From Winslowiella toletana (GTDB lineage Bacteria; Pseudomonadota; Gammaproteobacteria; Enterobacterales; Enterobacteriaceae), in contig NZ_CP134152.1 in the NCBI RefSeq assembly GCF_032164335.1, forward strand, positions 4,774,001 through 4,838,000: 64,000 nucleotides of DNA. The letters run 5' to 3'. Shown here piece after piece: positions 1 through 64,000 of this stretch (positions are counted from its first letter, which is position 1; every line of letters begins with the position of its first letter). Under the pieces are notes generated by a model, which was given only the letters and a program-made list of their open reading frames with translations, ran no database searches and had not been told where the DNA came from. Position numbers and translations under genes: made by a program.

Positions 1-2
1 AA

Positions 3-635
3 CTGTCACTGGAAGTTGATGGCGAGCGCGTGCAGCGTGCTTACTCCTACGTCAATGCGCCCAGCGACGATAATCTTGAGTTTTACCTGGTCACAGTACC
101 GGAAGGTAAACTGAGCCCGCGGCTGCATGCCTTAACGCCAGGTGACGAGGTGATGATTACCAAAGACGCTGCGGGGTTCTTTGTGCTGGAAGAGGTGCCC
201 GAGTGTGAAACACTGTGGATGCTGGCGACCGGCACTGCCATCGGTCCCTACCTGTCTATTTTACAGGAAAGCAAAAATCTCGATCGCTTTAGCAATATCG
301 TGCTGGTGCATGCTGCGCGCTTCGCCGCCGATCTCAGCTACCTGCCGCTGATGCAACAATTACAGCAGCGCTATAACGGTAAACTGCATATTCAGACGGT
401 CGTCAGCCGTGAAGAGGTTGCCGGTTCGTTGACCGGCCGCGTGCCTGCGCTTATTGAGAGCGGGCAACTGGAAGCAGCAGTGGGTTTGACGATGGATGCT
501 GAAACCAGTCATATAATGCTGTGCGGTAATCCTCAGATGGTGCGTGACACCCAGCAGTTGCTGAAAGAGTCACGCCAGATGCGCAAACATCTGCGCCGCA
601 AACCTGGCCATATGACCAGTGAACACTACTGGTAA
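3..635 (+). CDS. fpr: Ferredoxin/flavodoxin-NADP+ reductase, 3' part
   Basis: FAD-dependent enzyme that moves electrons between NADPH and flavodoxin or ferredoxin. The window opens inside the gene: the reading frame is open from base 3 and 210 codons plus stop are visible, so roughly the first 38 residues of the usual 248 are missing. Visible marks are the FAD-binding RAYSY segment near the start, the NADP-binding ATGTAIGPYLS loop, the CGNPQMVRD motif and the family's C-terminal HYW. An internal GTG at 30 is not the start, because the homologous sequence continues upstream of it. The 3' end overlaps the convergent yiiR by 10 bases. Confidence 0.96.
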   Translation: MSLEVDGERVQRAYSYVNAPSDDNLEFYLVTVPEGKLSPRLHALTPGDEVMITKDAAGFFVLEEVPECETLWMLATGTAIGPYLSILQESKNLDRFSNIVLVHAARFAADLSYLPLMQQLQQRYNGKLHIQTVVSREEVAGSLTGRVPALIESGQLEAAVGLTMDAETSHIMLCGNPQMVRDTQQLLKESRQMRKHLRRKPGHMTSEHYW

Positions 636-1063
636 TCAGGTTTACCAAAATAGTTTACCGGCCGTGCTTCGCTGCCAAAACGATTCTCACCCGCGGTGCC
701 GGTGAATACCCCGAGATCGAGTAGCATCATCACAAAGATTAGCGTGGGTACAAACCGGCCCAGTGCCCACTGCCATGTGCCGTTAAACATCGTCCAGTTA
801 CCGGCCAGCAGCATCCACGCCAGGATCATCAGCAATGCCCACCAGCCCTTTTTATTGCGGTCATGCAAACGCTTGACCATCACTGCACTGGCAGGCCACA
901 GCAGGCAGACCACGCAGAAGGCCGCCATTTGCGTATCAACCCAGTTATTACCCGCCAGCGTGAACAACACCACCATTGCGACAAGCCACACACCCTGCCA
1001 AATCCAGAAATCGCGCCGGCTAAGACGGCCACGATATGAAAAGCACCATTGTTGTAAGGTCAT
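626..1063 (-). CDS. yiiR: DUF805 family inner-membrane protein YiiR
   Basis: A 145-residue membrane protein of unknown function. It shows the DUF805 layout: N-terminal SYRGRLSRRDFW, then about four hydrophobic segments, and a charged KRLHDRNKKGWW loop between segments two and three that is typical of this family. Identity with YiiR rests on family, length and position, since fpr-yiiR-yiiQ-tpiA is also the E. coli order. It is convergent with fpr, with a 10-base overlap, and its start faces yiiQ. Confidence 0.88.
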   Translation of the reverse strand: MTLQQWCFSYRGRLSRRDFWIWQGVWLVAMVVLFTLAGNNWVDTQMAAFCVVCLLWPASAVMVKRLHDRNKKGWWALLMILAWMLLAGNWTMFNGTWQWALGRFVPTLIFVMMLLDLGVFTGTAGENRFGSEARPVNYFGKPDYQ

Positions 1064-1165
1064 TAAAAAGTCCCGAGAAGCATGAATTATTGGCCGCAGC
1101 TTTTGACTTTGGCGGGTAAAAACCGTTTTAATCGTTGCCTGAGTTTACTGGTTAGGGCCAACAAA

Positions 1166-1756
1166 ATGAAGAAAGCCGCAGGTGCCGCGTTACTATATGG
1201 CTGTTTATTATTGCATCCGGCCTGGGCCGATCCCGAACCGCAGGATCGCACCGAACATATGCCAACTGCCCCTTACCTGCTGGCAGGCTCACCCACCTTC
1301 GATATGACTATCGCCCAGTTTCGTGAACAATATAATACGGCAAACCCCGATCTGCCGATCAGTGAATACCGCGCCATCGAAGATCGCGATGACAAAAGTA
1401 ACCTGACGCGCGCCGCCAGCAAAATTAACGAAAATCTTTACAGCTCAACCGCGCTGGAACACGGCACCGGAAAGATTAAAACTATTCAGATCACCTGGTT
1501 GCCAATTCAGGGGCCGGAAGAAAAGAGCGCACACGATAAAGCATTGGCCTATATGGCAGCAATGCTGCGCTTTTTCGAGCCGGGAATATCCGCCGAGGAT
1601 GCAGCTAAACGCCTGAATAATTTACTGAACAAAGGTAAGGGATCGCGTTACTTTACCCAGACGGAAGGCGCACTGCGCTTTGTCATCGCAGATAACGGTG
1701 AAAAAGGGCTGACGTTTGCCGTTGAGCCAATAAAACTGGCGCTGGCAACCCCTTAA
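1166..1756 (+). CDS. yiiQ: DUF1454 family periplasmic protein YiiQ
   Basis: Secreted protein of unknown function, recognised by position next to tpiA and by its DUF1454-like sequence. I chose ATG 1166 because it begins with a clean signal peptide (MKKAAGAALLYGCLLLHPAWA, cleavage expected after AWA) and gives 196 residues. An in-frame ATG at 1082 would add 28 residues and bury the signal peptide. No strong ribosome site is visible for either start. The mature part is soluble, with no cysteine motif and no recognisable catalytic site. Confidence 0.85.
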   Translation: MKKAAGAALLYGCLLLHPAWADPEPQDRTEHMPTAPYLLAGSPTFDMTIAQFREQYNTANPDLPISEYRAIEDRDDKSNLTRAASKINENLYSSTALEHGTGKIKTIQITWLPIQGPEEKSAHDKALAYMAAMLRFFEPGISAEDAAKRLNNLLNKGKGSRYFTQTEGALRFVIADNGEKGLTFAVEPIKLALATP

Positions 1757-1877
1757 CAGCTCGGGCAAATATGACGAAAAGCAAAGCCTTTAGGGGTTTT
1801 GATCTCTATACTGTCTGCAGACCTCACTGCTGAAAAGCAGTGCTATTTAAAGTATCACGTTAAGCGTGGAGGATATG

Positions 1878-2642
1878 ATGCGACATCCATTAGTGATGGG
1901 TAACTGGAAACTGAACGGCAACAAACACATGGTCAACGAGTTGATCGAGGCTCTGCGTAAAGAGCTCAGCACTGTTGATGGCTGCGGCGTTGCTATCGCC
2001 CCACCGGTGATGTATCTGGATCAGGCTAAACACGCCATTTCCGGCAGCCACATTGCTCTGGGCGCACAGAACGTTGACGTAAATCTGTCAGGCGCGTTCA
2101 CCGGTGAAGTTTCAGCGGATATGCTGAAAGATATCGGCGCAAAATACATCATCATCGGCCATTCTGAGCGTCGTACTTATCACCATGAGAGCGATGAGTT
2201 TATCGCTAAGAAGTTTGCCGTGCTGAAGGCTGCTGGTCTGATTCCAGTGCTGTGCATCGGTGAAACTGAAGCAGAGAACGAAGCGGGTAAAACCGAAGAA
2301 GTCTGTGCACGCCAGCTTGATGCGGTACTGGAAACTCAGGGTGCAGCAGCATTCGAAGGCGTAGTTGTTGCTTATGAGCCAGTTTGGGCAATCGGCACCG
2401 GTAAATCTGCCACGCCTGCACAGGCACAAGCGGTTCACAAATTTATCCGTGACCATATCGCCAAAAAAGATGCTGCTATCGCTAACCAGGTGATCATTCA
2501 GTACGGCGGTTCTGTAAACGATAAAAATGCCGCTGAACTGTTTACCCAGCCGGATATTGACGGCGCGCTGGTTGGCGGTGCGTCGCTGAAAGCTGATGCC
2601 TTTGCGGTTATCGTGAAAGCAGCAGCCGAAGCCAAAAAGTAA
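1878..2642 (+). CDS. tpiA: Triosephosphate isomerase
   Basis: Interconverts dihydroxyacetone phosphate and glyceraldehyde 3-phosphate in glycolysis (cytosolic TIM barrel). The 254 residues match the family length. Visible active-site parts are N9 and K11 in GNWKLNG, the catalytic histidine in IIGHSERR (about residue 95), the catalytic glutamate in [11 protein letters not shown] (about residue 167), and the phosphate-binding YGGSV and GGASL loops. ATG 1878 starts [10 protein letters not shown] as in other enterobacteria. A GGAGG site at 1868-1872 supports it, although ATG 1875 directly upstream is also possible. Confidence 0.98.
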
Positions 2643-2654
2643 TATCTGATTGCA

Positions 2655-2708
2655 CGGGCGGTTTTCTCGCCGCCCGCATGAATGCTTTGCACCGTGCAAA
2701 GCATTCAT
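2655..2708. terminator. Double hairpin between convergent tpiA and cdh
   Basis: Two stem-loops lie in the 68 bases between tpiA and cdh. The first pairs 2655-2661 with 2670-2676 (CGGGCGG/CCGCCCG). The second pairs 2678-2691 with 2695-2708, a perfect 14-base stem around a CCG loop. Neither is followed by a run of T on either strand, so they may stabilise 3' ends or act together as a weak bidirectional terminator rather than a textbook intrinsic terminator. Confidence 0.5.
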
Positions 2709-2710
2709 TC

Positions 2711-3469
2711 CTACAGAATCTTACAGCTATGATCCTGTATCTCCTCAGCCGATGCCCGGTTTAACTTAAGCCAGTTACGTTCGATCGCCATCAGTGCCAG
2801 ACGACCGTCCGGTAACATCGCCAGCGCCAGCCCATATTTACCCATTTGCCCAGCCGCACCCGGTACTTCCCCGGCTAAACGGATAAACACACTCTGTTGC
2901 GCCAGCTGCTCACGGGTCAGCGTTCTGATCAAATAAACGTGGTTCAGTATTTTCTCTGACTGCCACTGCTCATCCAGCGCCGGAGCCAGCCGATCAAGCT
3001 GCTGGCGCACATCAGGACGCAGACAGGAAATATGGATATGCAGCTGATTTTGCGTCCGCCCATACTCAGAATTTATCGCCAGAGAAATCGCGCTGTCTGG
3101 CACCGGCGCACCGCGCTTTCTCGCCATTAAATCGCGCTGCTGCCAGGAGTAATAAAAGAAGTTTGCGGTCTGATGATTAAGCACCAGCGGACTTTCGATA
3201 CCGGTGATTCTGGCTACCGGCATTAACAAGTATTGCAGCGGACCGTTGCGATCTTTAAAAGTCACATAGCCCTGGCTGATATCGACATGCTCGCAGGGGG
3301 CGGGAATACCCTTCTGTTGCAGGCCTGGCACACACTGCTGGCTGACAATCTGCCACAGCGCATCACTGTTTTTATGGAAACTGAAGGCGGCAATTGCCAG
3401 CCCCACCACCAGCGCGGCGATCAGCAGCATCACTACAGTAACCGCGCGGTCTCTTCCTTGCATCTGCAT
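2711..3469 (-). CDS. cdh: CDP-diacylglycerol pyrophosphatase
   Basis: Membrane-anchored hydrolase that splits CDP-diacylglycerol into CMP and phosphatidate. The 252 residues include one N-terminal membrane anchor (about residues 9-28), the LQYLLMP segment, and a QLHIHISC motif with the HxH pair typical of this HIT-like family. The C-terminus NRASAEEIQDH is strongly conserved. I chose ATG 3469 because AGGT lies just upstream on the minus strand and the length then equals the E. coli protein (251). A longer frame from 3556 runs through the terminator hairpin and is not credible. Confidence 0.93.
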   Translation of the reverse strand: MQMQGRDRAVTVVMLLIAALVVGLAIAAFSFHKNSDALWQIVSQQCVPGLQQKGIPAPCEHVDISQGYVTFKDRNGPLQYLLMPVARITGIESPLVLNHQTANFFYYSWQQRDLMARKRGAPVPDSAISLAINSEYGRTQNQLHIHISCLRPDVRQQLDRLAPALDEQWQSEKILNHVYLIRTLTREQLAQQSVFIRLAGEVPGAAGQMGKYGLALAMLPDGRLALMAIERNWLKLNRASAEEIQDHSCKIL

Positions 3470-3536
3470 TAACCTGATTTGAGAGTCTGCGCAGATAGTC
3501 GCTGAACCAACGATAAAAGTCACGTAACCGACAGGC

Positions 3537-3570
3537 AAAAAAAGAGCGACAATCAATGTCGCTCTTTTTT
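3537..3570 (-). terminator. Intrinsic terminator of sbp
   Basis: An 11-base stem (3541-3551 with 3557-3567) around loop ATCAA. It has seven T on the minus-strand side (A run 3537-3543) and a T run on the plus side, so it can work in both directions. It lies directly after the sbp stop codon and before the cdh start. Confidence 0.85.
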
Positions 3571-3577
3571 AGATTGG

Positions 3578-4567
3578 TCAGCGCTTCATTATCTGGTCGT
3601 AGCTGCCGCCTTCGGCAAAGTGGGTTTTTTGCGCGTTGGTCCAGCCACCAAACTTATTATCAATAGTAAACAGCTTCACCGGCTGGAAGGTGCTGGCAAA
3701 TTTCTTCGCCACTTCAGCATCACGCGGACGATAATAGTTTTGCGCAGCAATCTCCTGCCCCTGTGGCGAATAGAGATACTTCAGATATTCATCGGCAACT
3801 TTGCGTGAATCACGCTCGTCGACCACTCTGTCCACTACAGAAACGGTTGGCTCAGCCAGAATGGATTCGCTCGGCGTAACAATTTCAAACTTATCTTTCC
3901 CTAACTTGTTCACCGCCAGGTAAGCTTCATTCTCCCAGGCAATCAGCACATCGCCAATACCGCGCTCCACGAAGGTATTGGTGGCACCGCGTGCGCCGGA
4001 ATCCTGTACCTCAACATTTTTAAACAGCGCTTTGACGAACTCCTGCGCTTTCGCCTGATCGCCATTATTCTGATCCAGCGCGTAGCCCCATGCCGCCAGA
4101 TAGTTCCAGCGTGCGCCGCCAGAGGTTTTCGGATTTGGTGTAATCACCGCCACGCCCGGCTTAACCAAATCTGGCCAGTCGTGGATCTGTTTTGGATTGC
4201 CTTTACGCACCAGGAATACGATGGTTGAAGTGTAAGGGGCAGAGTTGTCCGGCAGGCGTTTAATCCAGTTTTTATCAATGCGGCCGCGTTCAGCAATCGC
4301 GTCGACATCGGAAGCCAGCGCCAGGGTGACCACATCGGCTTTAATACCGTTAATCACCGAAGTTGCTTGCTTGCCGGAACCACCGTGGGACTGACGAATC
4401 ACCACATTATCACCGGTCTCTTGCTTGTAGTGTGCGCTGAACGCTTTGTTGTACTGCTCGTACAGTTCACGCGTTGGATCGTAGGACACATTCAACAGCT
4501 GAATATCTTTTGCCAGCACGCTGGTTGAGGCCAGTAACAGGGTAAATCCCACACTCCACTTATTCAT
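3578..4567 (-). CDS. sbp: Periplasmic sulfate-binding protein
   Basis: Binds sulfate (and thiosulfate) in the periplasm and delivers it to the CysTWA ABC importer. The 329 residues start with a signal peptide, [19 protein letters not shown], followed by [17 protein letters not shown]. Sulfate-loop sequences [27 protein letters not shown] and [11 protein letters not shown] are all present, as in the SBP/CysP family. The ATG at 4567 has a GGGAGAG site upstream; a frame from 4609 would bury the signal peptide. Position next to pfkA and cdh fits sbp rather than cysP, which sits with cysTWA. Confidence 0.95.
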
Positions 4568-4677
4568 CGCACACTCTCCCAAAGTTGTTATGCCAGAAGC
4601 GTGACACAAACCATTGCGCGACTTAAAGAATTAAAAAGTAGCTTTTATAACCCAAGAGAATAAGAGAGTGCATAAGA

Positions 4678-4699
4678 AAGGCGCTGAACCCAGCGCCTT
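4678..4699 (-). terminator. Terminator hairpin of pfkA
   Basis: A 9-base stem AAGGCGCTG (4678-4686) paired with CAGCGCCTT (4691-4699) with loop AACC. On the minus strand it is followed by a weak T-rich stretch. It sits 16 bases after the pfkA stop codon. Confidence 0.65.
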
Positions 4700-4715
4700 G
4701 AAAGAAAGGTGTTAA

Positions 4716-5678
4716 TCAGTAGAGCTTTTTCGCGGTATCCAGCCAGTCGCCTTTAAACGGACGCTTCATATTTTCAATTGCGTCAATGATGTCGTGGTGC
4801 ACCATTTTTTCATTCTGAATACCGACGCAGCGACCACCATAACCCTGCAGCAGCAGTTCGATAGAGTAAGCACCCATACGTGAAGCCAGAATACGGTCAT
4901 AAGCTACCGGCGCACCGCCGCGCTGGATATGCCCCAGCACCGTTGCGCGGGTTTCACGCTTGGTTTCCGTCTCAATATACTTCGCTAACTCATCGATATC
5001 GCAGATATGCTCGGTAATCGCCACAATGGCATGCTTCTTACCTTTGGCGATCCCCGCTTTTATCTCTTCCACCAACTCTTCACGGGTGTAAGGGATTTCT
5101 GGCAACACGATAAATTCGCAACCACCGGCAATCGCCGCCGCCAGCGTCAAATCACCGCAGTAGCGCCCCATCACTTCAACGATAGAGATACGCTGGTGAG
5201 AAGAGGAAGTGTCACGCAGGCGGTCAATCGCTTCCACCACGGTTTCCAGCGCGGTGAAATAGCCGATGGTATAGTCGGTTCCTGCAACGTCATTGTCGAT
5301 GGTGCCTGGCAGACCGATACAAGGGAAGCCCATTTCAGTCAGACGCTTAGCACCCATATATGAGCCGTCGCCACCGATAACCACCAGCGCGTCAATACCA
5401 CGCTTCTTCATGTTTTCAATCGCTACCGCACGCACATCTTCGTTGCGGAAGTCAGGAAAACGCGCCGAACCAAGGAAGGTGCCGCCACGGTTAATCATGT
5501 CGGAGACGCTGTAGCGATCCAGGTTAATCATCCGGTCTTCATACAAACCCAGATAGCCATCATAAATACCAAAAACTTCAAGTCCTTCACTCAGTGCGGC
5601 GCGGACAACCCCACGAATAGCTGCGTTCATCCCTGGGGCGTCGCCGCCACTTGTCAGTACACCGATTTTTTTGATCAT
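4716..5678 (-). CDS. pfkA: 6-phosphofructokinase isozyme I
   Basis: Phosphorylates fructose 6-phosphate with ATP, the committed step of glycolysis. It has 320 residues, exactly the usual length. [13 protein letters not shown] near the start and GGDGSYMGA bind [15 protein letters not shown] carries the catalytic aspartate (about residue 127), and [11 protein letters not shown] and GHIQRGG are substrate and allosteric segments. It stands alone on the minus strand, between its own promoter region with a probable Cra site and a terminator. Confidence 0.98.
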
Positions 5679-5798
5679 GACAACCTCTGAACTTGTTGAT
5701 ACAAAATGATGAATTCAGTGCGCCGAATGGGCCACGACGCCTAAAACAGAAATTGAGCCGAAGACTAATAATGACACATAGTATATCAAACACTTCAG

Positions 5799-5814
5799 GC
5801 TGAATTGATTCAGG
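5799..5814 (-). promoter_or_regulatory. Probable Cra (FruR) operator upstream of pfkA
   Basis: GCTGAATTGATTCAGG closely matches the known Cra consensus (TGAA-C/T-G-ATTCA core, half-site GCTGAA). It lies about 120 bases before pfkA, a gene that Cra represses in E. coli. A possible -10 box TATACT (minus strand, 5780-5785) lies just downstream of it. The match is seen in the sequence; binding is inferred. Confidence 0.7.
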
Positions 5815-5893
5815 TCAGACAAGTTTCCGCAAAATTTTTTGCTAACGGATAATCTTTGAACCTTCTGACTGCTATCTGGTTAATTTTATTACA

Positions 5894-6796
5894 TTATAAT
5901 TCAAAAAAACCCTGACGATCAGCAGGAACCACGGAACAGGGATCCTGATGGATAATAATATCCGCACCGGGGAATCTTAACAGCAATGCCTGCTCAATTT
6001 GCTCAGCAACCCGATGCGCCTGTACCAGCGGTAAGTGATCGTCCATCTCAAGGTGCAGCTGAATAAAGCGCGTCGGGCCTGACTGACGAGTACGCAAATC
6101 ATGTGCACCGCGCACGCCGGGCCAGGCAGTGACAATATCAATAATATCGTCGCGCTCACTGTCCGGTAAGGCGCGATCCAGCAATGACTGAACCGCTTCA
6201 TAGCCCATTCGTAGCGCGCAATAGAGTATCCAGACGCCGATACCCAGTGCGAACAGGGCATCCGCGCGTGAAAAACCATACCAGCTTAGTGCCAGCGCCA
6301 GCAATATCGCGCCGTTCATCACCACATCCGATTGATAGTGCAGCATATCGGCCCGAATTGCCTGGCTGCGCGTTTTGCGCACCACCCAGCGTTGAAAGGC
6401 GACCAGAAACAGCGTGGAAATAAGTGCGATAACCGTAACGATAATTCCAACCAGCGGTGCGTGCATCGTGCCAGGGCTGGCAAGGTGCTGCAGGCCGGTC
6501 AGAAACAGGAACAGCGCCGATCCAGAAATAAACATACTCTGCGCCAGTGCCGCCAGCGACTCGGCTTTGCCATGTCCAAAAGTATGTTCCGCATCGGCCG
6601 GTTGCAGGGAGTAGCGCACCACTAACAGGTTGGTCAGCGAGGCGGCGATATCGACCAGAGAATCTACCAGCGCGGCCAGCACGCTGACCGATCCGGTATG
6701 CCACCAGGCGAAAATTTTAATAATCAGCAACAGCGAGGCCAATACCGTTGCCGCGATAGCCGCCGCATTAACCAGGCGCGCGTATTGAGGATCCAT
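5894..6796 (-). CDS. fieF: Cation-efflux pump FieF (YiiP), CDF family
   Basis: Inner-membrane proton antiporter exporting ferrous iron and zinc. The 300 residues equal the family length. There are six hydrophobic segments. The metal-site aspartates lie in [14 protein letters not shown] (segment II) and [10 protein letters not shown] (segment V). The [14 protein letters not shown] loop is present, and the cytoplasmic tail has the LRTRQSG and [10 protein letters not shown] segments. ATG 6796 is preferred because a GGAGGAG site precedes it by seven bases; an upstream in-frame start at 6811 would sit on that site. Confidence 0.95.
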
Positions 6797-7131
6797 ACTG
6801 TGCTCCTCCAAAGTTGGAGTGTAAGTATACTTAAATTAAAGCAAAAAAAAGTATGCCTGCATCAATGAGCATACGGAAAAAATCCTGGCCGCTATTAATT
6901 TTTTCATTTTAAAACAATAGGTTAATTATTGTTCACTTCTGCATATTTTCCCAGTCGATATAAAAGCTGCCAGCCGTGGGTTTTGCCTTGTCTTCCCTGG
7001 TATCCTCTAACTCGCTAATATCCAAGTCTCAAAATAACCCAATACTATCAGTCATCTAAATAGCAAACTTATATTTAGTTAATTAATAATTAACAAGGCA
7101 ATAACACCACTAACCTTATTTGGGAGGGGCC
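6797..7131. promoter_or_regulatory. AT-rich divergent intergenic region, fieF / mig-14-like
   Basis: There are 335 bases without a gene. Near fieF lies a perfect 12-base palindrome TAAGTATACTTA (6822-6833) that overlaps a possible -10 box. Near the plus-strand gene lies a perfect inverted repeat GTTAATTA-A-TAATTAAC (7078-7094), about 40 bases before the start. Both could be regulator sites. The stretch is clearly richer in A and T than the neighbouring core genes, which suggests acquired DNA. No convincing PhoP box with exact 11-base spacing was found. Confidence 0.45.
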
Positions 7132-8031
7132 GTGTATATAAGGAAATTTATGGGCTGGGAGGATTGCTCAATCAGTGATTACACGCAGTGTTGCAATCAA
7201 TTTGGCTATAACTCTGAGTCATCAGCCAGGTTTTTAACGTTCTTTTTAAATAATGGGGCTGCTTTAAAGTTTCTTGCTTACAGGCGTAAAGGCGAGTTGT
7301 CAGGCGCTGTGTGCCTGGATAATGGATGGATTGCCAACGACTATAAGAACCCAAAGATGCAAACCGGCGGCATGCCGCTACCCGCCTTCTGCGTGATCCC
7401 ACCTTTCAAAGAAAACGTGCAGTGCGTCGCCCCTTTCAAGTCTAAAAGCCTCAGCGCGCATACTCGAAACTTCAGAAACGCTTCCTTTAACCTTTTCTCC
7501 CGGCGGCAGGTAGCCTATTCACGTTGCCTGAGAGAAGGATTCTCTAAAAAGGTCCGTTACAACAGAAACCGCGAAGTGAGAAACTTTCTTGAGTCTGGCG
7601 GCGAGTTTGTCGATGTGGGTGATATCAGTTCAGCATTTTTGCATGATTCTTATCATCAACTGTTTGCGAAAAGAAGACAAAAACAGGTGAAGCTCTGCGA
7701 GACGACAAAATCTTTTTTCTCAACTTACCATAATGATTTTTTTGGAAAAATAGCGTTATGGCGCGGTGATCCCGTCGGCGTGCAGCTGCTGATTACCTCC
7801 ACATCTAAGTTGGGTTTTTTTGTGGATTTTATCAATATCGGCTATGACACGGACATCAGGAACCACTCACTGGGCACCATTATGATGTGGAATAACCTTG
7901 TTAGCGCGCATGAGCATGCAGAGCGCGCAGCACTGCCGCTGCATTTTTCGTATGGAATGATGTCTGGTGAGTACAAATCAATGTGGTGTACACCACAAAA
8001 TACCGGCCGCATTGTCACATTGCTTGGCTAA
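7132..8031 (+). CDS. Mig-14-like protein (GNAT/FemX-like fold)
   Basis: Resembles the Mig-14 family, named for a Salmonella macrophage-induced gene that helps resist cationic antimicrobial peptides; members are thought to have an acyltransferase-like fold. Family-like stretches are NRNREVRNFLESGG (about 145-158), FFVDFINIGYD, NHSLGTIMMWNN and the C-terminal HFSYGMMSGEYKSMWC. Start is uncertain: GTG 7132 has GGGAGG four bases away, ATG 7150 has TAAGGA at good spacing, and TTG 7120 is also open. Codon use differs from its neighbours (AGA/AGG arginines), and it separates fieF from cpxP, which are adjacent in E. coli. Probably acquired. Assigned from remembered motifs only. Confidence 0.7.
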   Translation: MYIRKFMGWEDCSISDYTQCCNQFGYNSESSARFLTFFLNNGAALKFLAYRRKGELSGAVCLDNGWIANDYKNPKMQTGGMPLPAFCVIPPFKENVQCVAPFKSKSLSAHTRNFRNASFNLFSRRQVAYSRCLREGFSKKVRYNRNREVRNFLESGGEFVDVGDISSAFLHDSYHQLFAKRRQKQVKLCETTKSFFSTYHNDFFGKIALWRGDPVGVQLLITSTSKLGFFVDFINIGYDTDIRNHSLGTIMMWNNLVSAHEHAERAALPLHFSYGMMSGEYKSMWCTPQNTGRIVTLLG

Positions 8032-8161
8032 TCAGGGCGGGGGGCGGCACAGGGATAGTGCCAGATGATAAGTCTGCCCACATTACGTGCACACTGAAGG
8101 AAATTTAAAAGCGCATTAAAATGCTGACAGGTTTCAGGGCTGGTTTTTTTTCGTGAAAATC

Positions 8162-8191
8162 ATAAAAAAAAACCCCCTCATCATGAGGGGG
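8162..8191 (-). terminator. Intrinsic terminator of cpxP
   Basis: Stem CCCCCTCAT (8173-8181) pairs with ATGAGGGGG (8183-8191), with a three-base loop in practice. On the minus strand it is followed by nine or ten T. It lies 45 bases after the cpxP stop codon. Confidence 0.9.
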
Positions 8192-8236
8192 AAGACAGGG
8201 ATGGTGTCTATGGCAAGGAAAAACAGGGATACTATG

Positions 8237-8752
8237 TTACTGGTTACTGCCGGTACTTCTCACTGCCTGCAGCGGTGAAGCTTGCTGCATGTTCGTTAGC
8301 CTGCGCAATTCACTCATGCGCTGCTGGTGACGCTTTTGCAAAACGTCCTGCTGCTCTGGCGTTAGCAGGTGATACATCTGGTTACGTACGCGGGCCATTT
8401 CGACCTGCCTGGCAACCTGTGCCTGTGCTAACTTTTCTGCCTGAGCCTTGACGGCCGTTTCGTTAAATTTTTCTGCAATGACTAAGTCATGCATAGTTTC
8501 TAAATCACTAAGACTAATGGGAGAACGTTCATGGCGCGCTTGCTGCATCAGGTCTCGCATTTGCTGACGTTGTTGCTCTGTCAGATTGATGCCATCAAAC
8601 ATGTGAGTTTGCGAATTTTGCGCCATACTGCGATTCGTCAATCCATCATCCTGTTGATGCATCTCGTCAATCGTCGTTACGTCTGCTGCCCATGCGCTGG
8701 AGAGACTGACCACCATCGCTAAAGCCATGACGACGGCGCTTAAGTTGCGCAT
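8237..8752 (-). CDS. cpxP: Periplasmic Cpx accessory protein CpxP
   Basis: Periplasmic adaptor that restrains the sensor CpxA and hands misfolded proteins to DegP. It has 171 residues with a signal peptide ending in SSAWA, and the two LTxxQ motifs that define the CpxP/Spy family: LTEQQ at about 57-61 and LTPEQ at about 130-134. The protein is rich in Q, R and M helices as expected for the hook-shaped dimer. It is transcribed divergently from cpxRA. A GGAG site precedes ATG 8752. The shared spacer carries a CpxR box, so it should be the strongest Cpx target here. Confidence 0.93.
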
Positions 8753-8834
8753 CGTTCACTCCCGGTTACGTTTCCGTATTTCGATTCAACGAGGTCCAGT
8801 TTACGGAGATGGCTGCAAACTAGCGTCAGGGGGT

Positions 8835-8849
8835 GTAAAACTACGTAAA
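8835..8849. promoter_or_regulatory. CpxR box between cpxP and cpxR
   Basis: GTAAA-ACTAC-GTAAA is a perfect match to the CpxR consensus GTAAA-N5-GTAAA. It lies 55 bases before cpxR and 83 bases before cpxP, so phosphorylated CpxR can control both directions. One further TTTAC half-site is present at 8810-8814. Confidence 0.92.
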
Positions 8850-8903
8850 GCGATGGATTGACGCCATTGGATCAAGGTATTTTGCCTTCGGAGGGAAATA
8901 AAA

Positions 8904-9602
8904 ATGAATAAAATCCTGTTGGTTGATGATGACCGCGAATTAACTTCGCTACTTAAAGAATTGTTAGAAATGGAAGGATTTGATGTGGTGGTTGCCAGTG
9001 ATGGCGAACAGGCACTCAGTATCCTCGACAGCTCAATTGATCTGTTATTGCTCGATGTGATGATGCCGAAGAAAAACGGTATCGACACGTTAAAAGAGTT
9101 ACGTCAGCAGCATCAGACGCCAGTCATTATGCTTACAGCACGCGGAAGCGAGCTGGATCGCGTTCTGGGGCTGGAACTGGGTGCAGATGACTACTTACCT
9201 AAGCCATTTAACGATCGCGAGCTGGTCGCGCGTATACGTGCGATTCTGCGTCGTTCTAACTGGAGCGAACAACAGCAGCAGCATGACAACAGTTCTCCGA
9301 CGCTGGAAGTCGATTTCCTGCGCCTGAATCCTGGTCGTCAGGAAGCCAGCTTTGATGGCATCACGCTCGATCTGACCGGCACTGAGTTTACGCTGCTCTA
9401 CTTACTGGCACAGCATCTTGGCCAGGTCGTCTCGCGTGAACATCTCAGTCAGGAAGTGCTGGGCAAACGACTGACACCGTTTGACCGTGCTATTGATATG
9501 CATATCTCTAACCTTCGCCGCAAACTCCCTGAACGCCGTGACGGGCACCCGTGGTTCAAAACCTTACGTGGACGCGGATATTTAATGGTCTCCGCAACAT
9601 GA
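8904..9602 (+). CDS. cpxR: Response regulator CpxR
   Basis: OmpR-family DNA-binding response regulator of the Cpx envelope-stress system. The 232 residues have the family layout. The receiver domain (1-120) has acidic DDD near the N-terminus, the phospho-acceptor in LLLDVMMPK (residue 51), a threonine in MLTAR and the lysine in PKPF. The winged-helix domain (about 130-228) ends TLRGRGYLM. A GGAGGGA site precedes the ATG. It overlaps cpxA by 4 bases (ATGA), so the two are translationally coupled. Confidence 0.97.
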   Translation: MNKILLVDDDRELTSLLKELLEMEGFDVVVASDGEQALSILDSSIDLLLLDVMMPKKNGIDTLKELRQQHQTPVIMLTARGSELDRVLGLELGADDYLPKPFNDRELVARIRAILRRSNWSEQQQQHDNSSPTLEVDFLRLNPGRQEASFDGITLDLTGTEFTLLYLLAQHLGQVVSREHLSQEVLGKRLTPFDRAIDMHISNLRRKLPERRDGHPWFKTLRGRGYLMVSAT

Positions 9603-10972
9603 TAAGCAGTTTGACCACCCGCATCTTCGCCATTTTCTGGTTAACTCTGGCGCTGGTGTTGATGCTGGTACTGATGGTTCCCAAACTTGATTCCCGCCAG
9701 ATGACTTCGCTGCTCGAAAGTGAGCAGCGACAGGGAATCATGATCGAACAGCATGTTGAAGCCGAGCTGGGACACGATCCGCCTAATGATCTGATGTGGT
9801 GGCGGCGGTTGTTCCGCGCCATTGAAAAATGGGCGCCGCCGGGTCAGCGATTGTTATTAGTCACCAGTGAAGGTCGGGTGATTGGCGCTCAGCATAATGA
9901 AATGCAGATCATTCGTAACTTTATCGGCCAGTCTGATAACGCCGATCATCCACAGAAAAAGAAATATGGCCGTATTGAGCTGGCTGGCCCTTTCTCGGTG
10001 AGTGATGGCGAAGACAACTATCAGCTGTATTTGATTCGTCCGGCCGGCAGTTCCCAGCTGGATTTTATCAATTTGCTGTTTGACCGCCCTTTACTGCTGC
10101 TGATTGTTACCATGTTAATCAGCTCGCCACTGTTACTGTGGTTAGCCTGGAGCCTGGCAAAACCAGCGCGTAAGCTGAAATATGCGGCGGATGAAGTCGC
10201 CAGCGGCAATCTGCGCCAGCATCCGGAATTGGAAGCCGGGCCGCAAGAGTTCCTTGCTGCGGGTTCGAGCTTTAATCAGATGGTCAGCGCGCTGGAACGC
10301 ATGATGACCGGTCAGCAACGGTTACTCTCTGACATCTCTCATGAGCTGCGTACTCCGCTGACTCGCCTGCAACTGGCCACTGCGCTGATGCGCCGTCGTC
10401 AGGGTGAAGGCAAGGAGCTGCAACGTATTGAGACTGAAGCGCAAAGGCTGGACGGCATGATCAACGATCTGCTGGTGCTGTCACGCACCCAGCATAAGAA
10501 CGCGCTGATCAGCGAAGCAATGAAAGCCAATCAGCTGTGGTCTGGCGTGCTGGATGATGCCAGGTTTGAAGCAGAGCAGATGGGCAAGACGCTGGAAATT
10601 CCTTATCCACCGGGACCCTGGCCGCTTTACGGTAATCCGAATGCACTGGACAGCGCGCTGGAAAATATCGTGCGCAATGCGCTGCGTTATTCTCACTCAA
10701 AGATCTCTGTAAGTTTTTCAGTGGATAATCAGGGGATTACCGTGCATGTCGATGATGACGGCCCGGGCGTCAGTGAAGCAGACCGTGAACAAATATTCCG
10801 TCCATTCTACCGTACAGATGAAGCACGCGACCGCGAATCCGGTGGCACCGGGCTGGGTCTGGCGATCGTTGAAACCGCGATTCAGCAGCATCGAGGCTGG
10901 GTCAAGGCCGATGACAGTCCGTTGGGGGGGTTACGCCTGACCATGTGGCTACCGCTGTACTCCAGCCGTTAA
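9599..10972 (+). CDS. cpxA: Sensor histidine kinase/phosphatase CpxA
   Basis: Inner-membrane sensor that phosphorylates or dephosphorylates CpxR in response to envelope protein damage. It has 457 residues, the same as E. coli CpxA. The order is: membrane segment (about 8-28), periplasmic sensor domain, second membrane segment (about 165-187), HAMP domain, H box SDISHELRTPLTRL (histidine about 248), N box NIVRNALRY, G1 DDDGPGV, F region IFRPFYR and G2 GGTGLGLAI. The start ATG 9599 overlaps the cpxR stop. Confidence 0.97.
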   Translation: MISSLTTRIFAIFWLTLALVLMLVLMVPKLDSRQMTSLLESEQRQGIMIEQHVEAELGHDPPNDLMWWRRLFRAIEKWAPPGQRLLLVTSEGRVIGAQHNEMQIIRNFIGQSDNADHPQKKKYGRIELAGPFSVSDGEDNYQLYLIRPAGSSQLDFINLLFDRPLLLLIVTMLISSPLLLWLAWSLAKPARKLKYAADEVASGNLRQHPELEAGPQEFLAAGSSFNQMVSALERMMTGQQRLLSDISHELRTPLTRLQLATALMRRRQGEGKELQRIETEAQRLDGMINDLLVLSRTQHKNALISEAMKANQLWSGVLDDARFEAEQMGKTLEIPYPPGPWPLYGNPNALDSALENIVRNALRYSHSKISVSFSVDNQGITVHVDDDGPGVSEADREQIFRPFYRTDEARDRESGGTGLGLAIVETAIQQHRGWVKADDSPLGGLRLTMWLPLYSSR

Positions 10973-10986
10973 TATTTTGCTATCCT

Positions 10987-11010
10987 GCAGCCCTCGCTAT
11001 TGAGGGCTGC
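10987..11010 (+). promoter_or_regulatory. Hairpin covering the trmL ribosome-binding region
   Basis: GCAGCCCTC (10987-10995) pairs perfectly with GAGGGCTGC (11002-11010) around a six-base loop. No T run follows, so it is not a standard terminator of cpxRA. The right arm contains GAGGG, the only plausible ribosome site for trmL (ATG 11016), so folding could limit trmL translation. Structure is seen; the effect is inferred. Confidence 0.5.
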
Positions 11011-11015
11011 TACTG

Positions 11016-11486
11016 ATGTTAAATATCGTATTATTTGAACCTGAAATCCCACCAAATACCGGAAATATTATCCGCCTGTGCGCCAATACCGGCTTCCAGT
11101 TGCATCTGATTGAACCACTGGGTTTTACCTGGGACGATAAACGCCTGCGTCGTGCTGGTCTCGATTATCACGAGTTCACAGATATCAAACGTCATGCTGA
11201 CTATGCGGCATTCCTGAGCGCTGAAGCGCCACAGCGGCTATTTGCCCTGACCACTAAAGGAACGCCTGCGCACAGCGCAGTAAGTTATCAGGCGGGCGAT
11301 TATCTGCTGTTTGGCCCTGAGACACGCGGCTTGCCAGCCTCGATCCTCGACGTACTTCCGGCGCAGCAAAAAATCCGCATTCCAATGCAGCCTGACAGTC
11401 GCAGTATGAATTTATCGAATGCAGTTTCAGTGGTGGTATATGAGGCGTGGCGACAGCTCGATTACGCCGGAGCCGTCATCAAATAA
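11016..11486 (+). CDS. trmL: tRNA (cytidine34/uridine34-2'-O)-methyltransferase TrmL
   Basis: SPOUT-class enzyme that methylates the wobble ribose of tRNA-Leu. It has 156 residues, close to E. coli TrmL (157). Family marks are [19 protein letters not shown] near the N-terminus, the knot-forming [11 protein letters not shown] (about 100-110) and [22 protein letters not shown], which binds S-adenosylmethionine. It is convergent with cysE. A stem-loop just upstream may cover its ribosome site. Confidence 0.96.
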
Positions 11487-11520
11487 CCCACCGTTGGGCG
11501 GCGGGTTGCAGAAATATCAG

Positions 11521-12342
11521 TCAAATTCCGTCGCCAAATTCGAAACCTGGCACCATGCCATTAAAATGCTGATCCATCTCCATCGATGGCTTTTCGCTAC
11601 CGGGTTTACCGACGATACGCGCTGGCACGCCAGCGGCCGTAGTGTGCGGCGGCACCGGTTGCAATACCACGGAACCGGCGCCAATTTTCGCACCACGGCC
11701 CACTTCGATATTGCCGAGGATCTTGGCGCCAGCGCCAATTAACACCCCTTCGCGAATCTTCGGGTGACGATCGCCACTGGTTTTGCCGGTACCGCCCAGC
11801 GTCACCGATTGCAGAATCGAAACATCATTCTCAATCACCGCGGTTTCACCAATTACAATACCGGTTGCATGATCGAGCATGATGCCGTGACCAATGCGCG
11901 CAGCAGGATGAATATCAACGGCAAAGGAAACGGAGATTTCGTTTTGCAGATAAACCGCCAGCGCACGGCGGCCTTCATTCCACAGCCAGTGACCAATGCG
12001 ATAAGCCTGCAACGCATGGAAACCCTTCAGATAAAGCAGTGGAGTGGAATACTTGTCTACCGCCGGATCACGCTGGCGCACCGCCTGAATATCACAGGCC
12101 GCCGAGGCAATCATCGACGGATCATTGCGATAAGCTTCTTCAACAATTTCACGAATCGCGATAGCGGGCATTATCGGGTTAGCGAGTTTATTCGCCAGCA
12201 TGTAGCTCAGCGCACTGCCGAGATTTTCATGCTTCAGTAATGTCGCATGGTAAAAGCTGGCCAGCATCGGTTCGCAATCCGCAAGCGCGCGCGCTTCCGC
12301 TTTGATATTATTCCAGACCAGTTCTAACTCTTCAGACGACAT
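11521..12342 (-). CDS. cysE: Serine acetyltransferase
   Basis: Makes O-acetylserine from serine and acetyl-CoA, the first step of cysteine synthesis, and is inhibited by cysteine. It has 273 residues, the E. coli length: an alpha-helical N-terminal domain, then a left-handed beta helix of hexapeptide repeats from about 140, with DIHPAARIGHGIMLDHATG (catalytic histidine and aspartate) and GGTGKTSGDRHPKI. The C-terminal tail binds O-acetylserine sulfhydrylase. It is the last gene of the yibN-grxC-secB-gpsA-cysE group. Confidence 0.97.
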   Translation of the reverse strand: MSSEELELVWNNIKAEARALADCEPMLASFYHATLLKHENLGSALSYMLANKLANPIMPAIAIREIVEEAYRNDPSMIASAACDIQAVRQRDPAVDKYSTPLLYLKGFHALQAYRIGHWLWNEGRRALAVYLQNEISVSFAVDIHPAARIGHGIMLDHATGIVIGETAVIENDVSILQSVTLGGTGKTSGDRHPKIREGVLIGAGAKILGNIEVGRGAKIGAGSVVLQPVPPHTTAAGVPARIVGKPGSEKPSMEMDQHFNGMVPGFEFGDGI

Positions 12343-12413
12343 TACTCTCTCCCCATAAAAAAGCAGCGCACAGTTAAGCGGTACGCTTCAGGTGAATTGC
12401 TGTGCATCCGGCA

Positions 12414-13433
12414 TCAGTTGCTGCTGTTTTCGTCCTTCCTTGCGCGCCCCAGCAAAGTTAATGCTGCCTCGCGAGCACTTTTTTCGCAATATAATACCTG
12501 ATAAATTTGCTCAGTTATCGGCATCTCAACACCGTATCGCGCAGCCAAAGCTTTGACTTCTTTGGTATTTCTGTAACCTTCTACCACCTGGCCAATGGTC
12601 GTCTGCGCGCTTTCAACATCCACACCCTGCCCCAGCATCATGCCAAAACGGCGGTTACGTGACTGATTATCGGTACAGGTCAGTACCAGATCGCCCAGCC
12701 CTGCCATTCCCATAAAGGTGGTGGGATCGGCACCCAAAGCAGTACCCAGACGAGTCATTTCCGTCAGGCCGCGGGTAATCAGCGCGGTGCGGGCGTTAGC
12801 GCCGAAACCAATGCCATCGGAAATACCGGCACCAATCGCGATAACATTTTTAACCGCGCCGCCTAGCTGCACGCCAATAAAGTCAGAGTTGTTATAGACA
12901 CGGAAGCTTTTGCCACAGTGTAATAACTGCTGCAAATCGTCAGCAAATTGCGTATCGGTTGCCGCCAGTGCAATCGCCGTCGGTAAACCGGCAGCCAGCT
13001 CTTTCGCAAAGGTGGGGCCAGAGATTACCGCTAACGGAATGTCATCACCGAGAATTTCACGGGCTACATCCTGCAACAGTCGGCCAGTCTCTTTTTCCAG
13101 CCCTTTCGTTGCCCAGACAATACGCGAGTCAGCGCGTAACAGTGGCTTTATCTGACGCAATACGTCACCAAAGACATGGCTCGGCACCACCACCAGCAAA
13201 TCACGACTGGCGTCGATGGCTCGCTGGAGATCGCTTTCAAGCAGTAAGGTGTCGGGAAAGGGAACGTCGGGAAGGAAAGCAACATTGCAGCGATCGGCCT
13301 GAAGTTGCGCCTGATGCTGCGGGTTATGGCCCCACATCAACACGTTATGGCCATTGCGGGCCAGCGTGATTGCCAAAGCGGTGCCGTAAGAACCGGCACC
13401 GATAACGGTCATAGACGCGTTCAGCTTATTCAT
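12414..13433 (-). CDS. gpsA: Glycerol-3-phosphate dehydrogenase [NAD(P)+]
   Basis: Reduces dihydroxyacetone phosphate to sn-glycerol 3-phosphate for phospholipid synthesis. The 339 residues equal the usual length. The Rossmann nucleotide site is [13 protein letters not shown] (about 10-22). Catalytic and substrate segments are [35 protein letters not shown] (catalytic lysine) and the [14 protein letters not shown] loop. Its ATG overlaps the secB stop by one base (TGATG), implying coupled translation. Confidence 0.98.
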
Positions 13434-13897
13434 CAGGCATCCTGACGGACTTCTGCACCTTCACCTTGCTGCTGCAGATAGTTCATAAACAGCGCATCAA
13501 AGTTAACTGGCGCAAGGTTCAACTGCGGGAAAGTACCGCGTGAAACCAGGCTGGTAATGCACTCACGAGCATACGGGAACAGAATGTTCGGGCAGTATGC
13601 ACCCAGGCAATGTGCCATCTGGTTGCCTTCGATACCGGAAATGCTAAAGATACCTGCCTGCTGAACTTCACACAGGAACGCAGTATCTTCTTCAACGGTA
13701 GCCGTTACCGTCACACGCAGCACCACTTCGAAAACATCATCTGCCAGCGAGCTGGATGCGGTGTCCAGATCCAGCTTAACTTCCGGCTCCCACTCTTTCT
13801 GGAAAACCTGTGGTGCATTCGGCGCTTCAAAAGAAATATCTTTAGTGTAGATACGTTGGATCTGGAAAGACATTTCGCTGGAGTTTTGTTCTGACAT
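13433..13897 (-). CDS. secB: Protein-export chaperone SecB
   Basis: Tetrameric cytosolic chaperone that keeps preproteins unfolded and passes them to SecA. It has 154 residues. The start ATG 13897 gives [20 protein letters not shown] as in E. coli and has an AGGA site at fair spacing; a TTG three codons upstream is less likely. Conserved parts are [10 protein letters not shown], the acidic SecA-binding surface around EVKLDLDT, and [12 protein letters not shown]. It sits between grxC and gpsA, as in E. coli. Confidence 0.97.
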
Positions 13898-13945
13898 TTT
13901 ACTCAATCCTATTCGTTAATAATCCGTTATCGCCCTGGAGGAGCA

Positions 13946-14197
13946 TCATTTCAAAAGCGGGTCTAGCCCCTGGCGTCCATCCAACGCATATAAGTCATCG
14001 CAGCCGCCAATGTGCTGCGCATCAATAAATATCTGAGGTACGGTGGTGCGACCGCTACGTTGAATCATCTCTTCTCGTTTAACGGCATCGCCATCAATCG
14101 GGATTTCCTGAAACGCTACGCCTTTTTCACTCAGCAGTGCTTTTGCACGATGGCAAAACGGACACGTCGCTTTGGTGTAGATCTCTACGTTGGCCAT
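13946..14197 (-). CDS. grxC: Glutaredoxin 3
   Basis: Small glutathione-dependent disulfide reductase of 83 residues. The dithiol active site reads TCPFC (residues 11-15), where E. coli glutaredoxin 3 has CPYC. The glutathione-binding TVPQIF and GGCDDL segments are present. It lies in the yibN-grxC-secB group, with 48 bases to secB. Confidence 0.96.
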   Translation of the reverse strand: MANVEIYTKATCPFCHRAKALLSEKGVAFQEIPIDGDAVKREEMIQRSGRTTVPQIFIDAQHIGGCDDLYALDGRQGLDPLLK

Positions 14198-14216
14198 TTA
14201 CTGTACCTCGAAAGTT

Positions 14217-14648
14217 TTATTTTCCACGAACCAGAGGCAGATTATCACCACTCCAGCCCGACACACCCTCTTTGAGCACCGATACCTGAGCAAAGCCAGC
14301 AGCATTCAGCTGAGCGGCAGATTCTGCTGCAGACGTTCCGGTTGCATCAACCACAATAATAGGCTGAGCTTTATGCTTCTCAAGCTCAGCGAAACTGCCC
14401 TTTTTGATATCTGCCGCCGCAATGTTAATCGCGCCAGAAATATGACCTTTACGATAGTCATCACGCGAACGCACGTCGACTACCACGGCATCTTCTTTAT
14501 TAATCTGGCGCGTCGCTTCGCCACGGCTAATGGTTTTTACCTTAGAGAACATGCCCTTAACGGTGGTAAAGATCACCAGAACCAGCAAAGCAACCCACGC
14601 CAGACTCAGGATTGGGTGATTGCTTGCGAATTGCATAATTTCTTGCAT
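14217..14648 (-). CDS. yibN: Membrane-anchored rhodanese-like protein YibN
   Basis: It has 143 residues: an N-terminal membrane anchor (about 10-30, [17 protein letters not shown]) and a cytoplasmic rhodanese domain with [19 protein letters not shown]. The position of the usual catalytic cysteine reads VVDATGTSA, so sulfur transfer is doubtful. E. coli YibN has been reported in connection with membrane-protein insertion. The start is MQEIMQF as in E. coli; a further upstream start at 14660 is possible. First gene of the group leading to cysE. Confidence 0.93.
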
Positions 14649-15163
14649 GAGGGGTAACAACTCCCGACAGGGTTAATAAGCTAAAACAAGGTTTCTGAGT
14701 ATACCTGCGCCACTTCTCATGTACAGTCGCGAAGCCGCCAGAGTTACGTTTTATGAGGCAGATTTAAAAAAAAAGTGCCTTCACGCGGAAAACTGTTATT
14801 CGCTGCCCTGCTGCTTTGTTCTTAAGCGGTCATTTACCAGGCAATGGCTGCGTGAGGCCGCCAGATATTTTACGTTGTTGCTTCAAGCTTGTCGCGCTGA
14901 ATGCACGGACAGATTAACTCTGGCATATGTAACTAAAGGTTTCGGGGCTTTCGTCGTTCATGGCCTGAGTCAGCCTGATTTTATCGTATTAACCTGGCAG
15001 AATAGCGACACTATTAGCCGCGTTTCTTAACTCTCTGTTGCAATAATAATCACACTGCCAGCATTAGTGGCATCGGCATCAGCGGTAATTTGTCACTGAA
15101 TGAAATGGAAATCTCCGCAGAGATGACTGGTAAGCCGCTGTTCATCGTGGAATAATCCCTGCT
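14649..15163. other. Gene-poor spacer between yibN and envC, site of a lost gpmI
   Basis: In E. coli this position holds gpmI (phosphoglycerate mutase, about 1.5 kb). Here only about 500 bases separate yibN from envC. An open frame at 14719-15030 (103 codons) has no ribosome site and no recognisable similarity, and is probably chance. The last part (about 15090-15155) matches the C-terminal codons of gpmI and is listed separately. The yibN promoter must lie at the left end and the envC promoter somewhere in this spacer. Confidence 0.6.
15090..15155 (+). pseudogene. gpmI: 3' remnant of gpmI
   Basis: Read in frame to the TAA at 15153-15155, this gives LSLNEMEI followed by SAEMTGKPLFIVE. The end of E. 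coli GpmI, from memory, reads LSLMGMEI followed by PQEMTGKPLFIVE. The rest of the roughly 510-residue enzyme is absent, so the gene was deleted and left about 21 codons. The stop lies 8 bases before the envC start, the same neighbour as in E. coli. Function of the remnant is unlikely, though it may still hold the envC translation context. Confidence 0.8.
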
Positions 15164-16471
15164 GTGAGGGAAAAAGCGACAGTTTCATATCAACGGACCC
15201 GGTTTAACGGATTAGCCACACGCATCCCGTTACGCTCAAGATTGTCCACTCTGTCTGCCAGCGTTCTGTGCGCTGGCGTTTTGCTGTTGCCTTTTTCTGG
15301 CTACGCCGCCGACGATAATAAATCGCAGCTAAAATCCATCCAGCAGGATATCGCTGAGAAGGAAAAGAGCGTCAAACTGCAAAAAGAGCAGCGCAGTAAA
15401 CTGCTCGACCAATTGCAAAGTCAGGAAAAAGTTATCGCTCAGGCCAGCCGCAAACTGCGCGACACGCAAACCTCACTGACCTCCCTGAATAAAGAGATCG
15501 CCGCGCTGACCGCGTCGATTAATAAACTGCAAACTCAGCAAGTCCAGCAAGAAAAACTGCTGTCAGAACAGCTTGATGCCGCTTTTCGCCAGGGGCAACA
15601 CAGTGGTGTGGAACTGGTGCTGAGTGGCGAAGAGAGCCAGCGCAGCGAACGTATTCTTGCCTATTTCGGCTATCTCAACGCCGAGCGGCAAAAAAATATC
15701 GATAAGTTACAACAGACGCGTACTGAACTCTCCACGCAGAAAGCATCACTGGTAAGTAAGCAGGCGCAGCAGAAATCACTGCTGGGCGAGCAGCAGAATC
15801 AGCAAACCAGGCTGGAGCAAGCGCGTGCCGCGCGGCAGAAAACCATCACCACGCTGGAGTCGTCGCTGGAGAAAGATCAGGCTCAGCTGGTAGAAATGCG
15901 ACAGAACCAGACGCGCCTGCAGGACAAAATTGCCAAAGCCGAGCGCGAAGCGCGTGCGCGTGCTGAACGTGAGGCAAAAGAAGCTGAGCGCGTACGCGCT
16001 CGCCAGCAGCAGGCGAAGAGCAAAGGTACCACCTACAAACCCACCGAAAGCGAACGTTCCCTGATGTCACGCACCGGTGGCCTGGGCCGCGCAGGCGGTC
16101 AGGCGGTGTGGCCAGTGCGCGGCAAAATTGAGCATCGCTTTGGCGAAACGCTGCAGGGCGAGCTACGCTGGAAAGGCCTGGTGATTGATGCGCCCGAAGG
16201 TACTGAAGTTAAAGCCATTGCAGATGGCCGGGTCTTAATGGCCGACTGGCTGCAAGGCTACGGTTTGGTTGTGGTAGTGGAGCACGGTAAAGGCGATATG
16301 AGCCTGTATGGCTACAACCAAAGTGCACTGGTGAGCGTGGGAACCCAGGTTAGGGCAGGACAGCCAATCGCACTGGTCGGTACCAGCGGTGGCCGGGGCA
16401 CGCCTTCACTCTATTTTGAAATCAGACGACAAGGACAGGCCGTCAATCCACTGCCGTGGTTAGGAAAATAA
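15164..16471 (+). CDS. envC: Murein hydrolase activator EnvC
   Basis: Periplasmic factor that activates amidases AmiA and AmiB at the division site under FtsEX control. It has 435 residues: a long N-terminal leader with a hydrophobic core ending in SGYAA, a coiled coil of about 220 residues rich in Q, K and E, the KGTTYKPTESERSLMSRTGGL linker, and a C-terminal LytM (peptidase M23-like) domain. As in other EnvC proteins, the LytM domain lacks the full zinc ligand set (GLVIDAPEGTEV and SLYGYNQS instead of HxxxD and HxH). GTG 15164 is the likely start; no ATG is available before the leader. Confidence 0.94.
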   Translation: MREKATVSYQRTRFNGLATRIPLRSRLSTLSASVLCAGVLLLPFSGYAADDNKSQLKSIQQDIAEKEKSVKLQKEQRSKLLDQLQSQEKVIAQASRKLRDTQTSLTSLNKEIAALTASINKLQTQQVQQEKLLSEQLDAAFRQGQHSGVELVLSGEESQRSERILAYFGYLNAERQKNIDKLQQTRTELSTQKASLVSKQAQQKSLLGEQQNQQTRLEQARAARQKTITTLESSLEKDQAQLVEMRQNQTRLQDKIAKAEREARARAEREAKEAERVRARQQQAKSKGTTYKPTESERSLMSRTGGLGRAGGQAVWPVRGKIEHRFGETLQGELRWKGLVIDAPEGTEVKAIADGRVLMADWLQGYGLVVVVEHGKGDMSLYGYNQSALVSVGTQVRAGQPIALVGTSGGRGTPSLYFEIRRQGQAVNPLPWLGK

Positions 16472-16474
16472 GTC

Positions 16475-17392
16475 TTGTTTCAGCGCTTAAAACTCACCGC
16501 ACTGCTCGGCGGCATGTTGCTTGCCAGCTCAGCCCATGCAGGCAAACTGGCCATCGTTATCGACGATTTCGGTTATCGCCCCGCGCAGGAAAATCAAGTT
16601 TTGCAGATGCCACAGGCAATCTCCGTCGCGGTACTGCCAAACGCGCCGCACGCCCGTGAAATGGCAACCAAAGCCCATCAGCGTGGTCATGAAGTGTTAA
16701 TCCATCTGCCAATGGCACCGCTCAGCAAACAGCCGCTGGAAAAAGATACCTTACGTCCCGATATGAGCAGCGCAGAGATCGAGCGTATTATCAGCGAAGC
16801 GGTGAAGGATGTACCTTATGCGGTCGGTCTCAATAACCATATGGGCAGCGCGATGACTTCCAGCCTGTTTGGTATGCAAAAAGTGATGCAGGTGCTTGAT
16901 CACTACAACCTTTACTTCCTCGATAGCATGACTATCGGCAACAGCCAGTCAACGCGCGCCGCGACAGGCACCAGTGTGAAAGTGATTAAACGCCGCGTGT
17001 TCCTTGATGATAATCAGAATGAAGCAGAGATCCGCAAGCAGTTTACCCGCGCGGTACGGCTTGCTCAGCGCGATGGTTCAGCCATTGCCATTGGTCACCC
17101 GCACCCTTCTACCGTCAGGGTATTGCAACAGATGCTGCCAACTCTGCCTGGTGACATTACGCTGGTTCGGCCAAGTCAGTTACTAAACGAGCCACAGCGG
17201 ATTAATAATAAACCGCTGCCGCCAGAGAGTAAGCCCGTTCCACCGGTTAAACCGCGTAATCCATTCCGGGGTATTGAAACCTGCGTGAATAAACTGCCAC
17301 AACAACCGGTACCAGCCACACGCGCACTGGGTGTGATTGGCGACAGTATCGCCGAAGGACATATTGCGAAGACGCTGGGAAGCCTGTTCTGA
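16475..17392 (+). CDS. yibQ: Divergent polysaccharide deacetylase family protein YibQ
   Basis: Secreted protein of 305 residues with a signal peptide ending in SSAHA. The domain of about 230 residues begins KLAIVIDDFGYR, with the DD pair of the deacetylase fold, and contains IHLPM, GLNNHMGSAMTS and AIAIGHPHPST. A proline-rich segment follows near 250 (PPESKPVPPVKP) and then an unmodelled tail. The start is TTG 16475, with AGGA ten bases upstream and 3 bases after the envC stop, so it is co-transcribed with envC. The enzymatic substrate is not known. Confidence 0.88.
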   Translation: MFQRLKLTALLGGMLLASSAHAGKLAIVIDDFGYRPAQENQVLQMPQAISVAVLPNAPHAREMATKAHQRGHEVLIHLPMAPLSKQPLEKDTLRPDMSSAEIERIISEAVKDVPYAVGLNNHMGSAMTSSLFGMQKVMQVLDHYNLYFLDSMTIGNSQSTRAATGTSVKVIKRRVFLDDNQNEAEIRKQFTRAVRLAQRDGSAIAIGHPHPSTVRVLQQMLPTLPGDITLVRPSQLLNEPQRINNKPLPPESKPVPPVKPRNPFRGIETCVNKLPQQPVPATRALGVIGDSIAEGHIAKTLGSLF

Positions 17393-17409
17393 CGTCGACT
17401 TTTCTACAA

Positions 17410-17429
17410 GGGAGCCGAAAGCGGCTCCC
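17410..17429. terminator. Hairpin between convergent yibQ and tdh
   Basis: GGGAGCCG (17410-17417) pairs with CGGCTCCC (17422-17429) around AAAG. Only short T-rich stretches follow on either side. It sits between two convergent genes and probably ends transcription from both. Confidence 0.65.
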
Positions 17430-17441
17430 CTGCATTATTTC

Positions 17442-18467
17442 TTAATCCCAGCTTAAAATCACTTTGCCGGATCTGCCGGAACGCATCTCGTCAAAGCCCT
17501 GCTGGAAATCATCGATACTGTAGCGATGAGTAATTATCGGCGTTAAATCAAGGCCGGACTGAATCAGCGCAGCCATTTTGTACCAGGTTTCAAACATCTC
17601 ACGACCGTAAATCCCTTTGATAAACAGCCCTTTGAAGATGACCTGATTCCAGTCAATCGACATCTCAGAAGGGGGAATACCCAGTAAAGCAATACGGCCG
17701 CCGTGATTCATCACGCTCAGCATGGTGCGAAAAGCCGGTGGTGCGCCGGACATTTCCAGCCCGACGTCAAAGCCTTCCGTCATGCCCAGTTCGCTCATCA
17801 CGTCATTCAGATTTTCCGTGTTGACGTTAACCGCGCGCGTGACGCCCATTTTACGCGCCAGCCCAAGGCGATAGTCGTTTACATCAGTGATCACCACATT
17901 ACGCGCGCCGACGTGTTTACACACCGCCGCCGCCATAATGCCAATCGGCCCGGCTCCTGATATCAGCACATCTTCGCCAACCAGATCGAATGACAGCGCA
18001 GTGTGCACCGCATTACCGAACGGATCAAAAATCGCCGCCAGCTCATCGGAAATATTATCGGGGATTTTGAAGGCGTTAAACGCCGGGATCACCAGATACT
18101 CAGCAAAACAGCCCTGACGGTTCACGCCGACGCCGATGGTATTGCGGCAGAGGTGCGTACGCCCCGCGCGGCAGTTACGGCAGTGTCCACAGGTAATATG
18201 TCCTTCGCCAGAGACGCGGTCACCAATCTGATAGCCATTCACTTCCTGGCCAACTGCCACCACTTCGCCGACATACTCATGCCCGACAATCATTGGCACT
18301 GGGATGGTTTTCTGCGACCACTCATCCCAGTTGTAGATATGCACATCAGTGCCACAAATGGCGGTTTTACGAATTTTAATCAGCAAATCGTTATGGCCCG
18401 GCTGCGGAATGGGCGCCTCGGTCATCCAGATACCTTCTTCCGCTTTCAGTTTCGCCAGTGCTTTCAT
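17442..18467 (-). CDS. tdh: L-threonine 3-dehydrogenase
   Basis: Zinc-dependent, NAD-linked oxidation of threonine to 2-amino-3-ketobutyrate. It has 341 residues of the medium-chain dehydrogenase family. Catalytic zinc ligands are the cysteine in [11 protein letters not shown] and GHEYVGEV. Structural zinc cysteines are in [15 protein letters not shown]. The cofactor site is [11 protein letters not shown]. It lies 11 bases after kbl, forming the kbl-tdh operon. Confidence 0.97.
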
Positions 18468-18478
18468 CTCTTCACTCC

Positions 18479-19675
18479 TCAGCTGATAACCTTAAGTTGC
18501 TTACCAATACGCGTAAAAGCGTCAACTGCCCGCACAATCTGCTGGTGAGTGTGCCCTGCCGACAGCTGAGTACGGATACGCGCCTGGCCTTTCGGCACCA
18601 CCGGATAAAAGAAGCCGGTGACATAGATCCCCTCTTTCTGTAGTAGACGCGCAAATTCCTGCGCTACCGTCGCCTCGCCCAGCATCACTGGAATAATGGC
18701 GTGGTCGGCACCGGCAAGGGTAAAGCCAGCTTTGGTCATCTCTTCACGGAAGAAGCGGGCGTTATCCCACAGACGCTGACGCAAGCCGTCGCCTTCGGCC
18801 AGCAAATCCAGCACGCGAATTGAGGCAGCCACAATCGCCGGAGCCAGCGAGTTAGAGAACAAATAAGGTCGTGAACGCTGGCGCAGCCACTCAACCACCT
18901 CTTTTTTCGCGGCGGTATAGCCGCCGGAAGCGCCACCCAGCGCTTTACCCAGCGTGCCGGTAATAATATCCACGCGGCCCATCACGTCGCAGTACTCATG
19001 GGTGCCGCGCCCATTGGCACCGACAAAACCTACCGCATGAGAGTCATCAACCATAACCAGTGCGCCATATTCATCAGCCAGGTCGCACACGGCTTTCAGG
19101 TTAGCGATCACCCCGTCCATCGAAAATACGCCGTCGGTCGCGATCATGATGTGTCGCGCACCGGCTGCTTGTGCCTCGTCCAGCCGCGCTTTCAGCTCGC
19201 TCATATTGTTATTAGCGTAGCGATAACGTTTCGCTTTACATAAACGCACGCCGTCAATAATTGAAGCGTGGTTGAGCGCATCTGAGATAATCGCGTCTTC
19301 CGCACCGAGCAACGTTTCAAACAGGCCGCCATTGGCATCGAAGCAGGAGGAGTAGAGGATCGCATCTTCCATGCCGAGGAACTCGGCCAGCCGTTTTTCC
19401 AGCTGTTTATGCGTATCCTGCGTGCCGCAGATAAAGCGCACTGAGGCCATACCGAAACCATGGCTTTCCATACCCTCTTTCGCCGCCAGAATCAGCGCCG
19501 GATGATTAGCCAGCCCCAGGTAGTTGTTAGCGCAGAAGTTGATGACGTGATTCCCTTCACCCACTTCGATATCGGCCTGTTGTGCCGAGGTAATAATGCG
19601 CTCTTCTTTGAACAGACCTTCCTGACGCGCCTGCGACAGTTGATCATTGATTTGACGATAAAAATCTGCGGCCAT
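18479..19675 (-). CDS. kbl: 2-amino-3-ketobutyrate CoA ligase (glycine C-acetyltransferase)
   Basis: PLP enzyme that splits 2-amino-3-ketobutyrate with CoA into glycine and acetyl-CoA, completing threonine breakdown with Tdh. It has 398 residues of the alpha-oxoamine synthase family. [12 protein letters not shown] binds the cofactor, and the PLP lysine is in [16 protein letters not shown]. It is the first gene of the kbl-tdh operon and divergent from hldD across a 235-base spacer. Confidence 0.97.
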
Positions 19676-19910
19676 GTTTATCCTCCATTCCGGGCTAATG
19701 TCCGGGATATCTTACTGAAGAGAAAATCATTAAACGATAATCTGCGTTACCGATTATCATTTTTGCAGCATATATCACGCCCTGAAAGATTACTTACATT
19801 ACGTTACGGACTCATCTGGCTGCCTGCCCGGCAATGAAATGTTATGATGTCAGTTATAAGCGTATGAAACCTCCTGTTTCATACCACTGTTCAAGGTTAA
19901 GGTTAAGCTC

Positions 19911-20843
19911 ATGATTATCGTGACTGGCGGCGCTGGTTTTATCGGCAGCAATATTGTTAAAGCACTCAATAACGACGGTTTTAACGACATCCTGGTAGTG
20001 GATAACCTGAAAGACGGCACCAAGTTCGTCAATCTGGTCGATCTGGACATCACTGACTATATGGATAAAGAAGATTTTATCGCCAGCGTGGTTGCCGGTG
20101 ATGATTTCGGCCCTATCGAAGCGGTATTCCATGAAGGTGCCTGCTCTTCCACTACGGAGTGGGATGGCAAGTACATGATGGACAACAATTATCAGTATTC
20201 GAAAGAGCTGCTGCACTTCTGCCTTGAACGCGAAATTCCTTTCCTCTACGCCTCTTCCGCAGCCACTTACGGCGGTCGTAATACTGATTTTATTGAAGAG
20301 CGTCAGTATGAGCTGCCGCTGAACGTCTACGGCTACTCAAAAGTACTGTTTGATCAGTATGTTCGCCAGATTTTGCCAGAAGCAGAGTCGCAGATTTGTG
20401 GTTTCCGCTACTTCAATGTTTATGGTCCGCGTGAAGGCCACAAAGGCAGCATGGCCAGCGTCGCTTTCCACCTGAATACCCAGTTGAACAACGGCGAGAA
20501 TCCAAAATTGTTTGAAGGCAGCGATAGCTTCAAGCGCGATTTTATTTACGTTGAAGATGTGGCGGCGGTGAATCTGTGGTTCTGGAAAAATGGCGTTTCC
20601 GGCATTTACAACTGCGGCACCGGTCGTGCCGAGTCGTTCCAGGAAGTGGCGGATGCCGCGCTGAATTATCACCAGAAAGGTGAGATTGAGTATGTGCCGT
20701 TCCCGGAAAAACTGAAAGGACGCTACCAGGCATTTACCCTGGCCGACCTGACCAAGCTGCGTGCAGCGGGCTATGACAAGCCGTTTAAAACCGTTGCTGA
20801 AGGCGTGGCTGACTATATGGCCTGGCTGAACCGCGACGCTTAA
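19911..20843 (+). CDS. hldD: ADP-L-glycero-D-manno-heptose 6-epimerase
   Basis: Makes the heptose donor for LPS inner-core assembly. It has 310 residues, the family length. The N-terminal Rossmann motif is [12 protein letters not shown], and the SDR catalytic Y-K pair lies in [12 protein letters not shown]. The segment [23 protein letters not shown] is diagnostic for this epimerase. It is the first gene of hldD-waaF-waaC, 17 bases before waaF. Confidence 0.98.
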
Positions 20844-20860
20844 GGAAGGCAAATTCGTTG

Positions 20861-21910
20861 ATGAAAATTCTGGTGATCGGGCCGTCATGGGTCGGTGACA
20901 TGATGATGTCGCAAAGTCTGTATCGCACGCTGAAGGCAAACCATCCTGAAGCGGTGATAGACGTTATGGCACCCGCGTGGTGCCGGCCGCTGCTGTCCCG
21001 CATGCCGGAAGTCAACGAAGCGCTGGCGATGCCGCTGGGTCACGGCGCGCTGGCGATCGGTGAACGTCGTCGGCTGGGGAAATCCCTCCGCGCCAGAGGC
21101 TATGACCGCGCGTATGTACTGCCGGGTTCATTCAAATCGGCGTTAGTACCGTTCTTTGCCGGAATCCGGCAACGTACCGGCTGGCGCGGTGAAATGCGCT
21201 ACGGCTTACTGAACGATCTGCGCGTGCTGGATAAACCAGCTTTCCCGTTAATGGTCGAGCGTTATGCCGCGCTGGCTTATGACAAAGATCGGATTCGCTC
21301 AGCGCGCGATCTGCCTCAGCCGCTGCTGTGGCCGCAGCTGCAGGTCAGCGAAGAGGAAAAAGTCGCCACTGCTGCCGCTTTTTCACTAACCAGCGCGCGT
21401 CCGATTATCGGTTTTTGTCCGGGAGCCGAATTTGGCCCGGCAAAACGCTGGCCACACTATCACTACGCGGCGCTGGCGCAGCAGCTGATCGATCAGGGCT
21501 ATCAAATCCTGCTGTTTGGATCGGCGAAAGACCATGAAACCGGCGAGCAAATTCTGCAATCTCTGGATGAATCAGCGCGGCCATTCTGTCGCAATCTGGC
21601 GGGTGAAACCCAGCTGGAGCAGGCGGTCATTCTGCTGGCACATTGCCGGGCGGTGGTCAGCAATGATTCCGGGCTGATGCATATTGCTGCTGCGTTGAAT
21701 CGCCCGCTGGTGGCACTTTATGGCCCCAGCAGCCCGGACTTTACTCCGCCACTTTCCCAGCAGGCGCGGGTTATCCGCCTGATTACCGGCTATCACAAAG
21801 TCCGTAAAGGTGACGCGGAACAGGGCTATCACCAAAGCCTGATCGATATTCAGCCGGCTCGCGTGCTGAATGAGCTGGAAACCCTGCTCGTACAGAGCCA
21901 GGAGAATTAA
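20861..21910 (+). CDS. waaF: LPS heptosyltransferase II
   Basis: GT9 transferase that adds the second heptose to the LPS inner core. It has 349 residues, starting MKILVIGPSWVGDMMMSQSL. The signature GFCPGAEFGPAKRWP and the donor-binding SNDSGLMHIAAALNRP are both present. ATG 20861 has AAGGAAGG ten bases upstream; TTG 20858 is less likely. Its stop overlaps the waaC start by one base (TAATG). Confidence 0.97.
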   Translation: MKILVIGPSWVGDMMMSQSLYRTLKANHPEAVIDVMAPAWCRPLLSRMPEVNEALAMPLGHGALAIGERRRLGKSLRARGYDRAYVLPGSFKSALVPFFAGIRQRTGWRGEMRYGLLNDLRVLDKPAFPLMVERYAALAYDKDRIRSARDLPQPLLWPQLQVSEEEKVATAAAFSLTSARPIIGFCPGAEFGPAKRWPHYHYAALAQQLIDQGYQILLFGSAKDHETGEQILQSLDESARPFCRNLAGETQLEQAVILLAHCRAVVSNDSGLMHIAAALNRPLVALYGPSSPDFTPPLSQQARVIRLITGYHKVRKGDAEQGYHQSLIDIQPARVLNELETLLVQSQEN

Positions 21911-22875
21911 TGCAGGTTTTGATTGTTAAGACGTCTTCTATGGGCGATGTACTGCATACGCTGCCGGCACTGACTGACGCCATGAATGCCATTCCCGATA
22001 TTCGTTTTGACTGGGTGGTTGAAGAGGGTTTCGCGCAGATTCCTTCGTGGCATCCGGCGGTCGATCGCGTATTACCGGTGGCAATCCGCCGCTGGCGGAA
22101 GCACTGGTTTGGCAGCCAGCAGCGTGAAGAACGCGTGCTGTTTAAACGTGAGCTGCAATTGCGCACTTACGATCGGGTGATCGACGCTCAGGGTTTGATT
22201 AAGAGCGCCGCGCTGGTTACCCGCCTCGCCAAAGGTGAGAAACACGGCTACGACAGCCGCAGCGCACGCGAGCCGTTTTCCAGCTGGTGGTTTGATAAAC
22301 GCCACGAAATCAGTAAGCAGCAACATGCAGTAGAGCGCACGCGTGAGCTGTTTGCCAAAAGTCTCGGCTATGAAAAACCGCAGACAAACGGGGATTACGC
22401 CATTGCGGCGCACTTCCTCGCACAGCCACCGGTTGATGCTCATCCTTACCTGGTATTTCTGCATGCGACGACCCGTGACAGCAAACACTGGCCGGAAGAG
22501 CACTGGCGCGAGCTGATTGCCCTGATGGCCGACTCGGGATTACGCATTAAATTACCCTGGGGCGCAGAGCATGAGCATCAGCGTGCGCAGCGGCTGGCAG
22601 AGGGTTTTGATTTCGTTGATGTATTATCGAAGCTGACGCTGGAACAGGTAGCAAAAACGCTGGCGGGCGCTAAAGCGGTGGTTTCAGTGGATACTGGCTT
22701 GAGCCATTTAACGGCAGCGCTCGATCGCCCTAATATCACGCTTTATGGTCCAACCGATCCCGGCCTGATTGGCGGTTATGGTAAAAATCAGTTTGTGCTG
22801 AAGCCTGAAAGCGGTCATCTAATGGCTGATATTTCCGCTGCCAGCGTGGCGGCGGCTTTGAACAATCTCTTATAA
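21910..22875 (+). CDS. waaC: LPS heptosyltransferase I
   Basis: GT9 transferase that adds the first heptose to Kdo. It has 321 residues, starting MQVLIVKTSSMGDVLHTLPALTDA. VIDAQGLIKSAAL and the donor site SVDTGLSHLTAALDRPNITLYGPTDP match WaaC. It is coupled to waaF by a one-base overlap. A GT2 gene follows after only 10 bases, so the unit continues. Confidence 0.97.
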   Translation: MQVLIVKTSSMGDVLHTLPALTDAMNAIPDIRFDWVVEEGFAQIPSWHPAVDRVLPVAIRRWRKHWFGSQQREERVLFKRELQLRTYDRVIDAQGLIKSAALVTRLAKGEKHGYDSRSAREPFSSWWFDKRHEISKQQHAVERTRELFAKSLGYEKPQTNGDYAIAAHFLAQPPVDAHPYLVFLHATTRDSKHWPEEHWRELIALMADSGLRIKLPWGAEHEHQRAQRLAEGFDFVDVLSKLTLEQVAKTLAGAKAVVSVDTGLSHLTAALDRPNITLYGPTDPGLIGGYGKNQFVLKPESGHLMADISAASVAAALNNLL

Positions 22876-22885
22876 CGAGCACACT

Positions 22886-23809
22886 ATGCCAATGCCTCCA
22901 CTGTTAAGCATTATTATCACGGCACATAATGGCGAGGCATGGTTATCAGCCACTCTGGCTAGCGTGATTACGTCGCTCGGTGGCGCCCTGCCACTGTGCG
23001 AATTTATCATTACCAATGATAACTCCACTGACAACACCCAGCAGATTATCGATCGGTTCGCCGCTACTTATCCGGCCAGCAAAACTTTTATTACGCAATT
23101 TGCCAATATTGGTAAGGTGCGTAATTTTGCCGTCGCCGAGTGTCAGGGTGAATATATTCTGATGATCGATGGTGATGACTTGCTGTTAGCCAATAAGCTG
23201 AACGAGAAACTGCAAATTCTGCAACAGCAGCGCCCCGATCTGTTGATTTGTAAGCTGATTGAGACAGAAGAAAACGCCACGCATCCCGAAATCGTCACCG
23301 CATCCGCGCCAGAAATCCTGTCGCCGGATAATGCTATTGAGCGCTTCCTGATTCACCGTGATTTTCAGGCACATGTTATCGGCCAGTTCTTCCGGCGAGA
23401 GATTTTAATTGCTGCACCCTTTCCTGAATTTGTTTGCTACGAAGACAGCTGGGTGTTTCCGCAGGTGCTGACGTTAAGCAACAAAATCCTCTATTCACGC
23501 AGCGGTTTCTATCTGTATATCAAGCGCAGCGGAAGCCTTTCCGGCAAAATTAATCTGGCGAAAGTGCAATGCCTGTATCAGACGCTGGAACATATGGATC
23601 AGGTACTTCCTGCCCGTTTCAGCCATCTTATTGCCTGCCACTGGATCGATCTCTTTAACCGCTACGCGGGGGAAATGGCCGGGACAGTAGAACTGGAGAA
23701 GACAAAGAAGCGCATCAGGGAGATAGGGAAGTTAGCGTTTTTAGCCAACAGGCGCGTTCGCTTTAGTTATAAACGTAAACTGCTGAGAGTCGCCAGGCAG
23801 GCGCAATAA
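22886..23809 (+). CDS. Family 2 glycosyltransferase, LPS core region
   Basis: It has 307 residues. The N-terminal GT-A fold begins LLSIIITAHNGEAWL and contains TNDNSTDNT (nucleotide binding), the DxD-like IDGDDLL (about 92-98) and YEDSWVFP as a likely acceptor-side acid. The basic C-terminal tail (RVRFSYKRKLLRVARQ) may bind the membrane. It ends the hldD-waaF-waaC unit and is convergent with waaL. Transfer of an outer-core sugar is inferred from position only; the sugar cannot be told. Confidence 0.8.
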   Translation: MPMPPLLSIIITAHNGEAWLSATLASVITSLGGALPLCEFIITNDNSTDNTQQIIDRFAATYPASKTFITQFANIGKVRNFAVAECQGEYILMIDGDDLLLANKLNEKLQILQQQRPDLLICKLIETEENATHPEIVTASAPEILSPDNAIERFLIHRDFQAHVIGQFFRREILIAAPFPEFVCYEDSWVFPQVLTLSNKILYSRSGFYLYIKRSGSLSGKINLAKVQCLYQTLEHMDQVLPARFSHLIACHWIDLFNRYAGEMAGTVELEKTKKRIREIGKLAFLANRRVRFSYKRKLLRVARQAQ

Positions 23810-23830
23810 TCACGCCTGCCCAACAGGGGC

Positions 23831-25078
23831 TTATTTACGATGCGTACCTGGCAAGCGATCGTTATGCCATACCACCACTGAAATAATCAGTAAGCTCAGC
23901 ATAATGGTCTGCTCGCGGCTGCCAAACAGCACATCCGTAAGCCCACAAACGATAATCCCCATCATAATGGCGAACAGCGGCGGGTTACGGGTGTAATAAG
24001 CGTATCCCAACAGTGAGAAGTAGAAAAAAAGCAGCACCAGCGCTCCCTGTACGCCCATTAAACTGGCCACCTCGATCAATTCGTTATGCAGATGGACGTT
24101 AACATATCTTAATGCACTTTTATCCGCGTCATTACGCTTCACATAATCCTGCGCATAGTTCCAGCGTTCCTCGAGGCTGTTACCGAGCGGATGATCGATG
24201 ATTAAGCTCTTGCCGATACTCCACATAGCCAGACGACTGGTCAGTGAGCCATGCTCATTACCATTCGTATTTTCATAGCGATTGAACTCGCTAACCGTGG
24301 CATCAAACTTCGGCTTAATAACATGTTGATAGCTCAACGCAGTGACGACGCCAATACTCAGTAACACAAAAATCAGTGGCTTAAAGCCAAGATGACGCAG
24401 CTTAACAATACCGACAAAGATAATCAGCAGCGGATACGTTGCCATAACATTACGCGTTCCGGTCTGGAAAATAATGTAATAAGAGACGGCAAAGATCACC
24501 AGGCTACACAGCATGGTTCTGCGGTTCACATTTTCGTAGACCAGCAGAAAGATTAATGCAGCAGACAGAATGGAGTAATCATAGGCAGCATTGGTGGCAC
24601 GGCCAAGGAAGAAGTCTACCCGACCCGGCATATAGAAATGCTGCCAGATGCCCACGCCACTGGCGACAATAAAGGTCAGAACCAGCGCCAGCTTGATTAC
24701 TGCCCGGCTGGTCTGGTGATATTTCGGCATCACGCTGAGCAAATAGTAGCCAATCACCGCAGCCAGAATTAAGCGCTTGCCGGTATTAAGGTAAGCGTTG
24801 AACTCGTCGAAGTCGGGATTGCCGATATAGATCCAGGCAAACCAGATAAGATCGCTAATGCCGAGCAAAAGTATCGGGGCAATAATCCACCAGTGACGAT
24901 TTTGCAGGCGATGAAAATCACAGAGCATCCCCAGTAGTGAAAAATAGAACGCCCAGTAAAATGCCACTTTGGCGCTTTTAACACTGAAAAACATTGTCAG
25001 GTTAGACAATAAAACCAGCAGCAAAACGGTGTAAAACAACGTGCGACGATAATTTTTTAACGGTCCGAGTAAAGACAT
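23831..25078 (-). CDS. waaL: O-antigen ligase family membrane protein (WaaL-like)
   Basis: Predicted inner-membrane ligase that attaches undecaprenyl-linked O antigen to the lipid A core on the periplasmic side. It has 415 residues with about ten to twelve hydrophobic segments. A large periplasmic loop (about 270-340) begins TSRLAMWSIGKSLI and ends with the H-rich VHLHNELIEVASLMGVQGAL, as in the Wzy_C/WaaL family. ATG 25078 is chosen for its AGGAAGAG site. It is the last gene of a minus-strand deacetylase-GT9-ligase unit inside the waa region. Confidence 0.82.
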   Translation of the reverse strand: MSLLGPLKNYRRTLFYTVLLLVLLSNLTMFFSVKSAKVAFYWAFYFSLLGMLCDFHRLQNRHWWIIAPILLLGISDLIWFAWIYIGNPDFDEFNAYLNTGKRLILAAVIGYYLLSVMPKYHQTSRAVIKLALVLTFIVASGVGIWQHFYMPGRVDFFLGRATNAAYDYSILSAALIFLLVYENVNRRTMLCSLVIFAVSYYIIFQTGTRNVMATYPLLIIFVGIVKLRHLGFKPLIFVLLSIGVVTALSYQHVIKPKFDATVSEFNRYENTNGNEHGSLTSRLAMWSIGKSLIIDHPLGNSLEERWNYAQDYVKRNDADKSALRYVNVHLHNELIEVASLMGVQGALVLLFFYFSLLGYAYYTRNPPLFAIMMGIIVCGLTDVLFGSREQTIMLSLLIISVVVWHNDRLPGTHRK

Positions 25079-25110
25079 TCTCTTCCTGCCTGGCAGCAAT
25101 GGCCGTTGAT

Positions 25111-26211
25111 TCAGCTAAAAACAGCAAAATTATTTCGTAAACAGGCAATCACTTGCGCTGATGTAATCGTTTTCATCGCTTCGTTAGACAACGATCCTGG
25201 AATAAGTGCCATTCGCACACCATACAGAATCTGATGTATCTCAGTATCCTGATACGGGCCACTTGAATACGGCTCCTCAGTAACAAACAAGCTCAATGTC
25301 GGTACTTTGAGTGCAATCGCCAGGTGCAACGGCCCGGTATCACCGGTCAGCAATACATCGAAGTTATTGATGGTCTCGACCAACGCCGGCAACGTCGTCT
25401 TACCAATTTGGCTGTCAATTCGGTCGCGGAAAGCCGGATCGACCTTGTCCATAAACGGACTTTCCAGATGTTTTTCGCCTGGCCCGCCAATCAATACCAC
25501 GCTGGCCCGAGGATTTTCCGCCAGCAGCGTATTGGCAACATCGGCAAAACTTTCCGCAGGCCAGCAACGCTCAGCAGAAGATGCGCCCATCTGAAAACCT
25601 ATAACTCGTTGATTATCTGGCTTAACTATTTTCTCAGCCGGAGCACGCGGAACTCTCATTGCCACATTACTGATGTCACACCCTAATGGCGCAACTAACT
25701 CCAGCTTGCGCTGGACTAAATGACCTTTGAATCCATAGGTATAATTGGTCAGCCAGCGGTCGCGCCACGGAAAATCGTCGACATAATTGTCGCGGAAGAT
25801 ATATTTTGCCCCGGACATGACCGCGCTGAGGTAATCATAGGGATCGTGGGCGTGCAAAATGATCGCCAGGTCAGGTTGACCTTTTTCTTTCAACTGGTTT
25901 AACAGAGCCCGCAGCGAGTTTACTTTATTGTTCCAGTAAACCACGCGATCCCAGTCTTCACCGTCGGCCATAAAATCACGAAATTTCTGGTGCGCCACCA
26001 GCGTGATAAAAGCCTCGGGAAAACGCTGCCGCACCGCGTGAATCGCGGGTGTATTCATCATAAAATCACCCAACGCGGTAGTGGAGTAAATTACGATATT
26101 GGCAAACTGCTTTTCCTGAGGAAAGGTATCGCGTGAAGCTAACAATCCTTTGCGTTTGGTATACAGTCGCAAAATCAGATCGACTGCTTTAGCTTTCCAG
26201 GGTTTTCTCAT
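25111..26211 (-). CDS. Family 9 glycosyltransferase (heptosyltransferase-like)
   Basis: It has 366 residues and GT9 architecture: a positively charged N-terminus, YSTTALGDFMMNTPAIHAVRQRFP as the acceptor-domain start, IGFQMGASSAERCWP, and the donor site LLTGDTGPLHLAIALKVPTLSLF. It differs from waaF, waaC and waaQ in this window, so it is a fourth GT9 enzyme. It overlaps the upstream deacetylase by 4 bases (ATGA) and is followed by waaL after 32 bases. In Klebsiella, enzymes of this kind sit beside WabN, so an outer-core heptose or related sugar is possible, but this is inference. Confidence 0.75.
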   Translation of the reverse strand: MRKPWKAKAVDLILRLYTKRKGLLASRDTFPQEKQFANIVIYSTTALGDFMMNTPAIHAVRQRFPEAFITLVAHQKFRDFMADGEDWDRVVYWNNKVNSLRALLNQLKEKGQPDLAIILHAHDPYDYLSAVMSGAKYIFRDNYVDDFPWRDRWLTNYTYGFKGHLVQRKLELVAPLGCDISNVAMRVPRAPAEKIVKPDNQRVIGFQMGASSAERCWPAESFADVANTLLAENPRASVVLIGGPGEKHLESPFMDKVDPAFRDRIDSQIGKTTLPALVETINNFDVLLTGDTGPLHLAIALKVPTLSLFVTEEPYSSGPYQDTEIHQILYGVRMALIPGSLSNEAMKTITSAQVIACLRNNFAVFS

Positions 26212-27170
26212 CTGACTTCCTTAGCGTGCCGGTAATACTCGGCTAATGTCATTCCCAAAGTGCGCGACTGTAACCAGCTAAACAGCTGTTCCAGATCGTC
26301 ATAAAGCTGTTCAATATCTGCTTCATTTTTGAATGTTGGACTTCCGCCCGGCATAAATTCTGATGAATGCAGCATAAATTCTACGTAATCAGCACCTTCA
26401 GCTAGCGACTGTTCAGCCACCCGCTTCATTTTCTCGAGGTTTCCCCCCACCGGGCGTAGCCAGTTTACCGACGGACTACGCTTTTTACCGCGTAAACGCG
26501 CCACACCCTGCTTAACGCTATTCATTAACGGAGAGTATTTGTGTTGAATGCTCATCGGCACTTCAAGCAGCGGCGAGTTGCCCGCTTTGGCAATATCCTG
26601 CCGATCGATGAAATAAGCGTGATGCGGAAAATCACGGTAATCAGTGCCGCCATTGCCTTTCGGATCGCCTGGTGAATTACGCCAGTCGACGCGAGGCGTG
26701 ACCGAGCAATCGACCAGATAACCCTGCTCAATTAACAGCGAGGCGTAGTATTCATTAAACGCCCAACGCCCGGCGCGGTGGCTAAGCATCTTGGTCTGAA
26801 AGGTCTCTTCCAGCAGCTGTGTCATAAACTCAACTTTATCTTTAATGACATCCTGAGGATATTCAATAAGATAAGGCTTATATCGCCAGTCATCGCCGGT
26901 CAGGTCAACTAAAGGAGGACTGTTCCACGCATGCAGATGCATCCCTACTTCGCCCTGATTGCGTGCAATAACATCTTTGGCGAATTCCACGTAAACCGGA
27001 TCGATGGCCATTTCATAGTTGGTTAACCAGGTCGGTTTAAAACCAAATTTCTCACACAGGGACTGGAACCGCGGCAAAAAAGCAGCGTTTCGCGTATCGA
27101 TTTTGTCATGATTTTCCCAGAGGTTGTCACCTTCAGTATCAATCGTGATGAGAAATGCGGGCCTTGCCAT
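26208..27170 (-). CDS. Polysaccharide deacetylase family protein, LPS core (WabN-like)
   Basis: It has 320 residues. The NodB-like fold is suggested by LITIDTEGDN (first metal aspartate), MHLHAWNSPP (metal histidines, about 76-85) and SHRAGRWAFNEYY (about 130-142). There is no signal peptide, so it acts in the cytoplasm. Klebsiella and Serratia core clusters carry a deacetylase, WabN, that removes acetate from core GlcNAc, and the position inside the waa cluster makes that role likely. It is the first gene of the minus-strand unit and divergent from a GT4 gene. Confidence 0.72.
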   Translation of the reverse strand: MARPAFLITIDTEGDNLWENHDKIDTRNAAFLPRFQSLCEKFGFKPTWLTNYEMAIDPVYVEFAKDVIARNQGEVGMHLHAWNSPPLVDLTGDDWRYKPYLIEYPQDVIKDKVEFMTQLLEETFQTKMLSHRAGRWAFNEYYASLLIEQGYLVDCSVTPRVDWRNSPGDPKGNGGTDYRDFPHHAYFIDRQDIAKAGNSPLLEVPMSIQHKYSPLMNSVKQGVARLRGKKRSPSVNWLRPVGGNLEKMKRVAEQSLAEGADYVEFMLHSSEFMPGGSPTFKNEADIEQLYDDLEQLFSWLQSRTLGMTLAEYYRHAKEVR

Positions 27171-27346
27171 AATCTTTCTGACCTCATAAAAACTGAGCAG
27201 TTATGTTACGCAGCGGGACTTATCAGCGCAAAGTAATTTAACCGGACATTGAGCAGGAAAAATCCGCAAAAGTAGCCATCGCATAGCCAGTCCATTAGAA
27301 TTTAGCCCTAATCAACTTATCAGAATCAGCCTGAACTGCGGACGCC

Positions 27347-28450
27347 ATGACAAAGCATATTCTTTTCATTATTGATGGCCTGCCCGGTGGCGGCGCTGAA
27401 AACGTCACGCTCACGCTGGCAAAAGGCATTGCCGATCGCGGCCATCAGGTCACCCTGCTGTCTCTGAGCAAACGACTGGATTACGATATTCCGCCAAATG
27501 TCGATTACCGGGTTGATCACGACAGCGGACGCGGCCCACTGCGTAAACTGACCGAGCTGCCACGACGGGCGCGCTCCCTTGATCGCCAGCTGGAACAGCT
27601 GTTCTCCGAGAAAGGGGAACCGGCACTGGTGATTTCCAGCCTGCATAAAACCGATCGGATTGTGGTGCGATCGCAGTTGCTAAAACGCTGTAATGTCTGG
27701 CACTGCATTCACGGCATTTATTCGCGTTCCTACCTCGGTAATAAGAAGCCGCTGGCTCGCTATTTGAAAAAAGCCAAAATTCAGCAGGTTTATCGCGGGC
27801 GCAACATTATTACCGTGTCGGATGCCGTTGGCGAAGATCTGGTCAACGCCATGGGCATTGTACCGCTCAGAATGTTAACCATCTATAACCCGTTCGATGT
27901 GGCGCAGATACAGCAACGCGCGCAGGCAGAGAATCCGTTTGCCGGTGAAGAGTATATTTTGCACGTCGGTCGCTTCCATCAGGTGAAGCGTCAGGATCGC
28001 CTGCTGGAAGCCTTTGCGCAGGCAAAACTGCCAACCAAACTGGTGATCGTCGGCCAGGGGGATGCGGCAGTAACCCAACAGCTGCAGGCAAAAATCGAGC
28101 AGCTTAATTTGCAACAGCAGGTCATCCTGGCTGGCTTTTGCAAAAATCCGCTGCCAATGCTGAAGGGTGCGCGGCTGTTTGCGCTCAGCTCTGACAGTGA
28201 AGGCCTGCCTACGGTATTAATCGAATCGCTAATTTGCGGCACGCCAATTGTCAGCACCGCTTGCCCCGGCGGCGTTGGTGAAATAATGGTCGGTGAACTG
28301 GCAGCATTTCAGGCGGATCTCAACGCCAGCTCACTGGCAGAGAAACTTCAACTTTGCTGGCAGTCACCACCGCACATTACCCCAGCAATGTATGCTAAAT
28401 TCGATATTAATTTAATTATTGACCGTTATCTCGAACTCGCGGTCAGATAG
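27347..28450 (+). CDS. Family 4 glycosyltransferase, WabH-like
   Basis: It has 367 residues and a GT-B fold. The N-terminal glycine loop is IDGLPGGGAENVTLTLAKG (about 9-27), and the C-terminal domain starts ILHVGRFHQVKRQDRLLEAF. The GT4 E-x7-E motif is in SSDSEGLPTVLIESLICGTP. It resembles WabH, the GlcNAc transferase of Klebsiella and Serratia cores, which fits a deacetylase next door (GlcNAc to GlcN). It lies 30 bases before galE. Product and sugar are inferred. Confidence 0.72.
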   Translation: MTKHILFIIDGLPGGGAENVTLTLAKGIADRGHQVTLLSLSKRLDYDIPPNVDYRVDHDSGRGPLRKLTELPRRARSLDRQLEQLFSEKGEPALVISSLHKTDRIVVRSQLLKRCNVWHCIHGIYSRSYLGNKKPLARYLKKAKIQQVYRGRNIITVSDAVGEDLVNAMGIVPLRMLTIYNPFDVAQIQQRAQAENPFAGEEYILHVGRFHQVKRQDRLLEAFAQAKLPTKLVIVGQGDAAVTQQLQAKIEQLNLQQQVILAGFCKNPLPMLKGARLFALSSDSEGLPTVLIESLICGTPIVSTACPGGVGEIMVGELAAFQADLNASSLAEKLQLCWQSPPHITPAMYAKFDINLIIDRYLELAVR

Positions 28451-28480
28451 CATTATCACTTCCTGACAGAAAGGATTTTT

Positions 28481-29497
28481 ATGGCGATTCTGGTTACCGG
28501 CGGAGCAGGCTACATCGGTTCACATACCGTGCTCACGCTGCTGGAAAAAGGCGAAGATGTAGTGGTACTGGATAATCTGGTCAATGCCTCCGCTGTGGCT
28601 TTAGATCGGGTGGAGACCCTGACCGGTAAAACGGTGACGTTCTGTCAGGGTGATGTCTGCGATGCCGGAACACTCAGAGAAATTTTTGCCCGGCACAGCA
28701 TTTCAGCGGTCATTCATTTTGCCGGACTGAAATCAGTCGGCGAGTCGGTGCGTAAGCCGCTGGATTATTATCATAATAACCTTACCGGTAGCCTGGTGCT
28801 GCTGGCGGAAATGCGCCGCGCAGGCGTCACTAAGCTGATCTTCAGCTCATCCGCTACCGTCTACGGCCAGCCGGAACAGATTCCGCTGGTTGAAACGTCG
28901 CGCACCGGCGGCACCACCAATCCCTATGGGACGTCCAAGTTAATGGTCGAGCAGGTTCTGCAAGACTTCGCGCTGGCCGAACCGGACTTCACTATTATCA
29001 TTCTGCGCTATTTCAATCCGGTGGGCGCTCATCCATCCGGAATGATTGGCGAAGATCCGAACGGCATTCCTAACAATCTGATGCCTTACATTGCACAGGT
29101 CGCAATTGGCAAACTGGAAAAAGTGGCGATATTTGGTGATGACTATCCGACCAAAGACGGCACCGGCGTGCGCGATTATATTCATGTGATGGATTTGGCT
29201 GAAGGCCATCTGAAAGCGATTGAACATATCGACAGGCATCAGGGCGTTGCTGTTTATAATCTCGGAACCGGTGTTGGCTACTCGGTACTGGAGATGCTGC
29301 ACGCGTTTGAACAGGCTTCCGGACGGAAAATACCTTATGAGGTGGTGCCGCGCCGCCCTGGCGATATCGCCGAATGCTGGTCAGATCCGTCGCTCGCCAA
29401 AACCGGGCTGGACTGGCAGGCGACGCGCAATCTTGATGTGATGATGGAGGACGCCTGGCGCTGGCAGTCCAGTAATCCGCAAGGTTTTCAGTCCTGA
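28481..29497 (+). CDS. galE: UDP-glucose 4-epimerase
   Basis: Interconverts UDP-glucose and UDP-galactose. It has 338 residues of the extended SDR family: N-terminal [12 protein letters not shown], a catalytic serine region SSSATVYG and the YxxxK site [11 protein letters not shown], then [18 protein letters not shown], typical of GalE. It is located inside the LPS core cluster rather than with galTK, so it probably supplies a UDP-sugar for core or O-antigen synthesis. It may be one of two copies in the genome; this cannot be judged here. Confidence 0.94.
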
Positions 29498-29509
29498 CAC
29501 TGCGTTAAC

Positions 29510-29536
29510 CGGGGCAGGAGGCTACCTTCTGCCCCG
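29510..29536 (+). terminator. Hairpin after galE
   Basis: CGGGGCAGGA (29510-29519) pairs with TTCTGCCCCG (29527-29536), with one G-T pair and a seven-base loop, followed by ATTTGG. The T run is short, so read-through into waaQ is possible. Confidence 0.6.
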
Positions 29537-29629
29537 ATTTGGCTTTGCGTTACGCCGGTGCGTTAATGGCTTTAACCGGCCAAAGGTTTCCCCTACAATC
29601 GTTTCACTTAACTTTGAGAAACCATAAGT

Positions 29630-30706
29630 ATGGCAAGCCCGATTCCCTCAACGTTTACGCCACGTAATATTCTGCTGATCAAATTACGCCACCATGGTGA
29701 CATGCTGCTGACAACACCGGTGATTAATGCTCTGCATCAGCGTTATCCTGATGCACGGATTGACGTGTTGCTATATGCAGAAACGCGTCCGATGCTGCAA
29801 GCTCATCCGGCCATTAGCGACATTCACGTTATCGATCGTAACTGGAAAAAAGAGGGCGGATGGCAGCGTTTCAAGCATGAAAGCGCGCTCAAAGCGACCA
29901 TTCGCTCCCGCCATTACGACGTCGTGATTAATCTTGCCGACCAGTGGCAAAGTGCCATGATTACCCGCTTCTCCGGCGCACCGGTGCGTATTGGTTTTGC
30001 CTTCAAAAAGCGTCGTAATCGCCTGTGGCAGTTTTGCCATAACTATCTTGTCTCTACCGATAATCACCACCTGCTGCATACCGTGGAGCAAAATTTATCT
30101 GCCCTGCAACCGCTTGATGTGCCAATTGAAGGCATCAGCGCCTCAATGCACTACAGCGAAAGCGATCTGCAGCAAACCCGTCAGGTGTTACAACAGCAGC
30201 ACATCAATGGCCGCTATCTGGTGATTCAGCCAACTTCACGCTGGATATTTAAGTGCTGGGAAGATGAGAAAGTGGCCGCGGTGATCGATCAGCTGGCACA
30301 TCCCAATCTGAAGGTGGTGCTGACCGCCGCACCGGATGCCCGGGAGCAGGCGATGATCGATAATATTCTGTCACTGTGTAAAAACGCCGATGTGGTCTCA
30401 GTGGCCGGTAAACTCACGCTGCCACAACTGGCCGCGCTGATCGATGATGCTGAACTGTTTATCGGCGTGGACTCTGCACCTATGCATATGGCCGCCGCTC
30501 TGAGTACGCCCTGCATCGCGCTTTTTGGCCCGACCAAACTGCAGCACTGGCGTCCGTGGGGCGAAAGAAACCGGGTTATCTGGGCCGGTGACTATGCGCC
30601 GCTGCCCGACCCGGACGCGATTAATACCAACACTCAACAGCGCTATCTCGCCGCCATTCCGGTGGAAGAGGTGGTAACAGCAGCAAGGAGCTATCTGGAT
30701 GCATAA
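29630..30706 (+). CDS. waaQ: LPS heptosyltransferase III
   Basis: GT9 enzyme that adds the branching third heptose of the inner core. It has 358 residues. NILLIKLRHHGDMLLTTPVINAL is a WaaQ-type start, and VIQPTSRWIFKCWEDEK plus FIGVDSAPMHMAAALSTPCIALFGPT form the donor site. Four bases before the next start the two genes run together: the following GT4 gene overlaps its 3' end by 8 bases. No ops/JUMPstart element was found upstream. Confidence 0.93.
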   Translation: MASPIPSTFTPRNILLIKLRHHGDMLLTTPVINALHQRYPDARIDVLLYAETRPMLQAHPAISDIHVIDRNWKKEGGWQRFKHESALKATIRSRHYDVVINLADQWQSAMITRFSGAPVRIGFAFKKRRNRLWQFCHNYLVSTDNHHLLHTVEQNLSALQPLDVPIEGISASMHYSESDLQQTRQVLQQQHINGRYLVIQPTSRWIFKCWEDEKVAAVIDQLAHPNLKVVLTAAPDAREQAMIDNILSLCKNADVVSVAGKLTLPQLAALIDDAELFIGVDSAPMHMAAALSTPCIALFGPTKLQHWRPWGERNRVIWAGDYAPLPDPDAINTNTQQRYLAAIPVEEVVTAARSYLDA

Positions 30707-31832
30707 AGTCCGCCTCGCCATTGTCAGACAGAAGTATCGCCCTGACGGTGGTGCAGAACGCTTTATCTCCCGCGCGCTGGAAGCGCTGGAGAGCGATCGG
30801 CTCGACCTGAACATTATCACCCGCAGCTGGCAAGGCACGCCAAATCCTGACTGGCACCTGCATATCTGCAATCCAAAAAAGTGGGGTCGCATATCACGCG
30901 AACGCGGATTCGCCGAGGCCGCACGCGCCTGCTGGCAGCGGGAAAAGTTTGATATCGTGCAGAGCCACGAACGTATTGAAGGCTGTGATATTTTCCGTGC
31001 TGGTGATGGCGTGCACCGCGTCTGGCTGGAGCAACGCGCGCGCATTGTTTCGCCGCTACAGCGCTTCGCTACCCGCTTCAGCCCTTATCACCACTACGTA
31101 ATGCAGGCTGAAGAACAGATGTTCCGCTCCGACTCTTTGAAGAAAATCATCTGTAACTCGGAGATGGTGAAGCGTGACATCATCCGCTGCTTCCAGGTAC
31201 CGGAAGAAAAATTTGCGGTAATCTATAACGCCATCGACTCACAGCGTTTCCAGCCGGCAACCGAAGCCACGCGCCATGCAACCCGTAAGCAGCTGAATAT
31301 CCCCGCTGATGCCTGCGCGCTAATCTATGTTGGCTCCGGCTTTGAACGTAAAGGTTTACGTGCGGCAATTGAGGCGCTGGCCAACAGCGATCGCTATCTG
31401 ATCGTCGTCGGCCAGGATAAGCAGTTGAGTCGCTATCAGCAGCTGGCAAATCAGCTTAACTGCCTCGACCGTATCCGTTTTGTCGGCGTACAGCAGGATG
31501 TGATCTCTTTCTATCACGCAGCCGACGCCTTAATTTTACCCACATTGTACGATCCCTTCCCGAACGTGGTACTGGAAGCGATGGCGTGCGGTCTGCCGGT
31601 GATTACCAGCTTCGGCTGTGGCGGAGCAGAGTTTATTACTGATGGTCAGGAAGGCTTCGTTTGCGATGCATTAGATATCAAAGCATTAAACGATGCTGTT
31701 AATGCTATTCCGTCGAAAGCCGTTGATTCAGCGATGAGTGAGGCCGCACGCAGCAGAATTCTGCCTTACACGCCGCAACGCCTTGCCGCAGAGTTGCATT
31801 CTCTTTATCAACAAGTATTACTCACGTCATGA
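30699..31832 (+). CDS. Family 4 LPS core glycosyltransferase, WabG/WaaG type
   Basis: It has 377 residues. The start KVRLAIVRQKYRPDGGAERF, then the segments SHERIEGCDIFRAGDGVHR and IYVGSGFERKGL, and the E-x7-E motif LPTLYDPFPNVVLEAMACGLPV, mark it as the WaaG/WabG group. In E. coli WaaG adds glucose to heptose II; in Klebsiella and Serratia WabG adds galacturonic acid. The surrounding genes (WabN-like, WabH-like, waaE) favour the WabG type, but the donor sugar cannot be read from sequence. It overlaps waaQ by 8 bases. Confidence 0.88.
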   Translation: MHKVRLAIVRQKYRPDGGAERFISRALEALESDRLDLNIITRSWQGTPNPDWHLHICNPKKWGRISRERGFAEAARACWQREKFDIVQSHERIEGCDIFRAGDGVHRVWLEQRARIVSPLQRFATRFSPYHHYVMQAEEQMFRSDSLKKIICNSEMVKRDIIRCFQVPEEKFAVIYNAIDSQRFQPATEATRHATRKQLNIPADACALIYVGSGFERKGLRAAIEALANSDRYLIVVGQDKQLSRYQQLANQLNCLDRIRFVGVQQDVISFYHAADALILPTLYDPFPNVVLEAMACGLPVITSFGCGGAEFITDGQEGFVCDALDIKALNDAVNAIPSKAVDSAMSEAARSRILPYTPQRLAAELHSLYQQVLLTS

Positions 31833-31922
31833 TGAAGTAAGATGAGCACAGGCAAGTTATCTGCTACCATGCCGGATTGTTCACTGGATAATGTTTGACG
31901 CACACGTGTCGTAAAAATCGGT

Positions 31923-33197
31923 ATGACGACAATTTACACCGCCTTGCTCTATCTCATTCAGCCACTGATTTGGCTTCGCCTCTGGTTGCGTGGTCGAAAA
32001 GCCCCTGCCTATCGTAAACGGTGGGCGGAACGCTATGGCTTTTGTGCAGGTAAAGTCAAACCAGATGGAATTTTGCTGCACTCTGTTTCGGTAGGTGAAA
32101 CCCTTGCTGCCGTACCACTGGTTCGTGCGCTGCGCCATCGCTACCCGACGCTGCCGATTACCGTCACCACCATGACGCCAACCGGTTCAGAACGGGCACA
32201 ATCTGCTTTTGGTAAAGACGTGCATCACGTTTACCTGCCTTACGATCTGCCCGGCGCAATTAATCGTTTTCTTGATACCACCCGCCCAAAATTGGTGATC
32301 ATCATGGAAACCGAGCTGTGGCCCAACATTATCAAAGCCCTGCACGATCGAAAAATCCCGCTGGTGATTGCCAACGCGCGCCTTTCAGAACGTTCAGCGG
32401 CCGGTTATAAAAAGCTTGGCAAGTTTATGCGCCAGTTACTGCAACGCATCACACTGATTGCCGCGCAGAATCAGGAAGACGGTGAGCGGTTTGTCAGCCT
32501 TGGGCTGAAGCGTTCACATCTGACGGTTACCGGTAGCCTGAAATTTGATATTTCTGTCACGCCAGAACTGGCAGCACGCGCGGTGACGCTGCGTCGTCAG
32601 TGGGCGCCACGACGCCCGGTGTGGATAGCCACCAGTACTCATGAAGGCGAAGAGAGCATTATTCTTGATGCCCATCGTAAATTGCTGACACGCTTTCCGG
32701 ATCTGCTGCTGATCCTGGTGCCCCGCCACCCGGAACGCTTTACGGTGGCACGTGATATGACGCAAAAAGCGGGTCTAAGCTATATTATGCGCAGCAGCGG
32801 TGAAATCCCTTCCGGCAGTACGCAGGTGGTTATTGGTGACACCATGGGTGAGCTGATGCTGCTGTACGGCATTGCCGATCTCGCCTTTGTTGGCGGCAGC
32901 CTGGTTGAGCGCGGCGGCCATAATCCGCTGGAACCGGCAGCACATGCCCTGCCAGTATTGATGGGCCCCCATATCTTCAACTTCAAAGATATCTGTAGCA
33001 AACTGCAGCAGGCAGACGGTCTGATCACCGTTACCGATGCCGATTCGCTGGATAAAGAGATCGGCATCCTGCTGACTGACGATGACTATCGCCGTTACTA
33101 CGGACGTCATGCGGTAGAAGTGCTGCATCAGAATCAGGGCGCGCTTCAGCGTCTGCTACAGTTACTCGAACCTCACTTGCCACCACGGAATCATTAA
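31923..33197 (+). CDS. waaA: 3-deoxy-D-manno-octulosonic acid (Kdo) transferase
   Basis: Adds two Kdo residues to lipid IVA, an essential step of LPS synthesis. It has 424 residues. The N-terminal membrane anchor is about residues 3-20. The catalytic glutamate lies in HSVSVGETLAAVPL (about residue 60). Later segments are METELWPN, ANARLSERS, PRHPERF, GDTMGEL and FVGGSLVERGGHNPLEPAA. It is followed without a gap by waaE. Confidence 0.98.
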   Translation: MTTIYTALLYLIQPLIWLRLWLRGRKAPAYRKRWAERYGFCAGKVKPDGILLHSVSVGETLAAVPLVRALRHRYPTLPITVTTMTPTGSERAQSAFGKDVHHVYLPYDLPGAINRFLDTTRPKLVIIMETELWPNIIKALHDRKIPLVIANARLSERSAAGYKKLGKFMRQLLQRITLIAAQNQEDGERFVSLGLKRSHLTVTGSLKFDISVTPELAARAVTLRRQWAPRRPVWIATSTHEGEESIILDAHRKLLTRFPDLLLILVPRHPERFTVARDMTQKAGLSYIMRSSGEIPSGSTQVVIGDTMGELMLLYGIADLAFVGGSLVERGGHNPLEPAAHALPVLMGPHIFNFKDICSKLQQADGLITVTDADSLDKEIGILLTDDDYRRYYGRHAVEVLHQNQGALQRLLQLLEPHLPPRNH

Positions 33198-34447
<1,250 letters not shown>

Positions 34448-34448
34448 G

Positions 34449-34466
34449 GACGGCATCACTGCCGTC
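34449..34466. terminator. Short hairpin between convergent coaD and mutM
   Basis: GACGGCA (34449-34455) pairs with TGCCGTC (34460-34466) around TCAC. There is no T run on either strand, so it is only a weak candidate terminator or 3'-end stabiliser. Confidence 0.4.
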
Positions 34467-34477
34467 ACTCTCACCCA

Positions 34478-35287
34478 TCACTTCTGGCAGGTACGGCAGA
34501 AGAAGGTGCTGCGCTGACCATGCCTGGCGCTTTCAATTAAGCTGCCACAAACCCGACACGGCTCACCTGCACGCCCGTAAACCTGCAATTGCTGGGCAAA
34601 ATAGCCCGGTTTACCGTCAGTCTGTAAAAAGTCACGCAGCGTGGTCCCGCCCTGCTCTATTGAGCGCAGCAACACCGCTTTAATGGTTGCGACCAGCAGC
34701 GCTGCCTGCGACTGCGTCAGCGCCATTGCCGGATGATCGGGCAGGATCCCGGCAGTAAACAGCGATTCACTGGCATAGATATTCCCGACGCCCACCACCA
34801 GCTTATTATCCATCAACCACGGCTTAATCGCCGTACGCTTTCCGCGAGACTTTTCAAACAGATAGTCACCATTGAAGCTGTCACTTAACGGCTCTGGCCC
34901 TAAATGCGCCAGTACATTACTGGCCTGCAAATCGGCACACCACAACCAGGCACCAAAGCGGCGCGGGTCGGTATAGCGCAACACTTTGCCGTTGCTCATG
35001 ACTAAATCGACGTGATCGTGCTTTGCCGGTGGAATCTCTTCCGGTAGCACGCGCAAGCTGCCGGACATTCCCAGATGAATAATAATCCAGCCGTCCGGCA
35101 GCTCTAACAGCAGGTATTTGGCACGCCGCTGTACGCTCAGCACCGGCTGATCGCTCAGCGCCTGAATTTCCTGGGACACCGGCCAGCGCAGGCGACCGTT
35201 ACGCACTACCGCATGCAAAATGGTTTCACCGACCAGATGAGGCTCAATACCGCGCCGACTGGTTTCTACCTCAGGTAATTCAGGCAT
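34478..35287 (-). CDS. mutM: Formamidopyrimidine-DNA glycosylase
   Basis: Base-excision repair enzyme that removes 8-oxoguanine. It has 269 residues. The mature N-terminal proline nucleophile and glutamate lie in [13 protein letters not shown]. The conserved lysine (about 57) sits in [10 protein letters not shown]. The helix-two-turn-helix segment has [14 protein letters not shown]-terminal zinc finger CRVCG...CRTCQK closes the protein. Placement next to coaD and rpmGB is as in E. coli. Confidence 0.97.
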
Positions 35288-35321
35288 GCCAACTCCTCGT
35301 ATTTTGTGGTCTCATAAAAAC

Positions 35322-35351
35322 AAAAAAACCCGGCCGAAGCCGGGTTTTTTC
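35322..35351 (-). terminator. Intrinsic terminator of rpmB-rpmG
   Basis: AACCCGGC (35327-35334) pairs with GCCGGGTT (35339-35346) around CGAA. On the minus strand seven T follow (A run 35322-35328), and a T run also lies on the plus side. It stands between rpmG and mutM. Confidence 0.88.
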
Positions 35352-35365
35352 TTAAGTCGCCAAAA

Positions 35366-35536
<171 letters not shown>

Positions 35537-35544
35537 TCAGTTCC

Positions 35545-35802
<258 letters not shown>

Positions 35803-36061
35803 TCAGCTCGAGCTTTAAAAATAAGGTCTTGGCCGCCTCGTCAGGCTAGTAGCCCACCCAAGCGAGTTCTGTGTGAACCCACTGGCAGGCCCATACGCCA
35901 AACCCGAGATTCTCAAAGGTGGCGTAGTATACGCCCTGTAGCGCCAGTGCTCAAGTCCCGAACAGATAAAGATCCCGCTGGATCGCGCAAAATAGCGGCA
36001 TCCGGGAACAAATCCGGCGAGAAAATGCGCAATACGCAGCCTTGTTGTCCAGTTGTCAGCG

Positions 36062-36730
36062 TTACAGCCAGCCGCGTTCAGCGAACGAAACATACTGACC
36101 CTGACCAATGACAAGGTGATCTAATATTCTGATATTTAGTAATAAACCCGCACTGACTATCTGGCGAGTAATATCACGATCGGCGGCACTGGGCTCAGCC
36201 ATCCCCGAGGGGTGATTGTGCGCCAGAATTAGCGCCGCTGCATTGATTTTTAACGCTTCCCGCACAATTTCTCGCGGATGAACCTCAACGCTGTTGATAC
36301 TGCCGGCAAACATCTCCTGCGAAGCGAGTACCCGGTGCTGATTATCGAGAAAAATAACGATAAAAATTTCGCGTTCCTGGTGCGCCAGCATGCTCAACAG
36401 ATACTGATGCGTCGCCTGCGGATTCGCCAGTGCATCTTCGCGCGCCATACTGGCACGAAAAAAACGCCGCCCCAGCTCAGCCACCGCATGCAACTGCGCT
36501 AATTTGGCCGCGCCAATACCCGTTACCTCCGCCATTGCCTGCTTATCGGCGGTCATTACATGATACAGCGAACCAAATTGCAGCAGTAGCTGAGCAGCCA
36601 ACGACATGACATCCTGTCCGACGGAACCGGTACGCAAAAATATCGCTAACAACTCCGCATCGGTTAACGCCCCCGCTCCCATCTGCTGCAACTTCTCCCG
36701 CGGCATTAACTGCTGCCATGATACGTTCAT
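36062..36730 (-). CDS. radC: RadC family JAB-domain protein
   Basis: It has 222 residues, equal to E. coli RadC. An N-terminal helix-hairpin-helix part contains [14 protein letters not shown], and the C-terminal JAB/MPN domain has the metal motif [10 protein letters not shown] with a following D (AADRDITRQ). The biochemical role is unsettled; the old link to DNA repair in E. coli has been questioned. ATG 36730 has a GGGAGAG site; a frame from 36757 would start upstream of it. It is divergent from coaBC. Confidence 0.93.
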
Positions 36731-36923
36731 CTGTGCTCTCCCGAAATAAACGCACAATGCCCCGCACCCTCGTCGATGGACAGCGGCAAATTGTCAGCTT
36801 TCGCGCTGGCTCGCAAAGCTGGCAGTAAGCGGAAGGGACGAACAGCAGGAGTGTGATAAAATACACAAATCGTGACGCAATCAGGGCGTCAATCTGAATG
36901 TAGAGATGGCGGATAACATTATG

Positions 36924-38135
36924 ATGGGATTAACCGGTAAACACATCGTATTGGGCGTTAGCGGCGGTATCGCGGCTTATAAAGCGCCAGAGCTGGTGCG
37001 TCGCCTGCGCGATCGCGGGGCGGAAGTGCGGGTAGTGATGACCGACGCTGCCAAAGCTTTTATCACTCCAATGAGCCTGCAGGCGGTGTCCGGTTATCCG
37101 GTATCCGATCATCTGCTCGACCCGGCAGCAGAAGCCGCCATGGGCCATATCGAGCTGGGTAAGTGGGCTGACTTAGTGATTCTGGCACCGGCCACCGCCG
37201 ATCTGATTGCGCGCGTCGCTGCGGGCATGGCAAACGATCTGGTCACTACCATTTGCCTGGCAACCGCCGCGCCAATTGCCATCGCGCCAGCGATGAATCA
37301 GCAGATGTATCGCGCGATTCCGACCCAGCATAACCTGAAACTGCTGGCCGAACGCGGTGTGATGATCTGGGGCCCGGACAGCGGCAGCCAGGCCTGTGGC
37401 GATGTTGGCCCAGGCCGCATGCTCGATCCGTTAGCGCTGGTTGATGAAGCCATTAAATGGTCTTCCCCGGTCAACGACCTGCAACATCTCAATATTATGA
37501 TTACCGCAGGACCAACACGTGAAGCGCTCGATCCGGTACGCTATATCAGCAACCACAGCTCGGGAAAAATGGGTTTTGCCATTGCTAAAGCCGCTGCCGC
37601 GCGCGGTGCCAACGTCACGCTGGTCGCCGGGCCGGTTGATTTACCGACGCCAGCATGGGTGAAACGCATTGATGTCACCACCGCACTGGAAATGCAAAAA
37701 GCGGTGATGGAACACATTACGCGTCAGCATATTTTCATTGGTAGCGCAGCCGTGGCAGACTACCGCGCGGCGACGATTGCCGAAGAAAAAATCAAAAAAC
37801 AGGGTGATGAAGTTACCCTCACCATGGTAAAAAACCCCGATATTGTGGCGGACGTTGGCGCAATGAGCGAAAGCCGCCCGTATGTTGTAGGATTTGCCGC
37901 TGAAACCCAGAATGTGGAAGAATACGCCCAACAAAAACGTGCGCGGAAAAAGCTGGATTTAATCTGCGCCAATGATGTTTCAAAAGCCGGGCAGGGTTTC
38001 AACAGCGACACCAATGCTCTTCACCTTTTTTGGCAGGAGGGAGAAAAAGTCTTACCGCTCAGCGATAAGTCACTCCTTGGCCAACAGTTAATAGACGAGA
38101 TTGTCAGCCGTTATGATGAAAAAAATCGACGTTAA
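36924..38135 (+). CDS. coaBC: Bifunctional phosphopantothenoylcysteine decarboxylase/synthase
   Basis: Two steps of coenzyme A synthesis in one protein. The CoaC half (1-190) is a flavoprotein with [16 protein letters not shown], the catalytic histidine in [18 protein letters not shown] and [12 protein letters not shown]. The CoaB half starts [14 protein letters not shown] and has [21 protein letters not shown] and KKQGDE. About 403 residues. Start 36924 aligns with the E. coli N-terminus; ATG 36906 and 36921 in the same frame are alternatives. Its 3' end overlaps dut by 23 bases. Confidence 0.96.
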
Positions 38136-38571
38136 GATTATGGATCCGCGTGTCGGCAACGAATTCCCGCTGCCAACCTACGCAACCTCGGGATCGGCAG
38201 GCCTTGACCTGCGCGCCTGCCTTGATGATGCCATCAATCTGGCACCTGGCGTTACCACGCTGGTTCCGACCGGTTTAGCGATTCACATCGCCGATCCCTC
38301 ACTGGCGGCAGTGATCCTGCCACGCTCCGGGCTGGGCCATAAACATGGCGTCGTACTGGGCAACCTGGTGGGGCTGATTGACTCTGACTATCAGGGCCAG
38401 CTGATGGTATCCGTCTGGAACCGTGGGCAAGACAGCTTCACTATTCAACCCGGTGAGCGCATCGCACAGATGGTTTTCGTGCCTGTGGTTCAGGCCGAGT
38501 TTAATCTGGTCGAGGATTTTGATGCCAGCGCGCGTGGTGAAGGTGGCTTTGGCCACTCCGGTCGCCAGTAA
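38113..38571 (+). CDS. dut: Deoxyuridine 5'-triphosphate nucleotidohydrolase
   Basis: Trimeric dUTPase that keeps uracil out of DNA and supplies dUMP. It has 152 residues from MMKKIDVK. All five motifs are present in order: [42 protein letters not shown] and the C-terminal [10 protein letters not shown] lid. It starts inside the last codons of coaBC, so the two are coupled. Confidence 0.98.
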
Positions 38572-38596
38572 CACATAACGAACCATCCCCGTAACG

Positions 38597-38631
38597 ATAT
38601 AATTTTAACGCCGTGAGACGCCCTCTCACGG
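38597..38631 (+). promoter_or_regulatory. Possible slmA promoter and leader hairpin
   Basis: A TATAAT box lies at about 38597-38602, without a good -35 match. It is followed by a hairpin CCGTGAGA (38611-38618) with TCTCACGG (38624-38631). No T run follows, so the hairpin may be part of the slmA leader. Low certainty. Confidence 0.35.
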
Positions 38632-38685
38632 ATGTTACGTGGGTATTTGCCCGTTTATGGTGAATTTTCAGGGGTCTTTTAAGTC

Positions 38686-39282
38686 ATGGCAGAAAAAAAG
38701 AGTGCGAAAAGGAATCGTCGCGAGGAGATATTGCAGGCTCTGGCGCAAATGCTGGAGTCCAGTGATGGTAGCCAGCGTATCACTACCGCCAAACTTGCGG
38801 CCAATGTTGGCGTGTCCGAAGCGGCGCTTTACCGGCACTTTCCCAGTAAAACGCGGATGTTTGATAGTCTGATCGAGTTTATTGAAGACAGCCTGATAAC
38901 CCGTATCAACCTGATATTAAGTGATGAAAAAGAGACGCTGCCACGCCTGCGCCTGATCGTTCAGCTTATTCTCGGCTTTGGTGAGCGTAATCCGGGCCTG
39001 ACGCGAATTCTGACTGGTCATGCGTTAATGTTTGAACAGGATCGCCTGCAAGGCCGTATTAATCAGCTGTTCGAGCGAATTGAAGTCCAGTTACGCCAGG
39101 TGATGCGCGAGCGCAAAATGCGGGAAGGCGAAGGTTTCACCACCGATGAAACTCTGCTGGCCAGCCAGCTGATGGCCTTCTGCGAAGGTATGCTGTCACG
39201 CTTTGTCCGGTCCGAATTTCGCTACCGTCCAACCGCCGATTTCGAAGCGCGCTGGCCACTACTGGCTGCTCAGCTGGTATAA
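38686..39282 (+). CDS. slmA: Nucleoid occlusion factor SlmA
   Basis: TetR-type DNA-binding protein that blocks FtsZ ring assembly over the nucleoid. It has 198 residues, as in E. coli. The N-terminal helix-turn-helix reads [25 protein letters not shown] (about 30-54), and the C-terminal part is helical. It follows dut, as in E. coli, but is here convergent with an inserted gene pair rather than with pyrE. Confidence 0.97.
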
Positions 39283-39286
39283 AGGG

Positions 39287-39769
39287 CTAAGGCGTTGCAG
39301 GTAAAGGCTTAAGTTGTTCGTCGAGTAAAGCCACCAGCAGCGCCGTGCCATCCTCCGCGACACGCAGTTCACCGTAACGCGCATCAATATAATCTTTCGC
39401 ATGACCTTCCTCGAAGAACCACGCATCACTGGCAACCGCTATTCCCTGATTACCACGATGCGCCTGCAGATAATACTGATTCTCCTTTAACGGCTGTCCG
39501 CGATCCCAGCCGGCCTCGGTGGCAATCCGCTGCGGATTCAGCGTAACAATCAGCCGGTGATTGCCGGGTATCTCAGTGCTGCGCAAATGACTGTTCAGCG
39601 CATAGTTCAGCGCCATATAATCTCCCTGCATCAGCGCACGCGGATCTACCGGTGCCAGCTCCAGCCGCATCACACTGCCACTGCCCAGCAGCTGCTGCTT
39701 CTGGTATATCGCCAGGTTAGCCGCCAGCAGAATCAGCGCTAAAACCACGAACAGCAAGCCTTTACGCAT
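39287..39769 (-). CDS. GDYXXLXY-motif membrane-anchored protein
   Basis: It has 160 residues. One N-terminal membrane segment (about 4-22) is followed by a periplasmic part that contains GDYMALNY, the motif that names this protein family, near residue 50. Function is not known. ATG 39769 overlaps the 3' end of the preceding DUF2157 gene by 8 bases, and the two usually occur as a pair. It is the last gene of a possible rph-pyrE-DUF2157-GDYXXLXY transcript and is convergent with slmA. Confidence 0.82.
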   Translation of the reverse strand: MRKGLLFVVLALILLAANLAIYQKQQLLGSGSVMRLELAPVDPRALMQGDYMALNYALNSHLRSTEIPGNHRLIVTLNPQRIATEAGWDRGQPLKENQYYLQAHRGNQGIAVASDAWFFEEGHAKDYIDARYGELRVAEDGTALLVALLDEQLKPLPATP

Positions 39770-41810
39770 CCTCACCTTCCTGTAAACGACGATGTGCCAG
39801 CACAGATATCGCAATTAACAATGCTCCGGCGGCGAACAGCATTAACGCTTTATCCAGCAGGGAAATGCCGAGGAAGTAATACCAGTCGAGCGTATACAGC
39901 CCCATCAGCACCGCTGCCGTCAGCATCAGGACTTTGCTGTTCTGGTAACGCGCCAGCAGCAGTAACAGCCAGGTCAGCGCGATACCCGGTGCAAAAAGGC
40001 TCATCGCGGCCAGCACCGTGGCAATCAACAGCAGTTGCCAGGCACCCGGCATACCTTCGCGTCGGCCGAGAATCAAAGCCGCGATCAGCAGACCAGCGGC
40101 AATGCCCTCGTTAAGCGTGGAGAAATCGCTATCACGCGGAGCAAACTCCTCTATTAACGCCAGGCCATCCAGCGGCACAGAACCATAGAAACACAGCAGC
40201 AACAGCCCGCAGCTCATCCCCGATAATACCGGTCGAAAACGCCAGCTGTAGCGATCGTCAATACCGGCAAGAATGATACCGACGGTAACCACCGCCGTAG
40301 CCACCACCGGCAGACTACTGGTGTACCAGGTCAGTCCACCAATCAGGAAAAAGATCAGCGCTGCGCTATTAAGGAAGCGATAAAAGTTATTGCGAAACAG
40401 AAGAAACAGTAGCGCCAGCGCAGGCACAAACATCAGCCACATCTGCCCGCTGATCCAGCTACGTTCATCTGTCCATAGCGCCACTGCCGTACAGACACTA
40501 AGCGTACAGGCTACCGCCCAGGATAAACCAATCTGCTGCTGAGCAAGCCCCGATTTGCGCAGCAAGAGCCCGCCGGGGATGCCACAAACCAGCGCCATCA
40601 GTAAAAAAGTGCCGGCATCAAACCGATCGAACAATCCGTAAAGAAAACAGGCCAGCACCAGCAGCGCAAAAGCCAGCAGCCCGGCAAACCAGCCGCTGAT
40701 TACCAGCGCGGCGCGCACGTACCACGGCAGTTCATCATCTCTTTCTTGCTGCAGCTGGCTGATCTGCTGCGCGGTTAAGAGCGACTGCTGCTGTAAACGC
40801 AACCAGAGATTTTGCTGCTCGTGCCGCTCTTCGGCCGGCGATTGCGGCTCTTCTGCCCGCCACTTCATTATCCAGCGGCTGGCCTGCACCGCACACAGAG
40901 CGAGTACTACCAGCGCTACCACCAGGGTGAGAATAATATCGATGCCGATAAACAGCCGCATCGCGCCAGCCACCAGCAGACTGCTGATGCTGAATAAACC
41001 ACAGGTAAGACTAAACAGATCGCGTTGATGATGATAAAACAATCGCCAGCCGCCGATCAGTAACGCCAGCCACAACAGTGCGCTGACAGCACCGGAGAGT
41101 GAACGATCATCAAACAGCGCGCTGGCGGTGGCTATTGTCAGCGTCACCAGCGTCCAGAACGCCATTATTCGAAACAGCCAGTCGGTGCGGCGGGTCGCCG
41201 TAAACCAGGCAATCAGCGCGACAACCAGCGCCAGCTGATAAATCAGGCTGAAATTCTGCAGAAAGGGAAAGTCCTGCCAGCCACCGAGCCACAGCACAAA
41301 AGCGATATTGGCAACTAAATAACAGAGAAACCACAGCGCCGTCAGGCGGGCAAAGCAGGCTAAGGCAAACAAAGCCATCGCCCAGGCACGGAATAAGGTC
41401 CAGCTTTCGGCACCGGTCTGATAAATCTGACCATATACTGCAAACAGCACGCCAATCAGTATGCCAATGGCGACTAACGCCAGTCGCCCGCTCAGCTGTG
41501 CCCAGCGCCACCAGACCACTACCGCCAGCGCGACGATCGCCCCTTCAACCAGGGCAAATTTAACCATCCGTGGTAACGCCGCCCAGTTCCATGCGAAAAA
41601 GAACATCACGCCGCATACCATGGCCAGTGTGCCGATCAACGCAAAGGTCGCGCGCAGAAACAGCAGCCATCCCTGCGCATCCGGACGCGCACCAATTAAT
41701 TGCAGAATAGCGTGATGAGTTGCTGATGAAATAAAGCCCTGAGACTGTAACCGCCGCACCGCACGACCCACTGCGGTTGCGGATTTTCCTGCATATAGAT
41801 GGTTTTCCAC
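39762..41810 (-). CDS. DUF2157/DUF4401-type polytopic membrane protein
   Basis: It has 682 residues. A short soluble N-terminus (residues 1-50) precedes about 18-20 hydrophobic segments. A charged soluble linker near 325-360 (EEPQSPAEERHEQQ...) divides the protein into two membrane halves, which matches fusion of a DUF2157 N-terminal half and a DUF4401 C-terminal half. GTG 41810 has a CGGAGAA site six bases upstream. Only 31 bases separate it from pyrE on the same strand. Function unknown. Confidence 0.8.
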   Translation of the reverse strand: MENHLYAGKSATAVGRAVRRLQSQGFISSATHHAILQLIGARPDAQGWLLFLRATFALIGTLAMVCGVMFFFAWNWAALPRMVKFALVEGAIVALAVVVWWRWAQLSGRLALVAIGILIGVLFAVYGQIYQTGAESWTLFRAWAMALFALACFARLTALWFLCYLVANIAFVLWLGGWQDFPFLQNFSLIYQLALVVALIAWFTATRRTDWLFRIMAFWTLVTLTIATASALFDDRSLSGAVSALLWLALLIGGWRLFYHHQRDLFSLTCGLFSISSLLVAGAMRLFIGIDIILTLVVALVVLALCAVQASRWIMKWRAEEPQSPAEERHEQQNLWLRLQQQSLLTAQQISQLQQERDDELPWYVRAALVISGWFAGLLAFALLVLACFLYGLFDRFDAGTFLLMALVCGIPGGLLLRKSGLAQQQIGLSWAVACTLSVCTAVALWTDERSWISGQMWLMFVPALALLFLLFRNNFYRFLNSAALIFFLIGGLTWYTSSLPVVATAVVTVGIILAGIDDRYSWRFRPVLSGMSCGLLLLCFYGSVPLDGLALIEEFAPRDSDFSTLNEGIAAGLLIAALILGRREGMPGAWQLLLIATVLAAMSLFAPGIALTWLLLLLARYQNSKVLMLTAAVLMGLYTLDWYYFLGISLLDKALMLFAAGALLIAISVLAHRRLQEGEDA

Positions 41811-41841
41811 GCGTTTTCTCCGCGCCAGTCAGGGCGTTTTG

Positions 41842-42483
41842 TCAGATGCCGTACTCTTTACGATAAGCACGAACTGCCGCCAGGTGGTCGGCCATTTCCG
41901 GCTTCTCTTCGAGATAAGCGATCAGATCTTGCAGAGTGATGATGGAAGTCACTTTGCAGTGATAATCGCGCTCCACTTCCTGAATCGCAGAAATATCCGC
42001 ACGTCCACGCTCCTGGCGATCCAGTGAAATCAGTACTCCGGCCAGCGTCGCACCCTGTGCCGCAATGATCTCCATCGATTCGCGAATTGCCGTTCCGGCG
42101 GTAATCACATCATCGACCAGCATAATACGGCCCTGTAATGGACTACCGACCAGCATCCCGCCTTCGCCATGATCTTTTGCTTCTTTACGATTAAAGCAGT
42201 ATGGCACATCACGCTCATGATGATCGGCCAACGCAACCGCCGTGGTGGTCGCAATCGGGATACCTTTGTAAGCCGGCCCAAACAGCAAATCAAAATCGAT
42301 AGATGAATCCACCAGCGCCTGGGCATAGAAACGGCCCAGCAGTGCCAGGTCGCGTCCGGTATTAAACAGACCAGCGTTAAAGAAATAGGGACTCTTACGG
42401 CCTGACTTCAGCGTGAACTCACCAAATTTTAATACCTGCTTGTTCAGTGCGAACTCGATAAACTGGCGCTGCCAGGGTTTCAT
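41842..42483 (-). CDS. pyrE: Orotate phosphoribosyltransferase
   Basis: Converts orotate and PRPP to OMP in pyrimidine synthesis. It has 213 residues, the E. coli length. [14 protein letters not shown] is near the N-terminus, [18 protein letters not shown] in the middle, and the PRPP loop is [16 protein letters not shown] (about 120-135). It lies downstream of rph with an attenuator between them. Confidence 0.98.
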
Positions 42484-42507
42484 AGGTCTCTCCTCAAATT
42501 TTAATCA

Positions 42508-42533
42508 TAAAAAAGGCGACTCTCTGGTCGCCT
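42508..42533 (-). terminator. pyrE attenuator
   Basis: On the minus strand the stem AGGCGAC/GTCGCCT (42527-42533 with 42514-42520) around a six-base loop is followed by six T (A run 42509-42514) and lies between the rph stop (42541) and the pyrE ATG. In E. coli the same arrangement couples rph translation to UTP supply: slow transcription lets ribosomes follow closely and prevents termination. Here rph is intact, so the leader can work as expected. Confidence 0.9.
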
Positions 42534-42540
42534 GTAAAAA

Positions 42541-43257
42541 TCAGTTTGCTAACGCCGCTTTCTGCGCCTGAATTAAGCTGTCGATGCCACCTCGCGCCAG
42601 CGCCAGCAGCTTCAACAGCTCGTCGTGGCTGAACGGCTCGCCTTCAGCCGTTCCCTGCACTTCGATCATCCGACCGTCTTCAGTCATTACCACGTTCATA
42701 TCAGTTTCGGCCGCGGAATCTTCCACATACTCAAGATCGCATAGCGCTTCACCGCCCACAATGCCGACCGAAATTGCCGCGACCATCCCTTTCATTGGGT
42801 TTGCTTTGAGTTTGCCCTGCGCCACTAAGTGATTCAGCGCATCGGCCAGCGCCACACAGGCACCGGTGATGGACGCCGTACGGGTGCCGCCATCGGCTTG
42901 CAACACATCGCAATCAAGAGTGATGGTAAACTCGCCCAACGCTTTCAGATCCAGCGCTGCACGCAGTGAACGTGCAATCAGACGCTGAATTTCCAGGGTA
43001 CGGCCGCCCTGCTTGCCTTTCGCCGCTTCACGCGCGTTACGGCTATGAGTGGCGCGTGGCAACATGCCGTACTCGGCGGTCACCCAGCCTTGCCCCTGCC
43101 CTTTCAGAAAGCGCGGCACGCCTTCTTCGATGGTAGCGGTGCACAATACTTTAGTATCGCCGAATTCAACCAGCACAGAACCTTCTGCATGTTTGGTGTA
43201 GTGACGGGTCAATGTGACGGGACGCACCTGTTGTGCGCTACGGCCTGCTGGACGCAT
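42541..43257 (-). CDS. rph: Ribonuclease PH
   Basis: Phosphate-dependent 3' exonuclease that trims tRNA precursors. It has 238 residues, full length. [19 protein letters not shown] starts the protein, then [13 protein letters not shown], the RNA-binding [13 protein letters not shown], and the phosphate-site region [12 protein letters not shown]. Unlike the frameshifted copy in E. coli K-12, the reading frame is unbroken to the C-terminal segment. It also serves as the leader gene for pyrE attenuation. Confidence 0.98.
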
Positions 43258-43423
43258 GGTTTCTCTCCGGCTTGCGAATAATGGCTGCGCATTATACGGA
43301 CTTAGGGCGCTGCTGCCTACCGACGCCTGAGCGCAATATTTTTTAATTCCGAAAACAGAGAGTTAATGAAAAATGCCGTGAACTGTGTATAAATGCGTCT
43401 TTTCCCCCGTAAGCTAAACTTTT

Positions 43424-44608
43424 ATGTCTAACCTTCTACATTTTTTACTGGCGCTGGTGGTTGTTTTTGCCCTTGCGTTGCTGGTCAGTCATGACCGCAA
43501 GAAAATTCGTCTGCGTTATATCGTGCAACTGTTGGTAATTGAAGCGGTACTGGCTTACTTCTTCCTGCACGCGGCCAGCGGTTTATGGGTGATTAAGCAT
43601 GTTTCCGGCTTCTTCGAAACGTTGCTCACCTTCGCCGCGCAAGGTTCCGACTTTGTATTTGGCGGCATGAGCTCACAAGGCCTGGCATTTATCTTCCTTG
43701 GCGTACTCTGCCCAATCATCTTTATTTCGGCACTGATTGGTATTCTGCAACACTGGCGCATTCTGCCGCTGCTGATTCGTCTGGTTGGCACGCTGCTGTC
43801 GAAAGTTAACGGCATGGGCAAACTGGAGTCATTTAACGCCGTCAGTACCCTGATCCTCGGCCAGTCGGAGAACTTTATCGCCTATAAGGGCATTCTGGCT
43901 GATATCTCGCCGCGTCGCCTCTATTCGATGGCAGCAACCGCCATGTCGACCGTTTCACTGTCGATTGTTGGCGCGTATATGACGATGATCGATGCGAAGT
44001 ATGTTGTTGCGGCGCTGATTCTCAATATGTTCAGCACCTTTATCATTCTGTCGATTATCAATCCGACACCGGCAGGTGATGAGCCAGAGATTAAGCTGGA
44101 TAAGCTGCATGAAGATCAGAGTTTCTTTGAAATGCTCGGCGAATACATTCTGGCCGGTTTTAAAGTCGCGATGATTATTCTGGCGATGCTGATTGGCTTT
44201 ATTGCACTGATTGCGGCGGTCAACGCACTGTTTGCCGCGGTATTTGGCATCAGCTTCCAGCAGATTCTTGGCTATGTTTTCTGGCCGTTTGCCTGGCTGA
44301 TCGGCATTCCTGCACAGGACGCATTGCGCGCCGGCAGCATTATGGCTACCAAACTGGTCGCCAATGAATTTGTTGCGATGATCGAGCTGAAGAAAATCGC
44401 CGCAGAAATGACGCCGCGCGGGCTGGGCATTCTGTCGGTGTTCCTGGTTTCATTTGCCAACTTCGCGTCCATCGGCATTGTTGCTGGTGCGATTAAAGGG
44501 CTGAACGAGCAGCAGGGAAATGTGGTTTCCCGCTTTGGGTTGAAGCTGGTGTATGGCGCGACGCTGGTCAGTCTGCTGTCGGCAGCCTTTGCCGGACTGA
44601 TGCTGTAA
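43424..44608 (+). CDS. nupC: Nucleoside:proton symporter NupC
   Basis: Inner-membrane concentrative nucleoside transporter. It has 394 residues against 400 in E. coli NupC, to which it is closer than to NupX or PsuT (segments [67 protein letters not shown] and [14 protein letters not shown]). About nine to ten membrane segments. It sits alone between rph and yicC, where E. coli has nothing. Whether another nupC copy exists elsewhere cannot be judged. Confidence 0.92.
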
Positions 44609-44613
44609 AACGG

Positions 44614-44639
44614 TTTCCGGCGGTGCCAGCCGCCGGAAA
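44614..44639. terminator. Bidirectional hairpin between nupC and the DUF3574 gene
   Basis: A perfect ten-base stem TTTCCGGCGG (44614-44623) with CCGCCGGAAA (44630-44639) around TGCCAG, five bases after the nupC stop and five bases before the convergent gene's stop. The A and T tracts on its flanks are short. Confidence 0.75.
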
Positions 44640-44644
44640 TTCAT

Positions 44645-45082
44645 TCAGAATGCCACACACACCGGGGCATCAACCCGCATCACCGAATCCTGATTAAAAC
44701 GCTGTTGGTAAAGAGTGCGCAGCGCTTCAATCCGCTGACCACTTTCATTGTCCGTCCCATGAATCAGCAACAGCGCTTTGCTGTCTTCCCGTGCCAGCTT
44801 GCCATCATTGCCCAACCACTGCCCCCTGGCCTCAAACACCGACAGCCCGTCTTTAAAGCGTGGCGTCACGTCTTTATCGATAAACGCTTGCCACTCCGCA
44901 GGGCTAATCACTGGCCCGTTCGGGCGGTTCATTCCAAAGTAGAGTGTGGTTTGCATCATGGCATCGCCGATAGCGCAAACCGGCGCGGTCGTGGTTTTCT
45001 GCGGAGCAACACAACCGCTGAGAACTAACGTCGCGGCCACCATCATCAGTTTTACGCGCCGCGGATTTATTATTATTGCCAT
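44645..45082 (-). CDS. DUF3574-type lipoprotein
   Basis: It has 145 residues. The N-terminal signal ends in the lipobox LVLSGC (cysteine at residue 24), so it is a lipid-anchored envelope protein. The following domain has YFGMNRPNGPVIS, FIDKDVTPRFKDGLSVFEARGQW and REDSKALLLIHG, which fits the DUF3574 family of unknown function. The start may be the internal methionine at MMVAATLVLSGC, or ATG 45082. It is convergent with nupC and divergent from yicC. Confidence 0.75.
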   Translation of the reverse strand: MAIIINPRRVKLMMVAATLVLSGCVAPQKTTTAPVCAIGDAMMQTTLYFGMNRPNGPVISPAEWQAFIDKDVTPRFKDGLSVFEARGQWLGNDGKLAREDSKALLLIHGTDNESGQRIEALRTLYQQRFNQDSVMRVDAPVCVAF

Positions 45083-45209
45083 CGTTAATCCTTATTGAAT
45101 TGAAGAGAACTGCATCAGCCAAAATAATGGGTTTTAACGGGAATGCCTATCATGACCGGCCTGCCATCGCTATAATTCATTTATCTTTCTCAGCATACAG
45201 GTACGCAAA

Positions 45210-46073
45210 ATGATCCGCAGCATGACAGCCTACGCACGGCTTGAAACCAAAGGCGAATGGGGCAGCGCAGCCTGGGAACTCCGTTCCGTTAATCAACGCT
45301 ACCTGGAAACCTATATCCGCCTGCCGGAACAGTTCCGCAGCCTGGAACCGGTGATTCGTGAGCGCCTGCGTAACCGCCTGACGCGCGGAAAAATCGAGTG
45401 TAACCTGCGTTTCGATGCCGATCCCAGCGCACAAAGTTCACTGATTCTGAATGAAGCGCTGGCTAAGCAGCTGGTGCAGGCGGCCAACTGGGTCAAAATG
45501 CAGAGCGACGAGGGTGAGATTAATCCGGTCGATATCCTGCGCTGGCCTGGCGTGATGTCAGCACAGGATCAGGATCTTGATGCCATTACTGTCGAGCTGA
45601 TGAAGGCGCTCGACGGTGCGATTGATGATTTCATTGCTGCGCGTGAAAGCGAAGGTGCTGCGCTGAAATCACTGATTGAACAGCGTCTGGAAGGTGTCAG
45701 TAGCGAAGTCACCAAAGTCCGTGCACAGATGCCGGAAGTCGTGAAATGGCAGCGTGAGCGTCTGGTCACCAAACTGGAAGAAGCGGAAGTTCAGCTGGAG
45801 AATAACCGGCTTGAGCAGGAGCTGGTGATGATGGCCCAGCGTATAGATGTCGCTGAAGAGCTGGATCGCCTCGATGCGCACGTTAAAGAGACCTATAACA
45901 TTCTGAAGAAGAAAGAGGCGGTAGGTCGTCGTCTCGACTTTATGATGCAGGAATTTAACCGCGAATCTAACACGCTGGCGTCAAAATCGATTAATGCTGA
46001 TATCACCACTTCCGCCATTGAGCTAAAAGTGTTGATCGAGCAGATGCGTGAGCAGATTCAGAATATCGAGTAA
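45210..46073 (+). CDS. yicC: YicC family endoribonuclease
   Basis: It has 287 residues, the E. coli length. The N-terminal MIRSMTAYARLETKGEWG and SVNQRYLE are typical of the YicC-like family. The C-terminal DUF1732 part has EELDRLDAHVKET and GRRLDFMMQEFNRESNTLASKS. E. coli YicC has been reported to act on the small RNA RyhB. It is divergent from the DUF3574 gene and followed by a strong terminator. Confidence 0.96.
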   Translation: MIRSMTAYARLETKGEWGSAAWELRSVNQRYLETYIRLPEQFRSLEPVIRERLRNRLTRGKIECNLRFDADPSAQSSLILNEALAKQLVQAANWVKMQSDEGEINPVDILRWPGVMSAQDQDLDAITVELMKALDGAIDDFIAARESEGAALKSLIEQRLEGVSSEVTKVRAQMPEVVKWQRERLVTKLEEAEVQLENNRLEQELVMMAQRIDVAEELDRLDAHVKETYNILKKKEAVGRRLDFMMQEFNRESNTLASKSINADITTSAIELKVLIEQMREQIQNIE

Positions 46074-46101
46074 ACCTTGCACGCCAGTTATATTACAAAT
46101 A

Positions 46102-46126
46102 AAGCCCTGTTTTCAGGGCTTTTTAA
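46102..46126 (+). terminator. Intrinsic terminator of yicC
   Basis: AAGCCCTG (46102-46109) pairs with CAGGGCTT (46114-46121) around TTTT, followed by a T-rich stretch. It lies 28 bases after the yicC stop. Confidence 0.9.
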
Positions 46127-46267
46127 TTTCACGATTAGACTCAGCCGATTTTAAGCAAGCGAGCTGCTCCAGCCATAAATTTAAGCCTCGGCAGGAAACT
46201 ATCAGCCTGGTCAGACGGAAATAATTCGGGTATTCGCAGCATCGTGCTAATATCCCCCACTCACTCT

Positions 46268-46659
46268 ATGATGATGATCTGGCTGCCTTTTTTCTTATCA
46301 GCGTGCAAACAGAGAGTCATGATAATGACAAGCTCATTTCATCACGCCAACTCAATGAGCATACCTGGCTTTATGTCATCGAGTATGGAAGCGGTGGCGC
46401 CACAGTGCCTTTTATTTATCGTTATTATCTTGCCGATAATTGTCATATGTTCCTTTTGGATCAATGCAGCCATTCTTTGCAATCGCCCATCATCATTCAG
46501 GCATTTGCCTATAATTTTGCGCGAATAACCGACTGTCATCACGATTTGCGATCGCCAGAGTTATGCCGGTTTACCGAACTCTGTAGATTAATGAAACAGT
46601 GTTTCATTAATCTACCCAGCAAAGGATCAGCATGTATACTCGTCTTGTGTTACCTGTAA
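46268..46659 (+). pseudogene. Broken small lipoprotein gene (probable frameshift)
   Basis: Read from ATG 46268, one frame gives a short signal MMMIWLPFFLSAC with a lipobox (LSAC). It then loses sense. Beginning at about 46306, the frame one base back reads TESHDNDKLISSRQ, then HTWLYVIEYGSGGATVPFIYRYYLADN and runs to a stop at 46659. The GSGGATVPFIYRYYL segment looks like the core of a class of small enterobacterial lipoproteins. One base lost from the AAA run at 46307-46309 would explain the split. The 3' end runs 28 bases into the GH28 gene, so the tail may be damaged as well. Could also be an assembly error. Confidence 0.5.
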
Positions 46660-48005
46660 TGGCTTCCTGCCTGTTCGCCACTGCTGGCGTCGCTTCTGCC
46701 GCCTCGTCCGTCAAATTTCCGGATAAGGTCTGTGATGTCACGCAATACGGTGCTGAAGGCCATCGATTACAAATTGCGTTAAATACCGACTCTTTCCAGA
46801 AAGCGATAGATGATTGTGCAGCTGCCGGCGGCGGTACGGTGCAGGTTCCTGCCGGGAACTATCTGGTTAATCCGCTATTTTTGAAGAGTAATATCCGACT
46901 GAATCTGGCAAAAAATGCCACTATTGTCGCCTCCACTGAGGTTAGCGCGTATCGGGCCAGTCAAAAAAATAAGCATGGCGAAGCCGAAAATAAGTGGCTG
47001 CCATTTATCAGTATTGCCGACGTCAGCAACGTCGCCATTACCGGTGAAGGCACCATTGATGGCCAGGGTGCCGTATGGTGGGAAAGATGGCGTGAGAACA
47101 TCCGCGCAACCGGCAAAAAAGGCGGTACCGATCGTCCGCGCCTGATTTATATGACCCGCGCTGATAACGTACTGGTAGACGGCGTTCACCTGACTCATTC
47201 GCCAAGTTTTCACGTTGTGATGCGTAATTCCAGTAATATCGATATCAATAACACCAGAATCACTTCACCCTGGCATGCACCTAACACCGATGCCATTGAT
47301 CCGATTGACAGCCGAAATATCCGCATCACTAATAACTACATTGACTGCAACGATGACCATATTGCGATCAAAGCAGAGAAACCCTCAGCGCGTTACCCTG
47401 ATGGCGCGGTAGATAATATTTATATCGCCAATAACACCTTATTACAGGGGCGGGGCATCTCCATCGGCAGTGAGACTTCCGGTGGCGTCAATAACGTGCT
47501 GGTGGAAAATAATCGGTTTATTGGCTCGATGTATGGCATCCGCATTAAAACGCCGCGCGGTAAAGGCGGTGAAGTAAAGAATATCGTATACCGCAATACC
47601 ACCATGGTTGATGTCGAAGTGCCGCTGGTCTTTTCTGGCTATTATAAGGCGGCGCCTATCGTGCAAGCCGAAGTAGACAAAATGGTGGCCGAGGGTGGAT
47701 TTACCCTCGGTGAGCAAATCTATCCACCGGACAGTGATGCAAAACAGCCATTTGATGCGGTTAAAACGCCTCACTTCAGCAATATTACCGTATCAAATCT
47801 GACCTCCACCGGTAACAGTAAAGCGGCGGCCTTTATTATCGGTGTGCCGGAAGCGCCACTGAGTGGTTTTACTTTTGAAAATGTCCGTATTGATGCCAAC
47901 GAAGGCGTGCGGGTGCGCAATGCTGAATTAACTACCAGCGGGTTAACTCTTAATATCAAACAAGGCCCGGATATGATTCTCGATAAGGGCGCAGTGATTG
48001 ATTAA
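46632..48005 (+). CDS. Secreted glycoside hydrolase family 28 (polygalacturonase-like)
   Basis: Likely acts on pectin or a related polyuronide in the periplasm or outside the cell. It has 457 residues with a signal peptide ending in GVASAA. The right-handed beta helix starts with VCDVTQYGAEG. Catalytic-type motifs are PNTDAID (usually NTDG), CNDDHIAIK (aspartate pair) and RIKTPRG. The third GH28 signature, normally GHG, reads GRGISIGSE. An AAAGGA site precedes the ATG. It stands alone between the broken lipoprotein gene and ydeP, and suggests a plant-associated host. Confidence 0.86.
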   Translation: MYTRLVLPVMASCLFATAGVASAASSVKFPDKVCDVTQYGAEGHRLQIALNTDSFQKAIDDCAAAGGGTVQVPAGNYLVNPLFLKSNIRLNLAKNATIVASTEVSAYRASQKNKHGEAENKWLPFISIADVSNVAITGEGTIDGQGAVWWERWRENIRATGKKGGTDRPRLIYMTRADNVLVDGVHLTHSPSFHVVMRNSSNIDINNTRITSPWHAPNTDAIDPIDSRNIRITNNYIDCNDDHIAIKAEKPSARYPDGAVDNIYIANNTLLQGRGISIGSETSGGVNNVLVENNRFIGSMYGIRIKTPRGKGGEVKNIVYRNTTMVDVEVPLVFSGYYKAAPIVQAEVDKMVAEGGFTLGEQIYPPDSDAKQPFDAVKTPHFSNITVSNLTSTGNSKAAAFIIGVPEAPLSGFTFENVRIDANEGVRVRNAELTTSGLTLNIKQGPDMILDKGAVID

Positions 48006-48035
48006 CGACTGGATACAGAACTAACGGTTTTTTTC

Positions 48036-48058
48036 GATGGGACCACGGTCCCATCTTT
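48036..48058 (+). terminator. Terminator of the GH28 gene
   Basis: GATGGGACC (48036-48044) pairs with GGTCCCATC (48047-48055), in practice with a four-base loop, followed by TTT. It lies 31 bases after the stop codon, and T-rich sequence also precedes it. Confidence 0.7.
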
Positions 48059-48194
48059 ACTGAAATCACCTCCCCCCCCTGCCCTGATAGCCCTTTTGGC
48101 GTAAAGATTTATCGCCGTCTAAGCTAAACCCATTAACTGGTTTCAGTTGGTTGCCAGCAACCTTTACCCTAAAGCAAGTCGTGCAGGAGTACAT

Positions 48195-50474
48195 ATGATA
48201 AAAAAAAGACGCGCAGTTCCGGGAATTCACTCGTATGACGGCCCCGCCGGTGGCTGGGGCGCGCTGAAAGCGACGGCAATCTCCGTGCGCACACAAATGG
48301 ATGCGCTGGAAGCGCCGGGAACGCTGTTACGCACCAATCAACCAGACGGCTTCGACTGCCCCGGTTGTGCCTGGCCAGACAAAGAGCACCACTCGACATT
48401 CCAGTTTTGTGAAAACGGTGCGAAAGCGGTGACCTGGGAAGCGACCAGCAAACGCGTAACGCCGGAGTTTCTGGCGCAGAACACCGTCAGCTCACTGTTG
48501 CAGAAAACAGATTATGAATTAGAGGGTTATGGCCGCCTGACGCATCCACTGGCCTATGATCCTGATACCGATACCCTGCGCGTGGTCGAGTGGGACGAGG
48601 CTTTCAACCGTATCGGTGAAATTCTGCGTAATATGCCGTCGCCGGACCAGGTGGAGTTTTATACCTCTGGCCGTGCATCCAATGAAGCTGCGTGGCTGTT
48701 TCAGCTGTTCGCCCGCGAATACGGCACCAATAACTTTCCCGACTGCTCCAATATGTGCCACGAAGCCACCAGTGTTGGACTACCGCAGTCGATTGGCATT
48801 GGCAAAGGCACCGTATCGCTGGATGACTTCGACGATGCAGAGCTGGTTATCTCAATCGGGCATAATCCGGGCACCAACCATCCACGTATGATGGGCACCC
48901 TGCATGAACTGGCCCGACGCAACGTGCCCATCATCGTGTTTAACCCGCTGCGCGAGCGCGCACTCGAACGTTTTGCCGACCCGCAGAACGTGATTGAGAT
49001 GGCAACCTACAGTTCAACGGATATCGCCTCGACCTACTTTCAGGTCAAAGCCGGTGGCGACGCCGCCGCTCTGAAAGGAATAATGAAGGCGCTGTTGGTA
49101 CTTGATGATGAACAGGGCAATGTTATCGATCGTGATTTTATCGCGGAACATACGCAAGGCTTTGATCTCTCAGTTGCCGATCTGTCCGCTACCGACTGGC
49201 AGGATATCGAGAATGAGTCCGGGCTGACGCGCCAGCAGCTTACACAAGTCGCGGTCGCCTATGCTAAATCCAACGCAACTATCGTGACATATGGCATGGG
49301 CGTAACCCAACATAATAAAGGCACTGCAACCGTGCGCTTAATTGCCGACCTGCTGTTAATGCGTGGGAATTTTGGCAAGCCGGGTGCCGGGATTTGTCCG
49401 CTGCGCGGCCATTCCAATGTGCAGGGCAACAGAACCGTCGGCATTACCGAGAAACCTTCAAAAGCCTTTTTGGCACAGTTGGAAAAGGTATTTGGATTTG
49501 CTCCTCCAGAGCAGCATGGGCACGACGCGGTCAGAGCGATGCAGTCAATGGTCGACGGCACGTCGAAGGCGCTGATTTGTCTTGGCGGCAATTTCGCCGT
49601 CGCCTTACCCGACCCCGAAAAATGTTTTCCGGCAATGAAAGCGCTGGATTTAAGTGTCCATATCGGTACCAAACTTAATCGTTCGCATTTACTGGTTGCC
49701 AAAGAGAGCTATATTCTGCCTTGTCTGGGCCGCACTGAGCTTGATACGCAGGCCACTGGTCGGCAGGCAATAACCGTGGAAGACTCGATGTCGATGGTGC
49801 ATGCTTCCTCAGGCAAACTTAAGCCGGCTTCGCCGCTGTTGCGCTCGGAACCGGCAATTGTCGCCGGCATGGCCAGCGCGGTGTTACCAGACACTAAAGT
49901 ACCCTGGGCGGAACTGATAGCGGATTACAGCAAGATTCGCGACCTGATTGAGAAAACCATTCCGGGTTTTGACAACTATAACCAGCGCATCGCTATCCCG
50001 GGTGGATTTCGCATGCCACTGCCTCCTACCGAACTTAAGTGGCCAACCGCCTCAGGCAAAGCCATGTTCTCAGTGTTCAACGGGGTTCATGAGGATGCCG
50101 ATGTGCAGGGTGACGACGTGCTACGCCTTATTACGCTGCGCAGCCACGACCAGTACAACACCACGGTGTATGCGATGGACGATCGTTATCGTGGCGTATT
50201 TGGCCGGCGCGATATCCTGTTTATGAACGATCTCGATCTCGATAAACGCGGGCTGGAGCATGGCGATTTAGTGGATATAGAGACCGTGGCATCCGGAAGA
50301 AAGTTGCGCCTGGAAAATATCACGGTTATTGCTTACAACATCGCCCCCGGCTCGGTTGGCGCTTACTATCCTGAAGCCAACATTCTGGTTCCGCTTGACT
50401 ATATTGACAAAGAAAGCGGAACACCATCATATAAATCAGTCCCGGTACGAGTGATGCATTCCGCATCCGTTTAG
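48195..50474 (+). CDS. ydeP: FdhF/YdeP family molybdopterin oxidoreductase
   Basis: Predicted molybdopterin-dependent oxidoreductase related to formate dehydrogenase. It has 759 residues, equal to E. coli YdeP, a gene that EvgA switches on and that contributes to acid resistance there. The N-terminal DGFDCPGCAWPDKEH replaces the usual iron-sulfur cysteine set. Pterin-binding segments are SGRASNEAAWLFQL, CSNMCHEATS, GHNPGTNHPRM, RGNFGKPGAGICPLRGHSNVQG and the C-terminal domain LRSHDQYNTTVYAMDDRYRG. There is no signal peptide. ATG 48195 is preceded by AGGAG; a frame from 48147 is possible but lacks a site. Substrate unknown. Confidence 0.9.
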   Translation: MIKKRRAVPGIHSYDGPAGGWGALKATAISVRTQMDALEAPGTLLRTNQPDGFDCPGCAWPDKEHHSTFQFCENGAKAVTWEATSKRVTPEFLAQNTVSSLLQKTDYELEGYGRLTHPLAYDPDTDTLRVVEWDEAFNRIGEILRNMPSPDQVEFYTSGRASNEAAWLFQLFAREYGTNNFPDCSNMCHEATSVGLPQSIGIGKGTVSLDDFDDAELVISIGHNPGTNHPRMMGTLHELARRNVPIIVFNPLRERALERFADPQNVIEMATYSSTDIASTYFQVKAGGDAAALKGIMKALLVLDDEQGNVIDRDFIAEHTQGFDLSVADLSATDWQDIENESGLTRQQLTQVAVAYAKSNATIVTYGMGVTQHNKGTATVRLIADLLLMRGNFGKPGAGICPLRGHSNVQGNRTVGITEKPSKAFLAQLEKVFGFAPPEQHGHDAVRAMQSMVDGTSKALICLGGNFAVALPDPEKCFPAMKALDLSVHIGTKLNRSHLLVAKESYILPCLGRTELDTQATGRQAITVEDSMSMVHASSGKLKPASPLLRSEPAIVAGMASAVLPDTKVPWAELIADYSKIRDLIEKTIPGFDNYNQRIAIPGGFRMPLPPTELKWPTASGKAMFSVFNGVHEDADVQGDDVLRLITLRSHDQYNTTVYAMDDRYRGVFGRRDILFMNDLDLDKRGLEHGDLVDIETVASGRKLRLENITVIAYNIAPGSVGAYYPEANILVPLDYIDKESGTPSYKSVPVRVMHSASV

Positions 50475-50492
50475 CTGACAGCCAATAAAACC

Positions 50493-50520
50493 AAGCCCGA
50501 GTCATTACGGGCTTTTTTTT
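50493..50520 (+). terminator. Intrinsic terminator of ydeP
   Basis: AAGCCCG (50493-50499) pairs with CGGGCTT (50508-50514) around an eight-base loop, followed by T residues to 50520. Confidence 0.88.
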
Positions 50521-50528
50521 ATGCTCAA

Positions 50529-51053
50529 TTAGCTAAAACTATTAAAATAGACAAAGGAAACCTTCGACAGTGTTACGAACATAATATCGTCTTTGATTCC
50601 ATATTTTTTCTTTAAAAAATACTTGGTGTTAATGACTGTCTTTTCCTGCACACCAAGAAATGCAGAAATCATGCTCGCGCTCCATTTCTTATAATACAAA
50701 AATAAAAACAACTTTTCAGTCTGAGACAGCATCACTTCTCTAAGAAACAAACCTTGCTTAGCCGATAAATTAAAGAACAGCTGATAAATACCGGACAGTG
50801 AGGTATGAAGACTAATCAGAATAATACGACCACCAATATTGATGGGACTGTGATGCTGATGTGTAAAAATGACAATAATTTCACTCTCATCTTCGAGAGA
50901 CTTACTGACTAATGATTCCAGTTGCTCATAATATTGGTCAGTAAAACATATCCTTTTTGAAAAGCCTGACTTACCCCTGTCATTTTTTAAATAAGACACG
51001 ACTGAAGAAATAGAAAATTTCAGCAAGCTGTCGTTCGAATGGACGCTATACAT
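50529..51053 (-). CDS. Orphan LuxR-type regulator 1
   Basis: It has 174 residues. The first about 105 residues match no sensing domain I know. The C-terminal 60 residues look like a LuxR/GerE helix-turn-helix: LSQTEKLFLFLYYKKWSASMISAFLGVQEKTV, followed by a KYFLKKKYGI recognition-helix-like stretch. No receiver aspartate set is seen. The gene is AT-rich and uses rare codons, unlike ydeP next door, with which it converges. ATG 51053 has a CGGGGT site. A 13-base inverted repeat lies about 60 bases upstream. Target unknown. Confidence 0.68.
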   Translation of the reverse strand: MYSVHSNDSLLKFSISSVVSYLKNDRGKSGFSKRICFTDQYYEQLESLVSKSLEDESEIIVIFTHQHHSPINIGGRIILISLHTSLSGIYQLFFNLSAKQGLFLREVMLSQTEKLFLFLYYKKWSASMISAFLGVQEKTVINTKYFLKKKYGIKDDIMFVTLSKVSFVYFNSFS

Positions 51054-51111
51054 TTCAGTACCCCGAATAACGTAAGCTGATCCATTCTGGATATTGATAA
51101 CTTTCCGGAAG

Positions 51112-51124
51112 TTAAGATTCTTAA
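51112..51124. promoter_or_regulatory. Inverted repeat upstream of LuxR-type regulator 1
   Basis: TTAAGA-T-TCTTAA, a perfect inverted repeat 59-71 bases before the regulator start and inside the spacer after the 39-codon ORF. It could be an operator, possibly for autoregulation. It is shorter than an RcsAB box, although the half-site TAAGA is shared. Confidence 0.35.
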
Positions 51125-51165
51125 TTAATCGCCAAAAATCAATCGATATTAATTTCAGAAGATAA

Positions 51166-51285
51166 TTATTTCTTCTTTTTGTAGATAATTTTAGTTCTTG
51201 ATGAGCGACTCAAATGCTTATAAAAACAAAAAATAATCACAAACAACAATAAAAAAACGATCAATATTAAGCCCGGTGTACTCAT
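51166..51285 (-). CDS. Possible 39-residue single-span membrane protein
   Basis: A short open frame from ATG 51285 to TAA 51166. It starts MSTPG, then has a strongly hydrophobic stretch (about residues 6-22, LILIVFLLLFVIIFCFY), and ends in a basic tail with SRSSR and YKKKK. A GGGGGA site lies nine bases upstream of the ATG. This layout is typical of small single-span inner-membrane proteins. It precedes LuxR-type regulator 1 on the same strand, 112 bases away. Similarity is unknown, and chance is possible in AT-rich DNA. Confidence 0.45.
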   Translation of the reverse strand: MSTPGLILIVFLLLFVIIFCFYKHLSRSSRTKIIYKKKK

Positions 51286-51725
51286 GATACTTTCCCCCGA
51301 TATGGCCAGAGAGAGAAATATATTTAATTATTAACCATTGTTCAACCCTAAATGATTGGTTTGCCAGGTTCTCAGGCATAAATAAGACAATCCTTAAAAT
51401 GACTGTTCATTAAATCTTAATTATCATTCCTGGTCTGAAATGAGAATACCAAAAAAAGCCTTAAATTTCATAATCAAATGGAGTTTTATGCAGTAATACT
51501 GCATCTGAAATATGAAATTATTAATCTATCGACATCTGTGCAACGTGTTTAATCCCGCATAATAGCTTTTCCTTTCAATCTGGCAGGATCGGCAGCGCTC
51601 TGTGTACCTGTCAGCGATGGAAAAACCTGCGCCAGCTCACTACTGGTGGCTAATTCTGTTCATTCCGTTTCCTTCTGTCAGGTTCAGTGCTTAAATCATT
51701 TATCGACCCTATTTCAGGAGATAGC
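51286..51725. other. AT-rich spacer, divergent promoter region
   Basis: About 440 bases with no convincing gene. It separates the minus-strand 39-codon ORF and regulator 1 from the plus-strand SRPBCC-like gene, so it should hold promoters in both directions. CATAAT near 51558-51563 is a possible -10 box for the plus strand. No long repeat, hairpin terminator or known operator was recognised. Confidence 0.4.
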
Positions 51726-52121
51726 ATGCTGCCATCACGCTCGATCAGCCTGACCATTCCACGCAACTGGATGGATCTTTATGAAACCATCTGGAAACCT
51801 GAATATTTCTCAAAGTGGGCCTCTGGCCTGAGCCACGCACCATTAGTTCAGGAAGGACATTACTGGAAAGCTAAAGGTCCGGAAGGCACGATAAAAATTC
51901 GCTTTACCGGATACAATGCATTAGGTGTGATGGATCACTACGTAGATACCGGCTTTGGTAAAGAGATTTATATACCGATGCGCATTATCGCCAATCAGGA
52001 AGGGGCTGAAGTTGTCGTCACCATTTTCCGCCAACCTTTGATGTCAGATGAGAAATTTGAACACGATATTGCGTGGATAAAACGCGACCTGCAAACCTTA
52101 CATGCGCTAATGACTTCCTGA
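51726..52121 (+). CDS. SRPBCC-like (polyketide cyclase/START-fold) protein
   Basis: It has 131 residues and is cytoplasmic. The sequence follows the START/SRPBCC pattern: SRSISLTIPRNWMDLYETIWKPEYFSKWASGL at the N-terminus, a central beta region (EGTIKIRFTGYNALGVMDHYV), and a long C-terminal helix (DEKFEHDIAWIKRDLQTLHALM). Such proteins bind small hydrophobic ligands. ATG 51726 has an AGGAG site eight bases upstream; a frame from 51687 lacks one. It is convergent with LuxR-type regulator 2 with six bases between stops. Ligand unknown. Confidence 0.68.
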   Translation: MLPSRSISLTIPRNWMDLYETIWKPEYFSKWASGLSHAPLVQEGHYWKAKGPEGTIKIRFTGYNALGVMDHYVDTGFGKEIYIPMRIIANQEGAEVVVTIFRQPLMSDEKFEHDIAWIKRDLQTLHALMTS

Positions 52122-52127
52122 CAGCGC

Positions 52128-52847
52128 CTATCTGGTATTCTTCCATACCAAAGGTGGCATGATTTTGTCAGTACGAATCTCTGCCACCTCTTTCTCTTTA
52201 GGCCGACAGCGCAGCATGGTTACGATCATTCTTAACTCATCAATTACCGCAAACAGATCGGCGATGTCATGCCTGCTATGAATCTGCAAACGCGTCAGTG
52301 CGTTCAGTTTATGTGCGTATACCGTTTTATCGGTAATACCCAGCCGTTGCCCCACCTGCTCTGCACTGTATGACCATGAAAGCATTAATAATATTTTCAA
52401 CTGACGATCGGAAAGCATCACATCTGCACAATGATCATTCTGCAGCTGCCCGCGTAACCCCATCAGTTCAGTGGTAAGCAGCCAGGATAACTCAACCAGC
52501 GGCGTCTTGAGGGATATGACATTAACGGTGGTAAAATACTGCATAAATGCAGAAAAAATCGGAAGGAGTTTGCAGGTAATAATTAACTGGCGAACATCCG
52601 GATAATTTCGCTGATGGGTAAAGATGCGTTGAAGAACTCCGCCTAACGGCATATTTTCATGAAATAAATAGACAACCAGCTTTGGCCGATATTTTTCACA
52701 ATGGAAAACAATGTCATGCATATCTTCCACTGCCAACACTTTCAACTTTACCGGTAAATGATTCAAAACTTCACATAACCCTGCTGCTGCCAGGGCATCT
52801 GAAGAAAAAAAGATGATATCATGCTTGTGTGTTTTCATTCCGCTCAT
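52128..52847 (-). CDS. Orphan LuxR-type regulator 2
   Basis: It has 239 residues. The N-terminal part (about 8-130) resembles a receiver-like fold: DIIFFSSDALAAAGLCEVLNHL, then LVVYLFHENMPLGGVLQRI, then LIITCKLLP, VNVISLKTPL. The usual aspartate position reads VVYLFHENM, so phosphorylation is unlikely. The C-terminal helix-turn-helix LSDRQLKILLMLSWSYSAEQVGQRLGITDKTVYAHKLNAL is a clear LuxR/GerE type (residues about 145-184). It is similar in layout to RcsA-like and EvgA-like regulators. ATG 52847 has AGGT upstream. Promoter region to the right is AT-rich. Confidence 0.78.
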   Translation of the reverse strand: MSGMKTHKHDIIFFSSDALAAAGLCEVLNHLPVKLKVLAVEDMHDIVFHCEKYRPKLVVYLFHENMPLGGVLQRIFTHQRNYPDVRQLIITCKLLPIFSAFMQYFTTVNVISLKTPLVELSWLLTTELMGLRGQLQNDHCADVMLSDRQLKILLMLSWSYSAEQVGQRLGITDKTVYAHKLNALTRLQIHSRHDIADLFAVIDELRMIVTMLRCRPKEKEVAEIRTDKIMPPLVWKNTR

Positions 52848-53327
52848 TAATACCTGTGTATCATCTTGATTAGACGCAAGAAAAAAAAGCCACTTTGCAA
52901 TTGGCCCCAGATCAAATATTTATTATCAACAGATAAAATAATTACGTATTTATCTTTCTCATCTGCAAGCGATGATAAATACCGCACGTTATGTGCTATA
53001 TAATTAACGCGACACTTTTCAACAGAATCTAAATGGTTTCATAAATATTTTATAAATTTATGCAGCGATACCCTCGCCATCAGTGGCATATTATCTCTTG
53101 CCGATGATCAGCTTGCAGAGACACAGACATCCGGATTTAAGCGATCTGCTAATAAATTAAACTAATAGTGCCACTGCAAAGATTTTTATATAACCTGTTG
53201 TTAAATATGCTATAAACAGCACATCATCATCAGTTAAATTAATCCTGACCGATTACCCTTAGAAAATCTCAGTGGTCTTCCGTGCATTAAGCACTTAGTC
53301 TTGCCGGCGATTTTTCAGGAGTTGCCC
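52848..53327. other. AT-rich spacer between LuxR-type regulator 2 and yicG
   Basis: About 480 bases without a convincing gene. It has an inverted repeat TTATC-AACA-GATAA (52923-52936), 76-89 bases before regulator 2, which may be a binding site. Nearer yicG it has several short A/T runs and one small stem GTGC-ATTAA-GCAC (53282-53294). It marks the right edge of the accessory stretch; base composition returns to normal inside yicG. Confidence 0.4.
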
Positions 53328-53945
53328 ATGTTACTTACCGTCCTCTATATCATTGGTATTACTGCAGAAGCGATGACCGGCGCATTGGCTGCAGGACGTC
53401 GTAAAATGGATATGTTTGGCGTAATTATCATCGCGTCTGTTACCGCTATTGGTGGTGGATCGGTGCGCGATATGCTGCTTGGCCATTACCCCCTTGGCTG
53501 GGTTAAACATCCGGAATACATCATGATTGTTGCTGCTGCCGCGGTAGTCACTACCGTGGTTGCTCCACTGATGACACACCTGCGCAAAGTCTTTCTGGTG
53601 CTTGATGCGTTAGGTCTGGTGGTGTTTTCAATTATTGGTACTAAAGTGGCGCTAGATATGGGGCATGCATCGATCATTGCGGCTATCAGCGCGGTTATCA
53701 CCGGCGTATTTGGTGGCGTATTACGCGATATGTTCTGTAACCGCATACCGTTGGTGTTTCAGAAAGAGCTTTACGCCGGTATTGCCTTCGCCTCCAGCTG
53801 GCTTTACATCTTGCTGCTGAAAACTCCTCTGTCACATGAGTTCATCATCATTATTACTCTGCTGGCTGGCTTTATTGCCCGATTGCTGGCGCTGCGCTTC
53901 AAGCTGGGACTGCCAATCTTTAACTATCCGCACCCTGAACATTAA
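53328..53945 (+). CDS. yicG: Trimeric intracellular cation channel-like protein YicG
   Basis: Inner-membrane protein of the UPF0126/TRIC family, two repeats of three membrane segments plus one. It has 205 residues, the E. coli length. Each repeat carries the glycine kink signature: [15 protein letters not shown] (about residue 50) and [14 protein letters not shown] (about 135). ATG 53328 has AGGAG seven bases upstream, while a frame from 53301 lacks one. In E. coli it also lies near ligB. Confidence 0.93.
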
Positions 53946-53983
53946 GGCGCCTGGAAAAATGGCAACATCTGCACCTGTGCGGG

Positions 53984-55672
<1,689 letters not shown>

Positions 55673-55912
55673 TTATTGACCTGCTACCAGTAAAGAGGGC
55701 TGCGGTTAAAAACACCATCGGCAGCTGCAAACGCTGGAAAGCACGTCCAAAAGATTTTCTGCAAGGCGAAAAATGACCGATAAAACTGCGTAGTTTGCCG
55801 AGGAAAAGAAGAAAAAACGTCGCGGAAGAGTGCAAACGCTGCATGGCGGGCTGAAGCTGTGTATACTGTGCAGGAAACAGACTCCGCATTTTAAGACACT
55901 TCAAGAAAAATC

Positions 55913-56536
55913 ATGGCTCAAGGCACGCTTTTTATTGTTTCCGCCCCTAGCGGCGCGGGTAAATCCAGTCTGATTCAGGCACTGTTGAAAACGCAACCGC
56001 TGTACGATACCCAGGTGTCCGTTTCACACACCACGCGTAGCGTTCGTCCCGGTGAGAATCACGGTGAGCATTACTTCTTCGTTTCCAAACACGCGTTTGA
56101 AACGATGATTCAGGAAGATGCTTTCCTTGAGCATGCTGAAGTTTTTGGTAATTATTACGGCACATCCCGCAAGGCGATTGAGCAAGTGCTCTCCACCGGG
56201 GTGGATGTTTTTCTCGATATCGACTGGCAAGGCGCCCAGCAGATTCGGCAGAGAATGCCACAGGCTCGCAGCATTTTTGTGTTGCCACCGTCCAAAGATG
56301 AACTCGATCGCCGTTTGCGCGGTCGTGGGCAGGACAGCGAAGAGGTGATCGCGAAGCGTATGGCACAGGCCGTCGCGGAAATGAGCCATTACGCTGAGTA
56401 CGACTATTTAATTGTGAATGATGATTTTGATCTGGCAGTCTCAGATCTTAAACATATCATTCGTGCCGAGCGTCTGCGAATGGGCCGTCAAAAAGCCCGA
56501 CATGATGCTTTAATCAGCAAACTATTGGCAGACTGA
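55913..56536 (+). CDS. gmk: Guanylate kinase
   Basis: Phosphorylates GMP to GDP. It has 207 residues. The P-loop is [16 protein letters not shown] (about 10-25). GMP-binding segments are [19 protein letters not shown] and [13 protein letters not shown]. The walker-B-like region is [14 protein letters not shown]. It begins the gmk-rpoZ-spoT-trmH-recG run. The ligB start lies 252 bases to the left. Confidence 0.98.
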
Positions 56537-56590
56537 AGACACTTTCAGTATGATGCCGAGTCATTTCGTCACCCGTGGAGTATCACACTT

Positions 56591-56866
56591 ATGGCACGCG
56601 TAACCGTACAGGACGCAGTAGAGAAAATTGGTAACCGTTTTGACCTGGTTCTGGTCGCTGCACGTCGCGCACGTCAGATGCAGGTTGGCGGTAAAGATGC
56701 ACTGGTTCCTGAAGAAAACGATAAATCTACCGTTATCGCTCTTCGTGAAATCGAAGAAGGTCTGATCACTAACCAGATTCTGGACGTACGTGATCGTCAG
56801 GAACAGCAAGAGCAGGAAGCCGCTGAATTACAGGCAGTTACCGCTATCGCTGAAGGTCGTCGTTAA
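56591..56866 (+). CDS. rpoZ: RNA polymerase omega subunit
   Basis: A 91-residue subunit that helps assemble beta' and is needed for full ppGpp binding at site 1. N-terminal [29 protein letters not shown] is the omega core, and [19 protein letters not shown] is the second conserved stretch. It lies 54 bases after gmk and 21 bases before spoT. Confidence 0.99.
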
Positions 56867-56887
56867 TTAGTTGCCGGAAGGCTCGCC

Positions 56888-59002
56888 TTGTATCTGTTTG
56901 AAAGCCTCAATCAGCTGATTGAAAAATACTTGCCTGAGGACCAAATTAAGCGCCTCAAGCAAGCTTACCTTGTCGCACGTGATGCCCACGAGGGACAGAC
57001 ACGCTCCAGCGGTGAGCCTTATATCACTCACCCGGTTGCTGTCGCCTGTATTCTCGCTGAAATGAAGCTCGACCATGAAACACTCATGGCCGCGCTTCTG
57101 CATGATGTGATTGAAGACACTCCCGCGACTTATCAGGATATGGAACAGCTGTTTGGCAAAAGCGTTGCCGAACTGGTTGAAGGCGTATCCAAACTGGATA
57201 AGCTGAAATTCCGCGATAAGAAAGAGGCACAGGCAGAAAACTTTCGCAAGATGATCATGGCGATGGTGCAGGATATCCGCGTCATTCTGATCAAGCTGGC
57301 CGACCGCACACACAACATGCGTACCCTCGGGTCGTTGCGCCCGGACAAGCGTCGCCGCATCGCGCTGGAAACGCTGGAGATTTACAGTCCGCTGGCTCAC
57401 CGTCTCGGTATTCATCACCTGAAAACCGAGCTGGAAGAGCTGGGCTTTGAGGCGCTTTATCCTAACCGCTATCGCGTTATCAAAGAGGTCGTGAAAGCGG
57501 CGCGTGGTAACCGTAAAGAGATGATTCAGAAGATCCTCTCTGAAATTGACGGTCGCCTGCAGGAAGCCGGTATTTCCTGTCGCGTCAGCGGTCGCGAAAA
57601 GCATCTCTACTCGATTTACTGCAAGATGCACCTGAAAGAGCAGCGTTTTCACTCAATCATGGATATTTACGCCTTCCGCGTAATCGTCCGCGATGTGGAC
57701 ACCTGTTATCGCGTGCTGGGCCAGATGCATAGCTTGTATAAGCCGCGCCCAGGACGAGTAAAAGATTATATTGCCATCCCGAAGGCCAACGGCTATCAGT
57801 CGCTGCATACCTCAATGATTGGGCCGCACGGCGTGCCGGTTGAAGTGCAGATTCGTACTGAAGATATGGATCAGATGGCAGAAATGGGTGTTGCCGCACA
57901 CTGGGCTTATAAAGAACAGGGCGAAAGCAGCACTACGGCGCAGATTCGCGCCCAGCGCTGGTTGCAAAGCTTGCTGGAACTGCAGCAGAGCGCCGGTAGC
58001 TCCTTTGAATTTATCGAAAGCGTAAAATCCGATCTGTTCCCCGATGAGATTTACGTTTTCACCCCTGAAGGCCGCATCGTCGAACTGCCAGCGGATGCCA
58101 CTCCGGTCGATTTTGCCTATGCCGTGCATACCGATATCGGTCATGCCTGCGTTGGCGCACGAGTCGATCGCCAGCCTTATCCGCTGTCGCAACCGCTTAC
58201 CAGTGGCCAGACGGTGGAAATTATTACCGCTCCGGGTGCGCGTCCGAATGCCGCATGGCTTAACTTCGTCGTCAGCTCGAAAGCGCGTGCCAAAATCCGT
58301 CAGCTGTTGAAGAACCTGAAACGCGATGACTCCGTCAGCCTTGGACGTCGTCTGCTGAATCATGCGCTGGGCGGCAGCCGTAAACTGGCCGAGATCCCTG
58401 CGGAAAATCTTCAGCAAGAGCTTGAGCGTATGAAGCTCGCCTCGCTGGACGATTTGCTGGCAGAGATCGGTCTGGGTAACGCAATGAGCGTGGTCGTGGC
58501 GAAGAATCTGCAGCAGAATGAGCAGGTTCCGCCGGTTCAGTCAGCGAATCACTCACGCAGTAAGCTGCCTATCAAGGGTGCCGATGGCGTGCTGATTACC
58601 TTCGCCAAATGCTGCCGACCGATTCCTGGCGATCCGATAGTCGCGCACGTCAGCCCAGGTAAAGGACTGGTGGTTCACCATGAATCCTGCCGTAATATTC
58701 GTGGCTATCAGAAAGAGCCAGAGAAATTTATGGCGGTTGAGTGGGATAAAGAGACCGAGCAGGAGTTTGTCGCCGAAATTAAGGTGGATATGTTTAACCA
58801 CCAGGGCGCGCTGGCAAACCTGACCGCCGCCATTAACACCGCCGCGTCGAATATTCAGAGCCTGAATACCGAAGAGAAAGATGGTCGTGTGTATAGCGCG
58901 TTTATTCGCCTGACCGCACGTGACCGCGTGCATCTGGCCAACATCATGCGCAAGATTCGCGTTATGCCGGATGTGATCAAAGTTCACCGTAACCGAAATT
59001 AA
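56888..59002 (+). CDS. spoT: Bifunctional (p)ppGpp synthase/hydrolase SpoT
   Basis: Stress regulator that mainly hydrolyses (p)ppGpp and can also make it. It has 704 residues and starts with TTG 56888, as the E. coli gene does. The order is: HD hydrolase domain with ALLHDVIEDT (about 70-79), synthetase domain with YQSLHTSMIGPHGVPVEVQIRT, TGS domain from about 385 (IYVFTPEGRIVELPADATPVDFAYAVHT), zinc-finger/helical region with KCCRPIPGD, and C-terminal ACT domain. Gap of 21 bases after rpoZ. Confidence 0.99.
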   Translation: MYLFESLNQLIEKYLPEDQIKRLKQAYLVARDAHEGQTRSSGEPYITHPVAVACILAEMKLDHETLMAALLHDVIEDTPATYQDMEQLFGKSVAELVEGVSKLDKLKFRDKKEAQAENFRKMIMAMVQDIRVILIKLADRTHNMRTLGSLRPDKRRRIALETLEIYSPLAHRLGIHHLKTELEELGFEALYPNRYRVIKEVVKAARGNRKEMIQKILSEIDGRLQEAGISCRVSGREKHLYSIYCKMHLKEQRFHSIMDIYAFRVIVRDVDTCYRVLGQMHSLYKPRPGRVKDYIAIPKANGYQSLHTSMIGPHGVPVEVQIRTEDMDQMAEMGVAAHWAYKEQGESSTTAQIRAQRWLQSLLELQQSAGSSFEFIESVKSDLFPDEIYVFTPEGRIVELPADATPVDFAYAVHTDIGHACVGARVDRQPYPLSQPLTSGQTVEIITAPGARPNAAWLNFVVSSKARAKIRQLLKNLKRDDSVSLGRRLLNHALGGSRKLAEIPAENLQQELERMKLASLDDLLAEIGLGNAMSVVVAKNLQQNEQVPPVQSANHSRSKLPIKGADGVLITFAKCCRPIPGDPIVAHVSPGKGLVVHHESCRNIRGYQKEPEKFMAVEWDKETEQEFVAEIKVDMFNHQGALANLTAAINTAASNIQSLNTEEKDGRVYSAFIRLTARDRVHLANIMRKIRVMPDVIKVHRNRN

Positions 59003-59004
59003 GC

Positions 59005-59700
59005 ATGAATGCCCAACGCTTTGCCCGTATTCAAGAGATGCTTGCCGCACGTCAGCATGATCTGACCGTCTGCATGGAACAAGTGCATAAGCCACATAAT
59101 GTGTCTGCTGTGATTCGCACGGCAGACGCGGTTGGCGTTCACGAAGTTCACGCCGTCTGGCCCGGTAACCGCATGCGCACTATGGTGTCATCAGCGGCAG
59201 GCAGTAACAGCTGGGTACAGGTGAAAACGCACCGTACCATCGCCGATGCCGTCGGCCATCTTAAAGGCCAGGGCATGCAGATTCTGGCGACGCATCTTTC
59301 TGATAAAGCAGTAGATTTCCGCGAGATTGATTACACCCGCCCTACCTGTATTCTGATGGGACAAGAGAAAACCGGCATTACGCAGGAAGCGCTTGATCTG
59401 GCAGACCAGGATATCATTATTCCGATGATCGGTATGGTGCAGTCACTGAACGTCTCCGTCGCCTCCGCGCTGATTCTGTACGAAGCACAACGCCAGCGCC
59501 AGAATGCCGGCATGTACAATCGCACCAGCAGTACTCTTGATTATGCGGAACAACAGCGCCTGCTGTTTGAAGGCGGCTATCCGGTGCTGGCGCGCGTTGC
59601 CAAACATAAAGGCCTGCCTTATCCGCTGATCAATGACAGTGGCGAAGTGGTGGCTGATGATGCATGGTGGGCAACCATGCAGGCTTCGGTGAAAAAATGA
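59005..59700 (+). CDS. trmH: tRNA (guanosine18-2'-O)-methyltransferase TrmH
   Basis: SPOUT methyltransferase acting on the D loop of several tRNAs. It has 231 residues (E. coli 229). HKPHNVSAVIRTADAVGVHEVHAV, then ILMGQEKTGIT and IPMIGMVQSLNVSVASALILYEA carry the three SPOUT motifs with the trefoil knot. It starts two bases after the spoT stop and overlaps recG by 4 bases (ATGA). Confidence 0.97.
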   Translation: MNAQRFARIQEMLAARQHDLTVCMEQVHKPHNVSAVIRTADAVGVHEVHAVWPGNRMRTMVSSAAGSNSWVQVKTHRTIADAVGHLKGQGMQILATHLSDKAVDFREIDYTRPTCILMGQEKTGITQEALDLADQDIIIPMIGMVQSLNVSVASALILYEAQRQRQNAGMYNRTSSTLDYAEQQRLLFEGGYPVLARVAKHKGLPYPLINDSGEVVADDAWWATMQASVKK

Positions 59701-61778
59701 CAGGCCGTCTGCTGGATGCCGTCCCGCTGAGTACACTCTCTGGCGTCGGTGCCAGTCAGGCTGGCAAGCTGGCTAAACTCGGCTTGCACACCGTGCAGGA
59801 TATACTGCTGCATCTCCCGCTGCGTTATGAAGATCGCACCCAACTCTATTCCATCAACGATCTGCTGCCGGGCATTTATGCCACGGTAGAAGGTGAAGTG
59901 CTGCACACCGATATCAGTTTTGGTCGCCGCCGGATGCTGACCTGCCAGATTAGCGACGGCAGCGGCGTACTCACCCTGCGCTTCTTCAACTTCAATGCCG
60001 GAATGAAAAATAGCCTGGCAGCGGGCAAGCGCGTCACCGCCTACGGCGAGATAAAACGCGGGCAGCGCGGTGCCGAGATTATTCATCCTGAGTATCGCGT
60101 ACAGGGTGAAAACAGCGTGACCGAGTTACAGGAGACGCTGACGCCGGTTTATTCCACCACTGAAGGCGTACGCCAGGCAACGCTGCGTAATCTTACCGAG
60201 CAGGCGTTAACGCTGCTGGAAACCTGCGCCATTGCAGAATTGCTGCCGCCCGATCTAAGCCAGGGCATGATTAGCCTGCCCAATGCGTTGCGCACGCTGC
60301 ACCGCCCTCCGCCGGATATGGCGCTGGCCGATCTGGAAAGCGGTAAACATCCGGCGCAGCGCCGGCTGATTATGGAAGAGCTGCTGGCGCACAATCTCAG
60401 TATGCTGGCGGTACGCGCCGGCGCCCAGCGCTACCATGCGCTGCCAATGCCTGCCAGGCATGAGCTCAGTGATAAGCTGCTGGCCGCATTGCCGTTTAAA
60501 CCAACCGGCGCACAACAACGGGTAGTTGCAGAGATAGAACGTGACCTTGCGCATGACTATCCGATGATGCGTCTGGTCCAGGGGGATGTCGGTTCAGGCA
60601 AAACTCTCGTCGCCGCGCTGGCAGCTCTCAATGTCATTGCTTATGGCAAGCAGGTGGCGCTGATGGCGCCAACCGAACTGCTGGCAGAACAGCACGCCAA
60701 TAATTTTCGCCAGTGGTTTGCTCCCTTAGGGATTGAAGTCGGCTGGCTGGCAGGTAAGCAGAAAGGTAAAGCGCGTCAGGCACAGCAGGAAGCGATTGCC
60801 AGCGGCCAGGTTTCGATGATTGTCGGCACCCATGCGATTTTCCAGGAGCAAGTGCAGTTTAATGGCCTGGCGCTGGTGATCATTGATGAGCAGCACCGCT
60901 TCGGCGTCCACCAGCGTCTGGCGCTGTGGGAAAAAGGCGAGGAACAGGGTTTCCACCCTCACCAGCTGATTATGACCGCCACGCCGATTCCACGCACCCT
61001 GGCGATGACTGCCTATGCCGATCTCGATACCTCAACCATCGATGAGCTGCCGCCGGGACGTACACCGGTAACCACCGTGGCGATTCCCGACACCCGTCGC
61101 GCCGATATTATCGCCCGGGTAAAAAGTGCCTGTAGTGAAGAAGGACGGCAGGCTTACTGGGTCTGCACACTGATTGAAGAGTCAGAATTGCTGGAAGCAC
61201 AGGCTGCCGAAGCGAGCTGGGAAGAGCTGAAAATTGCACTGCCGGATCTCAATGTTGGACTGGTACATGGCCGCATGAAGTCACAGGAAAAACAGGCAGT
61301 AATGCAGTCATTTAAACAGGGCGAGATCCAGCTGCTGATTGCCACCACGGTTATCGAAGTGGGGGTAGATGTACCGAACGCCAGCCTGATGATTATTGAA
61401 AACCCGGAACGACTGGGTCTGGCGCAGTTGCATCAGCTGCGTGGCCGCGTTGGTCGTGGCGCTGTCGCATCACACTGTGTGCTGCTGTATAAAGCGCCCC
61501 TGAGTAAAACCGCGCAGAAACGTTTGCAGGTACTGCGCGACAGCAATGATGGCTTTGTTATTGCTCAGTGCGACCTGGAAATCCGTGGCCCTGGTGAAAT
61601 GCTCGGCACCCGGCAGACCGGTAATGCCGAGTTTAAAGTCGCCGATCTGCTGCGCGATCAGGCGATGATCCCGGAAGTTCAGCGCGTGGCGCGCCATATC
61701 CACCAGCATTATCCGCAACAGGCACAGGCGTTGATTGAGCGCTGGCTGCCAGAAACCGAGCGTTATACCAACGCCTGA
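59697..61778 (+). CDS. recG: ATP-dependent DNA helicase RecG
   Basis: Branched-DNA helicase that reverses replication forks and moves Holliday junctions. It has 693 residues, the E. coli length. An N-terminal wedge/OB-fold domain precedes motor motifs: GDVGSGKTLVAALA (Walker A, about 300), MAPTELLAEQH, VGTHAIFQ, DEQHRFGV (DExQ box), TATPIPRTLAM, and in the second motor domain HGRMKSQEKQ, TTVIEVGVDVPNA and HQLRGRVGRG. Start ATG 59697 overlaps the trmH stop. Confidence 0.98.
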   Translation: MTGRLLDAVPLSTLSGVGASQAGKLAKLGLHTVQDILLHLPLRYEDRTQLYSINDLLPGIYATVEGEVLHTDISFGRRRMLTCQISDGSGVLTLRFFNFNAGMKNSLAAGKRVTAYGEIKRGQRGAEIIHPEYRVQGENSVTELQETLTPVYSTTEGVRQATLRNLTEQALTLLETCAIAELLPPDLSQGMISLPNALRTLHRPPPDMALADLESGKHPAQRRLIMEELLAHNLSMLAVRAGAQRYHALPMPARHELSDKLLAALPFKPTGAQQRVVAEIERDLAHDYPMMRLVQGDVGSGKTLVAALAALNVIAYGKQVALMAPTELLAEQHANNFRQWFAPLGIEVGWLAGKQKGKARQAQQEAIASGQVSMIVGTHAIFQEQVQFNGLALVIIDEQHRFGVHQRLALWEKGEEQGFHPHQLIMTATPIPRTLAMTAYADLDTSTIDELPPGRTPVTTVAIPDTRRADIIARVKSACSEEGRQAYWVCTLIEESELLEAQAAEASWEELKIALPDLNVGLVHGRMKSQEKQAVMQSFKQGEIQLLIATTVIEVGVDVPNASLMIIENPERLGLAQLHQLRGRVGRGAVASHCVLLYKAPLSKTAQKRLQVLRDSNDGFVIAQCDLEIRGPGEMLGTRQTGNAEFKVADLLRDQAMIPEVQRVARHIHQHYPQQAQALIERWLPETERYTNA

Positions 61779-61782
61779 GTGT

Positions 61783-62448
61783 TTAGCGACCGCTGTACGC
61801 GCCGATCTGCTGCACTGCGCTGTCGATCGGCTGCTGCCCTTCCGTCAGCTCAATAATCACTCGCTTCACTTCAGGGTGCTCGACCAAGCTATGTAATACC
61901 GCCGCCACATCTTCGCGCGGGATTTCACCATAGGCGATAGCCAGCCCGACATTCACTTTACCGCTGCCCGCTTCATTGGTCAGAGTGCCGGGACGTAAAA
62001 TTACCCAGTCCAGATCGGTCGCAGCCAGCATTACATCCGCCTGGCGCTTAACCTTCATATAGTGCTCAAAAGTGGGCGAAATCTGTTTGCCGCGTCCGGC
62101 ATCCGGAAACGCAGAAACCAGTATAAAGCGTTTAACACCCGCGATACGCGCCGCTTCTGCCGCGATCTGCGCGCCACGACCATCAATACCGTCGGTTAAC
62201 TCAACGCCTGCACCGGCCGCACCGGCGGAAAACACCACCACATCACTGCCCTGCATTGCCTGTGCGAGGCTCTCAGCATTCGTGGTCAGCAGATCAAGCT
62301 CAACCGGCCTGACCTTATCCTCCGCCAGCTCGGCGGCCTGCTCCGGTTTACGGTGCAGCCCGGTCACCTGATGGCCAGACGCACTCAGTTGTTTTCTCAG
62401 TCGGCGACCCACGCCGCCAGTTGCTCCAATAATAAAAACCTGACTCAT
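61783..62448 (-). CDS. NAD(P)-binding protein, atypical SDR family
   Basis: It has 221 residues. An N-terminal Rossmann motif FIIGATGGVGRRLRKQL is followed by LHRKPEQ and a central GSDVVVFSAGA stretch. The segment RFILVSAFPDAGRGK, then HYMKVKRQAD as possible Y-K pair, and DWVILRPGTLTNEAGSGKV, place it with NmrA/YtfG-like atypical short-chain dehydrogenases of unknown substrate. ATG 62448 has a GAGG site; a frame from 62682 reads into the xanP promoter. It takes the position of gltS in E. coli. Confidence 0.8.
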   Translation of the reverse strand: MSQVFIIGATGGVGRRLRKQLSASGHQVTGLHRKPEQAAELAEDKVRPVELDLLTTNAESLAQAMQGSDVVVFSAGAAGAGVELTDGIDGRGAQIAAEAARIAGVKRFILVSAFPDAGRGKQISPTFEHYMKVKRQADVMLAATDLDWVILRPGTLTNEAGSGKVNVGLAIAYGEIPREDVAAVLHSLVEHPEVKRVIIELTEGQQPIDSAVQQIGAYSGR

Positions 62449-62633
62449 CGCTGCCTCATATTTTGTTACCCGCAATATCACGGACTGATTTAAGCGTAGT
62501 GCCATTCTGGCAGTCAGATTAAGCCTGATGTGCGGTAGTTTCTCTGGCTGATTATCAACACAGCATTGGCAAACGATTGCTTTTGCCTCGCAGATGATTA
62601 AAATCGCCACTTTGTTGCCAGGGAACCGTGAAA

Positions 62634-64000
62634 ATGTCCGCCGATACTGATGCTGTTGCAGCGAATCGTAACCCAATACCAAACACTAAAAGTGAGCTGA
62701 TTTACCGTCTGGAAGACCGACCGCCGCTGCCGCAAACGCTGTTTGCCGCCGGTCAGCATCTGCTGGCGATGTTTGTCGCCGTGATTACTCCGGCACTACT
62801 GATTTGTCAGGCTCTGGGATTACCAGCGCAGGATACTCAGCACATTATCAGCATGTCACTGTTTGCCTCTGGCGTAGCGTCGATTCTGCAGATCAAAACC
62901 TGGGGGCCGGTCGGCTCGGGCTTGCTGTCAATTCAGGGCACCAGTTTTAACTTTGTTACGCCGCTGATTATGGGTGGGCTGACGCTGAAAAATGGCGGAG
63001 CCGATGTTCCGACGATGATGGCAGCGCTGTTTGGCACTCTGATGGTTGCCTCCTGCACTGAGATGCTGCTGTCACGCGTATTACATCTCGCCAGACGCAT
63101 TATCACGCCGCTGGTATCCGGCATTGTGGTGATGATTATTGGCCTGTCACTGATTCAGGTTGGCCTGACGTCTATCGGCGGTGGCTTTGCCGCGATGAAC
63201 GATCACACTTTCGGCGCGCCTAAAAATCTGCTGCTGGCCGGTGCGGTGCTGGCGGTTATTATCCTGCTGAATCGCCAGCGCAATGCTTATCTGCGCGTCG
63301 CCTCACTGGTAATCGCCATGGCGGTCGGCTATCTGCTGGCCTGGGCGCTCGGCATGTTGCCGCAGAATATTGCGGCAACCGAAAGTCCGGTGGTGGCGAT
63401 ACCGACTCCGCTTTATTACGGCCTCGGCTTTGACTGGAATCTGCTGATTCCGTTAATTCTGGTGTTTATGGTGACCTCGCTGGAAACCATCGGCGATATT
63501 ACCGCTACCTCCGATGTGTCCGAGCAGCCGGTAAGCGGCCCGCTGTATATGAAGCGTCTGAAAGGTGGCGTGCTGGCAAATGGCCTCAACTCCTTTGTCT
63601 CGGCACTGTTTAATACCTTCCCCAACTCCTGCTTTGGTCAGAACAACGGTGTAATCCAGCTTACCGGCGTCGCCAGTCGCTATGTCGGATTTGTCGTCGC
63701 ACTGATGCTGATCGTACTCGGTCTGTTTCCGGCGGTGAGCGGTTTCGTGCAGCATATCCCGGAACCGGTACTGGGCGGCGCGACTATCGTGATGTTTGGT
63801 ACCATCGCCGCATCCGGCATACGCATCGTTTCGCGCGAACCGTTAAACCGCCGCGCGATAATGATTATTGCCTTATCTCTGGCAGTGGGCCTTGGCGTTT
63901 CGCAACAACCGCTGATTCTGCAATTCGCCCCTGACTGGCTGAAAACCCTGCTCTCTTCCGGTATCGCCGCAGGCGGTATTACCGCCATTATGCTGAATCT
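62634..64000 (+). CDS. xanP: Xanthine:proton symporter XanP, 5' part
   Basis: Inner-membrane purine transporter of the NCS2/NAT family, which imports xanthine. The window holds 455 complete codons of an expected about 463; the gene runs off the end. [36 protein letters not shown] is at the N-terminus, [12 protein letters not shown] carries the NAT conserved histidine-side segment, [17 protein letters not shown] lies in segment 8, and the NAT signature is in [20 protein letters not shown]. About twelve to fourteen membrane segments. ATG 62634 has GGGAACCG upstream. It is divergent from the SDR-like gene. Confidence 0.97.

Follow-up and report, generated by a model that had tools for sequence, protein, structure and literature searches.

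Two LuxR-type regulators with predicted degenerate receivers in a conserved yicG neighbourhood of Winslowiella toletana

Introduction

RcsA, BglJ and YjjQ of Escherichia coli are proteins of about 207-241 aa in which a LuxR-type DNA-binding domain follows a receiver-like N-terminus, and none of the three is known to have a usable phospho-site. The same order of the two domains is found in RcsB, NarL, EvgA and UvrY. According to the available text of PMC5651002, RcsB has RcsA, BglJ, GadE, MatA, DctR and others as partners, which all seem to be repressed by H-NS; phosphorylation of RcsB is not needed for BglJ, GadE and MatA to act, but it is for RcsA.

In this study, we analysed a window of 64,000 nucleotides from Winslowiella toletana (contig NZ_CP134152.1, positions 4,774,001 to 4,838,000), which encodes two regulators with this domain order, here named R1 and R2. 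Their locus adjoins yicG, whereas in E. coli rcsA lies beside fliR and bglJ lies in yjjQ-bglJ. Unlike RcsB, NarL, EvgA and UvrY, both proteins appear to have lost the acidic pair, R2 has no phospho-Asp, and the receiver of R1 is shortened and lacks the Lys. Their receiver halves are not significantly similar to those of RcsA, BglJ and YjjQ either, and NCBIfam matches to such regulators are far below cut-off. The locus is real and conserved, contains two atypical regulators and was earlier mis-assigned to ydeP; its anatomy, the degenerate receivers, its recurrence and its independence from ydeP are shown below. Two atypical response-regulator families are thereby added, in which the phosphorylation residues were lost in different ways, in one case with an invariant replacement motif; ydeP is removed from the proposed unit, and the conserved gene neighbourhood provides a setting in which to test what R1 and R2 control.

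Results

Locus organization and base composition

In the ORF list of the window, two LuxR-type regulators, a 39-aa membrane ORF and an SRPBCC protein are located between ydeP and yicG, and every ORF was found at the coordinates given beforehand. The neighbouring ydeP-type oxidoreductase gene (48195..50474, plus strand; identified with NCBIfam) lies outside the recurring group; its start is an ATG chosen by us, the ORF list beginning at TTG 48147. It converges with R1 across a terminator-like hairpin (50493..50514, consensus match). R1 (50529..51053, minus strand) is a 174-aa LuxR-type regulator with a predicted shortened, degenerate receiver, and the 39-aa micro-ORF upstream of it on the same strand (51166..51285, minus) is of the single-TM type with a basic tail. 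SRP, the putative SRPBCC/START-fold protein (51726..52121, plus), is followed by R2 (52128..52847, minus), a 239-aa LuxR-type regulator whose predicted pseudo-receiver carries FHENM in the phospho-Asp region. A 32-bp block invariant in four species (52992..53023), a candidate promoter/operator, is situated 145-176 bp upstream of R2. Divergent from R2 lies its constant neighbour yicG (53328..53945, plus), identified by Pfam and neighbourhood comparison.

The GC content is 0.345 in R1, 0.348 in the R1-SRP gap, 0.358 in the R2-yicG gap, 0.433 in R2 and 0.46 in SRP, which is only mildly AT-rich, compared to 0.519 for the window. The preliminary description of an AT-rich block with two LuxR-type regulators, a membrane ORF and a START-fold protein was thus confirmed in its ORFs and in its composition (GC 0.345-0.46). 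No RNA family reached the gathering threshold in 50400-53400, and a promoter scan was uninformative (8 sites versus 9.7 expected). A tRNA-linked island was rejected, no tRNA having been found in the window. A plasmid origin was likewise rejected, R1 having matched nothing on plasmids at E<=0.01 and R2 a single entry (25.7%), as was a defence system, for which PADLOC gave only weak matches (E 0.006) that were taken as chance. A glycoside hydrolase family 28 gene of the polygalacturonase type (Pfam) is located between yicC and ydeP in the window (46632-48005) and is also present in the related genome G023.

The regulators R1 and R2

A GerE domain was not detected in R1 with Pfam at E<=1, nor did R1 match any NCBIfam model. 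Its putative assignment as LuxR-type is based on two remote homologues, L080 and L077, which score above the Pfam GerE cut-off, and on profile alignment; the home-made HTH profile that detects R1 itself contains R1. In a profile alignment with four canonical E. coli receivers, its N-terminal half scored 31.1 over 102 columns, while 60 column shuffles reached a maximum of 13.5 and the hhalign probability was modest (57%). Asp39 of R1 is aligned with RcsB Asp56, the acidic pair and the Lys are lost at the aligned positions, and an Asp is found one position after the lost pair. The N-terminal half, which the preliminary description could match to no sensor, is therefore best read as a shortened receiver. 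Over its full length R1 aligned to canonical response regulators with 98.4%, with one mis-picked row in the R1 set. The AlphaFold model was too poor for use (mean pLDDT 47.7), and the best PDB sequence match was PdeL (E 0.0097; 0.13 for the matched stretch alone). Between the window and G023, the dN/dS of R1 is 0.044.

The C-terminal domain of R2 is a GerE domain (PF00196, 39.7 bits versus a cut-off of 23.5, E 3.7e-10). The N-terminal half aligned to the four canonical receivers with a score of 35.1 over 84 columns (maximum of 60 column shuffles, 23.3; hhalign probability modest, 74%), and the full-length protein aligned to canonical response regulators with 97.2%. In these alignments the acidic pair and the phospho-Asp are lost and, as in R1, an Asp stands one position after the lost pair. 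His63, inside the FHENM motif, is aligned with RcsB Asp56, and this motif is invariant in six R2 sequences from three genera. All NCBIfam matches of R2 are far below cut-off: the top one is the two-component regulator PRK15369, and others are RcsA over residues 23-197 (26.0 bits versus 162) and BglJ over residues 109-197 (30.8 bits versus 176). Eleven PDB matches were listed for the R2 profile, the best stretch of each lying in the DNA-binding part. R2 has a dN/dS of 0.124 between the window and G023, and the values of R1, SRP and R2 between G019 and G042 range from 0.07 to 0.19.

The alignments identify R1 and R2 as predicted atypical response regulators, in which a receiver minus its phosphorylation residues is joined to a LuxR-type DNA-binding domain. 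The earlier view that neither receiver looks phosphorylatable hence stands. They were rejected as canonical phosphorylated response regulators, since neither has the acidic pair and R2 lacks the phospho-Asp and R1 the Lys, and as RcsA/BglJ equivalogs, since R2 scores below the curated NCBIfam cut-offs and R1 has no match.

Distant relatives of R1 (E<=1e-5) occur in 19 of 392 family genomes besides its own, some of them adjoining a speA-like ORF (named by eye). The R1-like regulators in L077, L078 and L079, from three other genera, adjoin a flagellin-like gene, likewise named by eye. Within genus g162, the R1 profile matched none of 61 genomes, a set that holds no positive control. A weak R1-like fragment with one internal stop (E 1.6e-4) is present in L014 of the congener G016 and was excluded from the R1 count.

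SRP and the micro-ORF

Family searches, which had been proposed earlier for the regulators and SRP, recovered the GerE domain of R2 but left R1 without a GerE or NCBIfam match and SRP without any Pfam or NCBIfam match at E<=1. By sequence, SRP matches the solved structure 2qpv (Atu1531) with an E of 1e-20. A structural model of SRP, of low confidence at a mean pLDDT of 59, matches 2qpv as well as many START/Bet v 1 chains. SRP is accordingly assigned as a predicted member of the SRPBCC/START superfamily with a helix-grip fold. Atu1531 is itself listed as uncharacterized, so that no function transfers to SRP; our search found no literature on it. The dN/dS of SRP is 0.054 between the window and G023.

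Counterparts of the micro-ORF are found on the same strand and at the same place in three other genomes. Its dN/dS gives a less clear picture than that of the other three genes, with 0.086 between G019 and G042 and 0.177 between the window and G019, but 0.744 between the window and G023.

Distribution and the yicG neighbourhood

At E<=1e-20, R2 is present in 4 of the 37 genomes of the genus, namely that of the window (G000), G023, G019 and G042; weaker LuxR-type matches, seen at E<=0.001 in 15 of 40 genomes including that of the window, did not enter this count. R1 is present in the same four, and all of them show the order R1, micro-ORF, SRP, R2, yicG. The idea that regulators and SRP recur together was thus supported, R1, SRP and R2 forming one locus in 4/4 genus carriers. 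The nearest named relative found was Winslowiella iniecta B120 (R2 83% identical), a species transferred from Erwinia according to the available text of PMC9712802. A literature search found no description of orphan LuxR pseudo-receiver regulators in Erwinia, and it is on this search that we base calling them undescribed.

Across 392 family genomes the R2 profile matched four, own included. G120 and G290 carry R2 adjoining yicG. In G368, a more distant match (2e-19) adjoins ORFs judged by eye to be of fimbrial type; this match and that in G444 (3e-15) were excluded from the carrier counts. The R2 profile matched 13 of 61 genomes of g162, the genus of G290 (12 strongly), and one of two genomes of the genus of G120. 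R2 adjoins yicG in all 17 carriers examined (the four congeneric ones, 12 from g162, and G120), which are not independent events because the genomes are related. SRP is located at the R2 locus in 16 of them, the exception being G120, so that the recurrence of regulator and SRP is borne out here too. SRP itself is present in 36/37 genomes of the genus, and yicG lies within about 8 kb of it in one (G043) of the 12 R2-negative genomes in which its surroundings were read. In G120, a gene for a DUF6933 protein (L100:10693-11424) is situated between R2 and yicC.

The arrangement SRP, immunity-like gene, flippase, R2, yicG is seen in two of the four genus carriers, G019 and G042. Their slot of about 2.4 kb between SRP and R2 encodes a PF01320 protein (Colicin_Pyocin immunity) and, at its full length of 496 aa, a MOP flippase, the Pfam families having been determined on the copies of G019 only. 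The PF01320 gene lies beside the flippase at L018:10933-11208 (the tested copy) and L019:8823-9098; by eye, no toxin gene was noticed among the listed ORFs. All 12 strong g162 carriers have the order SRP, 88-aa gene, half-size flippase, R2, yicG, with SRP and yicG each split in two pieces in L137. The 88-aa gene is present in 12/12 of them, cut to residues 1-57 in L132, and is called immunity-like because two of the 12 match the G019 PF01320 protein directly (22-23% identity); the G290 copy had no Pfam match at E<=0.05. The half-size MOP flippase, which comprises the N-terminal lobe (ORFs of 214-239 aa), is found in 12/12 genomes (L101:9478-10155 and 11 counterparts in L129-L139). Both middle genes are absent in the window and G023, where SRP and R2 end almost next to each other. 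In the window the stops of SRP and R2 are 7 bases apart (52121, 52128), and R1 and the micro-ORF lie on the other side of SRP.

Intergenic elements

For the 32-bp block in the R2-yicG gap (52992-53023), none of 20000 column permutations, which do not model local rate variation, reached 32, the largest run being 21. The block is the most promising candidate regulatory site, although neither G290 nor G120 shows it. Another invariant stretch, 28 bp long (53296-53323) and just before yicG, probably holds the yicG ribosome-binding site. The inverted repeat at 51112-51124 that had been pointed out earlier exists, but it is not conserved even in the closest species. With an RcsAB-box consensus and up to 3 mismatches, no intergenic match was found in the block. 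Its sole match (52221-52234, 3 mismatches) lies inside R2, and the two matches in the whole window are below the chance mean of 3.2. The half-sites of other RcsB partners vary, as stated in the available text of PMC5651002.

Discussion

On balance, we lean towards reading the block as this species' version of a yicG neighbourhood, in which R1 and R2 would be atypical regulators set by their expression and putative partners of RcsB, with ydeP as an incidental neighbour. SRP, the immunity-like gene, the flippase, R2 and yicG make up a neighbourhood that recurs in several lineages of the family, and the two middle genes would most simply have been lost in the window lineage. By analogy with BglJ and RcsA, R1 and R2 may need no phosphorylation of their own; their activity might depend on how strongly they are themselves expressed from this AT-rich DNA, which H-NS probably silences. 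For R2, and perhaps for R1, the most plausible partner would be RcsB, in the manner of BglJ and RcsA, and R2 may act on the R2-yicG intergenic region. It is the partner, the targets and the role of both proteins, the silencing by H-NS and the loss of the middle genes that we infer. RcsB is encoded in the genome and is 92% identical to that of E. coli. Profile alignments of the receivers with those of RcsA/BglJ/YjjQ were not significant (R2: score 21.4, 4%; R1: 23.0, 8%), nor was that of R1 with R2 (22.7, 9%), and the probabilities against canonical receivers were modest; the proposed partnering with RcsB is therefore an argument by analogy. Several further findings count against this model. 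Asp39 of R1 occupies the phospho-site, and an Asp follows the lost pair in both R1 and R2. The lack of an intergenic RcsAB box and the top match of R2 to PRK15369 rather than RcsA/BglJ count against RcsB, and the 32-bp block is missing from G290 and G120.

In the preliminary description, the block and ydeP had been proposed to form a transferred unit that responds to acid or stress, with ydeP under the control of one or both regulators. Such a unit would fit the AT-rich DNA, the position of R1 directly after ydeP in the window and G023, and the lack of R1 and R2 in 33/37 congeners. However, ydeP adjoins R1 in only 2/4 genus carriers (G000 and G023). In G019 and G042, that side of R1 is occupied by genes that by eye encode PTS-type proteins and a GntR-type regulator, and the ydeP copies, only 51% identical, are located elsewhere. 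Within the stretches read, not all of which reach yicC, ydeP is present at 2/17 R2 loci, and the 13-20 kb read at each of the 13 loci outside the genus gave no ydeP match. Conversely, ydeP-like matches (E<=1e-100) number 49 and occur in 36/37 genus genomes; among the 20 of these loci that were read, 18 have no LuxR-type ORF within 1.5 kb, and the two that do are those of the window and G023, as judged with a profile containing R1 and R2 themselves. In addition, ydeP and R1 converge across the terminator-like hairpin. The comparison of neighbourhoods that had been suggested thus shows, among the loci read, no co-location of ydeP and regulator beyond the two closest species. ydeP is an incidental neighbour and the locus is independent from it, which makes control of ydeP within a transferred unit very unlikely.

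Potentially, R1 and R2 could act as homodimers without RcsB and control local genes (SRP, yicG, their own promoters) or distant surface genes. The conserved 32-bp element, the missing intergenic RcsAB box and the fimbrial-type ORFs seen by eye beside the distant R2 relative in G368 are consistent with this; yet the atypical enterobacterial regulators named in the available text of PMC5651002 partner with RcsB, and we regard homodimers as possible, if rather unlikely. It is more doubtful still that the locus is a decaying relic, which lost its effector genes (immunity-like, flippase) and left the regulators behind. The close spacing of the SRP and R2 stops, where G019 and G042 have two genes in about 2.4 kb, points in this direction, whereas dN/dS values of 0.04-0.12 for R1, R2 and SRP between the window and G023 argue against decay to a degree that renders it improbable.

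Beyond the favoured reading of R1 and R2 as putative RcsB partners, it is tempting to speculate, at rather long odds, that the yicG neighbourhood is an unrecognised envelope/polysaccharide module. The FHENM pseudo-receiver family might control a MOP flippase, a lipid-binding protein of the SRPBCC type and an orphan protein resembling bacteriocin immunity proteins; in the window lineage, regulator and SRPBCC protein would have been retained and rewired, with R1 and a membrane micro-protein as new components. The flippase is half-size in one genus and would be under purifying selection there, its median dN/dS being 0.077 across 33 pairs in the usable range.
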